From contig JAJPHL010000009.1 of the NCBI GenBank assembly GCA_021325275.1, positions 124,001 to 188,000 on the forward strand: 64,000 bases of DNA. The letters run 5' to 3'. The translations under genes were made by a program, and so were the position numbers. The notes beneath the pieces were generated by a model. The model was not told where the DNA came from, ran no database searches, and worked only from the letters and a program-made list of their open reading frames with translations. How positions within the stretch are numbered: position 1 is the stretch's first letter; every line of letters begins with the position of its first letter. Source of the stretch: Terriglobia bacterium (GTDB lineage Bacteria; Acidobacteriota; Terriglobia; JAJPHL01). Shown in pieces: positions 1-64,000 of this stretch.

Positions 1-271
1 CGATCTCCTGGCCGCGCGCCGTCAGCATCAGGATCGGCACGCGCGAGCGGGCCCGCAGCTTTTTGCAAACTTCCATGCCGCTCATCTTCGGCAGCATCAC
101 GTCGAGGATCACGAGGTCCGGTTTTTCGCCGTTGGCGCGGCGCAAGCCTTCCTCGCCGTCCTTCGCGGCGATCACTTGATAGCCTTCGTACTCGAAGTTG
201 TCGCGCAGGCCGGCGAGCATATCGGCTTCGTCTTCCACGATCAGAATTTTGAAATTAGTTTCGGCTGGCAT
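1..271 (-). CDS. Response regulator, receiver domain (partial, C-terminus beyond window)
   Basis: Only the first 90 codons are present, because the gene runs off the left edge of the window. The translation is a CheY-like receiver: the acidic pocket is VEDE at residues 12-15, the phospho-acceptor is Asp57 in LVILDVMLP, and the conserved Thr lies in LMLTARGQE. It starts at ATG 271 and overlaps the 3' end of the upstream histidine kinase by 17 nt, so the two are translationally coupled and are almost certainly cognate partners. The receiver resembles the complete PhoB-type regulator at 48448-49137 (shared GL-[RK]-DNF and GQE segments), which suggests an OmpR/PhoB output domain, but that part is not visible here. 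Confidence 0.93.
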
Positions 272-1925
272 CGTCAATGGGCACCTTCAAAATAAATTTG
301 CTTCCTTGGCCGGGGGAGCTCTCCACAGAAACCGTGCCGTGGTGCGCCTGCGCCACGTGCTTCACGAGCGACAGCCCCAGGCCGCTGCCTTTCGTGGTGT
401 GCACCAGCGGATCGCCGGCGCGATAGAACTTTTCGAAAATGCGAATGTGGTCTTTCCGCGCGATTCCGATTCCGCGGTCTTCCACTTCCAGCGCCACGCT
501 GCCGTTCTCGCGATTCAACCGCACGGCCACTTGCCGCGAGTCGCCGGAGTACTTTACCGCGTTGTCGAGCAGATTCAGTACGCAGAGCGAATACGACTCG
601 CGATCGACCAGCACGGGCGGCAGATCTCCCGCGAGAGTCTCTTCCACTTGAAATCCCTTTTCGTCGAGCTGATAGCGATACGCGCCGATCGCCTGGCCGA
701 CCAGTCCCGCCAGATCGGTGCGCTCAAAGCGATATTGCTTGCCGCCGGCTTCGATGCGCGAGAAATCGAGCAGGTTGTTGATCAGTCCGGTCAACCTCTC
801 GCTTTCTTTCCGAATGGTCGAATAATACTCCTGCATTTTTTCAGGACGCCGCACGCGTCCGAGCTCCAGCGTCTCGGCGAACAAGCGGATCAGCGCCAAC
901 GGCGTCTTTAGCTCGTGACTCACGTTCGACACGAAGTCCGATTTCAGGCGCGCCAACTCCATTTCCTGATTCACGCTGCGCCACGTGAAGAACACGCCGC
1001 CCAGCAGGACGCCGCCCATCACGATGGCCAGGTAGAAATTGCGGCGCAGGATGTCGTCGGCGATCGAGTCGATGCTTTCGCCCTTCAGCTTGATGTAGAC
1101 CGAGCCGAACAGCGTCGCGCCGTCGAAAGGTTTGTGCGTGTCGGTATCGCGGAATTCCGCCGGCTCGCTCGACCAAACCAAGTCCTGCGTTTCCTGATCG
1201 CGAATGCCGACGACCGCTTTGTCGAACCACTCGTCCGTCTCGGGCGACGCCGCGTTTTTGTAGGCCGCCGGGAAGAGCGTCTTATGCAAATAATCGCGAT
1301 CCAGTGTGAATCCGAGCACGCCGGCCGGATGCCCTTGCGCGTCGTGGATCAACACGTAGTGCGCGGTGTTGTACTGGTGGCGCGGACGCTTCAGCACCAC
1401 CAGAAAATCGTCGGTGGTGGAGTACAAGGGCTGATGCGTGCCGGGTACCGGTTTCTCGCCGTCTTGCAGCGCTTCCACCAGGCGATCGTAAGTGGCCGCA
1501 AAATTCGCGGCGATCTGCTCGGCGTTTTCACTGCGTTCGTGCGCCTCGAAGCTGTCGGGCTCGGAAGGCCGCGGGAAAATCATCGCGCCGGTGGAGGGAT
1601 GATAGAAGACCAGCAAATCGGCGTACGGTTTGTCGACAATCTCCTTGCGCAGCCGCTCGCACAGCACATCGTCGTCTTGGGAGGGAGCCGGCTCCAGGCT
1701 CGCGGCGAGGTCGCGGCCCAAGCGATCTTTCTCCAGCACGATCTGATGCTCCACGCTCTTGATCACCTGCAAGAGTTGCTGATTGACGATGGCGTGCGCC
1801 GTCTTGGTCTGTTTGGCGTAATAGAGGTGCTCGAGTTGCGAGGCGAGTAGCGCGGCGATTGGGAGCAGCAGCGCTACCACCATCACCACGCCCACTCTGG
1901 TTTTGGGCGACCAATGCGGCTTCAT
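255..1925 (-). CDS. Membrane sensor histidine kinase
   Basis: A 556-residue sensor kinase that autophosphorylates on His and passes phosphate to the regulator that follows it. An N-terminal membrane segment lies at about residues 13-30, then comes a ~265-residue extracytoplasmic sensor region, and a second membrane segment at about 296-314. The HisKA box has the phospho-acceptor His337 in [10 protein letters not shown]. The HATPase_c domain shows the N box (NLLDNAVKY), G1 (DRGIGI), an F box (FEKFYR) and G2 ([10 protein letters not shown]). I chose ATG 1925; a TTG six codons upstream is also in frame. It overlaps the response regulator start by 17 nt. The sensor domain is not one I recognise. 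The kinase core resembles the second kinase at 46559-48451. Confidence 0.93.
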
Positions 1926-1990
1926 GAAGTCATTTCGTTGCAAACAAACCTGCTTTTAGAATATTGTCGCCAGAGTGGTAGTGTGTCAAG

Positions 1991-2026
1991 GGCGGGTGAA
2001 AGCCTGTAAAAGGTTGTGAACCCGCC
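1991..2026. promoter_or_regulatory. Inverted repeat in divergent intergenic region
   Basis: Arms GGCGGGT (1991-1997) and ACCCGCC (2020-2026) form a perfect 7 bp inverted repeat with a 22 nt spacer. It lies in the 136 nt gap between the divergent histidine kinase and metallophosphoesterase genes. It could be an operator or a leader hairpin, and nothing else in the sequence decides between these. Confidence 0.35.
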
Positions 2027-2031
2027 AGGAT

Positions 2032-2056
2032 TCAGCACTCAGGACTCAGCACTCTG
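2032..2056 (+). repeat. Interspersed word repeat, copy 1 (CAGCACTC type)
   Basis: This 25-nt stretch contains CAGCACTC twice, 14 nt apart, joined by AGGACT. It is identical base for base to 17809-17833, about 15.8 kb away. Here it ends 5 nt before the ATG of the metallophosphoesterase, where a Shine-Dalgarno sequence would be expected and none is seen. It belongs to the set of intergenic word arrays described in the findings. Confidence 0.85.
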
Positions 2057-2061
2057 TCATT

Positions 2062-2862
2062 ATGCGTTATTTGATTGTCAGCGACATTCACGCCAACTGG
2101 GAAGGCTTGGAGGCGTCCCTGGCGGCTGTGGATGGACGCTACGACGAAATCCTGTGCCTCGGCGACATCGTCGGTTACGGCGCCGACCCCAACCGGTGTG
2201 TGGAATGGGTGCGCGAGCATTGCGCGGCGGGATGCGTGGTGCGCGGCAATCACGACAAGGTTTGTTGTGGACTCGATGAGGGTGCGGACTTCAACGCCAC
2301 CGCGTTGCGCGCCGCGCGCTGGACGCGCGATCAATTGACGCCCCAGAATCTCGCTTACCTGCAAGAATTGCCGGAGGGGCCTGCGGTGATTTCTGTTCCA
2401 AATCTCGAAACGCCGCTCGATTTTCAGTTGGTTCACGGATCGCCGCTCGACGAAGACGAATATCTCGTCTCCGGCACCGACGCCGGCATGGCCTTCGAGC
2501 ATCAAGTGCACGGCGTGACGTTGTTCGGACACACGCACGTGCAAGGCGGCTTCATCGCCAATCCGCCGGCGCACGATTGGTGGGGTCACGGCTCGGGCGC
2601 GCGCGTGATTCGCATCAAGCCGGCGGCCGGAATCTCCAACACCGCGCTGACCGTTGAAGATCGCGAGAAGTATTTGCTGAATCCGGGATCCACGGGGCAG
2701 CCGCGCGACGGCGATAGTCGCGCCGGGCTGGCGATCTACGAACCGGAAGCGCGCCAGCTTGTCTATTGGCGCATTCCGTACGACATCCCAGCGGCGCAAG
2801 CGCGGATCACCGCCGCGGGTTTGCCGGAGGTGTTGGCGGCGCGTTTGCAATTCGGGCGTTAG
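2062..2862 (+). CDS. Metallophosphoesterase family protein
   Basis: A 266-residue calcineurin-like phosphoesterase of the compact YfcE/Metallophos_2 type, probably cytoplasmic because no signal peptide is seen. The metal-binding motifs occur in order: D8-x-H10 (SDIHAN), G34-D35 (CLGDIVGYG), GNHD at 62-65, a downstream HGSP, and GHTH near residue 156. This layout is typical of Mn/Fe-dependent phosphodiesterases or protein phosphatases; the substrate cannot be inferred. The ATG at 2062 follows directly after a word-repeat sequence and has no evident Shine-Dalgarno, so a leader-dependent or weak start is likely. An AT-rich 70-nt gap separates it from the next run of genes. Confidence 0.88.
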   Translation: MRYLIVSDIHANWEGLEASLAAVDGRYDEILCLGDIVGYGADPNRCVEWVREHCAAGCVVRGNHDKVCCGLDEGADFNATALRAARWTRDQLTPQNLAYLQELPEGPAVISVPNLETPLDFQLVHGSPLDEDEYLVSGTDAGMAFEHQVHGVTLFGHTHVQGGFIANPPAHDWWGHGSGARVIRIKPAAGISNTALTVEDREKYLLNPGSTGQPRDGDSRAGLAIYEPEARQLVYWRIPYDIPAAQARITAAGLPEVLAARLQFGR

Positions 2863-2875
2863 CAGCGGCCAAACA

Positions 2876-2904
2876 TTTCTTACGTTCCAAATTTTTTGTA
2901 TATT
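2876..2904 (+). promoter_or_regulatory. Candidate sigma-70 promoter for the LysW-like operon
   Basis: TTTCTT (2876-2881) and TATATT (2899-2904) are separated by 17 nt inside a conspicuously AT-rich island of otherwise GC-rich DNA. It lies 28 nt upstream of the LysW-like start codon. The -35 match is weak; the -10 is good. Confidence 0.4.
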
Positions 2905-2932
2905 AGATTTGGTGGGTTGCGAGGAGGTGCCA

Positions 2933-3196
2933 ATGGCGAATTGTCCGGAGTGCGAAGCCTTGCTGGAAGTGGATGAGGATGAAGTCGAGGAAGGCGACGT
3001 CATCAGTTGCGGGGAATGCGGTTTGGATCTGGAAGTGGTCCATCAGAGTCCGCTCGAAGTCGAACGCCTCGATGACGAAGAAGAGGAAGAAGAAGGCGAG
3101 GCGGCCGCTTACGACGAGGACGGCTACGACGAAGATGACGACGACGCCGATGACGACGAAGACGAAGACGAAGAGGACGATGAAGAAGAAGAATAG
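2933..3196 (+). CDS. LysW-like zinc-binding protein with hyperacidic C-terminal tail
   Basis: An 87-residue protein. The first ~45 residues match the amino-group carrier LysW fold: two zinc knuckles, C4-x2-C7 (CPEC) and C26-x2-C29 (CGEC), followed by the family's LEVV-x3-PLEVE strand. True LysW/ArgW carriers end in EDWGE, whose terminal Glu is modified. Here that ending is absent and is replaced by a ~40-residue run of almost only Asp and Glu, ending in EEEE. No lysX/argX ligase or lysine/arginine gene is nearby, so a carrier role is not supported by context. ATG 2933 has a strong GAGGAGG ribosome site 4-8 nt upstream. The reading frame overlaps the next gene by 17 nt. Confidence 0.75.
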   Translation: MANCPECEALLEVDEDEVEEGDVISCGECGLDLEVVHQSPLEVERLDDEEEEEEGEAAAYDEDGYDEDDDDADDDEDEDEEDDEEEE

Positions 3197-3575
3197 CCTC
3201 CTGCATTTCGCCTTGGCCTCCGGACTCGCGGCCTTCGCGCTCGCGGCGCTGATTCCCGCGGCGCTTGGGCAGGCGCCCGCGGCATATCTTCAAAAGAAGC
3301 ATAGCGGGTCGTACGCGTTGCTGTATGGCACGGTATTCTATTCAGAGAACGATTTTCTGGTGCGAGGCGCGCGCATATCCGTACAGTTGAAGGACACCAA
3401 GAAACGTTGGGACGCGGCCACCAACGAAGAAGGATCATTCGCCATCCGATTGCCCGCCGGCAAGGGCGTCTACGTGGTGGAAGCAACCATGCCGGGGCGA
3501 CAACCGGATCGGAAGGAAGTTACGTTTGAGGATGACGAGCGTGTCGATGTTGTTCTCCACCTGAAAGGCAAGTAA
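3180..3575 (+). CDS. Secreted carboxypeptidase-regulatory-like domain protein
   Basis: A 131-residue protein. A Lys-rich start (MKKKNS) and a hydrophobic stretch ending near AALGQA form a typical Sec signal peptide, so it is exported. The remaining ~100 residues form a beta-sandwich of the CarboxypepD_reg/transthyretin-like type (GTVFYSENDFLVRGARISV, an EEGSFAIRLPAG segment, then VYVVEATMPG). Such domains are usually structural or ligand-binding, not enzymatic. The ATG lies inside the acidic tail of the preceding gene (17 nt overlap), so it is translationally coupled. It is followed after 2 nt by a second protein of the same kind. Confidence 0.7.
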   Translation: MKKKNSLLHFALASGLAAFALAALIPAALGQAPAAYLQKKHSGSYALLYGTVFYSENDFLVRGARISVQLKDTKKRWDAATNEEGSFAIRLPAGKGVYVVEATMPGRQPDRKEVTFEDDERVDVVLHLKGK

Positions 3576-3577
3576 TC

Positions 3578-4096
3578 ATGCAACGCGGTTGTATCACCCT
3601 GTTCTTACTCTTGGTCGCGGCCGTTTCCGCCGCCGCCCAACCCGGCAAAGCGCCGAACACGCCCGTCTTCACCGGCCTCGGCGATCGCGAGAGAGCTGCG
3701 AAGCTTCGCCTGCTGCACGGCGAAGTCATGGATCCCGGCGACAAGCCGATCGAGAAGGCCGTCGTTTATCTCAAGGACAAAAAAACTCAGAAAGTCGTCA
3801 CCGTTACCACCGGCAAGGATGGTCTGTATCACTTCGCGGACTTGAATCCCGATCAGGACTACGAACTGTACGCCGAGCACGAAGGACTCATCAGCAATAA
3901 GCGTTTGTTGAGCATGCTCGACGGACGTAAAGACGTAACGCTGAACCTGAGAGTGGAGAACAAGAAGCCGCCCGCCACCAAACCGGACGACAGGAAATCT
4001 CCCGCCGCCACCGGAGCCACCGGATCGACGGGCGCCGGCTCCCAATCCGACAAGCCGGAAAGCAACAAAAAGCCCGGGGACTCCCCGCAATCGTGA
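3578..4096 (+). CDS. Secreted carboxypeptidase-regulatory-like domain protein with disordered tail
   Basis: A 172-residue protein with an N-terminal signal peptide (hydrophobic LFLLLVAAVSAAA, cleavage near AAAQP). It has one CarboxypepD_reg-like beta-sandwich at about residues 45-125 (LHGEVMDPGDKPIEKAVVYL, then KDGLYHFADLNP) and a Pro/Lys/Ser/Gly-rich, probably disordered tail. It begins 2 nt after the preceding gene and its stop overlaps the start of the lipid kinase (GTGA). All four genes of the run 2933-5034 are therefore likely one transcript. No enzymatic motif is seen. Confidence 0.7.
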   Translation: MQRGCITLFLLLVAAVSAAAQPGKAPNTPVFTGLGDRERAAKLRLLHGEVMDPGDKPIEKAVVYLKDKKTQKVVTVTTGKDGLYHFADLNPDQDYELYAEHEGLISNKRLLSMLDGRKDVTLNLRVENKKPPATKPDDRKSPAATGATGSTGAGSQSDKPESNKKPGDSPQS

Positions 4097-5034
4097 AGCG
4101 GCCTCTCGGCCTCGTCTACAATCCCGCGGCCGGCGACGGCCGGTGGCGTCCCAGCCTTGAAGGCATGTTGCGCGCGCTGGAAGGCGTGGGCGGTAAAGTG
4201 GAACTATTCGCCACGCGATTCGCCGGCGACGGCGTGGAACAAGGCCGGCTCGCCGCCGAGCGTCACGACCTCGTAGCGATTCAAGGCGGTGACGGATCGA
4301 TCAACGAAGCGATCAACGGCATTGTGCAGTCGGCGCAGTTATCGGGGCGCTCGCCGCGAATCCTGCTTCTTCCCGGCGGCACGATGAACGTGCTGTGTCG
4401 CGACCTTGGGATTCCGCTCGATCCGCTCGAAGCCGCGACATTGCTGAAGTCGGGCGAGCCGCGGCGCATTTGTCTCGGCGCGTCCACCAGAAACGGTCAG
4501 GACACCAAGCGATATTTCACCCTGATGACCGGCGCCGGTCTTGACGCCGCGATCGTGCACGGCATGACGCAATTCGCGGCGGCGAAACGGGTGCTGGGTC
4601 CATTTGCGTTCGCGCTTTCGGGATTCTCGAGCGGTCTGATGTATTCGTTCCCGGAGATCGAAGTGGTGGTGGAGGAAGGCGACGCGCCGGGCGTCTATCG
4701 CGGAGCCGAGGTGATCGTCGGAAAATCGAAGGGTTACGGCGGATGGTTCACGGTCACCGATCGCGCCGACAACGCGCAGCCGATGTTTGAAGTGGCGATC
4801 GCGCGGCGCAAAGGCGTACTGCGTCACATGGCCGCGATCCCGCTGGCGTTGTTCGGCCAACTGAAGCGCTCGAGCAACTACTTGTTCATGATGTCGACGC
4901 GCTTGCAGATCAATTCCGCGGGCAACGTTCCGGTGCAAATGGACGGCGATCCCGTGGGATCTCTGCCGATCAACTTGTCGGTGGATGGCGCGTCGGTGGA
5001 GGTGCTCGTCCCCGACGGCTGGTCGCAGCCTTAG
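4093..5034 (+). CDS. Diacylglycerol kinase family lipid kinase (YegS/BmrU type)
   Basis: A 313-residue protein of the DAGK_cat family, which phosphorylates diacylglycerol, sphingosine-like or other membrane lipids using ATP. An N-terminal VYNPAAG and the nucleotide-binding GGDGS at residues 65-69 (followed by INEAINGI) are diagnostic. Further on are LLPGGTMNVLCRDLGIP and a C-terminal QMDGDP segment of the YegS-like beta-sandwich. The start is GTG 4093, overlapping the preceding stop as GTGA. It closes the LysW-like/secreted-protein run, and the functional link to those proteins is unknown. Confidence 0.88.
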   Translation: MKRPLGLVYNPAAGDGRWRPSLEGMLRALEGVGGKVELFATRFAGDGVEQGRLAAERHDLVAIQGGDGSINEAINGIVQSAQLSGRSPRILLLPGGTMNVLCRDLGIPLDPLEAATLLKSGEPRRICLGASTRNGQDTKRYFTLMTGAGLDAAIVHGMTQFAAAKRVLGPFAFALSGFSSGLMYSFPEIEVVVEEGDAPGVYRGAEVIVGKSKGYGGWFTVTDRADNAQPMFEVAIARRKGVLRHMAAIPLALFGQLKRSSNYLFMMSTRLQINSAGNVPVQMDGDPVGSLPINLSVDGASVEVLVPDGWSQP

Positions 5035-5044
5035 TCAACCGAAC

Positions 5045-5821
5045 CTATTTCTTCTTATGCTGCGCTTGCAGGAAGTCCGTCAGCGCCTGCAACTGATCGT
5101 CGTTCAAATTGATTGTCGCCGGCATCAGCGATCCTGGAACATACGCCGGCGGATTCTTGAAGTGGCCCGTCAGCCACTGGTTGGTGCGTCCACGATCGCC
5201 TTCGATCGTGAGATCGGGTCCCACGCCGCCGCCTTCGCCGTTCAGCTTGTGACATCCCACACAGTTTTCCTGGCGGAACATCAGCGCGCCTTCGCGCAAC
5301 CGCTGCTCGGGCGTGAGCGCTAAGCTCGCAGCGGCCGTTTGCTTGGGCCCCGCTTGTTGAAGTTGGCGAATCGCCAGCACAACCCTCCATGTCGACTCTT
5401 CGTCGAGCATTTCGTGCCATCCCGGCATGCCCGTGAAGCGCACTCCGTTCTCGACGATCCAAAATAATTCCGCGTCGCTCCACTTGCGCACGTGCGGCGA
5501 CGTGAGATCCATCGCCGGCGGATACATCGAGCGTCCGTAGGCGCCCTGCGAGCGTCCGTCTTCGCCGTGACATGTGCTGCACGATCGCTGATAAATTTCC
5601 AGACCCGCTTGCCGCGCCTGTTCATTGGCGGCGATGGGATTGTGGCGGATCTGCGCTTCGAACGGGATCACCACTTCCTTCGCCAGATTTGCGAAGCGCT
5701 CTTCGGCGCGCGACGGCCGCGCGTTGGCGGAGAATCCGCCCATGAGAAAGGCGGCCAATCCTCCGGCGCATAGCAATCCGGCGACGATGTAGCTTGTTAC
5801 GCGACGAATGTGTTGCGTCAT
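5045..5821 (-). CDS. Diheme c-type cytochrome
   Basis: A 258-residue exported protein with two heme c attachment sites: CSTCH at residues 81-85 and CVGCH near residue 185. Each is followed by a distal Met-containing segment (FTGMPGW and SLMPATINL) that can supply the axial ligand. An N-terminal hydrophobic segment (YIVAGLLCAGGLAAFLMGG) is a signal peptide or membrane anchor. It is an electron carrier of the periplasm, and its redox partner is not encoded nearby. I chose ATG 5821, which has a GGTGGA ribosome site; a longer frame upstream has no such signal. It is convergent with the lipid kinase (10 nt gap) and divergent from an MFS gene. Confidence 0.9.
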   Translation of the reverse strand: MTQHIRRVTSYIVAGLLCAGGLAAFLMGGFSANARPSRAEERFANLAKEVVIPFEAQIRHNPIAANEQARQAGLEIYQRSCSTCHGEDGRSQGAYGRSMYPPAMDLTSPHVRKWSDAELFWIVENGVRFTGMPGWHEMLDEESTWRVVLAIRQLQQAGPKQTAAASLALTPEQRLREGALMFRQENCVGCHKLNGEGGGVGPDLTIEGDRGRTNQWLTGHFKNPPAYVPGSLMPATINLNDDQLQALTDFLQAQHKKK

Positions 5822-5979
5822 TCCACCAAGTCCCTTCAAAACCCTGCTTCTCAGCCTCAGAGACTCTCGCAAGTCCGCATTTATTCCCGTGCTCTGGATT
5901 GTATCCCTTCAGGGCACACGCGCGCGTAAGCTCGACTACCGCTGATATCGGATATGATTGGACGCACCACAACCTCCGC

Positions 5980-7212
5980 GTGATCACCACACAACAAAAG
6001 CGCGCACTCGCCGCCGCCAGTCTCGGCTGGATGCTCGACGCCATGGACGTGATGCTGTATTCGCTGGTCTTGAAATCCATTCAAGACGAATTGCATCTCG
6101 CTCCCTCGACCAGCGGATTGCTCGTGGCCATGACGCTGGTCACCGCCGCCGTTGGCGGCCTCGTCTTCGGCAAACTCGCCGATCGCATCGGTCGCGCGCG
6201 TTCGATGATGCTGTGCATCTTGCTCTACTCCCTGTTCACGGGACTGAGCGGGTTGGCGCAAAACGTTTGGCAGCTCGCGATCTGCCGCATTCTTCTGGGA
6301 CTCGGCATGGGTGGCGAGTGGGGAACCGGCGCCGCGCTCGTCGCCGAGACGTGGCCCGCTGAGCATCGCGGAAAAGCCATGGGATTGCTGCAAAGTTTTT
6401 GGGCCGTCGGGTACGGGCTCGCCGTCGTCGTGAATTGGGCGGTCGCGCCGCGCTTTGGATGGCGCGCTGTCTTTTTCGTTGGCGTACTGCCGGCGCTCGC
6501 GACCTTGTGGATCCAGAAGAGTGTGGAAGAACCGGAGATTTGGCGCGAGCATCGCGCAAGAATCGCGCGGCAACCCGCGGCCGAGAGCGGCGCGGCCGCT
6601 TCCGGATCGTTGGCAGCGCTCTTTCAAGGGAAACTTTTGCGGCGCACCGTGGTCGCTGCCGCTGTAAACTCCGCGTCGCTCTTCGCGTGGTGGGGAATGT
6701 TCACCTGGATTCCCAGCTTTCTCGCGCTTTCACCCGACAAAGGTGGCCGCGGCCTGGCGATCGGACAGAGTTCCTCGTGGATGCTCTTGATGCAAGCGGG
6801 CGCGTGGTTCGGCTACGTCACGTTCGGCTATCTCGCGGACCGCTTTGGCGATCGGCGAACGTACGTTTTCTACCTTTTCGCTTCGGGCTTGCTGGCGTTT
6901 CTCTTCGGACGCGCGACCGATCCCACGATGAGCACGCTCTTAAGTCCGCTGCTGGGATTCTTCTGCACCGGATGTTTCTCCGGCTTCGCGATCATCGCGT
7001 CGGCGCTTTTTCCCACGAGCGTGCGCGGCACAGCGTTGGGATTCACATACAACTTGGGGCGCATCGCCAGCGCTGTGGCGCCGTTCACGATTGGAAAAAT
7101 GTCGGAGTCGCTGGGACTTTCGGTAGCCTTCTGGTTGACGGCCGGCGCGTACGCCATCGCGGCGATGGTGGCGTTCGCGCTTCCAGATACAACCGGCATC
7201 GCTTTGGAGTAA
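5980..7212 (+). CDS. MFS transporter (sugar/aromatic-acid-type)
   Basis: A 410-residue, 12-helix major facilitator. The loop 2-3 signature GKLADRIGRARSM and the acidic GWMLDAMDVM in helix 1 are typical of the sialate/aromatic-acid:H+ symporter branch. WGTGAALVAETWPAEHRGKA is the matching helix 4-5 motif. The substrate cannot be deduced. The preferred start is GTG 5980 (residues VITTQQKRALAAA); upstream in-frame codons encode a sequence with no homologous look and would overlap the divergent cytochrome. It is followed after 23 nt by the PQQ-propeller gene. Confidence 0.85.
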   Translation: MITTQQKRALAAASLGWMLDAMDVMLYSLVLKSIQDELHLAPSTSGLLVAMTLVTAAVGGLVFGKLADRIGRARSMMLCILLYSLFTGLSGLAQNVWQLAICRILLGLGMGGEWGTGAALVAETWPAEHRGKAMGLLQSFWAVGYGLAVVVNWAVAPRFGWRAVFFVGVLPALATLWIQKSVEEPEIWREHRARIARQPAAESGAAASGSLAALFQGKLLRRTVVAAAVNSASLFAWWGMFTWIPSFLALSPDKGGRGLAIGQSSSWMLLMQAGAWFGYVTFGYLADRFGDRRTYVFYLFASGLLAFLFGRATDPTMSTLLSPLLGFFCTGCFSGFAIIASALFPTSVRGTALGFTYNLGRIASAVAPFTIGKMSESLGLSVAFWLTAGAYAIAAMVAFALPDTTGIALE

Positions 7213-7235
7213 GCAGCTTGGAGTAAACTTTCCCT

Positions 7236-8540
7236 ATGCAATTCCTTTTACTGGCTCTCTTTCTAGCAGGAGTAGACAAGGTCGACAACTGGCCGCAGTT
7301 CCGCGGACCGCAATCGCTGGGCGTGGCCGAAGACCCGCGCCTGCCCGACAAATGGAGCGCCACCGAAAACGTCGCGTGGAAGACGGAAATTCCCGGCGTC
7401 GGCTGGTCGTCGCCGGTGGTGTGGGGCGATCGTATCTATGTGACGTCGGTGATCGACTCAGGCACGCTCGAAAAACCGAAGAAGGGTTTGTACTTCGGCG
7501 GCGAGCGTCCAGCGAGCAAAGATGAACATCGCTGGATGGTCTACGCCATCGACTTCAAGAGCGGAAAAATCGTGTGGGAGCGGGAGGCGCACAAAGCCGT
7601 GCCCGATGCGCCGCATCATTTGAAAAACAGCTACGCTTCGGAAACGCCGGTGACCGACGGCGAACGCGTCTACGTGTACTTCGGCAACGTGGGACTCTTC
7701 ACGTACGATCGCGCGGGAAAATTGTTGTGGTCGCAGGAGATGAAAGCGAACAAGACTCGCTACGGCTGGGGCACCGCGGCGTCGCCGGTGTTGTACAAAG
7801 GCCGCTTGTACATCGTGAACGACAACGACGAGCACTCCTATCTGGAATGCCTCGATGCTAAGACCGGAAAGTCCATTTGGAAAGTCGATCGCGAGGAGGG
7901 AACGAACTGGGCCACGCCGTTCATTTGGGAAAACGAGAAGCGCACTGAACTCGTCACGCCGGGGACCAAGAAAAACCGTTCGTATGATCTCGACGGCAAG
8001 CTGCTGTGGGAAATGACCGGCATGTCGAGCATCTCGATCCCCATGCCGTTCACGAAATTCGGATTGTTGTACATCGCCTCCGGTTACGTCGGCGATCAAA
8101 TCCGTCCGGTGTTCGCGATCAAGCCCGGCGCGAAGGGCGACATTTCCCTGAAGCCGGACGAAACGTCGAACGAATACGTCGCGTGGTATCAAAAGCAAGC
8201 GGGACCCTATAATCCGTCGCCGATCATCTACGGCGATTACTATTACACGCTGCTCGATCGCGGATTCATCACCTGCCACGAGGCGCGCACCGGAAAACTT
8301 GTGTACGACAAGCAGCGCATGGACGCGGAGTCGTCGGCGTTCACGTCATCGCCGTGGGCGTACAACGGGAAAATCTTTTTGCAGAGCGAAGACGGCGACA
8401 CCTACGTCGTGCAAGCCGGTCCCGAATACAAGCTGCTCGGCAAGAACAGCCTCGGCGACATGGCCATGGCCACGCCGGCGATTTCGCAGGGAAGCTTGGT
8501 GATCCGCACGGCGTCGTACTTGTACCGAATCGCTAAGTAA
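7236..8540 (+). CDS. PQQ-binding-like beta-propeller repeat protein
   Basis: A 434-residue, probably exported protein. The hydrophobic N-terminus (MQFLLLALFLAG) is followed directly by the typical WPQFRGPQSLGVAEDP opening of planctomycete and acidobacterial PQQ_2/BamB-like propellers. About seven blade repeats follow with the recurring pattern YAID-x-KSGKIVWE, CLDAKTGKSIWK, CHEARTGKLVYD. Proteins of this type bind no cofactor or PQQ and act as scaffolds or as outer-membrane-assembly-like factors. No dehydrogenase motif is visible, so an alcohol dehydrogenase function is not supported. Confidence 0.85.
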   Translation: MQFLLLALFLAGVDKVDNWPQFRGPQSLGVAEDPRLPDKWSATENVAWKTEIPGVGWSSPVVWGDRIYVTSVIDSGTLEKPKKGLYFGGERPASKDEHRWMVYAIDFKSGKIVWEREAHKAVPDAPHHLKNSYASETPVTDGERVYVYFGNVGLFTYDRAGKLLWSQEMKANKTRYGWGTAASPVLYKGRLYIVNDNDEHSYLECLDAKTGKSIWKVDREEGTNWATPFIWENEKRTELVTPGTKKNRSYDLDGKLLWEMTGMSSISIPMPFTKFGLLYIASGYVGDQIRPVFAIKPGAKGDISLKPDETSNEYVAWYQKQAGPYNPSPIIYGDYYYTLLDRGFITCHEARTGKLVYDKQRMDAESSAFTSSPWAYNGKIFLQSEDGDTYVVQAGPEYKLLGKNSLGDMAMATPAISQGSLVIRTASYLYRIAK

Positions 8541-8632
8541 GGGAATTACGTCAAGTAGCGGCTTACGGCGCCTTCGTTCACTCGACGCTCGATCACGCGG
8601 TCGACGCGCGCGCCGAGTGATAACATTTACGT

Positions 8633-9109
8633 GTGGGCCGCGTCCTTTCCCTGGAAAATTTGCTGCGTGAATTGCCCGCGCGTCGCGCCGCGCGAGAGCG
8701 CATCGTTTTCACCAACGGTTGCTACGATCTCTTGCATCCCGGCCACGTCGATTTGCTGGAACGCTCGCGCGCTCTCGGCGACGCACTGATCGTCGCGATC
8801 AACAGCGACGCCGGCGCGCGCTGCCTGAAAGGTCCCACGCGGCCTCTTGTCCCACAGGATGAGCGGGCGGAGTTGCTCGCGGGATTGGAATGTGTCGACT
8901 ACGTCACGTTCTTCGACCAGCCAACACCGCGCGAAATCATCGCGCAAATTCTGCCCGACGTTTTGGTGAAGGGCGGCGACTGGGGTCTCGATGCGATCGT
9001 CGGTCGCGAGGAGGTGGAGGCGGCCGGCGGCAAAGTTTACTCGCTCGAATTGCTGCCGGGATTTTCCACCACCGGCATTGTCGAAAAAATCAAGCAACTC
9101 CCGTCGTAA
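8633..9109 (+). CDS. rfaE2: D-glycero-beta-D-manno-heptose 1-phosphate adenylyltransferase
   Basis: A 158-residue cytidylyltransferase-fold protein matching the C-terminal half of HldE. It makes ADP-heptose from heptose-1-phosphate and ATP for LPS core synthesis. [13 protein letters not shown] carries the HxGH nucleotide-binding motif, and VKGGDW and a C-terminal STTGIVEKI segment fit the family. The kinase half of HldE is absent, so this is the stand-alone form (RfaE2). The start is GTG 8633; an overlapping GTG at 8631 is out of frame. A 92-nt gap without recognisable genes precedes it, and mfd follows after 9 nt. Presence of this gene implies a heptose-containing LPS. Confidence 0.9.
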
Positions 9110-9118
9110 TTTCCAGCA

Positions 9119-12100
9119 ATGATTCTTCCGTTCGTCCGCGACCTGTTTCTGGAGCTGGAAGGCAGCGCGCCTTTTTCCGCGCTGCTTACGGCGACGTCTG
9201 CGGCGCGCACCTACGCCCGCTGCGGCGGACTCACCACGACGGCGCGCGTGCTGCACACCGTGCTTTTGGCGCGCGCCACGAATCGCCCACTGCTGTTCGT
9301 CACGGCGACGAACAAATCCGCCGACGCGCTCTTCGATACACTGCGCACGTTTCAGGAATTTGTCGCGCCACAAGCGCCGCCGCCGATGCTCTTGCCCGCG
9401 CACGACTTAATTCCGGCGGATGGACTCTCACCACATCCCGATATCAGTGAGAAGCGCGCCATCGCGCTGTGGAAAATGGCGCGTCGCAATGCGCCGATTG
9501 TCGCGGCGCCGGTTGCCGCGATCGCGATGCGTCTTGAACCGCCGTCCTTCTATGCGAATCTCGCGTTGACGCTGCGCCGTCACGACTCTATCGACATGGA
9601 GCTGTTGACGGCGCATCTGGAATCGGTGGGCTACGAGCGGCGCGAGCCGGTGGAAATGGTCGGGCAGTTTTCCGTGCGCGGCGGAATCGTCGATGCGTTC
9701 TCGCCGGAAGCCCAGCGGCCCGTGCGCTTGGAACTTTTTGGCGACGAAGTCGATTCGATCCGTGAATTCGATCCCGGCACGCAACGCTCCGTGCAGCCGC
9801 GCCAGGAAACGATGCTCTTGCCGCTCACCGATTTTCCACTGCGGCGCGATCTGCTCGCGCGACTCAATGAAACGGCCGAGCCTTTCCCCGGATGCGAGTT
9901 CCTGCTGCCACTCGCCACGCCGTTCGACCACGCGATCTTCGATCTGCTTCCCGATCCCGCGCGGCCCGATCCGATTGTCGTGCTCGATGAGCCTTCGGCA
10001 ATTTGGTCGGCCCTCGACCACTTGTGGGCGCGCCTCGACGACGATCCCGATTCGCGGCTGCCGCCGGAAAAACTGTACTTGCGCCGCGAAGAACTTGAGG
10101 AGCGGCTGAAAGAGATTCGTTGCGTGGAGATGGAACACCTCGCGATGCCGGGCGACATTCCGGTGATCGAGTTCGCCTCGCAGCCGTCGCCGAAATTCCA
10201 CGGCAACGTCCCGCTGCTTGTCGAAGACCTGCGCCGCCGCATCGAGAAAAACATACGCACCGTTTTTCTCGCGCCCACCACCGGCGACGCCGAACGCCTC
10301 GCCGACATCTTTAAGGAATACGCGGTGCCTTTCCAGATCGGCACGGGACAAATGCGTCCGGGCCAAGACGGTTACCTCGAGGAAAAGGCCTACATCGCGA
10401 TGGAACTGACGCCGGCCGTGATCCTGAAGGGCATCGCGGAAGAAGGTGTCACGCTGCCGGATTCGCGGCTTGCCATCGCCGGCAATCACGACTTGTTCGA
10501 TGTGTCGTCGACGGTGGCCGCGCCGCCGCGTCCTCACGCGCGTGCGAAATCGGGCGTGAATCTGGCCACGTTCCTCGGCGATTTTCGCGATCTGCAACCG
10601 GGCGACTACGTGGTGCACGTGCAACACGGCATCGCGCGCTATCACGGGCTGAAGGAAATCACCGTGGCAGCGGGAGAAGACGGCGGATCAAGCGAATTCA
10701 TGCAACTGGAGTTCGCCGAGGAAGCGCGCTTGTACGTTCCGCTCACCCGCCTCGACTTGGTGCAGAAATATCACGCGACCGCCGAAGGACTGGCGCCGAA
10801 ACTCGATCGCCTCGGCGGCGTGGCGTGGGAGAAGACGCGCGCGCGCGTGAAAAAAGGCATGCGCGACATGGCCGAAGAGTTGCTGAAACTTTACGCGGAG
10901 CGCAAAGTGGCCGGCGGCCACGCGTTTTCGGCCGATTCTCCGTGGCAGCGCGAGTTCGAAGACACCTTCGAGTATTCCGAGACGCCCGATCAAGACGCCG
11001 CGATCGCGCAAGTGAAACGCGACATGGAGTCGGAGCAGCCGATGGACCGCTTGCTGTGCGGCGACGTCGGCTACGGCAAGACGGAAGTGGCGATGCGCGC
11101 GGCGATGAAGGCGATTGCCGATCATAAACAAGTGGCGATCCTCGCGCCGACCACGGTGCTGTGTTTCCAGCACTTCGAGACATTCAAGCAGCGCTTCGGT
11201 CCTTTTCCCGTGCGCGTGGAAATGCTCAGCCGTTTTCGCGACGCCAAGCAAATCAAGCAGGCCATCGAGGAAATTGAGATGGGCAAAGTGGATTTGGTCG
11301 TCGGCACGCATCGCCTGCTCTCGAAGGACGTGGTCTTTCGCGACCTCGGCCTGCTTGTCGTCGACGAAGAACAGCGCTTCGGTGTCAGCGCGAAAGAGCG
11401 CATCAAGCAAATGCGCAAACAAGTGGATGTGCTGAGCATGTCGGCTACGCCAATTCCGCGCACGCTGCACATGTCGCTGGTGGGATTGCGCGATATGTCG
11501 GTGATCGAGACGCCGCCGAAGGATCGCTTGGCGATTCAAACGGTCGTCGCGCCGTTTTCAGAAAACTTGATCCGCACGGCGGTGGAACAGGAACTGGCGC
11601 GGGGCGGGCAAGTGTATTTTGTCCACAATCGCGTCGACAACATTTGGGAAATGGCCGCGATGATTCAGCGGCTCGTCCCGCCCGTGCGGGTTCTGGTGGG
11701 TCACGGGCAAATGAACGAGAAGGAGTTGGAAAAGGTGATGCTCGGCTTCGTTCGCCACGAGGCCGACGTGCTCGTGTCAACGACGATTATCGAAAACGGC
11801 CTGGACATTCCGCTGTGCAACACGATGATCGTGAATCGCGCGGATCGCATGGGCTTGAGCGAACTGTATCAATTGCGCGGCCGCGTGGGACGGTCGAACC
11901 GTCGCGCGTACGCGTATCTGCTGACGCCCGAACACGGCGAGTTGACGCCGCTGGCGCGACGCCGCTTGAGCGCGTTGAAAGAATTTTCCGACTTAGGCGC
12001 GGGATTCAAGATTGCCGCGCTCGATTTGGAATTGCGCGGCGCGGGCACGTTGCTCGGCGGACAGCAGTCGGGTCACGTGGAGGCCGTCGGCTTCGATTTG

Positions 12101-12592
12101 TATTGCCAGATGCTCGACCGCACGGTTCGCGAACTGAAAGGCGAAGACGTCGCACCGGAAATCAATACGACAATCAACCTGGGACTCACATTGCGCATCC
12201 CCGACGATTACATCGCCGAGGAGAATCAGCGCCTGCGCGTCTACAAACGGATCGCTGGCGTAATGAGCATGGAAGAAAGCGCCACGGTGGAAAAAGAATT
12301 GAGCGACCGCTACGGCGAGCCGCCGCCGCAGGTGCTTTACTTGCTCGACTACTCGATCATCAAGTCGATGGCCTCGCGCCTGTCGATTCGCAAGATCGAG
12401 CGGCGCCGCGGCGAAGTGCAACTGCAATTTCACGAAGCGGCCGCCACCGATCCACAACGGCTCATGGATCTTTTGTCGCGGCGGCCGGGCGCGCAGTTCA
12501 CGCCGTCAGGCGTGTTGCACGTGCCGCTCGAGGACCGCCCGGTGTTGGGGATTCTGCTGGAAGTGAAAGCGATCCTCGAAGCGCTCGGTTAG
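9119..12592 (+). CDS. mfd: Transcription-repair coupling factor
   Basis: A 1157-residue protein of nearly the same length as E. coli Mfd (1148). It removes RNA polymerase stalled at DNA lesions and recruits UvrA. The N-terminal UvrB-like module includes GGIVDAFSPEAQRPVRLELF. It is followed by the RNAP-interacting domain (DYVVHVQHGIARYHGL), then the RecG-like translocase with Walker A GDVGYGKT near residue 650, the DEEQ box (VVDEEQRFG), motif III SATPIPRTL and motif VI QLRGRVGRS. A D7-like C-terminal domain follows (RLRVYKRIAG). All motifs look intact. Its stop codon abuts the convergent S9 peptidase stop with no spacer. Confidence 0.97.
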   Translation: MILPFVRDLFLELEGSAPFSALLTATSAARTYARCGGLTTTARVLHTVLLARATNRPLLFVTATNKSADALFDTLRTFQEFVAPQAPPPMLLPAHDLIPADGLSPHPDISEKRAIALWKMARRNAPIVAAPVAAIAMRLEPPSFYANLALTLRRHDSIDMELLTAHLESVGYERREPVEMVGQFSVRGGIVDAFSPEAQRPVRLELFGDEVDSIREFDPGTQRSVQPRQETMLLPLTDFPLRRDLLARLNETAEPFPGCEFLLPLATPFDHAIFDLLPDPARPDPIVVLDEPSAIWSALDHLWARLDDDPDSRLPPEKLYLRREELEERLKEIRCVEMEHLAMPGDIPVIEFASQPSPKFHGNVPLLVEDLRRRIEKNIRTVFLAPTTGDAERLADIFKEYAVPFQIGTGQMRPGQDGYLEEKAYIAMELTPAVILKGIAEEGVTLPDSRLAIAGNHDLFDVSSTVAAPPRPHARAKSGVNLATFLGDFRDLQPGDYVVHVQHGIARYHGLKEITVAAGEDGGSSEFMQLEFAEEARLYVPLTRLDLVQKYHATAEGLAPKLDRLGGVAWEKTRARVKKGMRDMAEELLKLYAERKVAGGHAFSADSPWQREFEDTFEYSETPDQDAAIAQVKRDMESEQPMDRLLCGDVGYGKTEVAMRAAMKAIADHKQVAILAPTTVLCFQHFETFKQRFGPFPVRVEMLSRFRDAKQIKQAIEEIEMGKVDLVVGTHRLLSKDVVFRDLGLLVVDEEQRFGVSAKERIKQMRKQVDVLSMSATPIPRTLHMSLVGLRDMSVIETPPKDRLAIQTVVAPFSENLIRTAVEQELARGGQVYFVHNRVDNIWEMAAMIQRLVPPVRVLVGHGQMNEKELEKVMLGFVRHEADVLVSTTIIENGLDIPLCNTMIVNRADRMGLSELYQLRGRVGRSNRRAYAYLLTPEHGELTPLARRRLSALKEFSDLGAGFKIAALDLELRGAGTLLGGQQSGHVEAVGFDLYCQMLDRTVRELKGEDVAPEINTTINLGLTLRIPDDYIAEENQRLRVYKRIAGVMSMEESATVEKELSDRYGEPPPQVLYLLDYSIIKSMASRLSIRKIERRRGEVQLQFHEAAATDPQRLMDLLSRRPGAQFTPSGVLHVPLEDRPVLGILLEVKAILEALG

Positions 12593-15001
12593 CTACGGCG
12601 CCGGTGGCGGACCGCCGAATCCTCCGCCGCGCGGCGGATGCAGTTCGTATTCCTTCGGCGGATCGGTACCCGCCAACCACTTCACGAAATAGTCCCAGCG
12701 GCGGCGCACCATATACGGCTCGTTGCCAAAGCCGTGATTGCGATTCGGCAGCAGCAGCAAATCGAAATCCTTGTTCGCTTTGATCAACTCGTTCACCACC
12801 AGCAGTGTGTTGTACGGCGGCACATTGTTATCCATCGTGCCGTGCGCCAGCAGCAAATGGCCCTTCAGATTCTTGGCGTGATTCTGATTCGCTTGGTCGT
12901 CGTAGTTCGTGGTGCCGTCGGCGTTTTTCACGAGTAAGCCTTGGTAGCGCTCGCCCCAGTCGTCTTCGTACTCGCGATTGTCGTGGTTGCCCGCCTCGGA
13001 AATTCCGACTTTGAAGAAATCGGGATAGCGGAACATCGCGTCGGCCGTCGCGAAGCCGCCACCGGAGTGTCCATAGATTCCCGCGCGGTCCAAATCGATC
13101 CACGGATACTTAGCCGCCAGTTGCTTCATGCCGCCCACTTGATCGGGCAGCGTGTTGTCGCCCATGTTGGCGTAATACGTATCGTGAAATTTCTTCGAGC
13201 GCATCGGATTTCCCATCCCGTCGATCTCCACAACGATGAAACCAAGCTCCGCGAGCGCCTGCGTATCGCCGCGCGCCGTGGAAAATGCGCGGCTGCCGAC
13301 GCTGCCGCCTTGCGGTCCGGGATAAATGTGGTTGACGATCGGATATTTCTTCGACGGATCAAGATTGGTGGGCTTGAACATGAGTCCGTAGATGTCCGTT
13401 GTCCCGTCGCGTCCTTTCAGCACGATTGGCATCGGGGGTTTCCAACCTGTGGCCGTCAACTTTGAAATATCCGTGGTTTCGAGCGCCGCGAGCAGCTTGC
13501 CTTGCGCGTCGCGCAACGCGGCGACAGGCGGGACGTCGGGCTTCGAATAGACGTCGACGAAATACTTTCCTGACGCCGAAAGCGTGATGTCGTGCGTTCC
13601 GTCGTCGGGCGTCAGCAGCGCGAGTCCTTTACCATCGAAACCAACACGATAGAAATGCGCGAAGTATGGATCGCGCCCTTTCTCGCGGCCCACGGCGGTG
13701 AAGAATAGCGTGCGCGCTTTGTCGTCGGTGCGCAGTACTTGCGCCACGGCCCAATCGCCGGTGGTGATTTGGTTCTTCAGCTTGCCGGTCGCGAGATCGT
13801 ACAAATAAAGATGTCCCCAGCCGGAGCGTTCCGAATACCAGATGAATTCGTTGGTCTCGGGCAAGATGTGCCAGTTCACGCGGCCTTCGCCCGATTCAAA
13901 CTGTGTCTCCACTCTTTCTTCCATCACTTCGCGGATCGCGCCGGAGTACGCGTCGGCGATGCGCAGCTTTTCATCTTTGTGATCGCGCGACGTGGAGACG
14001 AAGGCCAGCGATTTCGAGTCGGGGAACCACTCGACGTCGGCCCATTCGCCGCCGCGGCACGCCACGTGATCGCACAGCGTCGAGCGGTGCTGGTCGGGCG
14101 GCATTTGCAAACGGACGATCTTGCGATCCTCCACCGAAATAATCACGCGCTCGATCATCGCGACATCCGTATCGCCCGGCAGCGGATATTTCCACTGCCG
14201 CAGCGTGGGATGTCCCACTTGTGTGTTGACGAGATACATGTCGCCCACTTTGCGCTGATCCTGCTGGAACGTGGCGATCTTCTTGGAGTCCGGCGACCAC
14301 ACGAGGATCGCGCGATTCGAGTCGGTCCAGCCGGCGTTGTCGGTGGCGTACCCGTAGTCCTTTACGCCGTCGGTGGTGAGTTGTGTTTCCTTGCCGGAAT
14401 CGGTTTCACGCATCCACAAATTCCAATCGCGAATGAACGCCGAGAGTTTGCCGTCGGGCGACGGCGCGTCGTTGCGCGCGCCTCCGCGACCACCACCGCC
14501 GCCGCGTCCACCGCGGACTCCGCCCTGTCCGCGCGGCGCGGGCGTCGAGTCGGGTGCGCATTGTGAACCGCTCACGTCGCAGCGCCAGCGTTTTCCTGCC
14601 GCCGTAAACGATACGGCCTTCGCATCGTCGCTCATGGTGATTTCGGTGAACGGCAAATGATCGCCGGTGAACGTTTGTCCCGCCACCGCCGAGAGCGATG
14701 CCGCGAGCTTCGTGTGATCGAACGCCGCCTGGCGCGTGTGCGCCACTGGATCCACCAGAATGAACTCGGCAGGCGCGTTTTCTCCGTTGCCGTCCGCGAC
14801 GCCGGTCGTCACGCGATACCAGAAGCGTTCATCGGGCAGCCAATTCGGGCGCACGCCGGTGTGCGACACCAAGTTGTTGGTGTTGTAGCCCATGAACTTT
14901 TCGGCGTGCGCGTAGTCGGCGGCGGTGACTTGGCGCGCCTGCGCGAACGAGGCGGCCGTCAGCGCGAGAAAAGCGATCAAGCGGGTGATTGGGTTGTTCA
15001 C
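12593..15001 (-). CDS. S9 family peptidase (DPP IV-like), secreted
   Basis: An 802-residue serine exopeptidase. A signal peptide (FLALTAASFAQA) is followed by an N-terminal DPP IV-type beta-propeller and a C-terminal alpha/beta hydrolase with catalytic Ser646 in GHSGGGF, Asp724 in GTMDNN and His756 in NRNHGF. Such enzymes cleave dipeptides, often Xaa-Pro, from peptides in the periplasm or outside the cell. The propeller contains an unusual Gly/Arg-rich insertion at about residues 153-178, and the C-terminus ends in a Gly/Pro-rich tail. The start is GTG 15001. It is divergent from an oxidoreductase gene across 71 nt. Confidence 0.9.
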   Translation of the reverse strand: MNNPITRLIAFLALTAASFAQARQVTAADYAHAEKFMGYNTNNLVSHTGVRPNWLPDERFWYRVTTGVADGNGENAPAEFILVDPVAHTRQAAFDHTKLAASLSAVAGQTFTGDHLPFTEITMSDDAKAVSFTAAGKRWRCDVSGSQCAPDSTPAPRGQGGVRGGRGGGGGRGGARNDAPSPDGKLSAFIRDWNLWMRETDSGKETQLTTDGVKDYGYATDNAGWTDSNRAILVWSPDSKKIATFQQDQRKVGDMYLVNTQVGHPTLRQWKYPLPGDTDVAMIERVIISVEDRKIVRLQMPPDQHRSTLCDHVACRGGEWADVEWFPDSKSLAFVSTSRDHKDEKLRIADAYSGAIREVMEERVETQFESGEGRVNWHILPETNEFIWYSERSGWGHLYLYDLATGKLKNQITTGDWAVAQVLRTDDKARTLFFTAVGREKGRDPYFAHFYRVGFDGKGLALLTPDDGTHDITLSASGKYFVDVYSKPDVPPVAALRDAQGKLLAALETTDISKLTATGWKPPMPIVLKGRDGTTDIYGLMFKPTNLDPSKKYPIVNHIYPGPQGGSVGSRAFSTARGDTQALAELGFIVVEIDGMGNPMRSKKFHDTYYANMGDNTLPDQVGGMKQLAAKYPWIDLDRAGIYGHSGGGFATADAMFRYPDFFKVGISEAGNHDNREYEDDWGERYQGLLVKNADGTTNYDDQANQNHAKNLKGHLLLAHGTMDNNVPPYNTLLVVNELIKANKDFDLLLLPNRNHGFGNEPYMVRRRWDYFVKWLAGTDPPKEYELHPPRGGGFGGPPPAP

Positions 15002-15072
15002 GCGCCGTAGTTTATCACCGGTCGTTTTTCAAATGCGAACGTGGCCGCCGCAAGTTGCACTAAAATGCTTTC

Positions 15073-16356
15073 ATGCATTGGCTGCTAGGACTTTTCTTGA
15101 TGCTTCTTCCACCAGACACGTCTCCGATTAAACTCATGACGCTCGACCCTGGACATTTTCACGCGTCCCTCGTGCAGAAGGAAATGTACCCCGGCGTTTC
15201 GCCGCGCGTTACGGTTTACGCGCCGCTCGGGTTCGACCTCATCGAGCACTTGGGCCGCGTGGCGCGCTTCAATCTGCGCAGCGACCGTCCCACGCACTGG
15301 GAATTGGACATTCACACGAGCGACGATCCGCTGGCGCAGATGCTGCGCGAAAAGCCCGGCAACGTGGCCGTGATCGCCGGACGGAATCGCCCGAAGATCG
15401 ATCGCATTCAAGCGTCGGTGAACGCGGGACTCAACGTGCTCTCCGATAAGCCGTGGGTGATTCGCAGCGCGGACCTTCCGAAGGTCTCGGCGACGCTGGA
15501 CACCGCCGAGCGCAACGGCTTGGTGGCGTACGATCTGATGACCGAGCGTTACGAAGTCACGAATTATTTGCTGAAGGAGCTGGCGAACGATCCGCAGATT
15601 GTCGGTCGCATCGTTCCCGGCGACGCGCAAAATCCCGGCGTGTACATGGAGAGCATCCACTGGCTGCTGAAGACCGTGGATGGCGCGCCGCTGCTGCGTC
15701 CGGTGTGGTTCTTCGATACCAACGAACAAGGCGAAGGTTTGAGCGACGTCGGCACGCACCTCGTCGATCTCGCCGCGTGGACGCTGTATCCGCAGACGAT
15801 TCTCGACTATCGCGCCGACATCAAGATGGAAGGCGCCAAACGCTTTCCCACTACGATGACCGCGGACGAATACAAGCGCGTCACGGGATCGCCGCGAAAC
15901 GGTCCGCTCGATTACTACTGCAACACCGTCGTGCAGTACGCGCTGCGTGGAGTGCACGTGAAGCTCGACGTGCTGTGGAAATATCAAAGCCCGACAAATG
16001 GTCCCGACACGTTGATCGCGGTCTATCGTGGGACACGGTCGCGCCTCGAGATTCGCGACGGTCAAGTTTCAATTGTTCCTTCAAACGCCGCCGACAAAGC
16101 GGCGATCCTCGAAGCCACGCGCCAACGCGTCGCGCACTACGGCGACATGAAGGCGAACGACGCAGGCGATCGCATCCAACTGACGATTCCCGACCGTCTG
16201 CGCGTGGGTCACGAAGCGCATTTCGGCGAGGTGGCGAAGAAATTCTTCGAGTACCTCAAGAATCCGCCGTCGATGCCCGCGTGGGAGAAGGCCAACATGA
16301 TGGCCAAGTATTACGTGACGACGGCGGGCGTCGATTTGAGCCAGCAATCGAAATGA
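15073..16356 (+). CDS. Gfo/Idh/MocA-like oxidoreductase with putative oxidoreductase C-terminal domain
   Basis: A 427-residue protein with a hydrophobic N-terminus (MHWLLGLFLMLLPPD) that may be an export signal. The following LMTLDPGHFHASLVQ and NAGLNVLSDKPWVI segments match the Rossmann part of a Gfo/Idh/MocA-like family. SDVGTHLVDLAAW and the C-terminal half match the Oxidoreduct_C domain common in Bacteroidetes, Planctomycetes and Acidobacteria. The canonical GxGxxG dinucleotide motif is not evident near the N-terminus, so NAD(P) use is uncertain. The stop overlaps the flavin reductase start (ATGA). Confidence 0.8.
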   Translation: MHWLLGLFLMLLPPDTSPIKLMTLDPGHFHASLVQKEMYPGVSPRVTVYAPLGFDLIEHLGRVARFNLRSDRPTHWELDIHTSDDPLAQMLREKPGNVAVIAGRNRPKIDRIQASVNAGLNVLSDKPWVIRSADLPKVSATLDTAERNGLVAYDLMTERYEVTNYLLKELANDPQIVGRIVPGDAQNPGVYMESIHWLLKTVDGAPLLRPVWFFDTNEQGEGLSDVGTHLVDLAAWTLYPQTILDYRADIKMEGAKRFPTTMTADEYKRVTGSPRNGPLDYYCNTVVQYALRGVHVKLDVLWKYQSPTNGPDTLIAVYRGTRSRLEIRDGQVSIVPSNAADKAAILEATRQRVAHYGDMKANDAGDRIQLTIPDRLRVGHEAHFGEVAKKFFEYLKNPPSMPAWEKANMMAKYYVTTAGVDLSQQSK

Positions 16357-16841
16357 GCGATCACAAACAGGATTTCCGCAGGGCGCTGGGGCGCTTTGCC
16401 ACGGGCATCACTGTGGTGACTGTGGCGAAACCCGGCGGCGTGCACGGCATGACTGCGAACGCGTTTGCATCGGTGTCGCTCGAGCCGCCGCAGATTCTCG
16501 TGTGCGTAGCGGAAAAAGCATGGGCGCGCGAATTGCTTCACGCCGCGGGGCGCTTTGGCGTCACGATCCTGGGCGAAGATCAGCGAACGCTCTCCGATTA
16601 TTTTGCGTTTGGTCCGCAAGAACCCAGCGAGGGAGAACGTTTAGGAGTCCGCTTCCGCCACAGCGCGCGCGGGACTCCGTTGCTCGAAGGCGGACTCGCA
16701 ACCCTTGACTGTCGTTTAGAAGCCGCGCATGTTTCGGGCGATCACACGATCTTCGTGGGCGAGGTGGAGGAAATGTCGTGGTCGGACGGCGCGCCTTTGA
16801 TCTATTTCGAAGGAAAATACCGCAAGCTCGGTGCGACCTAG
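16353..16841 (+). CDS. Flavin reductase family protein
   Basis: A 162-residue protein of the split-barrel flavin reductase family (HpaC/DIM6-like), which reduces FMN or FAD with NAD(P)H, often for a partner monooxygenase. Diagnostic segments are FRRALGRFATGITVVTV, then GMTANAFASVSLEPP and the C-terminal GEVEEMSWSDGAPLIYFEGKY. ATG 16353 overlaps the preceding stop by four nucleotides, so it is translationally coupled to the oxidoreductase. No monooxygenase partner is seen nearby. Its stop overlaps the convergent fmt stop by four nucleotides. Confidence 0.9.
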   Translation: MSDHKQDFRRALGRFATGITVVTVAKPGGVHGMTANAFASVSLEPPQILVCVAEKAWARELLHAAGRFGVTILGEDQRTLSDYFAFGPQEPSEGERLGVRFRHSARGTPLLEGGLATLDCRLEAAHVSGDHTIFVGEVEEMSWSDGAPLIYFEGKYRKLGAT

Positions 16842-17761
16842 CCGAGCCGCTCGCCGGGCTGTAACCGCTCACCGATGAGAAAGTCCTTTGTCGATAGTTT
16901 GCGTCTTCCTTCTCTGCGAACCTCCAACAACTCCAACCGGCCGCGGCCGCAGGCGACGAACAATCGTTTGTCTTCCACGATGAGTGTGCCTGGCGCGTCG
17001 CTGGCGGGCGATTCGTCCACCGCGCTTTTTTCAACTCTCAAAACACTTCCACGGTACGGCGAATAAACTCCCGGCCAGGGCGCCAGGCCGCGCACGCGAT
17101 TGTGCACCTCGCGCGCCGAAAGCGACCAGTTGGCGAGGCCATCTTCCTTGCGCAAGATCGGCGCGAGCGAGTGTTGCGAATGATCCTGCGGCACGGGTGT
17201 GATCTCACCGCGCTCAAGACCTGCGAGCGTCCGCGAAAGTAACGGCGCGCCGATCTGCGCGAGCTTCGCGCCAAGTGAAACCGCGTCGTCCTCCGGCGCA
17301 ATCGCGACTTCTTCACGCAGCAGCATGTCGCCGGTATCGAGTCCCGCGTCGATCTTCATGGTGGTGACGCCGGTTGTGGTTTCGCCACGCACGATGGCCC
17401 AGTTGATCGGCGCGGCTCCGCGATACTTCGGCAAGAGCGATGCATGTAGATTGATCACGCCGAGACGAGGCAGGTCGATGATCGATTGGGGAATGAGTTT
17501 TCCGTATCCGACCACGACGATGGCATCGGCCGCGATCGCTTGGAGCGTCGCGAAAACTTCGGGCGTGCGAATCTTGAGCGGTTGCTCAACGGCAAGCCCC
17601 AAGGCGAGGGCAGACTGTTTCACCGGCGGCGCGGTGAGTTTTTGTCCGCGATTTGCGGGACGATCGGGCTGCGTGAAAACTCGCGCGACATCGTGCTCCG
17701 CCGCCAGCCGTTCGAGGGACGGCACGGCGAACTCCGGCGTGCCCATGAATACGAGTTTCAT
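16838..17761 (-). CDS. fmt: Methionyl-tRNA formyltransferase
   Basis: A 307-residue enzyme that formylates initiator Met-tRNA with 10-formyl-THF. It shows the N-terminal VFMGTPEFAVPSL, the folate-binding SLLPKYRGAAPINW motif, and the family's DTGDMLL and NRVRGLAPWPGVYS segments. The length is close to the usual 310-315. The start is ATG 17761; the in-frame extension upstream lies inside a repeat and is not coding. It follows def on the same strand, the classic def-fmt pair, but here a 75-nt hairpin-forming repeat separates the two genes. Confidence 0.96.
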   Translation of the reverse strand: MKLVFMGTPEFAVPSLERLAAEHDVARVFTQPDRPANRGQKLTAPPVKQSALALGLAVEQPLKIRTPEVFATLQAIAADAIVVVGYGKLIPQSIIDLPRLGVINLHASLLPKYRGAAPINWAIVRGETTTGVTTMKIDAGLDTGDMLLREEVAIAPEDDAVSLGAKLAQIGAPLLSRTLAGLERGEITPVPQDHSQHSLAPILRKEDGLANWSLSAREVHNRVRGLAPWPGVYSPYRGSVLRVEKSAVDESPASDAPGTLIVEDKRLFVACGRGRLELLEVRREGRRKLSTKDFLIGERLQPGERLG

Positions 17762-17763
17762 AG

Positions 17764-17833
17764 TCCTGAGTGCTGAGTGCTGAGTGCTGAGCGGAGCATC
17801 GAAGTAACTCAGCACTCAGGACTCAGCACTCTG
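17764..17833. repeat. Word-repeat inverted array between def and fmt (CAGCACTC type)
   Basis: The left arm, TCCTGAGTGCTGAGT at 17764-17778, continues as tandem GTGCTGA units to 17791. The right arm, ACTCAGCACTCAGGA at 17807-17821, is its perfect 15-bp complement, so a strong hairpin can form. Positions 17809-17833 are identical to 2032-2056. It fills almost the entire def-fmt gap, where it could act as an attenuator, processing site or terminator. Confidence 0.85.
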
Positions 17834-17836
17834 CAT

Positions 17837-18349
17837 TTATTCCCATTCGCCCGCTTTGATCTTGCGTTTGATCTGGCGCTTGATCATGTCGCGGCGCAGC
17901 ACGCTCAAGTGTGAAATGAACAAGCGTCCGTTCAAATGATCGGTTTCGTGGCAAAAGGCGCGCGCCAGCAAATCCTCGCCGGTCATCTCGAACCATTCGC
18001 CCTTCAGGTCCTGCGCTTTCACAATAGCTTTTTGAGGACGCACGCACGGCGCGTGGAACCCCGGCAGGCTGAGGCAACCTTCTTCCATGCTCTGCGTGCC
18101 CGATGTTTCAATGATCGTGGGATTGCACAACACGATGCGCTGTGCGGGATCTTCGCCGACGGTCAAGTCGACGACGGCAATGTGCATCGACACACCGATC
18201 TGCGGCGCGGCCAAACCCACGCCGTGCGCTTTGTACATCGAGTCGAACATATCGTTAGCCAACTCGGCGAGTTTCTCGTCGAAAACTTTCACCGGCGCGG
18301 CGGCCTTGTCGAGAACCTTCTCTGGGTATTTAACGATCGGATAGAGCAT
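17837..18349 (-). CDS. def: Peptide deformylase
   Basis: A 170-residue metalloenzyme that removes the N-formyl group from nascent proteins. All three family motifs are intact: GVGLAAPQIG (motif I), EEGCLSLPG with the metal-ligand Cys (motif II), and CHETDHLNG with the HExxH ligands and catalytic Glu (motif III). ATG 18349 is chosen by homology (MLYPIVKYP); the upstream in-frame sequence is antisense-like and implausible. It lies 14 nt downstream of an MFS gene on the same strand and upstream of fmt. Confidence 0.96.
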   Translation of the reverse strand: MLYPIVKYPEKVLDKAAAPVKVFDEKLAELANDMFDSMYKAHGVGLAAPQIGVSMHIAVVDLTVGEDPAQRIVLCNPTIIETSGTQSMEEGCLSLPGFHAPCVRPQKAIVKAQDLKGEWFEMTGEDLLARAFCHETDHLNGRLFISHLSVLRRDMIKRQIKRKIKAGEWE

Positions 18350-18363
18350 GCGAAAAAAGTAGT

Positions 18364-19578
18364 TTATCGCGGAACCGCGCGAACGGGATGGTCTTTCGGC
18401 AGGATCGCCGCGAGGAAAAACCCGAGAACGGGAAACACCAGCCACGAGCCGAGCGCGACCTGCAACGACGAGTGATCGGCGAGCCAGCCGGTGACGGGAA
18501 TCAGCACCAGACCCGCCATGCCCCACGCGAAGCCCATCATCATCGCGGAAATCGTGCCGGCTTGCGACGGCACCAGTTGTTGCGCCATCACCACGTTCAC
18601 CGGAACGGTGAACAAGAGGATCGCGCCGCCGATCACCAGTCCTGCCACCGACGTCGCGCCGCCGCCGAGAATGAAGACGCACAGGAGCGGCACCGACGCG
18701 ATCATCGAAATCATAATGATGCGCCGCCCGCCGAAGCGATCGGCGAGATGTCCGCCCGCGAATCCGCCCACGGCGCCGCCGACCAAATAGAGCGACGTGA
18801 TGTATCCGGCCATCGTGGGCGTGTACGCGCGCTCGCGCGTAAGAAAGAGCGGCAAAAACTGGTTGTAGGTCACCTGCACCGTCGAGCGGATGAAGACCAA
18901 CAAATACAGGATGATCAACTGCGTCTTGAACGGACGGAATTCTTCCCAGTCGATTCCGCGCCGTGTGCGGTCAGCCGGCCGCGTGTGTAACGGAAGAAAC
19001 GCGAACAGCAGCGCGGTCATCGCCACGCCGAGCAATCCGATCCACACCACGTTCGAGAGTCCCCAATGTGCGGAGACATACGAAAAAACGCTCGGGCCGA
19101 TCGCCAGACCCAGAGATCCCGAGCTGACGAACACGGCCATGCCCTGCGGTTTCTTGCGCGCGAGTCCCGCGATGGAATTGGACGCACCCTGCGGATGAAA
19201 CGACGCGATGCCCGCGCCGCCGAGTACCGCCAGCGCCAGCGTCCACCCGAATGTGGGCGCGCGGCCGACCGAGGAAACGAAGATGCCGGCCACCGCGGGC
19301 GCCAGCGCCGCGAACATGCGCGTATGAAAACGGTCGGCGAGATAGCCGTAGAGCGGCTGCGTAACGGAATTCGAGAAAACAAATGTACCCGCCAGGATTC
19401 CCGCTTGCGTGAGCGACAAGTGCAACTTGTCGGCGAGCATCGGCTGTAGCGCGCCGATCGCGCTCGAGTACAAATCGACCACCGCATGTCCGCACGAGAG
19501 CAACACGAGCGTCAACACGGCGCCTTTCGCATGTTCGAGACGCTGAGACTCCACCGACAATGTTGCGGGCGCGGCCAT
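18364..19578 (-). CDS. MFS transporter, fosmidomycin-resistance (Fsr)-like
   Basis: A 404-residue transporter with 12 predicted helices. The early HAVVDLYSSAIGALQPMLADK and the loop motif YGYLADRFHTR resemble the Fsr efflux branch of the major facilitators. GGFAGGHLADRFGGRR is the matching loop in the second half. It probably exports a small molecule, but resistance to fosmidomycin is only a family label. It lies 14 nt upstream of def on the same strand. A 190-nt gap containing a large inverted repeat separates it from the upstream cupin gene. Confidence 0.82.
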   Translation of the reverse strand: MAAPATLSVESQRLEHAKGAVLTLVLLSCGHAVVDLYSSAIGALQPMLADKLHLSLTQAGILAGTFVFSNSVTQPLYGYLADRFHTRMFAALAPAVAGIFVSSVGRAPTFGWTLALAVLGGAGIASFHPQGASNSIAGLARKKPQGMAVFVSSGSLGLAIGPSVFSYVSAHWGLSNVVWIGLLGVAMTALLFAFLPLHTRPADRTRRGIDWEEFRPFKTQLIILYLLVFIRSTVQVTYNQFLPLFLTRERAYTPTMAGYITSLYLVGGAVGGFAGGHLADRFGGRRIIMISMIASVPLLCVFILGGGATSVAGLVIGGAILLFTVPVNVVMAQQLVPSQAGTISAMMMGFAWGMAGLVLIPVTGWLADHSSLQVALGSWLVFPVLGFFLAAILPKDHPVRAVPR

Positions 19579-19611
19579 AGGTAAGCGTAAATTATATGCC
19601 AGCGAGGATTA

Positions 19612-19769
19612 ACACGGAGATCACAGAGCATTCAGAGGGCACAGAGAAGGACGGGGGAATTTAACAAGAGGTAAAGGACTCACGGGGTGAAGAGCGAAGG
19701 CGCGTTTCGTTTCGTCCATCCAATTCTTGTTCTGCTCTGTGTCCTCTGAGATCTCTGTGATCTCCGTGT
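19612..19769. repeat. Long word-repeat inverted array (CACGGAGATCACAGAG type)
   Basis: The outer arms at 19612-19628 and 19753-19769 are a perfect 17-bp inverted repeat, with unit ACACGGAGATCACAGAG. The pairing continues inward with few mismatches (19629-19646 against 19735-19752, unit GGGCACAGAG), giving arms of about 35 nt around an 88-nt loop. The loop itself has AACAAGA/TCTTGTT pairing. The right arm ends exactly on the first base of the cupin stop codon. The array fills the whole cupin-MFS gap. Confidence 0.85.
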
Positions 19770-20119
19770 CAAATTGCGGGGGCCGGCACGCGATCACCGT
19801 GACTGTGCGGGTGCGAAACAACGAGGAATCGCACCGGCTCGGCTGACTTGTTGCGAATGCAGTGCGGAACGCCCGGTGGAATGTGCACGCCTTGCCCGGG
19901 CATCAGCGGCACGTCGCGACCGTCGATTTCCATCTCGGCCGCGCCACTCAATATGTAGAAAAACTGTCGCGCCTTCTGGTGATAATGCCGGACCTCTGAC
20001 GTGCCCGGCGGCATTTGTTCTTCGATCACGCCAAGCGACGGCTCGCGCACAAGGTGCCAACCGTCGCACGAATCGCCCCAAAAGTAATGCTCGGCGTTGT
20101 CGGGACTAATCACGCTCAC
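19769..20119 (-). CDS. Cupin domain protein
   Basis: A 116-residue single-domain cupin. Motif 1 is HYHQKARQFFYILSG with the metal-binding His and Glu-like positions, and motif 2 is PGQGVHIPPGVPHCIRN with the second His. Small cupins of this form bind a metal and act as isomerases, dioxygenases or sensors; the specific role is unknown. GTG 20119 overlaps the smc stop (GTGA), so it is translated with smc. Coupling of a cupin to smc is unusual, and I infer no functional tie. Confidence 0.85.
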   Translation of the reverse strand: MSVISPDNAEHYFWGDSCDGWHLVREPSLGVIEEQMPPGTSEVRHYHQKARQFFYILSGAAEMEIDGRDVPLMPGQGVHIPPGVPHCIRNKSAEPVRFLVVSHPHSHGDRVPAPAI

Positions 20120-23100
20120 GCTACGATTTGCAGCCCCGGATTTTCTCGGAAGCGCACCGAAACGAGTTTCGATACGCCCGGCTCCGGCATCGTGACGCCG
20201 TAAAGCACCGGCGCCGCTTCCATCGTCTTCTTGCTGTGCGTGATGATGATGAACTGTGTGGTCAAGCTCATCTTGCCCACCAATTCCGTGAAGCGGCCGA
20301 TGTTCGATTCGTCGAGCGGCGCGTCCACTTCGTCGAGGATGCAGAAGGGACTCGGCTGATAGCGGAACACCGCCAAGAGCAGGGCGAGCGCCGTGAGCGC
20401 TTTTTCGCCACCGCTCAACAGCAGCACGTTCTGCAACCGTTTGCCCGGTGGTTGCACGATCAAATCGATGCCAGCTTCGCTGGCCTTCACGCCGGTTCCC
20501 GCCGTGGCTTCGCCCGCCGATTCGTCGGTGGTCATGCGCATGGCGCCGTAACCGCCGCCGAAGAGCGTGCGGAACGTCTCTTGGAAATTCGCGCTGATCG
20601 CTTCGAACGCGGCTTCGAATTGTTGGCGCGACACCGCGTCGATTTCCTGAATCGCTTGCTCAGTGTCGCGGATGGAATCGAGCAAATCGTTCTGCTGCGT
20701 CGAAAGGAATTCATGGCGCGTGTTGGCTTCCTGAAATTCCTCGAGCGCCATCATGTTCACCGGACCCAGCGACTCGATCTTGTCGCGGATGGCGAGTGCC
20801 TGCTGCTCGGCGGTGGCGAGCGCTTCGCCTTCCAGCAGCGCCAGCACCGGCGCCGCCGCCGTGCCTTCGCCGGCCGGTAACGCTGCCAGCATTTCGTTGC
20901 GCATTTCCTCCAGTGTCGCGCCCATCTCCGCGCGGCACGTTTCTTCCAAGTGCGCGAGATCGCTTTCCAGCCGCGCCTGCTTAACGTCGACTTCCGTCTT
21001 GCGTTCGCGCACCACTTCCAACTCGGCGCGCGCGGCGCGGATTTCTTCCTCGATGCCGGCCATGCGCGAGCGTCCCGATTCCAGTTCCGCTTGTAACTCA
21101 GCCGCCGACTCTTCCGACGACTTCCGCTCGACCGCCGCTTGTTCGGCCCGTTCAGCCAAAGCGGCGCAATCGGCGCGCAGGCGCTCGATTTCCGAAGTGC
21201 CGCTGGAAGACTGCCGCTGCAATTCGGCTAGTTTGGCGCGCTCGGCGGCGAGCGTGTGATCCAAGCGATCGAGTGCCGCCGCGGCGGCCTTGCCGCGTTC
21301 TTCGAGCGCCGCGCCGCGGGCCCGTGTTTCGCTCAGTTCGTGCGCTACCGTAGCGCGCCGCGATGCGCCTTCTTCCACGGCGGCCGTCAGCGCCGCCATT
21401 TGCGAATCGGCTTCGGCGCGACGCAGCGCGCGAACCTCGAGGCCGTCGCGGAATCCCGCCGCTTGTTCGGCAGCGCGCGCCAGTTCCTGCTCGATGCGTT
21501 CAATTTCCAGCGCCGCGACAGAAACGCGCTCGCCCGCGCGGCTCAACGTTTGCGCGATCTGCTTCAGTTCCTGATCGCTTCCGGCGCGGATCTTCTCCTG
21601 CTCCACTTGCCGCGATCGTAGCGACTCCATTTCGTCGCGACCACGCTTCGATTCATCTTCCAAGCGGCGCTGTTTGGCCACGCGCTGCTCGATTTGTTCC
21701 GCCAGCTCGACGGCGCGCGGCGTCAACTCGCGAAGTTCACGCTTCAGCGCGAGAGGTCCCGCATTGGTGCGTTTGCCGCCGGTGACGGTGTAGCCGTGGA
21801 AACATTCGCCTTCCGGCGCGAGGAAATAATATTCCGGATGCGCCGCCGCCAACTGCCGGCCGGTTTCGGGCGAGTCGACGAGATAGCAATTCTTCAAGCG
21901 CGGCAAAAGCGCCGCCGTCGACGCCGCGAATCCATTGTTCAAGCGAATGTGATTCATCAAGCTGCCGAGGACTTTTGACGCGTCCATCGGCGGCAGCGAT
22001 CCGGGCGTGGCCCACGAGAAAACCGCATCCTTCGGCGGATGCACAAGGAACGTGGCGCGGCCGCCGGCTTCCTGGCGCAGCAAATGCAAACCGTCGGAGG
22101 CGGCGTTCCAGTCTCCCACGACCACGTATTCCAATTCTTCCTTTAGAAAATCTTCCACCTGCGGTTCGTACGCGCTGTCGACTTCGAGATAGTCGGCGAG
22201 AATTCCGAGCGGTTTGAAATTCACGGCGCGTCCCGCTTCGGTCTCGGCGAAAAGATTCTTCACCGTCTCGGCGGTGTAAGCGCGATGCGAGAGGATTTGT
22301 TCGAGCGAATCGCGGCGCGCCTTGACGGCGGCGTGTTCGTCGCGCAGCGCCGCGAGTTCCTGCTGATTCGTGCCGCTTTCGGCCGAGAGTTCCTGCAGGC
22401 GCGCTTCGAGCGACGCTTTGCGTTCTTCCACGCTGGCCAATTCCATTTGCTGCTGGGACATCAGTCCCAACAACTCGCTGCGCCGCGCGCGGGACTGGTC
22501 TTCTTCCTGCGCGGCGGCCTGGCGATCGCGTTCGGTGCGCTCGCGAGCGCGTCCCAGTCCCGCGGAGTATTCTTCCACTTGCGCGAGCTGGTTTTTCAAC
22601 TCGGAAACTTCGCCGAGCATCAGAATGAGAAACGCGCGCAGCGACTCGAGATCGCTTTGGCGCGACCGCAGATCCGTTTCCGCGGCGGCCAGTTCCGTTT
22701 GCAGCCGCGCGACGTCCTGCCGCGACGCATCAAGGTCCGCTTGCGCGGCGGCCAGCGCTTCCACCGACGCGCTGCGCTCCGATTCCATGGCGGCTACGCG
22801 TTCGGCGGCGAGTTCGGCCTGCATCGCTGCTTCTTTCATGCGCGTTTCAATCTCGCCGATTTGGCTTTCCTGAAACGCGATGCGATTGCGCGCGCGATCC
22901 ATTTCCAGATCGAGCGCGGCGAGCGCTTCGCGCTTGCGGCGCAGCAAATCTTCCTTCTCGTAGCGCGACCGCGAGAGGTCGAATTGCTCCTGCTCGAGCG
23001 CCTCGACGCGCGCGCCGTGGCTTTGCAGCACCTCGGCCATGGCGGCGCGTTCGCGTCCCGCGTCTTCGGCTTGGCGCACGATCTCCGCGCCGCGGCTCAG

Positions 23101-23928
23101 GTACACGAGCCGCAATTGTCCGCGCAATTCGTCGCGCATTTCACCGTAGCGGCGCGCCTTCGACGCCTGGCGCTTCAGCGAATTCACCTGGCGCGATACT
23201 TCTTCCAAAATGTCGTTGACGCGATTCAGATTTTGCCGCGACGCTTCCAGCTTCGCTTCCGCCAAGCGGCGTTTCGTCTTGAAGCGCGTGACCCCGGCCG
23301 CTTCTTCGATGATCGCGCGGCGATCATAGGGCTTCGAACTGAGGATTTGGCCGATGCGTCCCTGTTCGATGATCGCGTAGGAATTGGGACCGAGTCCCGT
23401 ACCCATGAAAATGTCTTGAATATCGCGCAGCCGGCAGATTTGTCCGTTCAGGAGATATTCGCTTTCGCCGGAGCGGAACAAGCGCCGCGACACCACCACT
23501 TCACGAGACCGCTTTTTGTGCGGCGGATGATGCTCGACGCGCACGGGAACGGGGCCCGCGTGTTCGGCCGGCGCTGGTTCTTCCGCGGCCGGCTCCCGCG
23601 CCGGTTCGAGAGCGAGTTGTGGCGGTTCTTCGGCGGCCGCCTCGGGCTCTTCCTCGTAATCCGGATCGACCATCGTGAGCGTGACTTCCGCCATGCCGGT
23701 CGGTTTGCGATCGCGTGTGCCGTTGAAAATCACATCGGCCATGCGCTCGCCGCGCAGCGATTTCGCGGACTGCTCGCCGAGCACCCAGTTAATAGCGTCG
23801 CTGACGTTGGACTTGCCGCATCCATTCGGTCCCACGATGGCGGCCACGCCGCCGCCGGGAAAATTCATATTGGTGCGGTCGCAGAACGACTTAAACCCGA
23901 CCATGTCGACTCGTTTAAGTTTCAGCAA
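20116..23928 (-). CDS. smc: Chromosome partition/condensation protein SMC
   Basis: A 1270-residue SMC ATPase that forms the ring-shaped condensin core with ScpA and ScpB. The N-terminal head has Walker A GPNGCGKS at residues 33-40. Two long coiled coils (Glu/Arg/Ala-rich heptads) flank a hinge at about residues 530-690. The C-terminal head has the ABC signature LLSGGEKALTALAL and Walker B CILDEVDAPLD. The oddity is a ~50-residue Glu/Ala/Pro-rich insertion at about residues 88-141, between the usual EVTLT strand and VVVSRRLFRSGESEY; this explains part of the extra length over ~1190. It is divergent from the PqaA-like gene across 160 nt. Confidence 0.97.
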   Translation of the reverse strand: MLKLKRVDMVGFKSFCDRTNMNFPGGGVAAIVGPNGCGKSNVSDAINWVLGEQSAKSLRGERMADVIFNGTRDRKPTGMAEVTLTMVDPDYEEEPEAAAEEPPQLALEPAREPAAEEPAPAEHAGPVPVRVEHHPPHKKRSREVVVSRRLFRSGESEYLLNGQICRLRDIQDIFMGTGLGPNSYAIIEQGRIGQILSSKPYDRRAIIEEAAGVTRFKTKRRLAEAKLEASRQNLNRVNDILEEVSRQVNSLKRQASKARRYGEMRDELRGQLRLVYLSRGAEIVRQAEDAGRERAAMAEVLQSHGARVEALEQEQFDLSRSRYEKEDLLRRKREALAALDLEMDRARNRIAFQESQIGEIETRMKEAAMQAELAAERVAAMESERSASVEALAAAQADLDASRQDVARLQTELAAAETDLRSRQSDLESLRAFLILMLGEVSELKNQLAQVEEYSAGLGRARERTERDRQAAAQEEDQSRARRSELLGLMSQQQMELASVEERKASLEARLQELSAESGTNQQELAALRDEHAAVKARRDSLEQILSHRAYTAETVKNLFAETEAGRAVNFKPLGILADYLEVDSAYEPQVEDFLKEELEYVVVGDWNAASDGLHLLRQEAGGRATFLVHPPKDAVFSWATPGSLPPMDASKVLGSLMNHIRLNNGFAASTAALLPRLKNCYLVDSPETGRQLAAAHPEYYFLAPEGECFHGYTVTGGKRTNAGPLALKRELRELTPRAVELAEQIEQRVAKQRRLEDESKRGRDEMESLRSRQVEQEKIRAGSDQELKQIAQTLSRAGERVSVAALEIERIEQELARAAEQAAGFRDGLEVRALRRAEADSQMAALTAAVEEGASRRATVAHELSETRARGAALEERGKAAAAALDRLDHTLAAERAKLAELQRQSSSGTSEIERLRADCAALAERAEQAAVERKSSEESAAELQAELESGRSRMAGIEEEIRAARAELEVVRERKTEVDVKQARLESDLAHLEETCRAEMGATLEEMRNEMLAALPAGEGTAAAPVLALLEGEALATAEQQALAIRDKIESLGPVNMMALEEFQEANTRHEFLSTQQNDLLDSIRDTEQAIQEIDAVSRQQFEAAFEAISANFQETFRTLFGGGYGAMRMTTDESAGEATAGTGVKASEAGIDLIVQPPGKRLQNVLLLSGGEKALTALALLLAVFRYQPSPFCILDEVDAPLDESNIGRFTELVGKMSLTTQFIIITHSKKTMEAAPVLYGVTMPEPGVSKLVSVRFRENPGLQIVA

Positions 23929-24088
23929 GGCGGTACACCTCTCTCTCGGTCTTATAGCGATGGTTCATCCTACGTCCGAGATGCCGCCCATGGCAAGCAA
24001 AAAGTACACCTTATATAGCGGACCCATGGGCCTAGGCCCTATATGTTGGGGTGCGGTGGTGCTCCTGACGCGTGCGATAATCTACCGC

Positions 24089-25522
24089 ATGTCTACAAAG
24101 CACCTCCACTTGCGAGTGATTCTACCCGTTCTTCTCCTTGTCGCCGCCGCAGGCGCCCAAAATGCAACGAAGCCGACCGCGCTGGATCGCTACTTGGCGC
24201 AAAAAGATTCCGTCTACGCGTGGAAATTGGTCAACACCATTCCCGGCGAAGGCTATAAGACGTACGTGCTCGACATGACGTCGCAAACCTGGCGCACCGC
24301 TAAAGAAGTCGACCAACCGGTGTGGCGCCATTGGGTGACGATCGTATGCCCCGATCGCCCGACGAATACCAAGGGCTTCATGTACATCAACGGCGGATCG
24401 AGCAAAGATCCGCAGCCGACCAAACCCTCGGAGCGCGCCATGCGCATCGCGCTGGAAGGGGGATCATGCGCCGCGGAGGTGAGCAACATTCCGAATCAAC
24501 CGCTTCACTTCACCGACTCGCCGGACAAGGCGCGCAGCGAGGACGACATCATCGCGTACTCGCGCGTGAAGCACTTTGCAACCAAGGACGATTATTGGCT
24601 GGTGCGGCTGGCGATGGTGAAAGGCGCCGTGCGTGCGATGGACGCAACGCAGGAGTTTCTCGCCAGCGAAGCGGGCGGCGGGCGGAAAGTGGATCAATTT
24701 GTTGTGGCCGGCGGATCGAAGCGCGGTTGGACCACGTGGCTGGTCGGCGCGGCCGATCCCAAACCGGGCCGCGTGATGGCGATCATGCCGATTGTGATCG
24801 ACGCGCTGAACAGTGAGGAAGTCACCAAACATCATTTTGAGGCGTACGGGTTTTTCTCCTCGTCGCTAAACGACTACGTGAATCACGGCATTTTTCCGCA
24901 CATGATCGGCACGCCGCAGTATCGTGCGGTGCTGAACATTGAGGACCCGTATGAGTATCGCGATCGCGCCAGCCTGAAAATCCCCAAGTTCATGATCAAC
25001 GCGTCGGGCGATCAGTTTTTCCTGCCCGACGGATCGCAGTTCTACTACAAAGATTTGCCGGAGCCGAAATACTTGCGCTACGTCGAGAACGCCAAGCACA
25101 ATCTGGCGGGGTCGGACGCCGTCGACAGCATGGTGGCGTTCTATCAGGCCGTGACCAGGGGGAAAGCGGTGCCGCGCTTCACATGGACGAAGGAAAAAGA
25201 CGGCACGTTGGTGGTTCGCTCGGCCGTTTCGCCGCTTGCGGTGAATCTGTGGCAAGCATCGAATCCCAACGCACGCGATTTTCGCGTGGACACGATTGGA
25301 CCGGCCTACAAATCGTCGCCGTTGCGTCCCGCGCCGGATGGCACGTTTGTGGCGAAGGTGCCGGCGCCGGATAAAGGATACACGGCGTTCTTCGTCCAGA
25401 TGGTTTATCCCGGACCTGATAAGGTCCCGTTCAAGATGACCACGGAAGTCAGCGTGGTTCCCGACACGCTCCCGTTCAAGTGGGCGGACGCCGCCAAGAA
25501 ATACGCGGACACCAAAAAGTAA
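24089..25522 (+). CDS. PhoPQ-activated pathogenicity-related (PqaA-like) secreted protein
   Basis: A 477-residue exported protein with a signal peptide (LRVILPVLLLVAAAGAQ). The body matches the PhoPQ_related/PqaA family, an alpha/beta-hydrolase-like fold first known from Salmonella. VAGGSKRGWTTWLVGA holds the nucleophile-like Ser in GGSKRG, and later segments GDQFFLPDGSQFYYKDLP and ENAKHNLAG include the conserved His. The substrate is unknown. ATG 24089 is preferred; longer in-frame extensions run into smc. It is convergent with an SDR gene, and a perfect 38-bp hairpin occupies the gap. Confidence 0.88.
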   Translation: MSTKHLHLRVILPVLLLVAAAGAQNATKPTALDRYLAQKDSVYAWKLVNTIPGEGYKTYVLDMTSQTWRTAKEVDQPVWRHWVTIVCPDRPTNTKGFMYINGGSSKDPQPTKPSERAMRIALEGGSCAAEVSNIPNQPLHFTDSPDKARSEDDIIAYSRVKHFATKDDYWLVRLAMVKGAVRAMDATQEFLASEAGGGRKVDQFVVAGGSKRGWTTWLVGAADPKPGRVMAIMPIVIDALNSEEVTKHHFEAYGFFSSSLNDYVNHGIFPHMIGTPQYRAVLNIEDPYEYRDRASLKIPKFMINASGDQFFLPDGSQFYYKDLPEPKYLRYVENAKHNLAGSDAVDSMVAFYQAVTRGKAVPRFTWTKEKDGTLVVRSAVSPLAVNLWQASNPNARDFRVDTIGPAYKSSPLRPAPDGTFVAKVPAPDKGYTAFFVQMVYPGPDKVPFKMTTEVSVVPDTLPFKWADAAKKYADTKK

Positions 25523-25524
25523 CA

Positions 25525-25615
25525 AAAAACGCAACCGCAGATGAACGCAGATAAACGCAGATGAGATCGAGGTTTTTATCTGCGTTTATCTGCGTTCATC
25601 TGCGGTTGCGTTTTT
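25525..25615. repeat. Perfect 38-bp inverted repeat made of CGCAGAT words
   Basis: The arms at 25525-25562 and 25578-25615 are exact reverse complements over all 38 nt, with a 15-nt loop. Each arm is a row of ~10-nt words of the form RAACGCAGAT, preceded by AAAAACGCAACC. The array fills the 95-nt gap between the convergent PqaA-like and SDR genes and has A/T runs at both ends, so it could work as a two-way terminator. The regular internal word structure is not needed for that. The same word appears at 44135-44162. Confidence 0.95.
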
Positions 25616-25617
25616 CG

Positions 25618-26406
25618 TTACAGCAATCCCTTGGCGAATCCGCCATCGACGGGAATGCTGGTGCCCGTCACATAGCTGGCTTGTTCGGAGCAGAGAAACG
25701 CGACGGTCGCGGCGAATTCCTCGGGACGTCCGAGGCGTCCCATGGGGATGTTCGATGTCCACAAGGCGTGCGCTTGCTCCACGGTGATCCCGCGCGCTTT
25801 CGAAATCGCTTGGCCGAGCTCGGCGAGGCGGTCGGTGAGCGTGAATCCCGGACAAATGTTGTTCACGAGAATATTGTCCTTGCCGAATTCGTTCGCCAGC
25901 GTTTTCGCGAGCCCCGTGGCGCCGGCGCGTACTGCGTTCGAAAGCATCAGACCGTCGATCGGTTGCTTGATCGAAACGGAAGTGATCGTGACGAGGCGTC
26001 CCCAGCGCGCGCGCTGCATGTGCGGGATCACTTCGCGCGCGAAATAAACGGTGGACATCAAGTTCAAGTCGATGGCGCGCCGCCATTCGTCGACGGAAAT
26101 ATCGAGAAATCCTTTGGATGGTGGACCGCCGGCGTTGGTCACGCAAATGTCGAGGCGTCCAAAGCGCGCAGCGGTGTCGGCGACGAACGAGCTCACGGCT
26201 TCCCCGTCGGTGACATCTAGAGCGCGGTGAAAAACTTGCGTGCCGTGCTTGGCGATGGACGCGGCCGCGGCAGAGAGCCCGGCGGCGTCGCGCGAGCACA
26301 TGGCGATGTTCGCGCCTTCCGCGGCGAGCGCGTGCGCCACCGCGAGTCCTAAACCCTTTGACGATGCTGCGACGATCGCGGCGCGTCCACTGATTCCTAG
26401 ATCCAT
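25618..26406 (-). CDS. SDR family oxidoreductase (BKR-like, atypical)
   Basis: A 262-residue Rossmann-fold protein. The cofactor loop reads AASSKGLG instead of the usual TGxxxGxG, and NAGG is present at the strand 4 position. The catalytic YxxxK is missing: the equivalent stretch reads GLMLSNAVRAGATGLAKTLA. This combination fits the BKR-like SDR subgroup (cd05344 type), whose members lack a perfect tetrad. The C-terminus (SYVTGTSIPVDGGFAKG) is canonical. Activity is therefore uncertain. It is divergent from a methyltransferase across a word-repeat array and convergent with the PqaA-like gene. Confidence 0.85.
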   Translation of the reverse strand: MDLGISGRAAIVAASSKGLGLAVAHALAAEGANIAMCSRDAAGLSAAAASIAKHGTQVFHRALDVTDGEAVSSFVADTAARFGRLDICVTNAGGPPSKGFLDISVDEWRRAIDLNLMSTVYFAREVIPHMQRARWGRLVTITSVSIKQPIDGLMLSNAVRAGATGLAKTLANEFGKDNILVNNICPGFTLTDRLAELGQAISKARGITVEQAHALWTSNIPMGRLGRPEEFAATVAFLCSEQASYVTGTSIPVDGGFAKGLL

Positions 26407-26420
26407 CCACCGATCTTAAT

Positions 26421-26559
26421 CCACAGATCAGGAAACTACTATCCACAGATTACACAGATGGCACAGATGAGGATGGCGCAAACGCTACCGTTCGCTAGAT
26501 CCTCTGCTCTTGAATCTGTGTAATCTGTGTAATCTGTGGATTGTGTTTGTTAATCTGTG
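26421..26559. repeat. Word-repeat inverted array (ATCCACAGATTACACAGAT type)
   Basis: ATCCACAGATTACACAGAT at 26441-26459 is the exact reverse complement of 26523-26541 (19 bp). Extra half-units lie outside (CCACAGAT at 26421-26428 and AATCTGTGG at 26552-26560), and additional CACAGAT/ATCTGTG words lie inside. The array occupies the divergent gap between the SDR and the methyltransferase. The GTG start codon of the methyltransferase lies inside the last word. No separate promoter-like sequence was evident. Confidence 0.88.
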
Positions 26560-27381
26560 GACGTGACTACGTCCTCGGCCGAGCGCGATTTTTTCGACGC
26601 GCACTACAAGCAATTCCTGGCGCTGCCGGATCACGCGCTGCGCGTGGATCGCGCGATCCTCGAGTTGACGCTCGACGATCCGGCGCATCCATCGTACGAG
26701 CGGCGCCGCTTGTTGCGTGCCGCGATCGCGGCGCTGGAAGCTGAGCCGCTCGCGGGTCGCGCCGTGCTCGACTACGGATGTGGTCCCGGCGACATGGGGA
26801 TTTGGATGGCGACGGAAGGCGCGCGTGTGACGTTACTCGATCTATCGCCGGCGGCGATCGAGCTTGTCGAGCGGCGCGGGCGAGCGTCGGGAGTGACGGT
26901 CCGTGGCATCGCCGCCGACGCCAGCCGCCTCGACATGCTCGCCGGCGCATCGTTCGATCTTGTGTATGCGGCGGCGGCGCTCCATCACACGATGAAGTAT
27001 CCCGGCGCGGTCGAGGAATTGGCGCGCATCATGAAGCCGGGCGGGCGGTTGGTTTTGTGCGAAACGTGGGGCGGCAATCCGCTGTTGTCGCAGGCGCGCA
27101 AGTTGCGAGCGAAACTGTCCCACGAGGCGGAAGAGCAGGGCGAGGAAATCGTGATGTCGTGGAAAGTTCTGGAAGACCTGAAGCCGCACTTCAAGGACAT
27201 TCAGGTGTCGCAACAAAATCTGTTGGCGATGGGGAAGCGTTTGCTCCGCGGACGATTCACGAGCGGCGCGGCGCGCGCAGTTGTGCGCGGGTTGGAGTTG
27301 GTGGATGCGGCGCTGTTGACGATCGCCCCGCCGCTACGCAACTGGTGCGGCGAGGCGATTATTACGGCGCGGCGGCGTTAG
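26557..27381 (+). CDS. Class I SAM-dependent methyltransferase
   Basis: A 274-residue methyltransferase of the Methyltransf_11/25 type. Motif I VLDYGCGPGDMGIWM binds SAM, an acidic LLDLSPAAIELVERR follows, motif post-II is SFDLVYAAAALHHT, and motif III is IMKPGGRLVLCETWGGNPL. The C-terminal ~100 residues are helical and hydrophobic in part. The substrate is unknown. The start may be GTG 26557 or GTG 26563, both at the edge of a word-repeat array, with no good ribosome site. Its stop overlaps the convergent cupin stop by four nucleotides. Confidence 0.88.
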   Translation: MDVTTSSAERDFFDAHYKQFLALPDHALRVDRAILELTLDDPAHPSYERRRLLRAAIAALEAEPLAGRAVLDYGCGPGDMGIWMATEGARVTLLDLSPAAIELVERRGRASGVTVRGIAADASRLDMLAGASFDLVYAAAALHHTMKYPGAVEELARIMKPGGRLVLCETWGGNPLLSQARKLRAKLSHEAEEQGEEIVMSWKVLEDLKPHFKDIQVSQQNLLAMGKRLLRGRFTSGAARAVVRGLELVDAALLTIAPPLRNWCGEAIITARRR

Positions 27382-27725
27382 CCTCTCAAATAAGCGTCAT
27401 TGCCCGTCAGCCAGTCCTGGCGTGGCGGCGTAAAAACATCCATGTCGTCGGTGTCTTCGAGCGCCTTCGCGCTGTGCGGCATGTTCGACGGAATCACCAT
27501 CACTTGCCCGGTGCGCAGCACGATCGTTTCGCCGTTGATCTTGAACTCCAGCGCGCCAGATACGATGAAGGTGATCTGCTCGTTGTCGTGGCTGTGCTCG
27601 GGCACGAACGCGCCTTTCTTCAGATAGACGCGCGCCATCATGGTGCGGTCGCCGGTGATCATTTTGCGCCCGATCGTGGCCGATAGTGTGTCCATCGGCA
27701 TTTGGTCCCACGTGTAGACTTTCAC
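27378..27725 (-). CDS. Cupin domain protein
   Basis: A 115-residue single-domain cupin. Motif 1 is PEHSHDNEQITFIVSG, with HxH and Glu metal ligands, and motif 2 is GQVMVIPSNMPHSAKAL, with the third His. It is probably a metal-binding sensor or small-molecule enzyme, and the ligand is unknown. GTG 27725 has a strong AGGAGGA ribosome site five nucleotides upstream, which decides the start over the longer frame. It is divergent from the polytopic membrane protein across only 38 nt. Confidence 0.87.
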   Translation of the reverse strand: MKVYTWDQMPMDTLSATIGRKMITGDRTMMARVYLKKGAFVPEHSHDNEQITFIVSGALEFKINGETIVLRTGQVMVIPSNMPHSAKALEDTDDMDVFTPPRQDWLTGNDAYLRG

Positions 27726-27763
27726 GCAATTCCTCCTGGGTGATAACCTCCCTATGTTACTGC

Positions 27764-29170
27764 ATGACACGCGCCCGCACTTTCGCGTATTGGATCGCAC
27801 CGCCGGTGGTGTGCGCGATCCTCTATTGGCCCGCGCTAACCTCGTGGTTTCGGACGGACGATTTTTGGTGGCTGCAGTTTCATCCTGTGATCGCAGGCTT
27901 CGGCGATTTTCTCGCCGCCCTTTTCGGTCCACTGTCGCATGGAACCATCCGTTCCTGGAGCGAGCGGCTGCCGTTCCTGCTCTTTCCACGATGGTTTGGT
28001 CTAAGCGTTTGGCCGTTCCGTATTCTAGTTTTCGCGACCCACGCCGCGAATCTGATATTGATCACGCGAATCGGAACGCGGATGTTCGCCTCGCGCGCCG
28101 CAGGATTTGCGGCGGCGATTTTGTTTACCGTGAACAGCGGCATTATGCTGGCACTCGGATGGGTTTCCGCCTACAACCAAGTGCTTTGCGGATTCTTCCT
28201 GCTGCTGGCGCTCGATTCGTTGCAACGTTTTATCGAAACGGGCCAGCGCCGTTATTACATCTGGCAATGTGTCGCGTTTCTGCTGGGATTCGGCGCACAA
28301 GAGACGAATGTGGTCTATCCCGCGATCGCGCTTGCGTACGTGCTGTGTTTTGCGCCGCGATATTGGCGCGCCGCCGTGCCGCTCGGCATCCCGTCGATCG
28401 CCTACGTCGCGATTCTTCACGCCAGCGCACCATTCGCGGCGTCGGGACCGTACGCCATGCACTTCGACGGCTCGATTGTGAACACGTTCGTCACGTATTG
28501 GAGCTGGTCCGTTTCGTCCACCTACATGCGCGCGCCAATTCCGTTGCCCGGTTGGCTGATTCCGGCGGGTGCCATCGTCGTGTCTTTGGGATTGCTTGTC
28601 GCCGCGGCGCGCGCCAAGATGCCGGGAGCTTTTTGCCTCGCTTGGTTCGCTTTCGCGATCGCGCCGATGCTGCCGTTACGCGATCACGTGATGGAATACG
28701 CGGTGTATTTGCCGGTGATCGGCTTGTGCTGGCTCGGTGGAGCGGCGCTCGCCGAGCGGCACGCGGCTCCGTTCGCAATCGCTGCGATCTATCTCGCGAT
28801 GACGGTGCCGGAAGCCCGCTTCACCGCGCAGTGGAATCACGACCTGACCATGCGATTGCGCGACATGGTGCTCGGGGTGTGGGACCTCCATGCTCGCGCG
28901 CCGGAGAAAATCATCGTGGTTGCCGGTGTCGACGACGATTTGTTCCAGCACGCGTTCCTCGAGTTGCCCTTTCGGATTTTCGGTGCGAACAAAGTGTTTC
29001 TTTCGCCGGATACGAATGTTTCCGGCGCCCAAGACTTCATCATACCGACGCCGATTCTTTCTCATGGGCTGCAGTCCGGGGAAGTCACCGTTTACGATGT
29101 TCGCCGGCATGTTACTCCCACCTCAGCGCCCGCATCGGATCGATCCGCGCCGCGCGACGCGCGGGAATAA
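27764..29170 (+). CDS. Polytopic membrane protein, GT-C glycosyltransferase-like
   Basis: A protein of about 468 residues with roughly nine to ten hydrophobic segments and a soluble C-terminal domain. The early acidic motif RTDDFWWLQFHP after the first membrane helix resembles the DD/DE motif of GT-C (PMT-like) glycosyltransferases that use lipid-linked sugars, but the family is not certain. The start is ambiguous (ATG 27764 chosen; ATG 27754 is out of frame). The last ~20 codons read antisense through the 3' end of the permease remnant at 29112-29336, so the natural C-terminus may have been replaced. It lies just upstream of the polysaccharide operon. Confidence 0.65.
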   Translation: MTRARTFAYWIAPPVVCAILYWPALTSWFRTDDFWWLQFHPVIAGFGDFLAALFGPLSHGTIRSWSERLPFLLFPRWFGLSVWPFRILVFATHAANLILITRIGTRMFASRAAGFAAAILFTVNSGIMLALGWVSAYNQVLCGFFLLLALDSLQRFIETGQRRYYIWQCVAFLLGFGAQETNVVYPAIALAYVLCFAPRYWRAAVPLGIPSIAYVAILHASAPFAASGPYAMHFDGSIVNTFVTYWSWSVSSTYMRAPIPLPGWLIPAGAIVVSLGLLVAAARAKMPGAFCLAWFAFAIAPMLPLRDHVMEYAVYLPVIGLCWLGGAALAERHAAPFAIAAIYLAMTVPEARFTAQWNHDLTMRLRDMVLGVWDLHARAPEKIIVVAGVDDDLFQHAFLELPFRIFGANKVFLSPDTNVSGAQDFIIPTPILSHGLQSGEVTVYDVRRHVTPTSAPASDRSAPRDARE

Positions 29171-29336
29171 ATCCGGCCGCGATCGCCATCACCGGAAGCA
29201 GGCGCAGCAACACCTGGTCGAGCAGCGTGAAGATCGCTGTGTTCGCGCCGATCCCGAAGGCCAGGGACACAATCACCACCGCGCTGAAGACCGGATCGCG
29301 GAACAAACGGCGCACGGCATAACGGAAATCGCGCAT
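29112..29336 (-). pseudogene. Internally deleted ADOP-type (FtsX-like) ABC permease remnant
   Basis: A 74-codon open frame that fuses the N-terminal ~48 residues of an ADOP permease (MRDFRYAVRRLFRDPVFSAV and the first membrane helix with GIGANTAIFTLLDQVLL) directly to the family's C-terminal ending (GFIPARRAARIDPMRALRWE). Intact family members have around 800 residues. About 90% of the gene is therefore missing, yet the frame is kept. A residual 74-residue single-span protein could still be made, but the transporter function is lost. It is convergent with and overlaps the preceding membrane protein gene by 59 nt. Confidence 0.88.
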
Positions 29337-29383
29337 GAATCCCCCTTTGTTCTGAGACGCGCGCGGCAAGCCAAGGTTAGCCA

Positions 29384-29412
29384 TTTCTCGCACCTGGGGC
29401 CTGTGCTATGCT
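29384..29412 (+). promoter_or_regulatory. Candidate extended -10 promoter of the polysaccharide operon
   Basis: TTTCTC (29384-29389), 17 nt, then TATGCT (29407-29412), preceded by TGC, which makes an extended -10 element. It lies 36 nt upstream of the rfbA ATG in the gap after the permease remnant. The -35 match is weak. Confidence 0.45.
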
Positions 29413-29448
29413 GGTTTTGCGCGCCAGAGTTAGGGAGCTATCACACAC

Positions 29449-30233
29449 ATGCTGAAAGGCGTTGTCTTGGCGGGAGGCACGGGAAGCCGGCTTTACCCGC
29501 TCACCAAGATCACCAACAAACACCTCCTGCCGGTCTACAACAAGCCAATGATCTATTATCCGATCGAGACATTGGTGAACGCCGGCATCCGCGACATCAT
29601 GATCGTGACGGGCGGAAAAAACTCCGGCGACTTTTTGCGCCTGCTCGCCAACGGTAAGGAATTCGGCCTGGAACACATCAACTACACGTATCAAGAAGGC
29701 GAAGGCGGCATCGCCGAAGCGCTCGGATTGGCCGAGCACTTTGCCGACAACAATGGATTGTGCGTGATTCTGGGCGACAACATTATTGAGGGCAACATTC
29801 GCGCCGCCGCCGACGATTTTCGCGCGCAGGGAATGGGCGCGAAGCTGCTGCTGCGCGAAGTGGAAGATGCCGAACGCTTCGGCGTGGCGGAAATCCGCGA
29901 CGGCCGCATCGTGGGCATCGAGGAAAAGCCGCGCCGCCCGAAATCGAATTACGCGGTGACGGGAATTTACTTCTACGATCACACGGTGTTCGAGAAAATC
30001 CGCCAGATTCACCGGTCGAATCGAGGCGAACTCGAGATCACCGACGTGAACAATCTCTACATCGCCGAAGGCCACATGACCTACGATTTCGTCGAAGGGT
30101 GGTGGACCGACGCCGGCACATTCGACTCGCTGCGCCGAGCCACGAACCTGGTCGCGGAGACCGGCGCGAACAATAAACGCGTGGGCACGCGCTCGGGCGC
30201 CGCGCTGGACAACGTGTTGGAGAAAGCCGGGGC

Positions 30234-30237
<4 letters not shown>
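29449..30237 (+). CDS. rfbA: Glucose-1-phosphate thymidylyltransferase family nucleotidyltransferase
   Basis: A 262-residue sugar nucleotidyltransferase that would form dTDP-glucose, the first step to dTDP-rhamnose. It has the signature GGTGSRLYPLT followed by the Lys-containing KHLLPVYNKPMIYYPIE, then LGDNI with a metal Asp, and EEKP. It is about 30 residues shorter than E. coli RmlA (about 293) and belongs to the short form that often heads archaeal and bacterial rfb clusters. It is the first gene of the operon and overlaps rfbC by four nucleotides. Position with rfbC, rfbB and rfbD supports the dTDP-rhamnose assignment. Confidence 0.9.
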
Positions 30238-31893
<1,656 letters not shown>

Positions 31894-31897
31894 AGCT

Positions 31898-32728
31898 GTG
31901 AGCGATCGCATTGCCATCACCGGATCGGCGGGAATGCTGGGCCGGGAGTTGGCGCGCGTGCTCGCCCCGCGCGATCCGATCCTTTGGGATCGCCATTCCT
32001 TCGACATCACCGATGCGGCCGCCGTACATCGCGCCATCTCGCAGGCGCGCCCGAGCGTGGTGATTCACCTCGCGGCGTATACGAAGGTCAACGACTGCCA
32101 GCGCCATCCCGACCTGGCGATGAGCGTGAATTCGCGCGGCGTACATGCGGTGGCCGAGGCGGTCAACGCGGTTGGCGCGCGGCTCGTCTACATTTCTACG
32201 GACTACGTTTTCGACGGACGCAAACGATCGCCGTACACCGAGGACGATCCTGTCTCGCCCGTCAACGCCTATGGACGCTCCAAAGCCGCCGGCGAAGGCA
32301 ACGCCGCGCTTGTTCCCGGCGCGCTGATTTTGCGTTGCGGCTGGCTGTTCGGCGCGGGCGGAAGGAATTTCGTGGAAGCGATCCGCGATCAAGTGCGCAA
32401 CGGCAAACCTTTGCGCGTCGTTAACGATCAGGTCGGCACGCCGATCTGGACCGGACATCTCGCGACGGCGATTGCGGCGCTGGTCGACGCGCGCGCCTCG
32501 GGCGTGTTGCACGCGGCGGCGTCGGGCTCTTGCTCGTGGTACGAATTTGCCCAAGCCATCGTGGAACTGTGCGGATTAAACGTACCGGTCGAGCCGATTT
32601 CCACTCCGCCCGGCGACACGCCGCGTCCCGCGTATAGCGTGTTGTCCGATGCACGGCTGTGCGCGCTCGGCATGGGTCCGCTGCCCGAATGGCGCGAGGG
32701 ATTGCGCGAGTATCTGCGGGCGCTCTGA
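31898..32728 (+). CDS. rfbD: dTDP-4-dehydrorhamnose reductase
   Basis: A 276-residue NAD(P)H-dependent SDR-type enzyme that makes the final product, dTDP-L-rhamnose. It carries ITGSAGMLGREL for cofactor binding, LAAYTKVNDCQRHPDLA, STDYVFDG, and the catalytic YxxxK as NAYGRSKAAGE. The length is slightly below the usual ~285-300. The start is GTG 31898, four nucleotides after the rfbB stop. The end overlaps the following glycosyltransferase by one nucleotide (TGATG). Confidence 0.93.
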   Translation: MSDRIAITGSAGMLGRELARVLAPRDPILWDRHSFDITDAAAVHRAISQARPSVVIHLAAYTKVNDCQRHPDLAMSVNSRGVHAVAEAVNAVGARLVYISTDYVFDGRKRSPYTEDDPVSPVNAYGRSKAAGEGNAALVPGALILRCGWLFGAGGRNFVEAIRDQVRNGKPLRVVNDQVGTPIWTGHLATAIAALVDARASGVLHAAASGSCSWYEFAQAIVELCGLNVPVEPISTPPGDTPRPAYSVLSDARLCALGMGPLPEWREGLREYLRAL

Positions 32729-33747
32729 TGAAAAGAGCCATGACGATTGTGCTCGACGGGACACCGGTTGTCGATGCGCCGTTCACGGGTATCGCGCGAT
32801 ATACGCAAGAATTAGCTGCGGCGCTTCGCGAATTGCATCCGGACGCACGCCTACTGCTGGAATCGTGTCCCCAAGAAGCGAGTTTGATCGAGGGCCGCTG
32901 GTGGAGTATTGGGTTGCCTCGCCGTCTCCGCGAAACCGGCGCGTCACTTTTTCACGGGACGGATTTTGCGGTGCCTCTGCTTGGGAAGACGCCCGCCGTC
33001 GTGACGGTCCCCGATCTCTCGCCGCTCCGCGCGCGCGAATTCGCGATGCCTCCGCAAGCGAAGCGCGTCGCCCGGCGCCTGCCCGGTGCGATCCGCCGTG
33101 CCTCCGCGGTCATCGTTCCTTCCGAACGCGTCGCGGAGGAAGTACGCCGGCGTTTTTCCGCGGCGCGCCAGAAAATCGCGGTGACGCCGCTGGCCGCTGC
33201 ATCCGCCTTTTCGCCGAGACCAGCCACGAAAACATCCGGCCAGTACATCCTCTACGTCGGATCGGGACAACGGCGGAAAAACCTCGACATGCTGGTGCGG
33301 GTTTTTTCCCGAATCCGCTCGGGACTCCGGCAGTCCATTGAGCTAGTGGTAGTAGGCGGCGGCTCGCAAATGGCGCTACAATCGGGAGTAAAGCAGATGC
33401 GCGGCGTGACGGACGAGGATCTGGCGAAGTTGTACTCCGGGACGTCGGCGTTTGTCTATCCTTCTTCGTACGAAGGTTTTGGTTTGCCGGTGGTGGAAGC
33501 AATGGCGTGCGGCGCACCTGTTGTGGCCGTTCGCGACACAGCCGCCGGCGACGTCGCAGGCGATGCCGCACTGCTAACCGACGGTTCGGAGCGCGCGCTC
33601 GAAGAAGGCTTGGCGGGGATTCTAGAGGATTCCGCCTGGTCCGGGGAATTACGGAAAAAAAGCTTGGCCCGGGCCAAGAGTTTTTCCTGGCGGCGCACCG
33701 CGGAACTTACATGGGGCGTCTATCAGGTAGCACTGGGAAACACGTGA
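32728..33747 (+). CDS. Glycosyltransferase family 4 protein
   Basis: A 339-residue GT-B glycosyltransferase. The N-terminal domain begins with DGTPVVDAPFTGIARYTQEL, which includes the Gly-rich acceptor-side loop. The C-terminal donor-binding domain has YVGSGQRRKNLDMLV and the GT4 EGFGLPVVEAMACGAPVVA motif, with the two Glu residues of the E-x7-E pattern. It transfers a sugar from a nucleotide donor to the growing polysaccharide at the inner membrane. ATG 32728 overlaps the rfbD stop, and the next gene overlaps its own stop as GTGA. Confidence 0.9.
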   Translation: MKRAMTIVLDGTPVVDAPFTGIARYTQELAAALRELHPDARLLLESCPQEASLIEGRWWSIGLPRRLRETGASLFHGTDFAVPLLGKTPAVVTVPDLSPLRAREFAMPPQAKRVARRLPGAIRRASAVIVPSERVAEEVRRRFSAARQKIAVTPLAAASAFSPRPATKTSGQYILYVGSGQRRKNLDMLVRVFSRIRSGLRQSIELVVVGGGSQMALQSGVKQMRGVTDEDLAKLYSGTSAFVYPSSYEGFGLPVVEAMACGAPVVAVRDTAAGDVAGDAALLTDGSERALEEGLAGILEDSAWSGELRKKSLARAKSFSWRRTAELTWGVYQVALGNT

Positions 33748-34871
33748 GCATGAAGGCGCTTTTTATTTCTCCGGAACCGCCCTATCCCGCCGATGGCGGC
33801 GGCGCGATCCGTTCGGCGTGCATGCTGGAATGGTTGGCGCGCCGTACCAGCGTTTCGGCGCTGGTGTGCGGAACGCCGGAGAGCCGCGTCCACGAGTTGT
33901 GCCATCGCGTGGAGTGCGTCGAGTTGCCGTATCACAGCCGCGGGACGTTCCCGCGCGTGTGGCGCAACCTCGACCGCGCGCTGCGCGGGATTCCGCCGCT
34001 CGTCGATCGGTTTTCGGCGCGCGAAATTCAAGTCGCGCTTGATCGCCTCCTGGAAGACGGCCCTTTCGATGTCGCGGTCTTCGAGCATTTTTGGATGGCC
34101 CAGTGGATTCACATGGTGCGTCCGCATTGCGAGATCGCCATTCTCGATTTGCACAATCGCGAAGCCGATTTTTGCCGCGCCCTCGGTGGACCGCTGGCAT
34201 TTTGGTTCGCACGTTGCGCCGAACGCTGGGAGCGCGATCTGCTTCCCGAGTTCAATCAAGTGTGGGACCCGCGCGTCGCGCCCACGGGACTCCCGTGGCG
34301 TTACGAAAGTCAAAACGCGCGCCTGTACGATGTGGCGTTTTCAGCGAGCTGGGATTATCCGCCGAATCAAGACGCGGTGAAGTGGTTTTTCCGCCGCGTG
34401 TGGCCACAGATTGTCGCGCGGCGTCCCGATTCGAAGATTGTGTTGATCGGCAAGCGCGACGATTGCCTGCCGCCAGCCGTGCGTGGTGATTCCCGTGTAA
34501 CGATCACCGGCGCCGTCGAGAATTCGGCCAGCTGGCTCGAGCAAGCCCGCGTGGCCATTGCGCCGCTGCGCCGCGGCGCGGGCGTCAGCGTGAAAATTGC
34601 GGAAGCGTGGCGGGCGGGCTGTGCCGTGGTTGCGACTTCGGTGGGCGCGCGGGGTTATCTCCCTGGCGAGGGAATCGTGACCGCCGACGAACCGGGAGAA
34701 TTCGCGTCCGCCGTGGCCGGCCTGCTGCTCGATTCCGCCCGCCGCCTACAACTCGCCAAAGCGGGACGCCGCCGCTTCGAGCGCGAGTTTTGCTGGAGCG
34801 CCGTGCACGAACGTCTTGATCGCCTGGCGCCGGAATTGTCGTTGTTGTTCGATGGCGAGGTGTTTCGATGA
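33744..34871 (+). CDS. Glycosyltransferase, GT4-like
   Basis: A protein of about 375 residues with a GT-B layout. The opening MKALFISPEPPYPADGGGAI is the usual N-terminal strand and glycine loop. The C-terminal half has NQDAVKWFFRRVWPQI, IVLIGKR, and PLRRGAGVSVKIAEAWRAGCAVVAT, the donor-binding Glu region of sugar-phosphate and PIMT-like transferases. Start GTG 33744 (overlapping the previous stop) or ATG 33750, two codons on. It is coupled to the neighbours on both sides by four-nucleotide overlaps, and the sugar is unknown. Confidence 0.82.
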   Translation: MSMKALFISPEPPYPADGGGAIRSACMLEWLARRTSVSALVCGTPESRVHELCHRVECVELPYHSRGTFPRVWRNLDRALRGIPPLVDRFSAREIQVALDRLLEDGPFDVAVFEHFWMAQWIHMVRPHCEIAILDLHNREADFCRALGGPLAFWFARCAERWERDLLPEFNQVWDPRVAPTGLPWRYESQNARLYDVAFSASWDYPPNQDAVKWFFRRVWPQIVARRPDSKIVLIGKRDDCLPPAVRGDSRVTITGAVENSASWLEQARVAIAPLRRGAGVSVKIAEAWRAGCAVVATSVGARGYLPGEGIVTADEPGEFASAVAGLLLDSARRLQLAKAGRRRFEREFCWSAVHERLDRLAPELSLLFDGEVFR

Positions 34872-36004
34872 CTCACCAATCGCGTATGCGAATCGCCATC
34901 GACGCCCACGCGCTGGGCCGCGGTCAAGCGGGATACGAAAGTTACCTCCGCTACCTGACGGCGGAATTACCGGCCGCCGCGCCCGACGCCGAGTTTTGGC
35001 TCTATGCCGGCCGCGACGCCGCGGCGCTGGACACCGCGATTCCGGCACACCGGGTGCTGTCGCACAGCCGCGCGCGCCGCTTGCTTTTAGATTTGCCGCG
35101 GGTGCTTCGCCGCGATCGTCCCGATCTTTTGCATGTGCAATACGTCGCGCCGTTTCCGTGTCCCGTGCCGGTGGTCGCAACGATTCACGATCTCTCGTTC
35201 ATCGACGTCCCACAGTTCTTTTCGGGCGTAGAAAGAATGCTGTTGCGCGCTGCGGTGGGGCGCACCGCGAGACTCGCCCGCCGCATCGTGACCGTATCGG
35301 AATTCTCAAAGCAACGCCTGATGGCGATTTACAGCTTGCCCGAAGACCGCGTGGTCATTGCGCCTAACGCCGCGGGACCGCATTTCCGTCCGGCCCGCGC
35401 GCCGGAAGATGTGCGCGCGCCTTACATCCTGATGGTGGGCGACCTGCAGCCGCGCAAGAATCACATTGGTGCGATTCGCGCATTCGCTGAGTTCTCGCGC
35501 GCCACGCGGCATCGGCTAAAGATCGCCGGGCGGCAAACCCACTTCGTCGCCCAGATTCGCCGCGAAGCCGCCGCGTCGGGCGCCGGCGATCGCATCGATT
35601 TTCTCGGCTACGTTCCGGACGCCGATCTTCCCGCGCTCTATCGCGGCGCCGATTGCTGCTTGTATCCATCGTTCTACGAAGGCTTCGGATTGCCGGTGCT
35701 CGAGGCGATGGCCTGCGGCACTCCCGTCGTTACGTCACGCGGCACGGCACTCGAGGAAGTTGCGGATAGCGCGGCGATTTTGGCCGACGCCAGCGATCCG
35801 CGCGACATCGCCCAAGCGCTTCACGGCGCGATCGCGCGTCGCGCCCAACTCTCCGCCGCCGGACTCCGCCGTGCACGCCGTTATTCTTGGAGCGAATCGG
35901 CGCGCGAGACCGCGAGGGCTTTCCGCGAAGCGTTGGGAATTACAGGGGACATCGCGAACGTGGCCGCGCCGGTACCCGTGCCGGACGAGGTGCAAACATC
36001 GTGA
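34868..36004 (+). CDS. Glycosyltransferase family 4 protein
   Basis: A 378-residue GT-B transferase. The N-terminal domain reads MRIAIDAHALGRGQAGYESYL, and then come VATIHDLSFIDVPQFFS and VTVSEFSKQRL, a set common in mannosyl/rhamnosyl GT4 enzymes. The donor domain has MVGDLQPRKNHIGAI and YEGFGLPVLEAMACGTPVVT. ATG 34868 overlaps the preceding stop (ATGA); the downstream gene starts with GTG overlapping this stop. It probably adds mannose or rhamnose, an inference from the family only. Confidence 0.9.
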   Translation: MTHQSRMRIAIDAHALGRGQAGYESYLRYLTAELPAAAPDAEFWLYAGRDAAALDTAIPAHRVLSHSRARRLLLDLPRVLRRDRPDLLHVQYVAPFPCPVPVVATIHDLSFIDVPQFFSGVERMLLRAAVGRTARLARRIVTVSEFSKQRLMAIYSLPEDRVVIAPNAAGPHFRPARAPEDVRAPYILMVGDLQPRKNHIGAIRAFAEFSRATRHRLKIAGRQTHFVAQIRREAAASGAGDRIDFLGYVPDADLPALYRGADCCLYPSFYEGFGLPVLEAMACGTPVVTSRGTALEEVADSAAILADASDPRDIAQALHGAIARRAQLSAAGLRRARRYSWSESARETARAFREALGITGDIANVAAPVPVPDEVQTS

Positions 36005-37224
36005 GCAAGCCGAAGATGTTGATCATCTCGCCGGTGACGCCCTACCCCGTGTTCCACGGAGCGGGCAGCGCTATCTTCGGCTACCTGCGCGTGCTGCGCG
36101 AGGATTTCGATATTCTCTTCGCGGGATTTTGTCCCGAGAAATTGCTGAAACAAGCCGACGAAGGCCTGCGTCTGTTGTGCCGCGACGTTTTTGTGATGGC
36201 GCCGCCCGAACTGCGCTACGTCGATGCCTTCGATCCCACGCCGTTTTATTTTTCGAATCTCAAGGATGAGAGATTCCGCCAAGGCGTGCGCGATCTCTAC
36301 GATCGTCACCATCCGGAAATGATTCAGGTGGAATACCTGAATATGGCCGAGTACGCCGACGGACTCGCGGGCGTTCGCGTGCTGCGTGCGCACGTGCAGG
36401 ATTGGTGGCATTTCTACATCGGCTGGAAGCAATGTCTCTCGCGCCGCGAACGCGTGACGAAATTACTCGGTTGCTTCGACACGATTGTGCACAATCGCCG
36501 CATGATGCGGCGCTTCGACCGCATTCTCGTGACGCATGAAGAGGAAAAAATCCACGCCCTGGAGATTTGTCCCGAGTCCCTGGTCGACGCGCTGCCATTT
36601 TTGCTGATGGATTGCGAGCAGTTCACGCCCAGCACAAAAATTGCTCCCGATCCAATCATGATTTTTGTGGGTTTCCTTCCCCATACCCCCAATGAAGAAG
36701 GTCTTCGCTGGTTTGTGGAAAACGTTTATCATCTAGTGAAGCGCGAAGAACCGAAGGCGCGGTTGATTGTGGTGGGATCAGGGGCATCGAACGGAATGAA
36801 AGGGTTGATGCACGATCACGGTGTGGAATATCCGGGATTCGTAGAAGACTTGCGGGCTCTCTATGCGCAGACTCGCGTTTACGTCGCGCCGATCATGAGC
36901 GGCGGCGGAATCCGCACCAAGATTGTCGAAGCGATGTCGGCGGGCATGCCGGTGGTCTCCACTCATTTCGCGCCCTTGGGAATCGGCACGAAGCCGGGCG
37001 TGCATCTGCTGGCCGCCGACGATCCTCGCGAATACGCCGGTCACGTACTCAGCTTGATGCGTGACGACGCGATGTGGTGGCGCATCCGCGATAACGCGCG
37101 CCGTTTCATCGAGGAGAATTTCAGCTTGCAGGCGAACGGTCCCGCGGTGGCGCATCGCTATCGCCAGTATTTGGCGGAGGGTGGAAAGCAGCGCGTCGCG
37201 AGCCAAGAGGTGAACGTAGCATGA
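36001..37224 (+). CDS. Glycosyltransferase, GT4-like
   Basis: A 407-residue GT-B type protein. The first strand and loop are MLIISPVTPYPVFHGAGSAIF. The acceptor domain continues with an EYLNMAEYADG helix and HVQDWWHFYIGWKQ. The donor domain carries MIFVGFLPHTPNEEGLRWFVE, then VGSG and PIMSGGGIRTKIVEAMSAGMPVV. It resembles the PslF/WbuB-like glycosyltransferases of exopolysaccharide clusters and the gene at 33744. The start is GTG 36001 in a GTGA overlap. The stop overlaps the next ATG by four nucleotides. Confidence 0.82.
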   Translation: MSKPKMLIISPVTPYPVFHGAGSAIFGYLRVLREDFDILFAGFCPEKLLKQADEGLRLLCRDVFVMAPPELRYVDAFDPTPFYFSNLKDERFRQGVRDLYDRHHPEMIQVEYLNMAEYADGLAGVRVLRAHVQDWWHFYIGWKQCLSRRERVTKLLGCFDTIVHNRRMMRRFDRILVTHEEEKIHALEICPESLVDALPFLLMDCEQFTPSTKIAPDPIMIFVGFLPHTPNEEGLRWFVENVYHLVKREEPKARLIVVGSGASNGMKGLMHDHGVEYPGFVEDLRALYAQTRVYVAPIMSGGGIRTKIVEAMSAGMPVVSTHFAPLGIGTKPGVHLLAADDPREYAGHVLSLMRDDAMWWRIRDNARRFIEENFSLQANGPAVAHRYRQYLAEGGKQRVASQEVNVA

Positions 37225-38699
37225 AGGCGGTCCTCTTCGCCACCGGACCATCGGATCACGCCGCCGCCGAAGCGCGCGCGCTGCGCGAACGTTTGGGTCC
37301 CGATTCCGTGAGTGTGGTCGCGGCGCGCGGTGAGAAAGCCGCGGTTCTGCACGCCGTCTCTGTTTTGCCGTCTCCGGCGGCCGATGTTCCAGTGCTCGAA
37401 GCCGGACCGCTTGTAGTCTTCAAAATTTGGATGGCCATCGGGCTGGCATCGACGGAAGTATTTTGTCTTTCCAATCAGCAGGTACAAGGAAAAGCGCATC
37501 GCTTTTTGAAATTGATGGCGTACGCCGTACGCGGACGCGTGGTGTTCGTGCGTCCCGATGGCCGCGCGCCCTTGGGATTGTGGTCGTTCCTTTGGGTGAC
37601 GCTCAGCCGTTTGTGGTCTCGCGGCAATGGCGCTTTGCTGGTTGGCTCGGCGTCGCCGGAAACGTTGCGGCGACTGGAAGCGGATTTGCGCGCGCGCCGG
37701 CCCGGCGCCGACGTTCACGTTCTCGCAAATCCCTCGCCGCTCGATTTTCTGCGGATGATTCGCAATTGGCGGCATTATTGCTATCTTTCCATTCCGTGGA
37801 CGGGCGAGGGTCACAACTTCTTAAAACTTGCCGCGTGGGTCTTGCCTTGCGGCCATCGCGAAATCTACAACGAAGCCGGCGACTCGTTTTCCGTCCGCTT
37901 GATCGGCACACTCGCCGCGCACATCGGCCGCCGTTTCCGCGAACGCGCCGTGGCCATCTGGAACGGAGTGCGCTATGCGGCCTGGAAGACCGGTGAGAAA
38001 CTCCACGCTGCGTGGAACGGCATTCGTTACGCCGCTTGGTGGTCGGGCGACGCGCTGCTCTCCGGTTGGTACAAATTGCTGGCGATTCCATCGGGCGTCA
38101 CCGTGATCGGATCGGCGTCCGGTTACTACTTGCGTGGAATTGTCGCCGACTTGCGGCGCAAAAATCCCGGCGCGCCGATCTACGGAATCCTGCCGGAGAA
38201 ACTGGTCGAGCCCGCGGGACCACTATTCGACGCCGTGATCCCCATGCGTTTCACAGCGATTCTCGCGCACGCGGTTGGACCGCGCCGCACCGGTTGGTGC
38301 GCCATTCCCTGCACGAACGAAGGCTACAACGGCTACAAGTGGATTGCGTGCTTCATGCCCCTCGGCCATCGCAAGGTTTACAACGAAAACGGCGACGGCT
38401 ACGCGGTCCGCAATTGGCGCACCATGGTGACCCACGCGCACTGGCGCCTGAAGCATCGTTTGTTTTACCAGGCGTTCACAGAGCGGCGCGGCCGCTCATG
38501 GCCCGTCGTGTGGATGCATTTGCTGCTCTATCCGTTTCGCTTAGTAGCCGGCGCGGCCTTGTTGGCGATGGTCCGTTTGCGCGCGAAACGCTATCCCGCC
38601 ACGCGCTTGATGTCACACGAAACCCCGCCGGTCCCGCGAATCGCTCCGATCTTCCAGAATGAAGAACCCGTCGCGTCAGGAAAACCCGAATCGGTTTAG
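37221..38699 (+). CDS. Unrecognised protein with a triplicated ~90-residue module, last gene of polysaccharide operon
   Basis: A 492-residue protein of no family I can name. Three related modules are visible at about residues 1-115, 138-226 and 293-397. Modules B and C share GSAS, a following helix ending in [RK]xPGA, then an [IW]PxTxEGxN-x2-K-x-[AI]-x5-P-x-GHR-x-[IV]YNE-x-GD segment. Module A is diverged. Between B and C lies a shorter direct repeat, WNG[VI]RYAAW (247-255, 265-273). A hydrophobic stretch near 430-450 may anchor it to the membrane. It is coupled to the glycosyltransferase upstream (ATGA), so a role in polysaccharide or lipid-linked glycan assembly is likely. Similar conserved segments occur, as far as I recall, in acidobacterial glycan clusters. 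Confidence 0.6.
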   Translation: MKAVLFATGPSDHAAAEARALRERLGPDSVSVVAARGEKAAVLHAVSVLPSPAADVPVLEAGPLVVFKIWMAIGLASTEVFCLSNQQVQGKAHRFLKLMAYAVRGRVVFVRPDGRAPLGLWSFLWVTLSRLWSRGNGALLVGSASPETLRRLEADLRARRPGADVHVLANPSPLDFLRMIRNWRHYCYLSIPWTGEGHNFLKLAAWVLPCGHREIYNEAGDSFSVRLIGTLAAHIGRRFRERAVAIWNGVRYAAWKTGEKLHAAWNGIRYAAWWSGDALLSGWYKLLAIPSGVTVIGSASGYYLRGIVADLRRKNPGAPIYGILPEKLVEPAGPLFDAVIPMRFTAILAHAVGPRRTGWCAIPCTNEGYNGYKWIACFMPLGHRKVYNENGDGYAVRNWRTMVTHAHWRLKHRLFYQAFTERRGRSWPVVWMHLLLYPFRLVAGAALLAMVRLRAKRYPATRLMSHETPPVPRIAPIFQNEEPVASGKPESV

Positions 38700-38842
38700 C
38701 GCGACAGTCGCGGGACCTTGCGCTGGGCTTTGGATCGACAGAAGCGTTACAATAATGAGTGCAAAGGCGATTTGGCCGATGCGACATTTGTGTAGTCCTT
38801 CATACACGACAGCATGCGGCGTACAAGACACGAGGAGGAATG

Positions 38843-39373
38843 ATGAGACGACGAGAGTTCTTGCGAGGCGCGGCGGCACTTCTTCCTGCCGTTGGCGCGA
38901 TGCGCGCGGCGGCAGCGTCGCCCACCGTGAAGATCGCGGAGTTTGATGCATCCGGTGCGCCGAAGGGCGTCCAGGAAGTAGCGAAGATCAAGAAGACCGA
39001 CGCGGAGTGGAAAGCACAGTTGGAACCGCTGCAGTTTTCGGTGACGCGCCACGCCGACACCGAGCGCGCCTTCACCGGTAAGTACGCCGACTTTCACGGC
39101 GACGGATTGTATCTCTGCGTTTGCTGCCAGACGGCGCTATTCGATTCGAAGACCAAGTTTGAATCGGGAAACGGATGGCCGAGTTTCTATCAGCCGATCG
39201 CTAAGCAGAACGTCACCACGAAGAGCGATTTCAGTTTCGGCGTTCGCACAGAAGTCCTTTGCAGCCGCTGCGACGCGCACTTGGGTCACGTGTTCGACGA
39301 CGGCCCGCCGCCGACGCACTTGCGCTATTGCATGAACTCGGCGTCGCTGGTGTTCCAGCCGCGCGGGAAGTAG
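38843..39373 (+). CDS. msrB: Peptide-methionine (R)-S-oxide reductase, TAT-exported
   Basis: A 176-residue protein that repairs methionine-R-sulfoxide in oxidised proteins. The N-terminus [19 protein letters not shown] is a twin-arginine-type signal, so it probably works in the periplasm. The SelR domain is complete: structural zinc cysteines in LCVCC and [10 protein letters not shown], the ESGNGWPSF substrate segment, and the catalytic Cys in RYCMNSASL. Two in-tandem ATGs occur (38840, 38843); the GAGGAGGA ribosome site at 38832-38839 gives proper spacing only to 38843. It heads a same-strand run extending to about 44972. Confidence 0.93.
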
Positions 39374-39380
39374 CGACGGT

Positions 39381-39740
39381 ATGGATAAGGTCAGCCTGGC
39401 ACAGAAGTTTGCGCTGATTTCCGAGTACTGGAAACCGAAAATTGCCGGACAAGTGAACGATTTCCACGTGAAGCTCGTCAAGTTCACAGGTGAGTTCATT
39501 TGGCATCACCACGACCACGAGGACGAATTGTTCCTGGTCGTCAAGGGTCGCATGCGCATGTGTTTCCGCGACCGCGAGGTCGTCGTCGATCCCGGCGAGT
39601 TCATCATCGTGCCACGCGGCGTGGAGCACAAGCCGGTGGCCGAGGGAGAAACGCACGTTGTGCTGCTCGAGCCGGCAACCACGCTGAACACCGGCAACGT
39701 CCGCAACGAACGCACCGTCCCTGAGTTGGACCGCGTTTGA
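39381..39740 (+). CDS. Cupin domain protein
   Basis: A 119-residue single-domain cupin. Motif 1 is FIWHHHDHEDELFLVVKG, unusually His-rich, with the metal ligands, and motif 2 is PGEFIIVPRGVEHKPVA. This form is common for small metal-dependent stabilisers or sugar-like ligand binders. It starts seven nucleotides after msrB and its stop overlaps the next start (TGATG), so the three genes are co-translated. The specific ligand is unknown. Confidence 0.87.
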   Translation: MDKVSLAQKFALISEYWKPKIAGQVNDFHVKLVKFTGEFIWHHHDHEDELFLVVKGRMRMCFRDREVVVDPGEFIIVPRGVEHKPVAEGETHVVLLEPATTLNTGNVRNERTVPELDRV

Positions 39741-40510
39741 TGGAGGGTGTCGAGACATTCTCAGGTTTTCACTCGCGTTTTCTCGAAGCGGAGCGTTCCA
39801 TTCACGTCTGGACTCCACCGGGATACACGGCGCGCCGCGCGTATCCTGTGCTCTATCTTCAGGACGGTCAAAACGTCTTCGACCCTGAAACATCGTTCGT
39901 TCGCGGCGAGCACTGGCGCGCTGCGGAAACGGCTACGTTGCTCGTCCGCACGGGAGAAATAACGCCGCTCCTGATCGTCGCCATCGACAACGCCGGCGAT
40001 GCGCGCATCGACGAGTACACGCCTACGCAAAACGCGCGACTCCATCGCGGCGGGCGCGCCGAGCGCTACGAAAAGATGCTCCTCGGTGAAGTGATGCCGT
40101 TCGTCGCGGCGCGTTATCGCGTACGCACGGGACCGCGTTCCACCGCGCTCGGTGGGTCGTCACTCGGCGGATTGCTGACGTTGTTCATTGGAATGCGCCG
40201 TCCAGATATCGTCGGCCGGCTCGCGATCATGTCACCGTCGCTGTGGTGGGACGATCGCGTAATCTTGCGAAAGATTGCCGGAAACGAATGGCGCCCACGC
40301 CCGCGCATCTGGCTCGATTGCGGCACGGACGAAGCGAGCACGCCTCGCGCCTCCACGCGCGACGCGCGTTCGCTGCGCCGCATTCTGTTGCGTCAAGGGT
40401 GGCGCGAGGGACGCAACCTCGTGTACTGCGAGGATCAAGGCGGCGGACATAACGAGCGCGCCTGGGCGTATCGGTTCCCGATGATGCTGCGTTTTCTCTT
40501 CTCCACATGA
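39740..40510 (+). CDS. Alpha/beta hydrolase, esterase D-like
   Basis: A 256-residue enzyme of the Esterase/enterochelin-esterase-like (COG2819) family. It opens with a strand HVWTPPGYTARRAYPVLYLQ and then DGQNVFDP. The nucleophile Ser is in LGGSSLGGLL, the acidic residue is probably in CGTDEAS, and the His is in GGGHNERAWAYRF. It hydrolyses an ester, and the substrate is unknown. ATG 39740 overlaps the cupin stop. No signal peptide is apparent, so it is probably cytoplasmic. Confidence 0.87.
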   Translation: MEGVETFSGFHSRFLEAERSIHVWTPPGYTARRAYPVLYLQDGQNVFDPETSFVRGEHWRAAETATLLVRTGEITPLLIVAIDNAGDARIDEYTPTQNARLHRGGRAERYEKMLLGEVMPFVAARYRVRTGPRSTALGGSSLGGLLTLFIGMRRPDIVGRLAIMSPSLWWDDRVILRKIAGNEWRPRPRIWLDCGTDEASTPRASTRDARSLRRILLRQGWREGRNLVYCEDQGGGHNERAWAYRFPMMLRFLFST

Positions 40511-40525
40511 TAAATTTGTAGCTTC

Positions 40526-41356
40526 ATGCCGGGGGAAAACTTCGTACAACTTGTGGAATTGATGCGACGCTTGCGCGCACCGGGCGGCTGCCCTTGGGAT
40601 CGCGAGCAAACGTTCGAAACCATCAAGCCGTACATGTTGGAAGAAGCGTACGAAGTCGCGGAAGCCATCGACAACGGAGATTTTCCGCATCTTCGCGAAG
40701 AACTCGGCGATCTTCTTTTACAAGTAGTCTTCTTTTCGCAAATGGCCGCGGAAGCCGGGCACTTCACGGTTGAAGATGTGGTGCGAGCGATCAGCGACAA
40801 ACTGGTTCGCCGGCATCCCCATGTTTTCGGCGACAAGTCCCGCGAAACTTCGCTCGATACGGGTGACCAAGTGAAGCGCAAGTGGGCCGACTTGAAGGAA
40901 GAAGAGAAGAAACAAGAAGCCGCCGCGCGCGGCGAGCAATACGAAAAACGCAAGTCGGTGCTCGACGGCGTGTCGAAAGGCGCGCCTGCGTTGATCGAAG
41001 CGTATCAGTTGACGGATCGCGCCGCGTTCGTCGGCTTCGACTGGCCGAATCCCGAGGGAATCGTGGAAAAGATGGAAGAAGAGATTGCCGAGTTGCGCGA
41101 GGCACGCGCGAACGGTGGAGATCGCGAGGCGATTCGCGAAGAAGTCGGCGACTTGCTCTTCACGGCGGTGAATCTGGCGCGTGGCTTGGGGATGGAGCCG
41201 GAAAGCTTGCTGAAACGCGCCAATCGGAAATTCCGCCGGCGGTTTCAATGGATGGAAGCGCGCTTGGCCGAGGAGAATCGCCAGCCGGCCGGCACGCCCC
41301 TCGAGGAGATGGAGGCATTGTGGCAACGAGCCAAGCAGGAAGCGGTACAAAGTTGA
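40526..41356 (+). CDS. mazG: Nucleoside triphosphate pyrophosphohydrolase
   Basis: A 276-residue all-alpha NTP pyrophosphatase that removes non-canonical or excess (d)NTPs. Two MazG domains are visible. The first has GGCPWDREQTFETIKPYMLEE with the conserved metal-binding Glu residues, followed by EELGDLLLQVVFF. The second is EEEIAELREA and EEVGDLLFTAVNLARG. The linking RRHPHVFGD is diagnostic. The C-terminus is slightly longer than in E. coli MazG (263). It overlaps the next gene by 37 nt if the GTG start of that gene is right. Confidence 0.96.
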   Translation: MPGENFVQLVELMRRLRAPGGCPWDREQTFETIKPYMLEEAYEVAEAIDNGDFPHLREELGDLLLQVVFFSQMAAEAGHFTVEDVVRAISDKLVRRHPHVFGDKSRETSLDTGDQVKRKWADLKEEEKKQEAAARGEQYEKRKSVLDGVSKGAPALIEAYQLTDRAAFVGFDWPNPEGIVEKMEEEIAELREARANGGDREAIREEVGDLLFTAVNLARGLGMEPESLLKRANRKFRRRFQWMEARLAEENRQPAGTPLEEMEALWQRAKQEAVQS

Positions 41357-42087
41357 AGGACGAACTTACCTATCGCGCGTGCGACGGCGTCGACGATTTT
41401 CGCCAGTGCGTCGCGCTGCAAAAGTCGGTGTGGCGCTTCGCCGACGAAGACTTGTTGCCGACACGTCTGTTCGTGGTCGGCCAGAAAATCGGCGGACAAA
41501 TCTTCGGCGCGTTCGATTCGCACGGAAAACTCGCGGGATTTTGTCTTTCGATTCCCGCGCTGCGCAACGGAAAAAGCTATCTCCATTCGCACATGCTCGG
41601 TGTGCTGCCGCAATATCAGAACCTCCACGTGGGACGCCGTTTGAAACTGATGCAGCGCGATGACGCCATCGCGCGCGCCATTCCACTGATCGAATGGACC
41701 TTCGATCCCCTCGAGTTGAAGAACGCCTTCTTCAACGTCATGCGTCTCGGGGCGATCGTGCGCCGCTACGTACCGAACCAATATGGCGCGAGCTCCTCGG
41801 CGTTGCAGCACGGATTGCCGACCGATCGCCTGGTAGCCGAGTGGTGGGTGACCGGCGATCGTGCGGCGTCACCGGGAAACAGCGGGCTCGCGGAAAAGCG
41901 CATCGTTTGCCGCGCGGACATTTTGGAAGTCAAGCAAACCGATTCGAAGGCCGCGCTCGACGTGCAAACGCGTTTGCGCGAGGAATTTCAGGCGGCGTTT
42001 CGCGACGGATACGCCGTCACAGGATTTGAGCGCGGCGACAAAGAGTGCGCGTACTTGCTCGATCGCGCGCCCCAGCCGGCACTCTAG
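41320..42087 (+). CDS. GNAT family acyltransferase (COG3375 type)
   Basis: A 255-residue GNAT-fold protein of the family annotated as predicted GNAT superfamily acetyltransferase. The acyl-CoA pyrophosphate loop lies in SHMLGVLPQYQNLHVGRRLK, followed by WTFDPLELKNAFFNVMRLGA, a family signature. Homologues in Geobacillus-like operons are N-succinyl- or acetyltransferases for D-amino acids, paired with N-succinylamino acid racemase; the following gene is exactly that racemase family. Start GTG 41320 (GGAGG site four to five nucleotides upstream) is preferred over TTG 41353, which would overlap the mazG stop. Confidence 0.82.
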   Translation: MATSQAGSGTKLKDELTYRACDGVDDFRQCVALQKSVWRFADEDLLPTRLFVVGQKIGGQIFGAFDSHGKLAGFCLSIPALRNGKSYLHSHMLGVLPQYQNLHVGRRLKLMQRDDAIARAIPLIEWTFDPLELKNAFFNVMRLGAIVRRYVPNQYGASSSALQHGLPTDRLVAEWWVTGDRAASPGNSGLAEKRIVCRADILEVKQTDSKAALDVQTRLREEFQAAFRDGYAVTGFERGDKECAYLLDRAPQPAL

Positions 42088-42099
42088 GAAGACCATGCC

Positions 42100-43212
42100 A
42101 TGTTGAAACTTGATCGAATCGTTCTGCGGGAAATTCGCATGCCGCTGGTGAATTTCTTTGAAACCAGCTTCGGCCGCACCTACGACCGCCGCATTGTGCT
42201 TGTGGAAGTGCGCGATCACGACGGCGCCGTTGGGTGGGGTGAGGTCACGGCGGGCGAAAACCCGTTTTACAACGAAGAAACCACCGACACGGCGTGGCAC
42301 ATCATCAAGCAGTTTGTCGCGCCGCGCGTCTTGCATCAACCGCTCGACTCGGCAGGAGAAATTCGCGATCGCACCAAGCACATTCGCGGACACAACATGG
42401 CGTGCGGCGCCGTGGAGACGGCCTCGTGGGAATTGGAAGCGCGCCGCGCCGGACAGCCGTTGTGGAAATATCTGGGCGGCGTGCATACCGAAATCGCGTG
42501 CGGTGTATCCATCGGCATCAAGGACACGGTGCCCGATCTGCTCGCGGCGGTGGAGAAAGAAGTTGCGGCGGGATATCAGCGTATCAAAGTGAAGATCAAA
42601 CCGGGCTGGGACATTGAAGTGATCGCCGCGATCCGCGAGCGTTTCCCGCAAATCAAATTGATGGCCGACGCGAATTCCGCGTACACGCTCGCCGACATCG
42701 ACCACCTAAAGCAATTCGACCGCTACTATTTGATGATGATCGAGCAGCCGCTGCCGTATTACGACATCATCGATCACGCTAAACTTCAGGCCAAGCTCGA
42801 TACGCCTGTTTGCCTCGATGAATGCATCAAGAACGCGCATATTTGCGAGCAAGCGATTGCGATCGGCGCGGGGCGAATCGTCAACTTGAAGCTTGGCCGC
42901 GTCGGCGGATTCGCCGAAGCGCGCCGCGTGCATGACATTTGCCAGGCGCACAAGATTCCGGTGTGGTGCGGCGGAATGCTGGAGAGCGGCGTGGGCCGCG
43001 CGCACAACATCGCCATGTCGACGCTCGCGAATTTCGTGCTGCCTGGCGACGTCTCGGCGAGCAAGCGCTACTGGAAGCAGGACGTGATCGTGCCGCCGGT
43101 GGAAGTGAGCGCGCGCGGAACGATCACCGTGAGCGATCAGCCCGGCCTCGGTTTCGACCTCGATCACAAGTTCATCGATTCCATTACGGTGCGCCGCGAG
43201 GAACTCTCCTGA
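42100..43212 (+). CDS. menC: N-succinylamino acid racemase / o-succinylbenzoate synthase (enolase superfamily)
   Basis: A 370-residue enolase-superfamily protein. The catalytic set is complete: K163-x-K165 (RIKVKIKPG), metal ligands D190 (MADAN), E215 (IEQP) and D240 (CLDE), and the opposite base K264 (NLKLGRVGG). This numbering equals that of the Amycolatopsis NSAR/OSBS branch. The protein could be MenC of menaquinone synthesis or an N-acylamino acid racemase. No other men genes are present, while a GNAT acyltransferase lies 12 nt upstream, which favours the amino acid function. An EamA exporter follows. Confidence 0.87.
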   Translation: MLKLDRIVLREIRMPLVNFFETSFGRTYDRRIVLVEVRDHDGAVGWGEVTAGENPFYNEETTDTAWHIIKQFVAPRVLHQPLDSAGEIRDRTKHIRGHNMACGAVETASWELEARRAGQPLWKYLGGVHTEIACGVSIGIKDTVPDLLAAVEKEVAAGYQRIKVKIKPGWDIEVIAAIRERFPQIKLMADANSAYTLADIDHLKQFDRYYLMMIEQPLPYYDIIDHAKLQAKLDTPVCLDECIKNAHICEQAIAIGAGRIVNLKLGRVGGFAEARRVHDICQAHKIPVWCGGMLESGVGRAHNIAMSTLANFVLPGDVSASKRYWKQDVIVPPVEVSARGTITVSDQPGLGFDLDHKFIDSITVRREELS

Positions 43213-43253
43213 GTTCCGCCGCGACTCCCGACTCCAACCATTTGTCGGCGCGC

Positions 43254-44117
43254 ATGCTCGCGCTGCTGACGTTGATGACCGTCTTGTGGGCGGGAAATTT
43301 CATCGTCGGCAAAATTGCGCTGCGTGAATTCTCCGTGCCGGTGTTGATCTGGTTTCGGCTGCTGATTTCGACCGTCTTGTTGTGGGCGATCTTCGCGATG
43401 ACCGGCGGGCGCGACGAGTTCACGCGCTTGTTGCGAGAATGGAAAGCGCTGGCGGCCGTGGGCGTCACCTGGGTGGTACTGAATCAGCTTTTTTATGCCG
43501 CCGGAATCAAGAACACCAGCGCGGCCCACGCGTCGGTGATTTCGGCGCTGGCGCCGGTGTGGGTTCTGATCCTCGCGACGCTCATGGGACTGGAGCGTTT
43601 TTCGCGCGGAAAAATCGTTGGGCTTGCGGTGTGTCTCGGCGGCGTGGCGATTCTCACAAACTTGCGCCCGGTACACGCCGGTCCAGGTCCGTCGCTGAAA
43701 GGCGATTTGCTTTCGCTCACCAGTTCCATGGCTTTCGCCACCGGTACCGTGCTCGGGAAAAAATTGACGCCGCGCTTCGGCGCCGTGGGAATCAACGCGA
43801 TGAGTTATTCGGTCGGCGTCCTGGTCGTCGCGCCCCTGGCGTTGCGCGAGTTGCCATCGACGCATCTGGCGAACGTCAGCGCCACGGCGTGGCTCGCGCT
43901 CACCTACATGGCCGTGGGATCGTCCGTGCTCGCGTACATCGTTTATTTTTGGGCGATGCGCACCGCCGGTGCCACACGGGTGGCGGCGTTTTCGTACTTG
44001 CAACCGCCGATCGTCACGGTGATGGGCATGGCGTTCCTGCATGAATCGCTCTCACTGCCGGAAACGGCGTGCGGCGCGATCATCCTGGCAGGAGTGTTTC
44101 TCACCGAGCGCGGGTGA
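43254..44117 (+). CDS. EamA (DMT) family transporter
   Basis: A 287-residue membrane protein with ten predicted helices in two EamA halves. It opens with MLALLTLMTVLWAGNFIVGK and has NQLFYAAGIKNTSAAHAS and SVLAYIVYFWAMRTAGATR, which are typical. Members export amino acids, nucleosides or other metabolites. I use ATG 43254; TTG 43242 and a CTG overlapping the menC stop are in frame. The location after the amino acid racemase gene makes amino acid export plausible, but that is inference. Confidence 0.87.
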   Translation: MLALLTLMTVLWAGNFIVGKIALREFSVPVLIWFRLLISTVLLWAIFAMTGGRDEFTRLLREWKALAAVGVTWVVLNQLFYAAGIKNTSAAHASVISALAPVWVLILATLMGLERFSRGKIVGLAVCLGGVAILTNLRPVHAGPGPSLKGDLLSLTSSMAFATGTVLGKKLTPRFGAVGINAMSYSVGVLVVAPLALRELPSTHLANVSATAWLALTYMAVGSSVLAYIVYFWAMRTAGATRVAAFSYLQPPIVTVMGMAFLHESLSLPETACGAIILAGVFLTERG

Positions 44118-44134
44118 CCGATCGAGAAGCCGCC

Positions 44135-44162
44135 GCGGATAAACGCAGATGAACGCAGATAA
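44135..44162 (+). repeat. Word-repeat fragment (CGCAGAT type), unpaired
   Basis: The segment is GCGGAT followed by AAACGCAGAT and GAACGCAGAT, the same 10-nt words as in the perfect hairpin at 25525-25615. Here only one arm is present, with no reverse complement in the 54-nt gap. It ends nine nucleotides before the ATG of the SDR gene. Confidence 0.85.
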
Positions 44163-44171
44163 GATGGGGAT

Positions 44172-44972
44172 ATGTCCGCCGCCACTCGACCCGTTGCGCT
44201 GATCACCGGTGCGTCCGCGGGACTTGGCGCCGTCTTCGCGCGCAAGCTCGCCGCGCGCGGTTACGATTTGATCCTGAACGCGCGCCGCAAGGATCGACTT
44301 GAAAAGCTGTGCGCCGAGATTTCCGCGGCGCACGGCGTTTCGTGTCAAACGCTCGTCGCCGACATCGGAGACCATTCCGATTTACGGAAAGTCGAAGATG
44401 CGATCCATGCATGCGATCGCTTCGAATTGCTCGTGAACAACGCGGGCTTCGGCACGATGGGCACGTTTTTCAAAGGCAACATCGACGCGCAGGAGCAAAT
44501 GATCCGCGTGCACATGACCGCCACGATGCGCCTCTCGCGCGCGGCCCTCGACGTGATGATTCCCAAGCGGCGCGGCGCGATCATCAGCACGTCGTCGTTT
44601 GCGGCGTTTGAAACCAACGCCGGCAGCGTCAACTACAGCGCGTCGAAGGCATGGATCAATCGCTTCACCGAAGGACTCGATCTGGAGCTGGGCGCGTTGG
44701 ACTCGCCGGTGAAGGTGCAAGCCTTGTGTCCCGGCTTCACGTACACCGAATTTCACGACGTGATCCACATGGATCGCGCGAAGATTCCGAAATGGCTTTG
44801 GCTTTCCGCCGAAAGCGTCGTCGACGCGTCGCTCGAAGGACTCGACCGCGGACAACTGATTGTCGTCCCGGGTTCGCAATATCGCTTGCTGAGAGTGTTT
44901 CTCGGACTTCTGCCGCGTTTCGTGAAGCGCGGTTTAGCGATTCGCATGGGCCGGCGAATGAAGGGCGTCTGA
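44172..44972 (+). CDS. SDR family NAD(P)-dependent oxidoreductase
   Basis: A 266-residue classical short-chain dehydrogenase. The cofactor motif TGASAGLG is at residues 13-20, NNAGFG follows, and the catalytic Ser and Tyr-x3-Lys are in STSSFAAFETNAGSVNYSASK. The tail beyond ~residue 195 (PKWLWLSAESVVDASLEGL and the hydrophobic PGSQYRLLRVFLGLLPRF) resembles the COG0300 (DltE/YqjQ-like) branch. The substrate is unknown. It follows the EamA gene by 54 nt, which contain an unpaired word-repeat. Confidence 0.9.
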   Translation: MSAATRPVALITGASAGLGAVFARKLAARGYDLILNARRKDRLEKLCAEISAAHGVSCQTLVADIGDHSDLRKVEDAIHACDRFELLVNNAGFGTMGTFFKGNIDAQEQMIRVHMTATMRLSRAALDVMIPKRRGAIISTSSFAAFETNAGSVNYSASKAWINRFTEGLDLELGALDSPVKVQALCPGFTYTEFHDVIHMDRAKIPKWLWLSAESVVDASLEGLDRGQLIVVPGSQYRLLRVFLGLLPRFVKRGLAIRMGRRMKGV

Positions 44973-45091
44973 CTTGAACTCACGTATCGGATGAACAAAG
45001 GATACCGCCGTCACAATCCGGTAACATGGCCTCGGTAGCATTCGAATCGGGCCGGAGATTGAGGCCCACTCGAATCGGAGGTGAGTCACCC

Positions 45092-46549
45092 ATGAACAAA
45101 CACGTCTTCGCTATCTTGCTCGCGGCAGCCTTCACAACGGCGGTCTTCCCAGGTGCCATGCTGTCGGCGCAAACCGCTTCGGAACTGTTGCAAAAGGGAA
45201 TCTACTTGCAGGAAACTGTCGGCGACCTCGATTCTGCCATCAAGGCCTATCGGCAAGTCGTGCAAATGTCCAAGGAGTCGCGCGACAGCGCGGCGCAAGC
45301 GCAATTCCGCTTGGGTCTTTGCTTGCTGAAAAAAGATCAGCAGGCCGAGGCCGCGAAGGCGTTCCAACAAGTGATCCAGATGTATCCGGAGCAAACGGAT
45401 TTGGTGACCAAGGCGCGCGCGGCCATGAATACGCCGAACGCACCGCCGAAACTTTTGGCCGCGCCCTGGGAAGACGGCGAGACGCTGGAATATCGCATGA
45501 AGATGGGGCAGATGAAAATGCCGGGCGCCGCCGACGCCATGCGCACACTTTATTCGGTGCGCCGCTCGCCGGCGAATCCGAGTCATTTGATCATCGACTC
45601 GCGATTGGTGTCGAGCGCGTTGCTCTCCTCCGATCGCGTGGAAGTGGACGCCGAGACGATGCGGCCGGTCTCGGGATCGTCCAATAACCCGATGTTCCGC
45701 AAAGCCAGCGTCGTTTACACCGGTTCGCAGGCGCAATTTACGTTTGACACCAAGCAGCCGCAGACCATTCCGCTCGATGGCGACGTGTTCGACTTCACGG
45801 AATTGCAGGCGCTGGTGCGCCGGTTGCCGCTGTCACCCGGATACAAAGGCCAGTTCTCCGTGATATCGGAGATGGCCCCGCAGGCCTCCCCGATGTCGAT
45901 GAGGGTCGTGGGTGAAGAAGACGTAACCACACCCGCCGGACAGTTCCACTGCTACAAATTGGAAAATACTTCCAATGGCCTGGGCACGTTTTGGGTTTCC
46001 GCCGACTCGTCGCGGGTGCTGGTGAAATACGACATGAGTTTCATGGTCGCCACGCTCGAGTCCGTTCGTCGTCCTTCGACGACACACACGTTCCACAGCG
46101 ACGCTTTGGGATTTTCCGGAACGTTGCCGCAAGGTTGGCTGGCGGTCGCTTCCACGTCGGCGATGCCCTTGGCGAAGGGCGGCGAGCAACTGCAATTCGT
46201 GGCGCCCGATTCCATGCTGGTGGCGACGTTGTCGGTTGAGCCGACCGGTTTCCTCCGCGATCCCAAGCCGGAAGATGTGCGGAAGGAAGCCGAGCGTCAC
46301 GAAACGTACTTGCCGGACGGAAAAGTTCGCCCTTCGAGTTGGACGCCGTTGCATTTGGCCGGTCACACCGCGCTCAGTTGGATTGTCGACGCGTCGGACA
46401 TGATGTCGCAGGACCCTGTCGTCGAGTACGACGTGTGGATTCAGAGTGCGGCGTCGCGCGTGAAGTTCTACGCCAAGATGAGTCCCTCGGAATTCGAGCG
46501 GTTGAAACCGGAACTCGACGGCATCTTGCAGAGTCTGGCGCTTCGATAA
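45092..46549 (+). CDS. Secreted TPR protein with DUF3108-like domain
   Basis: A 485-residue exported protein. A Lys-led hydrophobic N-terminus (FAILLAAAFTTAVFPGAML, cleavage near LSAQTA) is a signal peptide. A tetratricopeptide-like helical region at about residues 30-110 includes AIKAYRQVVQMSKES and AKAFQQVIQMYPEQ. The middle ~200 residues resemble DUF3108-type beta proteins (a LEYRMKMGQMKM start). The C-terminal ~150 residues form another domain I do not recognise. ATG 45092 has a GGAGGTGA ribosome site eight nucleotides upstream. It lies nine nucleotides before the histidine kinase gene, suggesting it belongs to the same signalling operon. Confidence 0.72.
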   Translation: MNKHVFAILLAAAFTTAVFPGAMLSAQTASELLQKGIYLQETVGDLDSAIKAYRQVVQMSKESRDSAAQAQFRLGLCLLKKDQQAEAAKAFQQVIQMYPEQTDLVTKARAAMNTPNAPPKLLAAPWEDGETLEYRMKMGQMKMPGAADAMRTLYSVRRSPANPSHLIIDSRLVSSALLSSDRVEVDAETMRPVSGSSNNPMFRKASVVYTGSQAQFTFDTKQPQTIPLDGDVFDFTELQALVRRLPLSPGYKGQFSVISEMAPQASPMSMRVVGEEDVTTPAGQFHCYKLENTSNGLGTFWVSADSSRVLVKYDMSFMVATLESVRRPSTTHTFHSDALGFSGTLPQGWLAVASTSAMPLAKGGEQLQFVAPDSMLVATLSVEPTGFLRDPKPEDVRKEAERHETYLPDGKVRPSSWTPLHLAGHTALSWIVDASDMMSQDPVVEYDVWIQSAASRVKFYAKMSPSEFERLKPELDGILQSLALR

Positions 46550-46558
46550 GAGCGTGAA

Positions 46559-48451
46559 ATGAAACTTCGCACGCCACTTTTGTTGCTGATCGTCGCCGTG
46601 CTGCTGCCCACGGCGTGCCTGCTGTGGCTGATGATCGCCGCTGTGCGCAACGTGCGCGCGACGGTCGGACAATCGGTGGACAACGTGGATCTGGATCGCC
46701 TGAACGTGACGCGCGATTCTCTCAACGCCGCTTGGCGGGAACAGATGGCGGCGCTCGAGCGGCTCCCGGAAGGCGCAGCGGCGTTTCCGGAAATTGTGCG
46801 GAGGAAACTCGCCGACAGCGCGGTGATTCTCGACGCGTCCGGCGCGCCGCTGTATCCCGCGCCGATGCGATTGCCGAGTCCCGATCCGACGGTGGACGAT
46901 CCGCGATGGATCAAGGCGCGACTGTTGGAAAACACCGCGCCGGCCGCCGCCGCGGCCGCTTACGAGGCGATCGGCCACGAGGCGCAAGCCACATCAACGG
47001 AAGCCGCGCGCGCTTACCAAGGCGCGGCGCGATGCCTGATGAAAGCAGGCGATCGCGAGGCCGCTGTGAAATTGGTTTTCGATCGCTTCAGCGGACCGGC
47101 TTTTGCGCCGGCCACCGATTTGCAAGGGCGTCGCATCCGTCCCGACTTGCTCCTGTTGGTGATTGCTTCGGCGAAGCCCGGAGATCCCCTACTGATCCCC
47201 GCGGCGCGGAACTTGCGCGCGGCGGTGCTTGACTACGGCGGGAATCCTCCGATGCCGTTGCAGCAGCGCGTTTTTCTGATTCACGAAATGCTCGCGAGAA
47301 AACTTCCCGCGGACTTGCTGGACTTCCCGACGCTCCGAGCCGAGGAAATCGCGGCGACTTTTTTGGAGTATCGGCCGCCCATCATGGCCGACGCGTCGCT
47401 GCAGCCCGGTTGGGGATCGGGAATTTGGCAATTCGGACTCGCGAAGGCTCATCTGATCGTGCTTTTTCGCGACGCGACCATTCAACAACGAATGCGGGAA
47501 ATGATCGCCGCGCAAAAACTGCCGCCCGATATTCGGATTACCGCGCTGCCGCCGGGAGCCAAAGTGCCGGACGCAGCTCTGCATGCCGACGCGGGCCGAG
47601 CGTTTCCCGGCTGGCAGTTGGCCGTCGCTCACACCGGCCCCAATCCGCTGGAAGATTTGGCCGCGCGGCAAATGGCGCTCTACGTTTGGACGGGATCGCT
47701 CGTGGCCGTGCTGATCGTATTGCTGACGGTGCTGGCGTTGCGCGCGACGGCGCGCAGCTTGCGTCTGGCGGGCATGAAGGCGGATCTGGTCGCGACCGTT
47801 TCGCATGAATTAAAAACGCCGCTCGCGTCGATGCAATTGCTGGTCGACACGCTCTTGGAAGATGAGCGCATCGACCCTGTGAAGACTCGCGAGTATCTGG
47901 AACTGATCGGGCGCGAGAATGTGCGCTTGAGCCGGTTGATCGGAAATTTCCTGACGTTCTCGCGATTGGAGCGCAACAAATATTCGTTCGACTTCACGGC
48001 GGTTCGCGTCGACGACGTGGTGCGTGCGGCCGTGGCCGCGGCGGGCGAGCGTTTTTCGCAACCCGATTGCCGCTTGACCGTAAACGTAGAGCGCGGCTTG
48101 CCGGAAATTCGCGCCGACGAAGGTGCGCTTGCCACGGCGCTTGTGAATCTGCTCGACAACGCGTACAAATACACGCCGGGCGAGAAACAGATCGAACTGC
48201 GCGCCTACGCGCAAGCGCACGGCGTGTGTCTCGAAGTGCGCGACAACGGAATCGGCATCGCGCCCGGAGAAATCAAGCGGATTTTCCGCGAATTTCACCA
48301 AGCGGACCAGCGGCTCTCGCGCGCGGGCGGCGGCTGCGGCCTGGGACTGGCGATCGTGCGACATCTGGTGGAAGCGCACGGCGGGAGAGTCGATGTCACC
48401 AGTGAAATCGGCAAGGGCAGCACGTTCTCGGTAGCGTTGAGGACAGCATGA
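46559..48451 (+). CDS. Membrane sensor histidine kinase
   Basis: A 630-residue sensor kinase. An N-terminal helix (about 7-28) and a second at about 374-395 flank a ~345-residue extracytoplasmic domain that contains an Ala-rich TPR-like helical stretch near residues 128-170 (AAAAAYEAIGHEAQATS). The cytoplasmic part has His416 in [10 protein letters not shown], the N box NLLDNAYKYTPG, DNGIGI, the FREFHQ F-box and GGGCGLGLAIVR. It belongs to the same kinase type as the one at 255-1925 and overlaps its cognate regulator by four nucleotides (ATGA). Confidence 0.93.
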   Translation: MKLRTPLLLLIVAVLLPTACLLWLMIAAVRNVRATVGQSVDNVDLDRLNVTRDSLNAAWREQMAALERLPEGAAAFPEIVRRKLADSAVILDASGAPLYPAPMRLPSPDPTVDDPRWIKARLLENTAPAAAAAAYEAIGHEAQATSTEAARAYQGAARCLMKAGDREAAVKLVFDRFSGPAFAPATDLQGRRIRPDLLLLVIASAKPGDPLLIPAARNLRAAVLDYGGNPPMPLQQRVFLIHEMLARKLPADLLDFPTLRAEEIAATFLEYRPPIMADASLQPGWGSGIWQFGLAKAHLIVLFRDATIQQRMREMIAAQKLPPDIRITALPPGAKVPDAALHADAGRAFPGWQLAVAHTGPNPLEDLAARQMALYVWTGSLVAVLIVLLTVLALRATARSLRLAGMKADLVATVSHELKTPLASMQLLVDTLLEDERIDPVKTREYLELIGRENVRLSRLIGNFLTFSRLERNKYSFDFTAVRVDDVVRAAVAAAGERFSQPDCRLTVNVERGLPEIRADEGALATALVNLLDNAYKYTPGEKQIELRAYAQAHGVCLEVRDNGIGIAPGEIKRIFREFHQADQRLSRAGGGCGLGLAIVRHLVEAHGGRVDVTSEIGKGSTFSVALRTA

Positions 48452-49137
48452 CAGGCGTGCTAATCATCGAAGACGACTCGGTGTTGTTGCGCGGATTGAA
48501 GGACAATTTTGTCGCGCAGGGATACCGCGTAGAGACCGCCGCCGACGGCGAAGCGGGATTGACCGCGGCGCTTCAGGGGCGGCATGACTTGATCCTGCTC
48601 GACATCATGCTGCCGCGCGTGAACGGATACGAGATTTGCCGCGCGGTGCGGGAGAGCGGCAGCGATGTCCCGATCGTCATGCTCACGGCGAAGGGTCAAG
48701 AGGAGGATATTATCCTCGGCCTGAATCTCGGCGCGGACGACTACGTGACCAAACCGTTCCGCATCCGCGAATTGCTGGCGCGCGCCAAGGCATTTTTGCG
48801 GCGCAGACAAGCCGCGCAGGGCGCCGCGCCTGCGACGTCGTGGAAATTCGGAGCTTTCGAGTTGGACGCGGTGAAGCACAAGCTTTTTCGCGACGGCCGC
48901 GAAGTGGAATTAACCGCCAAGGAATTTCGCCTGCTCGAATATTTCCTGCGGCGGCAGGGACGCGCGCTGGCGCGCAACGACATTTTGAACGCGGTATGGG
49001 GCGCGTCGGTGATGGTCACCGAGCGCAGCGTCGATCGTTGCGTCACGACGTTGCGCGGCAAAGTAGAGGAAGACCCGCGCTGTCCGCGATTCATTCACAC
49101 GATCCGCGAGATCGGGTATCGCTTCGAGGAAGAGTGA
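48448..49137 (+). CDS. PhoB/OmpR-family response regulator
   Basis: A 229-residue transcription regulator. The receiver has the acidic IEDD pair, phospho-acceptor Asp52 in LLDIMLP, Thr in MLTAKGQE, and Lys in YVTKPFR. The C-terminal winged-helix (trans_reg_C) starts near residue 130 with FGAFELD and has LTAKEFRLLEYF and the DNA-recognition region VMVTERSVDRCVTTLR. ATG 48448 overlaps the kinase stop. Its stop is three nucleotides before the convergent DUF2254 gene. Its targets are unknown. Confidence 0.95.
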   Translation: MTGVLIIEDDSVLLRGLKDNFVAQGYRVETAADGEAGLTAALQGRHDLILLDIMLPRVNGYEICRAVRESGSDVPIVMLTAKGQEEDIILGLNLGADDYVTKPFRIRELLARAKAFLRRRQAAQGAAPATSWKFGAFELDAVKHKLFRDGREVELTAKEFRLLEYFLRRQGRALARNDILNAVWGASVMVTERSVDRCVTTLRGKVEEDPRCPRFIHTIREIGYRFEEE

Positions 49138-49140
49138 TCG

Positions 49141-50469
49141 CTAGGGCAACGGATGCGTCGCTTCGCGCAGGGTCGTGAGGCGTTGGCTCAACGGGTACAA
49201 CTCTTCCTGATTCACCTTCTCCGCGCATCCCGCCACCAACCGAATGCCACGCTCCAAAATGACCCGGCGCAGATGCTCGTCGTGCGGAACGGTGGACGCC
49301 ACGTCGCCGAGGGCACGCAGAATTCGCAGGCTCACGGCGATGTCGCCTTTCGAGTACATGCGAATCTGCTCGAACGCCGAGTCGAGCATGCCGTCGCGAT
49401 TCAGCCACGGTACGCTGACGCGCAGCGTTCCCGGCGGATCGTAGAGCAGGCCATCGGGCAGTTCACGAGACGCGAATTCGATCAAGATGCGGCTCAGTTG
49501 ATCGACGCAACTGATCGCGGTACTCGGATCGTTCACCGCCGGGGAAATCGCGCGCAACGCGATGTCGACAATTTGCAGGACGCCGAATTCCACGTCTTGT
49601 TGCAGCGTTCGAGTGGGTCCGAGATCGAACGCGGTGAGGAACGCCTCGGCGGCGTCCGGCGTCAGGCGATCCGAACTGGAAGCGCGCAGCAGCACGCCGC
49701 CGGCAGGAACGAATTGGCCGACGCGGCGCGCCACAGCGACTCTCACTCCCGTCTCCTTCGCCACATCGACCAGGCGCTTGGTATCGACGAAGCGCAGATA
49801 TCCGGACTCCTTGCTGGTAATCGGCACGCGCCACCCCGGCGGCAGCGCGGTGTCGGGCACCGCGAGTTTGCCGTAGCGCCGGGGATGCGGCATGAGGTCG
49901 TTGATCACCACGATCGTTTCGGCGGCGATGCGGTCGACGATGTGATTCACGCTGATCGCTTGCGAAATGTGGTGGATGAAAAACAACAGCAGCACCACGC
50001 ACGCCACGGCGAGCGCCATCGCTCCCAACACTGTCACCACCGGCGCGAACGGCGCGGGCACCGACCGTGCCGCCGGCAGCGCCGCCATGCAATAGCAAAA
50101 TGTGCCGAGAAAAATTCCCAGCGTCCATTGGACGACCTGATCGCGCACGAAACTGACAATGATCCGCGGGGAAAACTGCATCGACGCCAGCGTCAACGTC
50201 ATCAGCAAAATCGCGAAGACGATCGACACCACGGTCATGATCGACGCCGCGATTCCGCCCAGGATCACCTGCGCCAATTGCGGATCGCTGTGCGAGGGAA
50301 ACAGCATGCGCGGGACCCACGAGGCGATCTCGGGCGTCGTCTGTTCCAGCCAGGAAAGCGACGCGCCGACCAGTCCCAGCGTCAACGCAATCGCGAGCGG
50401 ACGCACCAGGAATCCGCCGCGCAGCGTGTACGCGGTCCGGCGAACCAGAAGTAGCGTGCGCTCCATCAT
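49141..50469 (-). CDS. DUF2254 family membrane protein
   Basis: A 442-residue protein of the DUF2254 family. It has four membrane segments in the N-terminal half (LAIALTLGLVGASLSWL, then GIAASIMTVVSIVFAILLMT, TLGIFLGTFCYCMAAL and VVTVLGAMALAVACVVLLLF), followed by a soluble C-terminal part with a conserved RAISPAVNDPSTAISCVDQL. The family's function is not established. Two adjacent ATGs (50469, 50466) are possible starts; the longer open frame upstream overlaps kdpA and is not coding. It is divergent from kdpA across 99 nt. Confidence 0.88.
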   Translation of the reverse strand: MMERTLLLVRRTAYTLRGGFLVRPLAIALTLGLVGASLSWLEQTTPEIASWVPRMLFPSHSDPQLAQVILGGIAASIMTVVSIVFAILLMTLTLASMQFSPRIIVSFVRDQVVQWTLGIFLGTFCYCMAALPAARSVPAPFAPVVTVLGAMALAVACVVLLLFFIHHISQAISVNHIVDRIAAETIVVINDLMPHPRRYGKLAVPDTALPPGWRVPITSKESGYLRFVDTKRLVDVAKETGVRVAVARRVGQFVPAGGVLLRASSSDRLTPDAAEAFLTAFDLGPTRTLQQDVEFGVLQIVDIALRAISPAVNDPSTAISCVDQLSRILIEFASRELPDGLLYDPPGTLRVSVPWLNRDGMLDSAFEQIRMYSKGDIAVSLRILRALGDVASTVPHDEHLRRVILERGIRLVAGCAEKVNQEELYPLSQRLTTLREATHPLP

Positions 50470-50568
50470 GAAGTGTTCCCAGTATACGGTTTCCGGCGCG
50501 GGCCGCGGAACACCCCGAGCGGATGTTTGCGACTTCTTAACGTCCCGTTTTGTATCCTGCTCCCAGGA

Positions 50569-52179
50569 ATGGTTTTTGGCTGGATCCAGATGTTCGCGTT
50601 GCTTGCCGCGCTCGCCACGGTGACGAAACCGCTGGGTGGTTACATGGCGCGCGTCTATACGGGGCGGCGCACGCGGCTGCATTCGGTGCTGCGTCCCATC
50701 GAACGCGCGTGCTATGTCGCGGCCGGCGTGCGAACGTCCGAGCAAACCTGGACGGCATACGCGGCGTCGGTGCTGGCGTTCGGTCTCACGGGCGTCGTGA
50801 CGCTCTATGCGTTGCTGCGATTGCAGCCGCATCCGCTTTCACCCCATTTGGCGTTCAACACCGCCGTGAGTTTCGTTACCAACACCAGTTGGCAGAGCTA
50901 CGCGGGAGAAACGACGCTGAATGCGTGGTCGCAGATGCTGGGAATTGCAGTGCAGAGTTTTGTTTCCTGCGGCGTCAGCATGGCGGTGGCCGTCGCGCTG
51001 TTTCGCGGGATCGCGACGGCGCAAGGCGCTGGAACCATCGGAAACTTTTGGGTGGACTTCACACGATCGGTGGTCTACGTTTTGCTTCCGCTATCGATGG
51101 CGGCGGCCGTTGCGCTGGCAGGTCTCGGCGTAATCCAAAATCTCGCGTCGTCCGCGCGGGTCGTCACGCTCGAAGGCCCGGCGCAGGCCATCGCGCAGGG
51201 TCCGGTGGCGTCGCAGGAAGCGATCAAACTGTTGAGTTCGGATGGAGGCGGTTTTTTCAACGCCAGTTCCGCGCATCCCTACGAGAATCCCACGCCGCTG
51301 TCGTCGTTTCTCTCGATGTTTCTGATCCTGGTGATTCCCGCGTCGATGACCTACACGTTCGGCCGCATCGTTCAAGACACGAGGCAAGGCTGGACGATGT
51401 TCGTGGCGATGGCGCTTCTGCTCACGGTGGGATTCGCCGCCGTGAACTTCGCGGAGCGTGGCAATTGGGAGGGAAAAGATCTTCGATTCGGCACCGCCGG
51501 CGCGGGACTTTTTGCCGAAGTAGCTACTGCCTCGAGTAGCGGCGCGGGAAACGGCGCGCTGGGAAGTTTCACGCCGCTCGGCGTGTTGGTCCTTCTCATC
51601 AACATGCACACGGGCGAGGTGGTGTTCGGCGGACCAGGGTCGGGAATGTACAGCATGCTCGTGCTGGTGCTGCTGACGATCTTCATCGCCGGCTTGATGG
51701 TCGGGCGCACGCCGGAGTACTTGGGACAAAAGATCGAGAAATACGAAGTGAAGATGGTGACGCTAGCGATGCTGCTTACGTCGGCGGCGCTATTGTTCCT
51801 GGCGGCGACCGATGTTTCGCGCCCCGCATTTGACGCCGTTACGCAGCAGGGTCCGCGTGGATTCACGGAGTCGCTGTATGCGTTTACCAGCGCGGTGGCG
51901 AACAACGGAAGCGCGATGGCCGGGTTGAACGCGAATAATCCTTGGTACGACACGCTGCTGGCGTTGGGCATGCTCGCCGGTCGCTATCTGGTGATCCTGC
52001 CGGTGCTCGCGATTGCCGGAAGTCTGGCGCGGAAGAAGCGCTACACGATGGAAGGTGCGATGCCCACGCATGGTTTCGTCTTCGGATTGCTGCTGTGCGC
52101 GGTCACGCTGCTGGTGACCGGAATCACGTATCTGCCGGCGTTTTTCTTGGGTCCGCTGGCGGAATACTTTCAAAGATAG
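50569..52179 (+). CDS. kdpA: Potassium-transporting ATPase subunit A, orphan
   Basis: A 536-residue polytopic protein of the KdpA family (E. coli KdpA is 557). Selectivity-loop regions are present: VTNTSWQSYAGETT (103-116), SSDGGGFFNASSAHPYENPT (223-242), GEVVFGGPGSGMY (349-361) and SAVANNGSAMAG (441-452). Some positions differ from the usual loop (DGGG for NGGG, VANNG for NNNG). KdpA is the K+-binding subunit that works only with KdpB, C and F. No kdpF, kdpB, kdpC, kdpD or kdpE is present here: a ribbon-helix-helix gene and dnaX follow. It therefore cannot work as a local Kdp pump. Confidence 0.93.
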   Translation: MVFGWIQMFALLAALATVTKPLGGYMARVYTGRRTRLHSVLRPIERACYVAAGVRTSEQTWTAYAASVLAFGLTGVVTLYALLRLQPHPLSPHLAFNTAVSFVTNTSWQSYAGETTLNAWSQMLGIAVQSFVSCGVSMAVAVALFRGIATAQGAGTIGNFWVDFTRSVVYVLLPLSMAAAVALAGLGVIQNLASSARVVTLEGPAQAIAQGPVASQEAIKLLSSDGGGFFNASSAHPYENPTPLSSFLSMFLILVIPASMTYTFGRIVQDTRQGWTMFVAMALLLTVGFAAVNFAERGNWEGKDLRFGTAGAGLFAEVATASSSGAGNGALGSFTPLGVLVLLINMHTGEVVFGGPGSGMYSMLVLVLLTIFIAGLMVGRTPEYLGQKIEKYEVKMVTLAMLLTSAALLFLAATDVSRPAFDAVTQQGPRGFTESLYAFTSAVANNGSAMAGLNANNPWYDTLLALGMLAGRYLVILPVLAIAGSLARKKRYTMEGAMPTHGFVFGLLLCAVTLLVTGITYLPAFFLGPLAEYFQR

Positions 52180-52188
52180 ATCGCGGAA

Positions 52189-52207
52189 GATAGTGTGAGA
52201 CACTATC
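52189..52207. promoter_or_regulatory. Perfect 8-bp palindrome between kdpA and RHH gene
   Basis: GATAGTGT (52189-52196), loop GAG, ACACTATC (52200-52207). A weaker outer pair CGCGGAA/TTCCGCG (52182-52188, 52224-52230) surrounds it. It lies 54 nt upstream of the ribbon-helix-helix start. It could be the end hairpin of the kdpA transcript (there is no T run) or the operator of the RHH protein, as is usual for such self-regulating proteins. Confidence 0.5.
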
Positions 52208-52261
52208 CGAAAGTCCGCGTGATTTCCGCGAGACTTGCGACGGCCACTGAAAGGGAGGACT

Positions 52262-52495
52262 ATGACATACGTTAAGAGCGATCCCGAGTACGACGAGGTT
52301 ACTTACAACCGCACTTGGGCGCGAGCCGCGACGCGGCGGCTGAAGAAAGCGCGAAAAACGCCGACATCCGTTGCGCTCGATCCAAAGACGATCGCGCAAC
52401 TGCGGCGGGAGGCCGTTGCGCGGGGCATTCCGTACCAAGTCCTGATGCGGATGTTAATTGTCGAGGGTCTTGGCAGACTGAAGAAAGCGAGCTGA
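52262..52495 (+). CDS. Ribbon-helix-helix (CopG/BrnA-like) protein
   Basis: A 77-residue basic protein. The C-terminal part forms a beta-strand plus two helices of the RHH fold: SVALDPKTIAQLRREAVARG and then IPYQVLMRMLIVEGLGRL, close to BrnA/CopG antitoxins (the IPYQ turn is typical). The N-terminal ~30 residues are Tyr/Arg-rich. A GGGAGGA site five nucleotides upstream fixes ATG 52262. No toxin (BrnT or RelE-like) is adjacent, so it is either an orphan antitoxin or a stand-alone regulator. The nearby palindrome could be its operator. Confidence 0.78.
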   Translation: MTYVKSDPEYDEVTYNRTWARAATRRLKKARKTPTSVALDPKTIAQLRREAVARGIPYQVLMRMLIVEGLGRLKKAS

Positions 52496-52567
52496 AGCCA
52501 GCTATGATGGCTCCGCGCGCCGCCGTGCTATTATCAATAACGTCATCTCCCGTTAACGCATCCTTCC

Positions 52568-54259
52568 ATGTACACGGTCATCGCGCGAAAATACCGGCCT
52601 CAGACTTTTTCCGAAGTCGTTAACCAAGAGCACATCAAGCAAACGCTGCACAACGCCATCGAACAGAAACGCCTGGCGCACGGCTACGTGTTTTCGGGAC
52701 AGCGGGGCACCGGCAAAACGACTATGGCACGACTGCTGGCCAAGGCGCTGAATTGTTCCAATCGCGCGCCGGGTAGCGTGGAGCCGTGCGGAACGTGCGC
52801 GTCCTGCACCGAAGTCGCTGCGGGATCGGCCGTCGACGTCATCGAAATCGACGCGGCGTCGAATCGCGGCATCGACGATATTCGCGGACTCCGTGAAAAC
52901 GCGCGTTACGCGCCGGCGCGCGATCCCTACAAGTTTTTCATCGTCGACGAAGCGCACCAGCTCACGAAAGAAGCGTGGAACGCGCTCCTGAAGACGCTGG
53001 AAGAGCCGCCGCCGCACGTGATCTTTGTGCTCTGCACCACGGAAGCGCATTCGATTCCGCAGACGATTGTCTCGCGCTGCCAAACATTCGCGTTTCACAA
53101 TCTCGGTTTCGAGGAAACCGTTCGCCAACTCGAACACATTTGCCAAAGCGAAGGCATCGAAGCGACCGAAGAAGCGCTCGCGGTGATCACGCAGGCGGGC
53201 GAAGGCAGTTTGCGCGATTCGCTCTCCACGCTGGACCAAGCGATCGCCTGTTGCGGCGCGAAGCTCGATGGCGAAGCGTTGCGCCAACTCCTTGGCGTGG
53301 TCACAACGCAAGCGCTCGACGAAGCGGTGGAGGCGGTGTCCACGCAATCGGCGGAACGAGCGCTCGCGCTGGTCGACAATTTGGTGCGCGAAGGACAAAA
53401 CCTGCGCAACTTCGCATCGCAGTTGGCGCGGCACTTCCGCAATTTGCTGGTGGTGAAGACGGCGCCGGGATCGCCGCGGCTCGTGGAAGCGTCGCGTGCC
53501 GAGCGCGAACGCATTTCGTCGGTCGCCGCCCAATTCTCGGAAGAAGATTTAACACGCTATCTGCAGATTGTCCTGAAGCTGTATCAGGAATTGCAATTCT
53601 CGCCGCAGCCGCGATTCCACACCGAGCTGGGACTCATGAAGTTGATCCAGGCGGGACGCCTCGCCTCGATCGAAGACGTGTTGGCGCGACTCGATCGCGG
53701 CGGCAGCGCTTTGCCGCCATCGGGACCACCGTCGGCGGGCCCGCAAGTTCCGCGGTCACCGAGCGGTCCTTCGCCGTTTGAGCGCGACCAAGCGCGTCGC
53801 GCCGCCGAACCGGCACGCAAACCGGGACCGTCCGCGGCCGCACCGCCGCCGACTCCCTCGGCGAGCGACGAAGAATTCGCCGCGCAAATGATGGCTCGCG
53901 TGGAAGCGATGAACAAAACCATGCTGGCGATCCACTTGGAGCGCGCTATTTGGGACGTCCGCGACGATAGCGTCACGGCGGGATATCCCGCGGGCACCAG
54001 CGCGGTGAACATGCCGGGACAAGAGGAGCAGCGCCTGCTGGCGTCGCTTTCGTCCGAGATTCTCGGCCGCCCCGTTTCGTTTCGCGTAACGCTGCTGAAT
54101 GCAGAAGAAGCCGCGAAGGCCGCGGCCGCCGCCACTCCAGCCAAACCACCATCGGGAGCACTCAACAATCTTGGCGCGCTCGCCGACAATCCCGAGATCG
54201 CCGACTTCATGCGCTTCTTCCCCGGCGCGAAGATCGAAGAGCAGAAACGCAGGAGCTAG
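52568..54259 (+). CDS. dnaX: DNA polymerase III subunit gamma/tau
   Basis: A 563-residue clamp-loader ATPase. The AAA+ domain starts with YRPQTFSEVVNQEHI and shows Walker A GQRGTGKTT, a four-Cys zinc region (CGTCASC), Walker B DEAHQL, the sensor CTTEAHSIPQTI and SRCQTF. The middle collar domain is about residues 240-360. A Pro/Ser/Gly-rich linker (residues ~370-430) leads to a C-terminal tau-like domain. It is followed by ebfC and recR, the standard order in bacteria. A 72-nt gap with no visible ffs (4.5S RNA) precedes it. Confidence 0.95.
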   Translation: MYTVIARKYRPQTFSEVVNQEHIKQTLHNAIEQKRLAHGYVFSGQRGTGKTTMARLLAKALNCSNRAPGSVEPCGTCASCTEVAAGSAVDVIEIDAASNRGIDDIRGLRENARYAPARDPYKFFIVDEAHQLTKEAWNALLKTLEEPPPHVIFVLCTTEAHSIPQTIVSRCQTFAFHNLGFEETVRQLEHICQSEGIEATEEALAVITQAGEGSLRDSLSTLDQAIACCGAKLDGEALRQLLGVVTTQALDEAVEAVSTQSAERALALVDNLVREGQNLRNFASQLARHFRNLLVVKTAPGSPRLVEASRAERERISSVAAQFSEEDLTRYLQIVLKLYQELQFSPQPRFHTELGLMKLIQAGRLASIEDVLARLDRGGSALPPSGPPSAGPQVPRSPSGPSPFERDQARRAAEPARKPGPSAAAPPPTPSASDEEFAAQMMARVEAMNKTMLAIHLERAIWDVRDDSVTAGYPAGTSAVNMPGQEEQRLLASLSSEILGRPVSFRVTLLNAEEAAKAAAAATPAKPPSGALNNLGALADNPEIADFMRFFPGAKIEEQKRRS

Positions 54260-54263
54260 GAGC

Positions 54264-54563
54264 ATGAATCTTCCGGAAATGCTGCAACAGGCCCGCAAGG
54301 TCCAGGAGCAAATGCAGAAGCAGCTCCAGGAACTGCGCGTGGAAGCGTCGTCGGGCGGCGGCATGGTGCGGGTGGTGATGAACGGCCAAAAATACGTTCT
54401 ATCGCTCACGATCGATCCGGAATTGTGGAAAGAACACGATGCCGAAATGCTGCAAGACCTGGTGATGGGCGCGGTGAATCAAGCGTCGCAAAAGGTCGAC
54501 GAGCAGATGCAGCAAAAAGTTGGATCGCTCCTCGGCGGCATGAGCATGCCGCCGATTTCCTAA
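54264..54563 (+). CDS. ebfC: YbaB/EbfC family nucleoid-associated protein
   Basis: A 99-residue small DNA-binding protein. The pattern [20 protein letters not shown], then [17 protein letters not shown] and [16 protein letters not shown] is the family signature. It forms a dimer that binds DNA and affects nucleoid structure or recombination. The start is ATG 54264, five nucleotides after the dnaX stop with an AGGAGC site. The stop is one nucleotide before recR. Operon structure dnaX-ebfC-recR is conserved widely. Confidence 0.94.
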
Positions 54564-54564
54564 C

Positions 54565-55164
54565 ATGCCCGATTACGCCGCTCCTCTCGAAAGACTGATT
54601 TTGCAGTTCAAGAAACTTCCCGGCATCGGCGCGAAGTCGGCGCAGCGCCTGGCGTTCGACGTGCTGCGCCGCGGACCCGGCGAGGCGCGCGAGTTGGTCG
54701 ATGCGATCATCGAAGTTACCGAGCACATGGGTTGCTGCTCGGTGTGCAACAACATCACCGACGTCGATCCGTGCCAGTTTTGCAGCGACCCGAGTCGCGA
54801 TCCGCACGTGCTTTGCGTGGTCGAGCAGCCGCAAAACATTTTGTCCGTCGAGAAGACGCGCCAATATCGCGGACGCTATCACGTGCTGCTCGGCAGCATC
54901 TCGCCGCTCAAGGGAATCGGGCCGGACCAGTTACGGATCAAGAGCTTGGTGGATCGTTTGAAGGACGGCGTGATTACCGAAGTGATCGCCGCGACCAATC
55001 CCACCACCGAAGGCGAAGCCACCGCCGTGTATCTCGCGAAATTGCTCAAGCCGCTCGGCGTCATGGTGTCGCGCATCGCCTTGGGATTGCCGGTCGGTAG
55101 CGATCTAGAGTACGCCGACGAAGTCACGATGCTTAAGGCCATGGAAGGCAGGCGGGCGTTGTAG
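54565..55164 (+). CDS. recR: Recombination mediator protein RecR
   Basis: A 199-residue protein that helps load RecA at gaps with RecO and RecF. An HhH region ([19 protein letters not shown]) is followed by a four-Cys zinc finger ([16 protein letters not shown]), then the Toprim domain with [15 protein letters not shown] and [19 protein letters not shown]. The length is normal (201 in E. coli). It ends the dnaX-ebfC-recR run. A word-repeat hairpin array lies directly downstream, before the MntR-like gene. Confidence 0.96.
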
Positions 55165-55170
55165 CGCGCG

Positions 55171-55308
55171 AAATCAAAAATCAAAAGGCAAGAATCAAAA
55201 ATGGGAGGTCAGCGCGAGTCGTTCGGCGGATCACTCTGCTGGAGGTTCTGCTCGGCCGTTCGCCTGGACGGCATCTCTTCTTCAGTTTTGCCTTTTGATT
55301 TTTGATTT
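55171..55308. repeat. Word-repeat inverted array (AAATCAAA type)
   Basis: A 21-nt arm at 55171-55191 (units AATCAAAA, then GGCAA) is the exact reverse complement of 55288-55308. The right side continues with extra units to 55318, and CGCG flanks both ends. The 96-nt loop is GC-rich and has no coding look. It begins six nucleotides after the recR stop codon and fills most of the gap to the MntR-like gene. Confidence 0.85.
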
Positions 55309-55341
55309 TTGATTTTTGCCTTCGCGTTATAGAGTTTTTCT

Positions 55342-56034
55342 GTGCCTCTCGAACGCGCCTCCGTTTCCCGCGAAGACTACCTCAAAGCCATTCTTGAAAT
55401 GGAGCAGGAAGGCATGGTGCCGATCGGCGTGCGCCTCAGTGAGTCGTTGCGCGTGACGCCGCCCGCCGTCACCGCGGCGCTCAAACGCATGAGCCGCGAT
55501 GGCCTCGCGATGGTCGACCGCCGCGGGCGCATTCGCCTGACGTCGAAAGGCGCGCGCGAAGCGGAAAGCTTGGTAGTGCGCCATCGCCTCGCCGAGAAGC
55601 TTCTCACCGAAGTCCTAGGCATGGAGTGGTCGAAGGTTCACGAAGAGGCGGAGAAGCTGGAGCACGCCATTTCGCCGGAACTCGAAAAACATTTGCTGAA
55701 GTTTTTTGGCAACGGCGGGAATTGTCCCCACGGAAATCCCTTGTACGGCGGACTCGCGGCGTTGCGCAAGAATTTTGGCGCCGTGCGGCTCAGCGACGTC
55801 GCGCCGCCGGCTTGGGTCGAGGTTCTGCGCGTTGTGGAGAACAAGGGGTTGCTCGAATTCCTCTCGACCCTAGCGGTATACCCCGGCACGCGTCTGCGTC
55901 TCCGGAGCGTCAGCTACGACGGCACGATGGTTCTTACAAAGGGACGCAAAACCATACACTTAAGCGAATCGGCGCGGTCGCAGATCTGGGTGCGGCCATT
56001 GTCCGGCTCCCGCGCCGAAAAGACGCCATCATGA
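55342..56034 (+). CDS. DtxR/MntR-family metal-dependent transcriptional regulator
   Basis: A 230-residue protein with an N-terminal winged helix (SREDYLKAILEMEQEGMVPI, then VTPPAVTAALKRMSRDGLA). A metal-binding dimer domain has EKLEHAISPELEKHLLKF and CPHGNPLYG, which supply the His/Glu/Cys ligands. A C-terminal SH3/FeoA-like domain follows. It represses or activates genes by Mn(II) or Fe(II) level. The start is GTG 55342. Targets are not apparent: no metal transporter is in the window. It is followed by the pilin region. Confidence 0.9.
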   Translation: MPLERASVSREDYLKAILEMEQEGMVPIGVRLSESLRVTPPAVTAALKRMSRDGLAMVDRRGRIRLTSKGAREAESLVVRHRLAEKLLTEVLGMEWSKVHEEAEKLEHAISPELEKHLLKFFGNGGNCPHGNPLYGGLAALRKNFGAVRLSDVAPPAWVEVLRVVENKGLLEFLSTLAVYPGTRLRLRSVSYDGTMVLTKGRKTIHLSESARSQIWVRPLSGSRAEKTPS

Positions 56035-56184
56035 CAAGCCTGTTGACACTATAAGGGCATGAAAAGTGACGGTTTTTGTCAGCCCCGTCGAATCACTGCT
56101 AAGTATCGAAAGATAAATCGCTTAGATACGGTTTAGCCTCATTGGTTTAAGGAGTGGTGAAGGGTTTTCGCGTCCACCAGTACT

Positions 56185-56200
56185 TTGGTGTCTCGATTGC
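56185..56200 (+). promoter_or_regulatory. Sigma-54-like promoter of pilA copy 1
   Basis: TTGGTGTCTCGATTGC has the -24 GG (56187-56188) and -12 GC (56199-56200) separated by exactly ten nucleotides, and the TTGC element is intact. Transcription would begin near 56212, giving a 5' leader of about 67 nt. Seven bases before the GC (CGATTGC) are identical in the promoter of copy 2. The upstream ~150 nt, with TATC-GAAA-GATA and GTGG/CCAC pairs, could hold activator (PilR) sites. Confidence 0.6.
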
Positions 56201-56278
56201 TCACACCTTCGTTTGGAAGGCGTTGGGTGCCTGAGGGTGCACTTGACGCTCTCCAAGCGTCAATTCCAATGGAGGCAC

Positions 56279-56782
56279 ATGAAAATGAAGAAAAAGGGCT
56301 TTTCCTTGATCGAGTTGCTGATTGTCGTCGCGATCATCCTGATCATTGCGGCCATCGCAATTCCTAACCTGCTCCGTTCCCGCATTGCGGCGAACGAGGC
56401 TTCGGCCACTGCTAGTCTGCGTACGTTGAATACGGCCGAAGTGACCTATGCGTCGACCTACAACTCCGGTTTCACATCCACGCTGAACCAATTGGCCACC
56501 CCGTCCGGCGGAGCCGGCTCGACACCGACCTGGAGCGCGGCGGACCTAGTCGACCCGATTCTGTCCGGTACGCAGTCGGTCAGCACCAACAGCTTCACTA
56601 AGAACGGCTTCGTCTTCACGTATGGCACGACGGGCACCTATCCCCAGATCGCCAGCTATCACGTCAACGCCGATCCCATGGCGCGCGGATCTTCCGGATC
56701 GCGCTCGTTCTACAGCGATCAGTCGGCCGTGGTTCGCTCGAACGCCACCGCGCAGGCCAGCAGCAGTGACAGCCCGATCTAA
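56279..56782 (+). CDS. pilA: Type IV pilin (copy 1)
   Basis: A 167-residue type IVa major pilin precursor. A short basic leader ending in Gly is cleaved by PilD before Phe, exposing the FSLIELLIVVAIILIIAAIA helix that packs the fiber core; Glu5 of the mature pilin is present. The globular part has Ser/Thr-rich repeats and no disulfide cysteines. It differs from copy 2 at about six positions in the mature region, plus the leader. The start may be ATG 56279 (GGAGG three nucleotides upstream) or ATG 56285. A terminator follows. Confidence 0.92.
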   Translation: MKMKKKGFSLIELLIVVAIILIIAAIAIPNLLRSRIAANEASATASLRTLNTAEVTYASTYNSGFTSTLNQLATPSGGAGSTPTWSAADLVDPILSGTQSVSTNSFTKNGFVFTYGTTGTYPQIASYHVNADPMARGSSGSRSFYSDQSAVVRSNATAQASSSDSPI

Positions 56783-56805
56783 GAACGTTCAGCTTTGTTA
56801 TAAAG

Positions 56806-56837
56806 GGCGCCCTTCTTTCGAGATCGGGCGCCTTTTT
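56806..56837 (+). terminator. Rho-independent terminator of pilA copy 1
   Basis: The stem GGCGCCC (56806-56812) pairs with GGGCGCC (56826-56832), with a 13-nt loop, followed by TTTTT and CTTT. It lies 24 nt after the stop. The same stem and tail occur after copy 2, so the terminator was probably duplicated along with the gene. Confidence 0.88.
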
Positions 56838-56954
56838 CTTTCCCGCAGCCGTCGCTGCCAGCCTCTTTTCAGCACTTGACAGTTTGTGGCACTCCACCCC
56901 AGTACTGTCGATACAACCCTTCTGTATCCCATTGATTCTGCTAGCGTCAGTTTC

Positions 56955-56970
56955 TTGGCATGCCGATTGC
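56955..56970 (+). promoter_or_regulatory. Sigma-54-like promoter of pilA copy 2
   Basis: TTGGCATGCCGATTGC fits the consensus TGGCAY-N5-TTGC: -24 GG at 56957-56958 and -12 GC at 56969-56970, ten nucleotides apart. Transcription would start near 56982 with a leader of about 53 nt. Sigma-54/PilR control is the usual mode for pilA. It is the better of the two matches. Confidence 0.72.
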
Positions 56971-57034
56971 CTAACATGATTGTGTAGTAGGGGGAGCGCA
57001 GATTTACAACGCCAGCCAAGGAGTCAAGGAGAAT

Positions 57035-57535
57035 ATGAAGAAGAACAAGGGCTTTTCGCTTATCGAACTGCTGATCGTCGTGGCGATCATCCTGATCATC
57101 GCCGCCATCGCCATTCCGAATTTGCTCCGCTCGCGAATTGCCGCGAACGAAGCTTCCGCCACCGCCTCTTTGCGGACCCTGAATACCGCTGAGGTCACGT
57201 ATGCATCGACGTACAATTCCGGTTTCACTTCCACGCTGAACCAGTTGGCCACTCCGTCCGGCGGCGCCGGCACGCAGCCCACTTGGAGCGCGGCGGATTT
57301 GGTCGACCCGATTCTGTCCGGCACCCAGTCGGTCAGCACCAACAGCTTCACCAAGAACGGCTACGTGTTCACGTATTCCACGTCCGGCACGTATCCGCAG
57401 ATCGCCAGCTACGGCGTGAACGCGGATCCGATGGCGCGCGGTTCTTCCGGATCGCGCTCGTTCTACAGCGACCAGTCGGCGGTGGTTCGCTCCAACGCGA
57501 CGGCGCAGGCCTCGAGCAGCGACAGCCCGATCTAA
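57035..57535 (+). CDS. pilA: Type IV pilin (copy 2)
   Basis: A 166-residue type IVa pilin precursor, almost the same protein as copy 1, with leader MKKNKG then FSLIELLIVV. Changes include Q for T in the GTQPTW segment, Y for F in NGYVFTY, S for G/T at two places and G for H in SYGVNADP. By contrast many third codon positions differ between the two genes, so the duplication is not recent and the protein has been held constant. It has its own sigma-54-like promoter and terminator. The ATG has GGAG three nucleotides upstream. Confidence 0.94.
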   Translation: MKKNKGFSLIELLIVVAIILIIAAIAIPNLLRSRIAANEASATASLRTLNTAEVTYASTYNSGFTSTLNQLATPSGGAGTQPTWSAADLVDPILSGTQSVSTNSFTKNGYVFTYSTSGTYPQIASYGVNADPMARGSSGSRSFYSDQSAVVRSNATAQASSSDSPI

Positions 57536-57560
57536 ACGTCTCGCGCTTTTGTTTGAGAAG

Positions 57561-57600
57561 GGCGCCCTTTCTTTCGGGATCGGGCGCCTTTTCTTTTTTT
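57561..57600 (+). terminator. Rho-independent terminator of pilA copy 2
   Basis: The stem GGCGCCC (57561-57567) pairs with GGGCGCC (57582-57588), followed by TTTTCTTTTTTT. The stem is identical to that of copy 1, and the loop is slightly longer. It separates pilA from the membrane-TPR gene, which starts 37 nt later and therefore needs its own promoter or readthrough. Confidence 0.9.
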
Positions 57601-57636
57601 CGCGTAAGATTGTCCCGCGCTATCTTGCCGATCCCC

Positions 57637-59991
57637 ATGTCCTTTCGCGGCCTTCTCGTTCGCGTCTCCGCCCTGTTCGCTCTCGCCTACGCGACACTCG
57701 CAGGATTCCACACGCTTTCCGACTTCGACGTTTGGTGGCAGCTGGCCTCCGGCCGATGGATGTGGGATCACGCCGCCATCCTTCGAACGGAAACCTTTTC
57801 GTACACCGCGGCCGGCGCGCCGTGGACGTATCCGGCGCTCGGCGAAGTGTTTTTCTATTGGATCTGGCGTTTTGCCGGACTGTCGGGGTTATCGTTGCTG
57901 ACTCCGCTGGCATGTCTCGTGATCGCGGCGGTGCTGCTGCGAAAAGCCGACATTTGGCGCGCGTGGCTAGTGGTTGCGGCGGCGCCGCTCATTGCTTGGC
58001 GCGCGAACCTGCGCGCCGACATGTTCACGACACTCTTGGCGACGGTTTTTCTGGCGGTGCTTTGGGAGAATCATCGCCGTGCTCAAGAATCGCGGAGATG
58101 GTTGTGGCCTCTCGCCGCGCTGATGGCGTTGTGGGCGAACCTGCATCCAGGGTTTTTCCTGGGACTCGCGTTGCTCGCGCTTTTCACGCTGCGTCATCCC
58201 CGGCGGGTTGCGCCCGTCGCGGCCATAGGCGCGCTCGCGACACTCGCGAATCCGTTTGGTTGGCGCGTCTACTCGTGGCTCGGTACGCTGGCGACCTTGT
58301 TGCCGTTGCCGGAAAGCGCGCAAACCTGGCTCGGAAAAGCGTCGCATCCGGCCAGCAGCGCATTCATCGGCGAGTTTTCGCGTACGCCGGTGTCGCTCGT
58401 AAGAGCCGGCGAGTTCTTCCGGTGGCGCGATCCCGACAGCGCATTGTGGTGGGTGTTGGCCCTGGCGGCGGCGGCGATCTTCGCGGGATTGCTGCGCGGC
58501 GAGTTTTGGGGCGCGCTGCTCATTGCCGGGTCGGCGGTCGCGGCGGTGGAAGCGTCGCGATTCCAGGCGGTCTTCGCGATTGCAGTGGCCGTGGTGGCGC
58601 CCGATTTACTGGGTGCCATCCAGGCGAAGTCTGCCTCTCGATTCGGTGGCGCGAGCGAGGCGGCGTCGAAAAACATGAAGGCGATTCGCGCGTCTCTCGG
58701 TGACACGCTTACGCCAATCTTCGCGTTGCTGCTGATGGCGCTTGCCGGCGTGCGCATCGCCGATCTCGCCAGCAATCGCTACTACCTGATGCACGGCGAT
58801 ATCGCGTCGTTCGGCACGGGCGTTTCCGGCTGGTTTCCCGATCGCGCCGCGAAATTCATTCAGGACCAGCATCTCCCGCGCGAGCTTTACAATGATTACA
58901 ACTCCGGCGGCTATTTGACTTGGCGGCTCTCGCCCGACTATCCCGTTTTTATCGACGGGCGCGGCGACCCCTACGGTACGGATCTATTTTTCTTGGTGGA
59001 ACGCCTACGCGTGGAAGGTCCTGCGTCGGCTGCATGGCGCGCGGCCGTGACCAAGTGGAATATTCACACGCTGGTCATGTCCGTCTCGCGATTCGCCGGA
59101 TACAGCGGATTTCCCATCCAAGCATTTTGTGCCGCCCAAGCGACGGGCGGAAATGGCGCCAGTGGTCCGTATCATTTGGCGTATCTCGACGAAACGGCCG
59201 CCGTGTTCACCGACGCACCATCGGCCCCGCGGCTCGATTGCAAAACCGCGCCGCTGGCTGTGCCGCCGCCAACGGCTTCGATGTGGGATCGCTACCAGTT
59301 TTACGCCAACGCCGGCAAACTCTACTACGCTTTCGAGCGCGATGCGGAAGCGGACCAAGCCTGGAAACAAGCCGACGAGATTTTCGACGGCGATCCCGCG
59401 CTGCATCTCGACATCGCGCAATTGCGCCACGTGCAGGGACGCATGCCGGACGCGGAGCACGAATTCCGCCGCTCCATCGAACTGCGGCCGACAAGTGTTG
59501 CGTGGTACGGACTCGGCGACTTGCTTTCACTCGAAGGTCGCGCGCCTGAAGCGATGGAATGTTTCCGCCAAAGCGCTGGACGCACGGGACGTCCCCACGA
59601 GGCGTGGGCGGCCTTGGCGCGCAGTGCGCTGGCGGCGCAGCTTCCGTTGCAAGCGCTCGACGCGGCGAATCGCGCGTTGGAAACGAGTCCGTACAAGGGT
59701 CCCGCCGCCGCGCAAGGACGCGCCTTCACCGCGCGCTCGCTGGCCATTCGCGGCGCGGCGCAGCTGGCGTTGGGCGAAGCGCCGGCCGGTGTCGCGTCGC
59801 TCGAGGAAGCGGTGCGAACCGCCGGCGACGATCCACGCCTCGCCGTGGGCCTGCGCCTCGCGCTCGCCGACGGCTACCGCCAAGCCGGACGAATGGCTGA
59901 CGCGCGCCGCGCGCTCGATGACGCGAAACAGCTCGGTGCAAAAGGTCCGCAAGTGGACGATCTCAAAAAAGAACTAGCGGGAAAACCGTAG
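57637..59991 (+). CDS. Polytopic membrane protein with C-terminal TPR domain, GT-C-like
   Basis: A 784-residue protein. The first ~400 residues hold about ten to twelve hydrophobic helices. An early acidic/aromatic loop, HTLSDFDVWWQLASGRWMWD, resembles the GT-C glycosyltransferase entry loop, and NDYNSGGYLTWRLSPDYPVF lies in the first soluble part. Residues ~540-784 are TPR-like helical repeats (AGKLYYAFERDAEADQAWKQ, then GLGDLLSLEGRAPEAMECF). Many Acidobacteria have such proteins, annotated hypothetical. It could glycosylate an extracellular product, and the location after pilA makes pilin a candidate, but this is speculative. ATG 57637 is chosen. Confidence 0.65.
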   Translation: MSFRGLLVRVSALFALAYATLAGFHTLSDFDVWWQLASGRWMWDHAAILRTETFSYTAAGAPWTYPALGEVFFYWIWRFAGLSGLSLLTPLACLVIAAVLLRKADIWRAWLVVAAAPLIAWRANLRADMFTTLLATVFLAVLWENHRRAQESRRWLWPLAALMALWANLHPGFFLGLALLALFTLRHPRRVAPVAAIGALATLANPFGWRVYSWLGTLATLLPLPESAQTWLGKASHPASSAFIGEFSRTPVSLVRAGEFFRWRDPDSALWWVLALAAAAIFAGLLRGEFWGALLIAGSAVAAVEASRFQAVFAIAVAVVAPDLLGAIQAKSASRFGGASEAASKNMKAIRASLGDTLTPIFALLLMALAGVRIADLASNRYYLMHGDIASFGTGVSGWFPDRAAKFIQDQHLPRELYNDYNSGGYLTWRLSPDYPVFIDGRGDPYGTDLFFLVERLRVEGPASAAWRAAVTKWNIHTLVMSVSRFAGYSGFPIQAFCAAQATGGNGASGPYHLAYLDETAAVFTDAPSAPRLDCKTAPLAVPPPTASMWDRYQFYANAGKLYYAFERDAEADQAWKQADEIFDGDPALHLDIAQLRHVQGRMPDAEHEFRRSIELRPTSVAWYGLGDLLSLEGRAPEAMECFRQSAGRTGRPHEAWAALARSALAAQLPLQALDAANRALETSPYKGPAAAQGRAFTARSLAIRGAAQLALGEAPAGVASLEEAVRTAGDDPRLAVGLRLALADGYRQAGRMADARRALDDAKQLGAKGPQVDDLKKELAGKP

Positions 59992-60001
59992 TGGCCGGGG
60001 G

Positions 60002-60421
60002 TTACGGCTTGTCGGGCTTCTTGGATTCACTCGGGCCGTCGTGCGCGGAGTACTGATCCTGCGGATGGAGCAACTTCACTTCGATCACTTGCTCTTCACC
60101 GGAAATTTCCACATCCTGCCCGTAGGTTTGATATCCCTTGGCGTAGACCTGTAGCTTCAGCTTGCCTTGCGGGATCGGCACCATGACAGTGCCTTTGGAA
60201 TCGGACTTCACGTCCCAATCGGCGCGGTCTTTTTTGCCGAAGATATTTTTCCCGCGAATGAAGTGCAGCGTGATCGCCGCTTTCGGAACCGGCGTGCCCT
60301 TTTCGGAGTCGGTAACCACGAGGCGAACCTCGGTGTAGTCACCGCGATTGGCACTCTGCGCAATCGCCGCAAGCGGCGACAGCAGCATCAATCCTATAAC
60401 CAAGCCTCCAAAGCGTTGCAT
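60002..60421 (-). CDS. Small secreted protein with carboxypeptidase-regulatory-like fold
   Basis: A 139-residue exported protein. A signal peptide (VIGLMLLSPLAAIAQSA) is followed by a single beta-sandwich domain: VRLVVTDSEKGTPVPKAAIT, then SDSKGTVMVPIPQGKLKLQV and YAKGYQTYGQDVEI. The same architecture occurs at 3180-4096. The C-terminal ~20 residues are Lys/Asp/Ser-rich. ATG 60421 is used, since the in-frame extension upstream is made of the repeat sequence. It is convergent with the membrane-TPR gene (10 nt gap). Confidence 0.75.
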   Translation of the reverse strand: MQRFGGLVIGLMLLSPLAAIAQSANRGDYTEVRLVVTDSEKGTPVPKAAITLHFIRGKNIFGKKDRADWDVKSDSKGTVMVPIPQGKLKLQVYAKGYQTYGQDVEISGEEQVIEVKLLHPQDQYSAHDGPSESKKPDKP

Positions 60422-60449
60422 GAACGGATTGTAGCACGGGGGAGGAAAT

Positions 60450-60527
60450 AAAACGAGGCCCGAGCCACGAGGCCCGAGGCAAAAGCATAAAAACGAGGCC
60501 CGAGCCACGAGGCCCGAGGCAAAAGCA
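60450..60527. repeat. Two 38-nt direct repeats with internal ACGAGGCCCGAG doublets
   Basis: 60450-60487 and 60490-60527 are identical over 38 nt at a period of 40. Each contains ACGAGGCCCGAG twice, 14 nt apart, so four copies exist. Unlike the other arrays, this one is direct and has no inverted partner. A further copy of the core CAGGCCCGAG lies near 60615-60625. It is just upstream of the small secreted protein gene (minus strand) and could affect its promoter or leader. Confidence 0.9.
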
Positions 60528-60722
60528 CAAAAGCGAGTTTGTCTTGGGGCTTGTCGACTCGGAACTCGGAACTCGTTTTTAAGATTTTAGTGGGCCTGCC
60601 GCTTGCGAGGACGACAGGCCCGAGTGAGGCGTCTTGGGGTAGTTCTCTTGTTGAAAAGAGTCTACGAAAATCCGCGAATGAAGGCCAATCGATTGTTTTT
60701 ATCGCTCAGATAAAACGATTCA
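60528..60722. other. Intergenic remainder between small secreted protein and hydrolase genes
   Basis: Together with the repeat above, 60422-60722 is a 301-nt gap without a gene. It contains the word run ACTCGGAACTCGGAACTCG (60557-60575), an inverted pair GGGCCTG/CAGGCCC near 60592-60620, a small CTCTT/AAGAG hairpin near 60650, and TTTTATC-GCTCA-GATAAAA near 60697-60715. The last could end transcription of the hydrolase gene on the minus strand. No open frame with coding character was seen. Confidence 0.6.
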
Positions 60723-63065
60723 CTACCTGCCCCTATTTGCAGCAGCGCGGAAACCGACGTCGTCGAGAATGATCACACCTTTTTCCGTGCGATCAAAGAT
60801 GAATCGCACGGAACGCAGCGACGCGGCGTTCCATTTCGGATTCGCCGACGCGAACGCGCGCAGCGGGAACGCGAACGATTGGAAGAGCGGCTCGTTGCGT
60901 TTGGTCTGCGCCATCCAATCGAACTTCAGGACGTGCGTTTCGATTTGCCGCTGCAAGCGGCCCGCGGCGCTCAACGGAAGCCGCGCCGTTTCGCCCGCGG
61001 AATCCGAGACCTCAATCGTCAAGTCGATTGGCTCGTCTTTTTTCTTGTCGTCTTTCTTGTCTTTGTCGTTGTCCTTCTTTTTCTCTTTGTCGTCGTCCTT
61101 CTTGTCGAGATCGAACGCGCTGGGATCTTGCTTGGCGTCGGCCATGGAGAAAATCAACGAACTCTCCGGCGTGGCCGTCACTCCCGTGTCAGGCAACGTG
61201 ATCGTGTACGACGCCGGTTGCTTCGACTCCTTCGTGTTCCATCCGAGAAACACGGCGCGCGTGTCCATGTCGCCCCACTTGAGCGAAACCATGTGCTCTT
61301 TCCAATCGCACAGCTTGTCGCCCCAGCATTTGCCGCCGGGCAGCGTGGTCGTGGTCACGTCGAGATCTTCCTGATACGTCGCGACCATCTGTTCGGTCGA
61401 GTCCTTGAACTGATGCAGGTAAATTCCGTTCGGCAGCCAGTTCGCTCCCGCGGCGCGATGATCCTGGAACAGCGGCAAGTATCCCATTTGATCGTGCAGG
61501 ATGATCTCGAGATACGCGGACAAATACACCTTGGCGATGCGGCGTTGGTCGTCGGGCGGCATGATCTGCGCGTAATTCAGCAGGCGCGAGGAAATGTCGC
61601 GACCGTTATCGAAGCGTCCCCAGCCGGAGTTGAACTGGCCGTGGTTGGCGTCGTTGATGTAAAGCGTCGAGGCGAAGTGATAATCCGATCCCGAGAATTT
61701 CACGCGATGGTAGACGCGCGATCCGTGGAACGATTGCACGTCGCCGTCGGCCGCGCCGTGCAGCACGAAGTAGTTCACGTTTTCGAACACGGTTCCCACG
61801 CCCGCCGGTTTGTATTGGCCATCCACCGGCGCGATCGCCGCGACGCCGCGCAGCGCGAAGTTGTATCCCAGCTTGATACGCGCGTTGTCGGGATAATACG
61901 GCAATTGATTGAACATCGCCGCCACCGCCACCGCTTCGCCCCCGCGCGAATGTCCCAAGAGCGCGACACGTGCGAGATCGACGTGTCCCTGAAACGGATT
62001 GCCGTTGGTTTCGTTGAACTCTTTCCACTGACGCACGTGTTCCAGCAGCATCCATCCGCGCGCGTCGTTTTCCTCCTTTAGACCCGCATCGCCCGGCAGG
62101 CCGAACAAATCGCTGTAGGAGGAGTTCAGGAAATTTTCGTCGACGGAAACGAAAATGATCCCGCGGCTGGCCATGAGTTCGCCCAAGTACGCGTAACCAG
62201 GATCGGAAAAATCCTCCATCGAGTGATTGCAGTGGACGATCAACGCGAGAGGAAACGGTCCCGCGCCTTCGGGATACCAAACGCGTCCTTGCACGGGAAG
62301 CTTCTTCGAGTCAAAGCCCCAGTAGCGCGTGCGAAACCAGGCGGCGCGCCCTTTCCAGTTATCGATGAACGCCGAGCCGTCCACGGATTTCGTTTTCAGC
62401 GTCGCGCCCGCGGCGAATTCAAGACGATGCTTGTCCGTGCCGCTTCCGTACGTCAGCGTGCGGACTCTGTATGTTCCCGGCAGCGACGGATCAGGCAGCG
62501 TGATTTTCGCAACGGCCACGGGACCCGTGGTCGCCGCGCCCATCTTTGAAGCGTCCGGGGGCGCGTCGCGATGCGTGCCGTTCCATAGGAGAAATCCAGC
62601 GCCGGCCAGGAGCGTCGCCCCGCCGAGGATTGCGTAGAGGTACGCTTGCGCCGTACGCTCGCCCGCACGCAGCGCCGCGACACCAGCGCCGAGGATGCAA
62701 CACGCGAGCAATACGATGATCGCGAATCCGTAGGCGACTTGCGGAATCGCTTGTCCCATGAATGTCAGGATCAGCACGGCGAGACACGCCGCGGAGATCC
62801 AACTGAAGAGGCGATTTGGGATGCGCAGCAGATTGATCGCCAGGCGAATCAGCAATCCTACGGACGGCACGATGACCGTGAAGCACAAATAGACGGCCAG
62901 TGTGCCAAGTTGCGCTTCTCGGGTGAGAAACAGAATGGCTCCGCCGATGAGCCACAAGATCACCGTGACGGTGAGCAGCGTCCACGCAGCGGCGCGCCAC
63001 GCGCGCGTCGACGGCGTGAGCCACCGGACACTCGCGGACCAAGCGGAACGGAATTTCTCGCGCAT
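60723..63065 (-). CDS. Membrane-anchored alpha/beta hydrolase
   Basis: A 780-residue protein. The N-terminal ~165 residues contain four or five membrane helices (AAWTLLTVTVILWLIGGAIL, then GTLAVYLCFTVIVPSVGLLI). The large extracytoplasmic part is an alpha/beta hydrolase similar to chlorophyllase/PAF-acetylhydrolase-type enzymes: LALIVHCNHS as the oxyanion strand, VALLGHSRGGEAVAVA with the nucleophile Ser, and NDANHGQFN as a possible His. Residues ~660-685 form a Lys/Asp-only run (KKDDDKEKKK and similar), which is an odd low-complexity linker before the C-terminal beta domain. The substrate is unknown. ATG 63065 is chosen over a TTG six codons earlier. Confidence 0.8.
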   Translation of the reverse strand: MREKFRSAWSASVRWLTPSTRAWRAAAWTLLTVTVILWLIGGAILFLTREAQLGTLAVYLCFTVIVPSVGLLIRLAINLLRIPNRLFSWISAACLAVLILTFMGQAIPQVAYGFAIIVLLACCILGAGVAALRAGERTAQAYLYAILGGATLLAGAGFLLWNGTHRDAPPDASKMGAATTGPVAVAKITLPDPSLPGTYRVRTLTYGSGTDKHRLEFAAGATLKTKSVDGSAFIDNWKGRAAWFRTRYWGFDSKKLPVQGRVWYPEGAGPFPLALIVHCNHSMEDFSDPGYAYLGELMASRGIIFVSVDENFLNSSYSDLFGLPGDAGLKEENDARGWMLLEHVRQWKEFNETNGNPFQGHVDLARVALLGHSRGGEAVAVAAMFNQLPYYPDNARIKLGYNFALRGVAAIAPVDGQYKPAGVGTVFENVNYFVLHGAADGDVQSFHGSRVYHRVKFSGSDYHFASTLYINDANHGQFNSGWGRFDNGRDISSRLLNYAQIMPPDDQRRIAKVYLSAYLEIILHDQMGYLPLFQDHRAAGANWLPNGIYLHQFKDSTEQMVATYQEDLDVTTTTLPGGKCWGDKLCDWKEHMVSLKWGDMDTRAVFLGWNTKESKQPASYTITLPDTGVTATPESSLIFSMADAKQDPSAFDLDKKDDDKEKKKDNDKDKKDDKKKDEPIDLTIEVSDSAGETARLPLSAAGRLQRQIETHVLKFDWMAQTKRNEPLFQSFAFPLRAFASANPKWNAASLRSVRFIFDRTEKGVIILDDVGFRAAANRGR

Positions 63066-63119
63066 CGGGAAATGGTACCGCAAAAGCAGCGCGAGGCAAG
63101 CCTCGCGCCGGGAATGCTC

Positions 63120-64000
63120 CTACGACTTCAACGCAATCCAAACCGACTTCACTTGCGTGTACTGGTCGAGCGCGTACCCGCCCAAGTCGCGACCGAAGCC
63201 GGATTGTTTATATCCGCCGAACGGCGACGCGCTATCGAAACCGTTGTACGTGTTGATCCATACCGATCCCGCTTTGATGCGTTCGGCCATCCAGTGCGCG
63301 CGGCCGATGTCGCGCGTCCAAACCGCCGACACCAAGCCGTAGATCGTTCCGTTGGCGATGTCCACGGCCTGTTGCTCGCCGGAAAAACGGATCACGCTAA
63401 GGACGGGGCCGAAGATTTCTTCCTGCGCAATCTTCATCGGCGGCTGCACGCCCGAAAAGACCGTGGGCTTCACGAAAAATCCGCGGGCGTTCGAGCCGGA
63501 GCAATCGCGCTCACCGCCGCACTCGAGCTTGGCTTTCTCCTCGACGCCCGACTTGATGTATCCGAGAATCCGATCAAGCTGCGCTTGCGAAATCTGCGAT
63601 CCCATTTCCGTTGTGGGGTCGAGCGGATCGCCGACTTTCATCTTTTTCGATTTGGCGACAAGACGCTCGACGAATTCGTCGTGAATCTTCGCGTCGAGCA
63701 GCAGGCGCGATCCGGCGCTGCACACTTCGCCCTTGTTGGCGAAGATTCCGCTGAACGCTTCGTCCACCGCGGAGTCGAGGTCGGCGTCGGCGAAAATGAT
63801 GTTGGGATTTTTTCCGCCGAGTTCGAGCGAGATGCGCTTCAAATTGCTTTCCGACGACGCCCGCAGCAACGCCCGCGCCGTACGGATACTTCCCGTGAAG
63901 CTGATCTTGTCCACGTCCATATGCCGGCCCAGCGCTTCGCCCGCCGTGGGTCCATATCCGGTGACAACGTTCACCACGCCTTCCGGCACGCCCGCCTCAA
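63120..64000 (-). CDS. Aldehyde dehydrogenase family protein (partial, N-terminus beyond window)
   Basis: The C-terminal 293 residues of an NAD(P)-dependent aldehyde dehydrogenase. It shows the SFTGSIRTAR cofactor loop, the catalytic Glu in ELGGKNPNIIFADAD, the nucleophile Cys in NKGEVCSAGSR, and EEIFGPVLSVIRF and NTYNGFDSASPFGGYKQSG, typical of the betaine/phenylacetaldehyde-type branch. The gene continues past the right edge; the frame is open to 64000 (EAGVPEG). All catalytic residues visible are intact. The substrate cannot be decided. It lies 54 nt upstream of the membrane-anchored hydrolase on the same strand. Confidence 0.95.
   Translation of the reverse strand, partial: EAGVPEGVVNVVTGYGPTAGEALGRHMDVDKISFTGSIRTARALLRASSESNLKRISLELGGKNPNIIFADADLDSAVDEAFSGIFANKGEVCSAGSRLLLDAKIHDEFVERLVAKSKKMKVGDPLDPTTEMGSQISQAQLDRILGYIKSGVEEKAKLECGGERDCSGSNARGFFVKPTVFSGVQPPMKIAQEEIFGPVLSVIRFSGEQQAVDIANGTIYGLVSAVWTRDIGRAHWMAERIKAGSVWINTYNGFDSASPFGGYKQSGFGRDLGGYALDQYTQVKSVWIALKS

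Follow-up and report, generated by a model that had tools for sequence, protein, structure and literature searches.

The protein P0001, encoded downstream of a dTDP-rhamnose and glycosyltransferase gene cluster in the window (the whole stretch of 64,000 nucleotides that was analysed), consists of three tandem modules which sequence-profile comparisons establish as remote homologues of the N-terminal, acceptor-binding domain of the GT9 glycosyltransferases. P0001 is a half-GT9 homologue devoid of both the catalytic Asp and the donor domain, and is thus not a GT9 enzyme. That it works instead as a non-catalytic, membrane-anchored scaffold, binding the acceptor on behalf of the GT4 glycosyltransferase encoded directly upstream, is given about an even chance of being correct. 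A donor-less GT-B half, repeated up to seven times, predicted to be tethered to the membrane, and recurrently associated with the same GT4 as its neighbour or fusion partner, represents an unusual reuse of a glycosyltransferase, and no published description of such half-GT9 repeats was found in the part of the literature that was searched. Acidobacteriota are abundant and poorly studied soil bacteria; the P0001 family would offer a handle on the building of their surface polysaccharides, and supplies many of their "hypothetical proteins" devoid of any Pfam family with a name and with diagnostic residues.

Gene Organization and Operon Position

The cluster successively comprises the dTDP-rhamnose gene set, four genes of the GT4 type according to Pfam, and the P0001 gene, which occurs as a single copy in its own genome (Table 1). 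The product of the gene located directly upstream of P0001 matches the Pfam family Glyco_trans_1_4 with an E-value of 6e-26, and the tetranucleotide ATGA at 37221-37224 forms the overlap between the start of P0001 and the stop of this GT4 gene. An earlier sequence-only reading described a translational coupling of P0001 to four glycosyltransferases; the overlap supports coupling to a glycosyltransferase, and Pfam places all four upstream genes in the GT4 type.

Table 1. Location of P0001, its modules and the associated genes in the window.
Feature	Position	Strand	Remarks
dTDP-rhamnose genes (rmlA/rmlC/rmlB/rmlD-like)	29449..32728	+	Head of the cluster; Pfam
Three further overlapping GT4-type genes	32659..36004	+	Pfam
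Partner GT4 glycosyltransferase	36001..37224	+	Start taken as GTG 36001; longest frame 35887-37224
Shine-Dalgarno-like AGAGGTGA	37206..37213	+	7 nt before the P0001 ATG; read from sequence
Tandem-module protein P0001	37221..38699	+	492 aa; open frame from ATG 37221 to stop 38699
Module A	37221..37613	+	Residues 1-131; diverged, without NE..D signature; profile, and strand/helix order in the full-length model
Module B	37620..37985	+	Residues 134-255; shortened in the middle; B-C z = 28.9, HMM match
N-E-x-x-D of module B	37869..37883	+	N217, E218, D221; invariant in the family alignment
Helical linker B-C	37986..38084	+	Residues 256-288; low confidence; AlphaFold2 full-length model
Module C	38085..38480	+	Residues 289-420; five-stranded Rossmann-like domain, GT9 N-domain homologue; AlphaFold2, Foldseek, hhalign
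C-T-N-E-G loop after strand 4 of module C	38310..38324	+	Residues 364-368; conserved T and E
N-E-x-x-D of module C	38382..38396	+	N388, E389, D392; just past strand 5; family alignment
C-terminal hydrophobic helix	38499..38591	+	Residues 427-457, ...HLLLYPFRLVAGAALLAMVRLR; helix in the full-length model

Modular Organization of P0001

Modules B and C are closely related, with a local alignment score of 164 compared to 28 +/- 4.7 in shuffled sequences (z = 28.9), a score equalled in none of 2000 shuffles. The pairwise similarity of A to B is weak, its score being reached in 2 of 2000 shuffles, and none was detectable between A and C by local alignment against shuffles; compared as a profile with the wide set of modules, A nevertheless matches with a probability of 95.4 and an E-value of 1.8e-8. 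A pairwise self-BLAST of P0001 listed no repeat, and the scores given here for A, B and C come from local alignments set against shuffled sequences. The prediction of three modules, two of them clearly related, thus stands, with A as a third, diverged copy detected by profile only, but the modules of approximately 131 (A), 122 (B) and 132 (C) residues are larger than the 90-110 residues originally assigned to them.

Both motifs noticed in the sequence occur as described: the T-x-E-G-x-N-x2-K pattern reads WTGEGHNFLK in module B and CTNEGYNGYK in module C, and both modules contain GHRxxYNExGD. Five residues, N98, E99, D102, H115 and R119 in the numbering of module C, are invariant across the close homologues. 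The N, E and D of the N-E-x-x-D motif of module C belong to these, and its N is nearly invariant in all groups of modules.

Downstream of module C, the full-length model shows a helix alone and no further domain, the donor-binding domain being absent. The hydrophobic C-terminal helix (about residues 427-457), which was omitted from the earlier description of P0001, contains the segment YPFRLVAGAALLAMVRLR with a borderline 19-residue hydropathy of 1.69 and carries an FP[FL]R-type motif. A hydrophobic C-terminal helix with this type of motif is common to most relatives; that of P0001 is likely a membrane anchor.

Relationship to the GT9 N-Terminal Domain

Searches of P0001 against Pfam, NCBIfam, PHROG and PDB sequences returned no family match, the GT9 model PF01075 failed to match even at an E-value of 10, and no Pfam GT4 or GT2 domain occurs in the protein. 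Weak phmmer matches to designed TIM barrels and PDB HMM matches to Rag GTPase were dismissed as chance.

The relationship becomes apparent when profiles are compared. The modules of the close family and those of a more distant branch match each other with a probability of 98.0 and an E-value of 2e-13 over 125 columns. Against a GT9 reference profile, built from 30 GT9 N-terminal domains, almost all of them belonging to proteins of the class, hhalign gave the distant modules a probability of 97.0 and an E-value of 9e-11 over 115 columns, these hhalign E-values applying to single comparisons rather than to database searches. The combined modules and the single-module set reached 96.6 and 90.0, respectively. 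The close family taken alone scored only 13.5, and its link to GT9 is therefore transitive, by way of the distant branch. Controls consisting of GT4-N, GT28-N, an epimerase, an ABC ATPase, and the reversed and column-shuffled GT9 profiles all remained at or below 8.3 against the modules. The GT30-N control did not exceed 4.8 with each module subset and reached 56.6 with the pooled modules, GT9-N and GT30-N themselves matching at 38.0. In addition, the HMM designated A5 also matches open reading frames marked by the GT9 Pfam model, e.g., G001:C642 and G000:C13, which provides independent support for the GT9 kinship.

Substrate binding in GT-B enzymes is divided between the two domains, with the acceptor in the N-domain and the donor in the C-domain (PMC5713226). 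The proposed catalytic base of HepI is D13, and the D13A mutant is 4688-fold weaker (PMC5713226). The catalytic Asp of the GD motif occurs in 30 of the 30 GT9 proteins and is lacking from all 16 close modules; 6 of the 19 distant modules possess an Asp in that column, within a stretch which is ambiguously aligned. Instead, the modules display a K...N-E-x-x-D...R signature at columns where GT9 has other residues, with frequencies across modules of 88-100% for K, 89-100% for N, 37-100% for E, 63-100% for D and 53-100% for R. In P0001 this signature is present in modules B and C and lost from module A, which is recognized by profile only.

The absence of any known family, as first reported for P0001, holds with respect to direct matches in the libraries searched, where the family is unnamed, but not with respect to the remote homology with the GT9 N-domain: a known domain is newly arranged, and no new fold is involved. 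Similarly, a placement in GT9, which had been set against the idea of an unknown family, applies to the N-terminal half and does not extend to the catalytic Asp and the donor domain, both of which are missing.

Predicted Fold of the Modules

The AlphaFold2 model of module C, calculated from a 22-row module alignment (pLDDT 88.5, pTM 0.80), consists of five strands alternating with helices, the last helix being long. In a Foldseek comparison of this model with the PDB, the first rank was occupied by WaaF from E. coli (1psw, GT9), with an E-value of 7e-3, a probability of 1.00 and a TM-score of 0.49, a structural match which, taken alone, is no more than suggestive. The conserved N and E are located just past strand 5 and the T-N-E residues just past strand 4. 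This position at the C-terminal ends of the strands suggests a typical predicted ligand site, and the impression that the conserved Glu, Asn, Asp and His residues are ligand-binding fits the model in this respect. The full-length model of P0001 is poor (pTM 0.33) and too weak to read the packing of the modules, module A showing a strand/helix order like that of the other modules.

Distribution and Architectures of the Family

A class-wide protein search identified homologues in seven other genomes, one from the same order and six from a single different family within the class. A further match in G122 (L009, E 9e-4) was rejected as a relative, the matching strand containing no such gene. Six of the seven close homologues were located in GTDB contigs; among their source genomes are Candidatus Sulfopaludibacter and several Acidobacteria MAGs. 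A scan of genome contigs with a single sequence found no relative, and relatives were found with an alignment as the query. The close homologues possess two or three signature-bearing modules preceded by a diverged N-terminal one. Those of family f7, and only those, end with a degenerate GT2-like domain, recognized by a weak match (Pfam E 7e-4, one member tested). This C-terminal domain (e.g., in L040:9176-11182) apparently lacks its N-terminal half and shows DSE/DSQ where DxD is expected, and, from these residues, is possibly inactive.

The second, distant branch was uncovered with the module HMM; it belongs to other families within the phylum, and its proteins each contain between two and seven modules. 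The largest representative, L051:5874-8858 (-) from G432, consists of 994 aa with seven tandem modules, its gene adjoining that of an approximately 764-aa protein similar to GT2-GT4. Single-module proteins of about 180-240 aa also occur, in two subgroups, S1 and S2, so that the number of modules per relative ranges from one to seven. At E <= 0.001, the wide HMM matched 53 of 396 genomes in a phylum sample and 113 of 399 in a class sample, counts which include some true GT9 genes.

Association with GT4 and Genomic Context

The same GT4 gene occurs directly upstream in all seven close loci (six in addition to the window), the window copy being 48-62% identical to the other six. All close homologues belong to a glycan-operon context, and the multi-module relatives mostly occur in O-antigen or other glycan operons. 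In the f7 loci, the downstream genes encode a DUF3108 protein, a GT4-methyltransferase, an ABC-2 permease, a Wzt ATPase with a Wzt_C domain and a methyltransferase, as assigned by Pfam for the L040 and L041 examples and by sequence likeness for the others; these loci are typical ABC-transporter-dependent O-antigen clusters.

Among the more distant relatives, a GT2-GT4-like protein of about 760-820 aa, assigned by Pfam for the L049 copy and from similarity for the rest, adjoins six of the seven multi-module genes. In other cases the domains are fused: L142:4719-7415 (+), L144:2989-5751 (-) and L146:5751-8435 (+) encode proteins of about 900 aa in which an N-terminal module precedes a GT2 and a GT4 domain, assigned by Pfam for L142 and L144 and from sequence likeness for L146, and L143:2164-5196 (-) encodes a 1010-aa protein with two modules, an apparent degenerate GT2 stretch and a GT4 domain. 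The GT4 halves of the GT2-GT4 proteins match the product of 36001-37224 better overall than the other three GT4s of the window. The S1 single-module genes overlap a GT4-like gene in four loci (L120-L122 and L130). As read from gene order and fusions, this Rosetta-stone pairing of the modules with GT4 is the main clue to their function.

The association with glycan operons, the constancy of which the sequence-only reading had proposed to survey, is not universal among the homologues, since the S2 single-module relatives, which possess both the anchor helix and the signature, occur in housekeeping contexts. Their neighbours, identified by sequence likeness only, comprise cysteine desulfurase, citramalate synthase and quinone oxidoreductase-like genes, and no glycosyltransferase. 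In L123, L140 and L145, the S2 gene adjoins a cysteine desulfurase-like gene and has no glycosyltransferase beside it.

Possible Function and Alternative Explanations

Owing to the combination of acceptor-type halves lacking their donor halves, a predicted anchor and a link to one particular GT4, P0001 is best interpreted as a scaffold that holds the acceptor. Three GT9 acceptor-half domains would be strung together and tethered to the inner membrane by the terminal helix, in a putative complex whose other member would most likely be the GT4 encoded directly upstream. The conserved T/E, K, N-E-x-x-D and R residues, clustered along the C-terminal edge of the sheet, would bind a lipid-linked or growing rhamnose-containing glycan, and the modules would retain this glycan at the membrane during the addition of sugars by the GT4 and its partners. 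A bolder extension, in which the number of modules (one to seven) of a phylum-wide tethered holder or ruler would tune the chain length or the processivity of the partner GT4/GT2, is quite improbable.

It is rather unlikely that the module binds something else, such as a polyprenyl phosphate, a nucleotide or a partner protein, and represents a general membrane-tethered adaptor reused by glycan operons. The anchored, signature-bearing S2 proteins of housekeeping contexts agree with such an adaptor, and the conserved Lys could hold a phosphate, but the acceptor-domain ancestry and the repeated link to one GT4 subfamily favour glycan work. The basic role of the module may nevertheless exceed glycan assembly, because the S2 relatives lack glycosyltransferase neighbours.

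It is likewise unlikely that P0001 is an active enzyme, either with modules facing each other as pseudo-GT-B halves or with each module acting as a transferase or hydrolase through N-E-x-x-D, K, H and R. GT-B enzymes consist of two such domains, the gene lies among glycosyltransferases, and the five residues N, E, D, H and R, which do not vary within the close family and of which N and E lie just past strand 5, would suit an active site; the conserved N, E, D and K set could also serve catalysis. However, neither the GT9 catalytic Asp nor a nucleotide-sugar domain is present, single-module proteins keep the signature, which shows that pairing is not required, the module number varies from one to seven, and in some relatives the modules are joined to complete domains of the GT2 and GT4 types, which could perform the catalysis. 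Of the two functions proposed by the sequence-only reading, a tandem enzyme or a glycan-binding scaffold, the scaffold would accordingly be favoured, and the tandem enzyme appears less likely in view of the missing catalytic Asp and donor domain.

A functionless, decayed GT9 remnant would account for the loss of the catalytic residue, of the donor half and of the signature of module A, but is very improbable considering the conserved frame, the invariant residues, the synteny and the recurrent fusions seen in many of the families of the phylum. A wholly unrelated new fold or family, in line with the lack of Pfam, NCBIfam, PHROG and PDB sequence matches, is highly doubtful in the face of the confident Rossmann-like model, the top match to WaaF, the specific GT9-N profile match and the clean controls.

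Comparison with Known Systems

The GT9 ADP-heptose:LPS heptosyltransferases WaaC and WaaF (PF01075) resemble P0001 by the fold of their N-domain, the profile homology over about 115 columns and the surface-glycan context. Unlike these enzymes, the P0001 modules possess neither the Asp of the GD motif nor a C-terminal donor domain, and the module family is repeated one to seven times, with its own K...N-E-x-x-D...R signature and a hydrophobic C-terminal helix. KpsC, a dual-module capsule enzyme (PMC10148158), and the GT2-GT4 fusions, as examples of multidomain polysaccharide glycosyltransferases, similarly combine several GT-related modules per chain or operon for a surface polysaccharide. Their modules are complete enzymes, whereas the P0001 unit is a half-domain without donor site, sometimes joined to complete GT2 and GT4 domains in relatives. 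With respect to the Wzm/Wzt O-antigen systems (Wzt_C, PF14524), a Wzt-like ATPase occurs in the cluster of the homologues L039 and L041-L043, Pfam confirming Wzt_C in L041 and ABC2_membrane in L040. P0001 itself is no component of a transporter, and the Wzt_C genes of its own genome are located on other contigs.

Additional Observations in the Same Genome

A 186-aa single-module paralogue with an anchor helix is encoded on contig C19 of the same genome (L141:7243-7803, -), near a Skp/OmpH-like gene; it belongs to no Pfam family. Upstream of the cluster in the window, a 93-aa open reading frame (29112-29393, -) fuses an ABC-transporter permease-like start (RDFRYAVRRLFRDPVFSAVVIVSLAFGIGANTAIFTLLDQVLLRLLP) to what is apparently the very end of such a protein (AGFIPARRAARIDPMRALRWE) and, judged by eye, is probably an internally deleted permease remnant.

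Follow-up and report, generated by a model that had tools for sequence, protein, structure and literature searches.

The window analysed here, a stretch of 64,000 nucleotides from a Terriglobia bacterium (Acidobacteriota), carries at positions 50569-52179 of the forward strand a kdpA gene that starts with ATG at 50569 and encodes 536 amino acids. The product matched the Pfam KdpA family (PF03814) with 626 bits (profile positions 3-548 of 548) and the NCBIfam kdpA equivalog (TIGR00680) with 552.6 bits against a cut-off of 387.7, so that both curated models place it in the KdpA family over its full length. Its predicted model (pLDDT 80.5, pTM 0.88) showed the KdpA fold, matching E. coli KdpA (5mrw_A) with TM-scores of 0.89/0.87 at 44% identity; pLDDT fell below 50 in stretches around the filter loops, and the model is used here for the fold and not for filter geometry. 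A tblastn search with the genome's own KdpB and KdpC detected neither gene in the window. The initial annotation, which had described a full-length KdpA without adjoining kdpB or kdpC, was thus borne out by the Pfam, NCBIfam, and tblastn results, and the neighbors it had named (DUF2254, ribbon-helix-helix, and dnaX) were confirmed as well.

On the reverse strand, the DUF2254 gene (positions 49141-50469; Pfam, 345 bits) encodes a membrane protein and is transcribed divergently from kdpA. The 99-base gap between the two, placed by coordinates at 50470-50568, presumably holds both promoters. Downstream on the forward strand lies a gene for a 77-residue ribbon-helix-helix protein (positions 52262-52495), which scored 23.4 bits against CopG_antitoxin, under the cut-off of 28, and whose ATG at 52262 is preceded by a GGGAGGA stretch. 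When this protein was searched by tblastn against the collected loci, the sole matches were the window and L002, a copy of it, and the gene is probably an unrelated neighbor. It is followed by dnaX, identified by Pfam, which begins at 52568. No Rfam family reached the gathering threshold between positions 48000 and 55000.

KdpA is known as a subunit of a pump, and the initial annotation had called the gene an orphan and had suggested looking for kdpB, kdpC, and a second kdpA elsewhere in the genome. All three were found in the host genome (6.86 Mb, 97.6% complete), where a canonical kdpA lies with kdpB and kdpC on a separate contig (G000:C28:71918-76324). The KdpC encoded there is the only one of the genome, as is the KdpB above cut-off, so the operon context of a KdpFABC component belongs to the canonical kdpA and is missing at the window. 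The term orphan therefore holds locally and fails genome-wide: given the complete kdpABC elsewhere, the window gene is a second KdpA and not what is left of a sole Kdp system. Of the ideas in the annotation, a partnership with a distant kdpBC, which does exist in this genome, and a channel-like role are both possible. The suggestion that it might be a remnant of an operon at this site also went unsupported. Of 30 relatives searched for dnaX, 15 had matches to both kdpA and dnaX, and the two genes lay on different contigs in 14 of these and 1.2 Mb apart in the other (G020), a comparison that uses match positions in mostly draft genomes and in which adjacency across contig ends is possible. With kdpA near dnaX in none of the 15, a recent deletion of kdpBC at the site is not supported, and these relatives showed no sign of the kdp operon near dnaX that the annotation had named as the mark of such a deletion.

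To place the gene among its homologs, we scanned genome contigs with the window protein and used the best 80 of 144 related stretches. The scan employed six patterns, including 'DGGGFFNA', which favors Asp at position 231 (residues are numbered as in E. coli KdpA throughout). A kdpA was labeled solo when the 1.5 kb downstream of it contained no kdpB on its strand. Alignment of the uncut rows of sufficient length gave a set of 38 solo rows, including the window and drawn from those best 80 of 144 stretches, and 80 operonic rows, including E. coli. The solo rows came from Acidobacteriota, Pseudomonadota (Alpha, Beta, and one Gamma), Actinomycetota, Bacteroidota, and Ignavibacteriota, and the scan and row classification thereby ruled out a unique local oddity. 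Twelve rows were left out of the count as short or at contig ends; among them, the solos L066, L074, L098, L105, and L113 also have Ser114 and Asp231, L095 is operonic and truncated by the end of its contig, and the others are either fragments or operonic copies. L050 contributed its two kdpA genes as separate rows. In L078, a locus at a contig end, kdpA comes immediately after kdpB and kdpC; it was counted as solo and may be the own KdpA of that operon, which makes it a doubtful member.

The filter loops of the window protein depart from the canonical pattern in three of four places. Loop 1 reads N-T-S, with Ser for Asn114 (positions 50881-50889); loop 2 reads S-S-D-G in place of G229-T230-N231-G232 (51235-51246); loop 3 reads S-S-G, with Ser at residue 344 (51535-51543); and loop 4 keeps the canonical N-N-G (51901-51909), all on the forward strand and assigned by alignment. 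The canonical filter, N-T-N / T-N-G / S-C(N,T)-G / N-N-G, is thus replaced by N-T-S / S-D-G / S-S-G / N-N-G. These changes recurred across the class. Position 114 was Ser in all 38 solo rows and Asn in 78 or Asp in 2 of the 80 operonic rows; position 231 was Asp in all 38 and Asn in all 80; and position 230 was Gly or Ser in all 38 and Thr in 79 of 80. Position 344 was Asp in 32, Ser in 5 (including the window), and Asn in 1 of the solo rows, against Cys in 60, Asn in 12, Thr in 6, and Asp in 2 of the operonic rows. Gln116 and the three filter glycines (Gly232, Gly345, and Gly468) were kept in the solo rows, so that equivalents of Ser114, Gly232, Gly345, and Gly468, an S-G-G-G arrangement, occur in 38/38; from the loop sequences we infer that Asn114 is the equivalent of the loop glycines. 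The initial annotation had singled out 'DGGG' and 'VANNG' as changed loops. The former proved diagnostic, with Asp231 in every solo row and in 0/80 operonic rows; the latter is ordinary, since Asn466-Asn467-Gly468 are the canonical residues and Ala465 is found in 14 of the 80 operonic rows too. The Asn114 to Ser change in loop 1 comes in addition to those it had named, and its idea that the loop changes may signal altered function gains support from the recurrence of the same substitutions in solo KdpA across phyla.

We also collected operonic KdpA by profile search. The Acidobacteriota sample covered 131 of 149 listed places (30 loci and 100 regions, one of which contained two) and comprised 128 operonic KdpA, 2 solos, and 1 copy at a contig end; outside it stood the window copy, the already counted operonic loci L007 and L026, four whole places (in G137, G160, G335, and G363), and 11 partial or weak matches. 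For the class of G077, 20 regions were taken from 22 listed places, leaving out L062, the already counted solo of G077, and all 20 had kdpB downstream. Neither Ser114 nor Asp231 occurred in operonic KdpA, in 0/80 aligned rows, 0/128 from Acidobacteriota, and 0/20 from the class of G077, sets that overlap in part and are not additive. As the profile-found samples lacked both residues, pattern bias was rejected as the source of the Asp231 signature. The filter is altered in a different way, T-T-T / T-N-G / A-T-G, in the two solos of the Acidobacteriota sample (L188 and L212), so Asp231 is no rule for every solo KdpA.

On the tree of these proteins, the solo label required at least five changes. 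One clade joined 20 Acidobacteriota and Alphaproteobacteria solos (support 97), whereas the Actinomycetota solos stood beside operonic KdpA of Actinomycetota (support 99), the Bacteroidota and Ignavibacteriota solos beside an operonic KdpA of Bacteroidota (support 96), and the Burkholderia-group solos beside operonic KdpA of Burkholderiaceae (support 87, not firm); L078 formed a further separate placement. We then compared a single clade of 36 solos against 61 operonic rows by an AU test on a quick tree, after masking the columns of the filter and of the loops close to it and removing 21 rows (six divergent operonic rows, two other long-branch operonic rows, and near-duplicates for the rest). 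The single solo clade was rejected (p = 1.3e-5 on the masked alignment, a test that long branches may bias). As the rejection was obtained with the filter masked, it points to a filter that arose repeatedly. When 19 solo rows were set against 17 operonic ones, agreement among solos across phyla exceeded that of operonic rows most strongly at positions 114 and 231 (1.0), 227 (0.96), and 344 (0.94), the next columns reaching at most 0.55. On the plain reading of these sequences, the solo filter seems to have converged repeatedly; the alternative is a single origin after which the rest of the gene was replaced from resident operonic copies. Solo KdpA looks like a recurring, little-noticed protein type in several phyla, not a leftover.

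Constraint on the solo proteins was uneven. At least 80% of solos kept 111 of the 132 operon-invariant positions, and all 38 rows kept the equivalents of Glu370 (positions 51616-51618), Arg400 (51706-51708), and the vestibule residue Arg493 (51982-51984), all on the forward strand. Glu370 is described as lying in the vestibule at the tunnel entrance (PMC12629597), and Arg400 as contacting the KdpB P domain in E. coli (PMC6255902). Val376 is replaced by Pro in the window (51634-51636, forward strand) and in 25 of the 38 solo rows, against Val in 70 of 74 operonic rows when six divergent ones are set aside. The contacts to KdpB named for E. coli include two residues of the C-terminal helix, V538 and L541, and three of the coupling helix, F386, L389, and R400 (PMC6255902). 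Site rates were compared in runs of 16 to 21 regions, with borders that we chose and p values left uncorrected; in these, the C-terminal helix (525-557) evolved faster in solos by +0.42 and +0.38 log rate against two operonic sets (p < 0.001 each), with operonic controls at +0.03 and -0.13. Other measures agreed (p = 0.022 for 530-550 and p = 0.001 for 525-557). In relative distances, the C-terminal helix, the coupling helix, and filter loops 1 and 2 gave 1.04-1.10, 0.68-0.74, and 0.39-0.40 in solos and 0.73-0.84, 0.45-0.50, and 0.50-0.52 in operonic rows, and the pattern was alike in kdpB-linked and unlinked solos. By site rates, the coupling helix was not significantly faster in solos (p = 0.32 and 0.10), and eight named KdpB contacts were faster against one operonic set (p = 0.024) and not the other (p = 0.31), their operonic control standing at +0.27 (p = 0.14). 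The slower rate of filter loops 1 and 2 also appeared between operonic sets compared one way round, and the 13 filter residues alone showed no difference between solo and operonic rows. The loop 304-326, which has no known KdpB contact, was also freer in solos (p = 0.011). Judged by its sequences, the solo class preserves the fold of KdpA, the charges of the vestibule, and Arg400 around a re-made filter (Ser114, Gly/Ser230, Asp231, and mostly Asp344).

Most solo genomes also encode the pump. KdpB was found above cut-off in 37 of the 40 solo genomes searched (a set outside which the genome of L060 stands), one of the others having a KdpB split over contigs and two having none, and KdpC was found in 39 of 41. 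The two genomes without KdpB above cut-off, G061 (SbA4) and G076, also had no KdpC; both are MAGs of unstated completeness. For comparison, KdpA occurred in 138 of 396 Acidobacteriota genomes and in 19 of 185 genomes of the class of G077. Such co-occurrence can come from an origin by duplication and from a shared low-K+ biology. Within the loci, kdpB accompanied 14 of the 38 solos, and no kdpB was detected in the flanks of the other 24 (up to 8 kb, less at contig ends). The gene order was kdpA-B-C-D-E, a 141-residue protein, and the solo kdpA in L109, and kdpA-B-C, a response regulator, and the solo kdpA in L054; in L050 and L060 the solo ended about 0.4 kb before kdpABC. These four arrangements suggest joint control, with sharing of subunits possible. 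In L188, the order was kdpA-B-C-kdpA2, where kdpA2 has the other altered filter described above.

Among the neighbors scanned, none was shared generally across solo loci, and a common partner encoded beside the solo gene was rejected. The DUF2254 subtype of the window was present near solo KdpA in 6 of the 38 loci, with a partial match (44%) in L102; beta-barrel genes were present in 4 of the 26 loci for which any neighbor was scanned, and small unannotated proteins lay near solos in relatives of Burkholderia. Signaling genes were found near 6 of the same 26 (the window, L054, L067, L104, L109, and L116), among them a DUF4118 protein in L104, kdpDE in L109, and a KdpD-like protein without kinase domain in L116. 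A separate search of plasmid records matched 465 records.

We tentatively favor, at somewhat less than an even chance, a reading in which solo KdpA is a channel-like cation permease that acts without KdpB, beside the pump. The altered filter would select the cations, which would cross the pore of KdpA itself down the membrane potential without ATP; KdpB would not be needed on a lasting basis, and the solo protein would be a permease of the KdpA/TrkH/KtrB/HKT superfamily working alongside KdpFABC, in some genomes from the same operon. The recurrence of the filter, the shift in constraint, the 24 loci without kdpB in the flanks, and the fold count for it. Against it count the wide presence of KdpB and KdpC (37/40 and 39/41 genomes), which fits dependence on the pump, the 14 solos with kdpB in the locus, some within one apparent operon, and the invariance of Arg400, Glu370, and Arg493 along with most operon-invariant positions. 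The pore of E. coli KdpA is moreover described as sealed below the intramembrane loop (PMC6255902), and no sequence result on the solos points to its opening. A close rival, which we regard as possible at roughly one chance in three, is that the solo protein exchanges for the operonic KdpA, shares KdpB, KdpC, and KdpF, and alters the ion affinity or selectivity of the pump. This fits the same excess of pump genes over the KdpA frequencies in Acidobacteriota and the class of G077, the gene orders of L109, L054, L050, L060, and L188 and of L078 at its contig end, the three invariant charged residues, and the report that E. coli KdpA filter mutants such as G232D stay coupled with a changed ion range (PMC12629597); it sits poorly with the KdpB-facing C-terminal helix, which is freer in linked and unlinked solos alike, and with G061 and G076, the two MAGs of unstated completeness that have neither KdpC nor KdpB above cut-off. 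L078 and the non-significant coupling-helix test weigh somewhat against the channel, also in its fullest version, and for the exchange subunit. The channel stays slightly ahead because the KdpB-facing C-terminal surface drifts even near kdpABC while the filter is held.

Two further explanations appear less probable. The window copy, which diverges more than any other solo, could be a decaying duplicate from the solo class that is now under weak constraint: its end branch of 1.01 is the longest among solo rows (tree median 0.18), it is altered at 12 of 103 near-invariant positions, more than any other of 112 rows (next 6, median 1), and two of its loops lack about 9 and 14 residues relative to E. 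coli. Despite this divergence, the 536-codon frame is open without a stop, the class filter is kept at 114, 230, and 231, and the equivalents of Ser114, Asp231, Gly232, Gly345, Gly468, E370, R400, and R493 are all in place; the closest ortholog among the matches listed has 56% identity, too far for dN/dS. We consider outright decay unlikely, while the window copy on its own has likely lost some constraint, as judged from its sequence. Least probable, in our estimate, is a non-conducting regulator or sensor whose binding of external cations would be relayed to KdpDE or would damp the pump. It would fit the signaling genes near 6 of the 26 neighbor-scanned loci, but the pore residues and vestibule charges are kept, and among the neighbors scanned, some per locus, no signaling gene was present in the other 20.

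TrkH and KtrB, which conduct without a P-type ATPase, share the superfamily fold with the solo protein (TM 0.49-0.56) at only 14-17% identity. Class I HKT proteins of plants have Ser at the loop 1 glycine-equivalent and Gly in loops 2-4, as the solos do, although the fold match to HKT is weaker (TM to query 0.40-0.47, 11-15% identity). With the KdpA of KdpFABC (TIGR00680, PF03814; 5mrw, 6hra), the solos have in common full-length homology, the fold, the four-loop pore, and the residues Q116, E370, R400, and R493; they differ in N114S, T230G/S, N231D, mostly C344D, V376P in 25/38, and a faster evolving C-terminal helix facing KdpB, and the window copy has no kdpB or kdpC beside it.

The S-G-G-G filter is described as the mark of Na+-preferring class I HKT, with exceptions among Ser-bearing members that carry K+ (PMC3821619). 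By analogy with this pattern, drawn from the four-loop alignment and PMC3821619, solo KdpA may differ in ion preference from KdpFABC, which strictly prefers K+. In E. coli KdpA, G232D and Q116R are reported to alter affinity, and G232D also selectivity, with the pump staying coupled (PMC12629597); these are laboratory mutants of operonic KdpA, whereas solos keep Gly232 and Gln116. G232D pumps gained Rb+ and NH4+ and hardly Na+ (PMC6255902; PMC12629597), a range that speaks against a simple step to Na+. The fullest version of the channel reading, that in several phyla KdpA left the pump repeatedly and independently, each time with the same Ser-Gly-Gly-Gly plus Asp filter, to become a stand-alone channel that prefers other ions than the pump does (perhaps Na+ or NH4+, or K+ in a relaxed way), is in our view possible but less likely than not.

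The solo class bears on the ways in which channel-like proteins enter or leave P-type ATPases, and its filter, apparently re-made repeatedly, is a natural experiment on selectivity in the superfamily. Among the matches listed in a literature search, judged by title and abstract opening and with bioRxiv and most subscription journals outside its scope, no paper dealt with a KdpA that is solo or a second copy. Proteins that belong to no ATPase and perhaps do not prefer K+ may carry the name 'potassium-transporting ATPase subunit KdpA'. If the stand-alone channel reading is true, databases would conceal such proteins, since every one of them receives the name 'KdpA' from the equivalog model: of the six second or solo copies tested against it, all scored above the cut-off.

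The window's solo kdpA, one with no kdpB downstream, lies beside a DUF2254 gene (49141-50469) whose subtype, with approximately 60-66% identity among its members, recurred near the solo KdpA of five other loci (L048, L064, L080, L086, and L091). Thus, 6 of the 38 solo loci, including the window, carried this subtype within approximately 1.3 kb of the solo KdpA. A further member was found adjoining an operonic kdpA (L024, G042:C23:59530-60822), and strong matches among the 61 genomes searched (the window's own and 60 relatives) were confined to the window genome and G042. This placement by kdpA, together with the restricted occurrence of strong matches, hints at a potassium-linked role for DUF2254. 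On the other side of the window's kdpA, a lone ribbon-helix-helix protein (52262-52495) matched CopG_antitoxin below the cut-off; adjacent genes were inspected for a toxin partner.

Beta-barrel genes of the BBP2 or Phenol_MetA_deg families adjoined solo kdpA in four other loci (L041:9668-10390, L042:6276-7823, L059:6141-6929, and L067:6870-7961) and may reflect a linked outer-membrane step. In Microtetraspora, solo KdpA was found beside a KdpD-like protein in which no kinase domain was matched (L116:5329-7212) and beside a protein with DUF4118 as its sole match (L104:9703-10455).

A second altered filter type (T-T-T / T-N-G / A-T-G / N-N-G) was identified in KdpA2 of an apparent acidobacterial kdpA-kdpB-kdpC-kdpA2 operon (L188:2278-8524); the solo KdpA in L212 carried this filter as well. 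Among operonic proteins, six divergent KdpA rows (L039, L048, L054, L060, L082, and L101) had Glu370 (E. coli numbering) replaced by Asn (five) or Gln (one), and a solo KdpA was present in the same locus for five of the six. The KdpC of L054 was long, at 338 aa, and its Pfam match was split; tblastn likewise gave split KdpC matches in L082 and L101.
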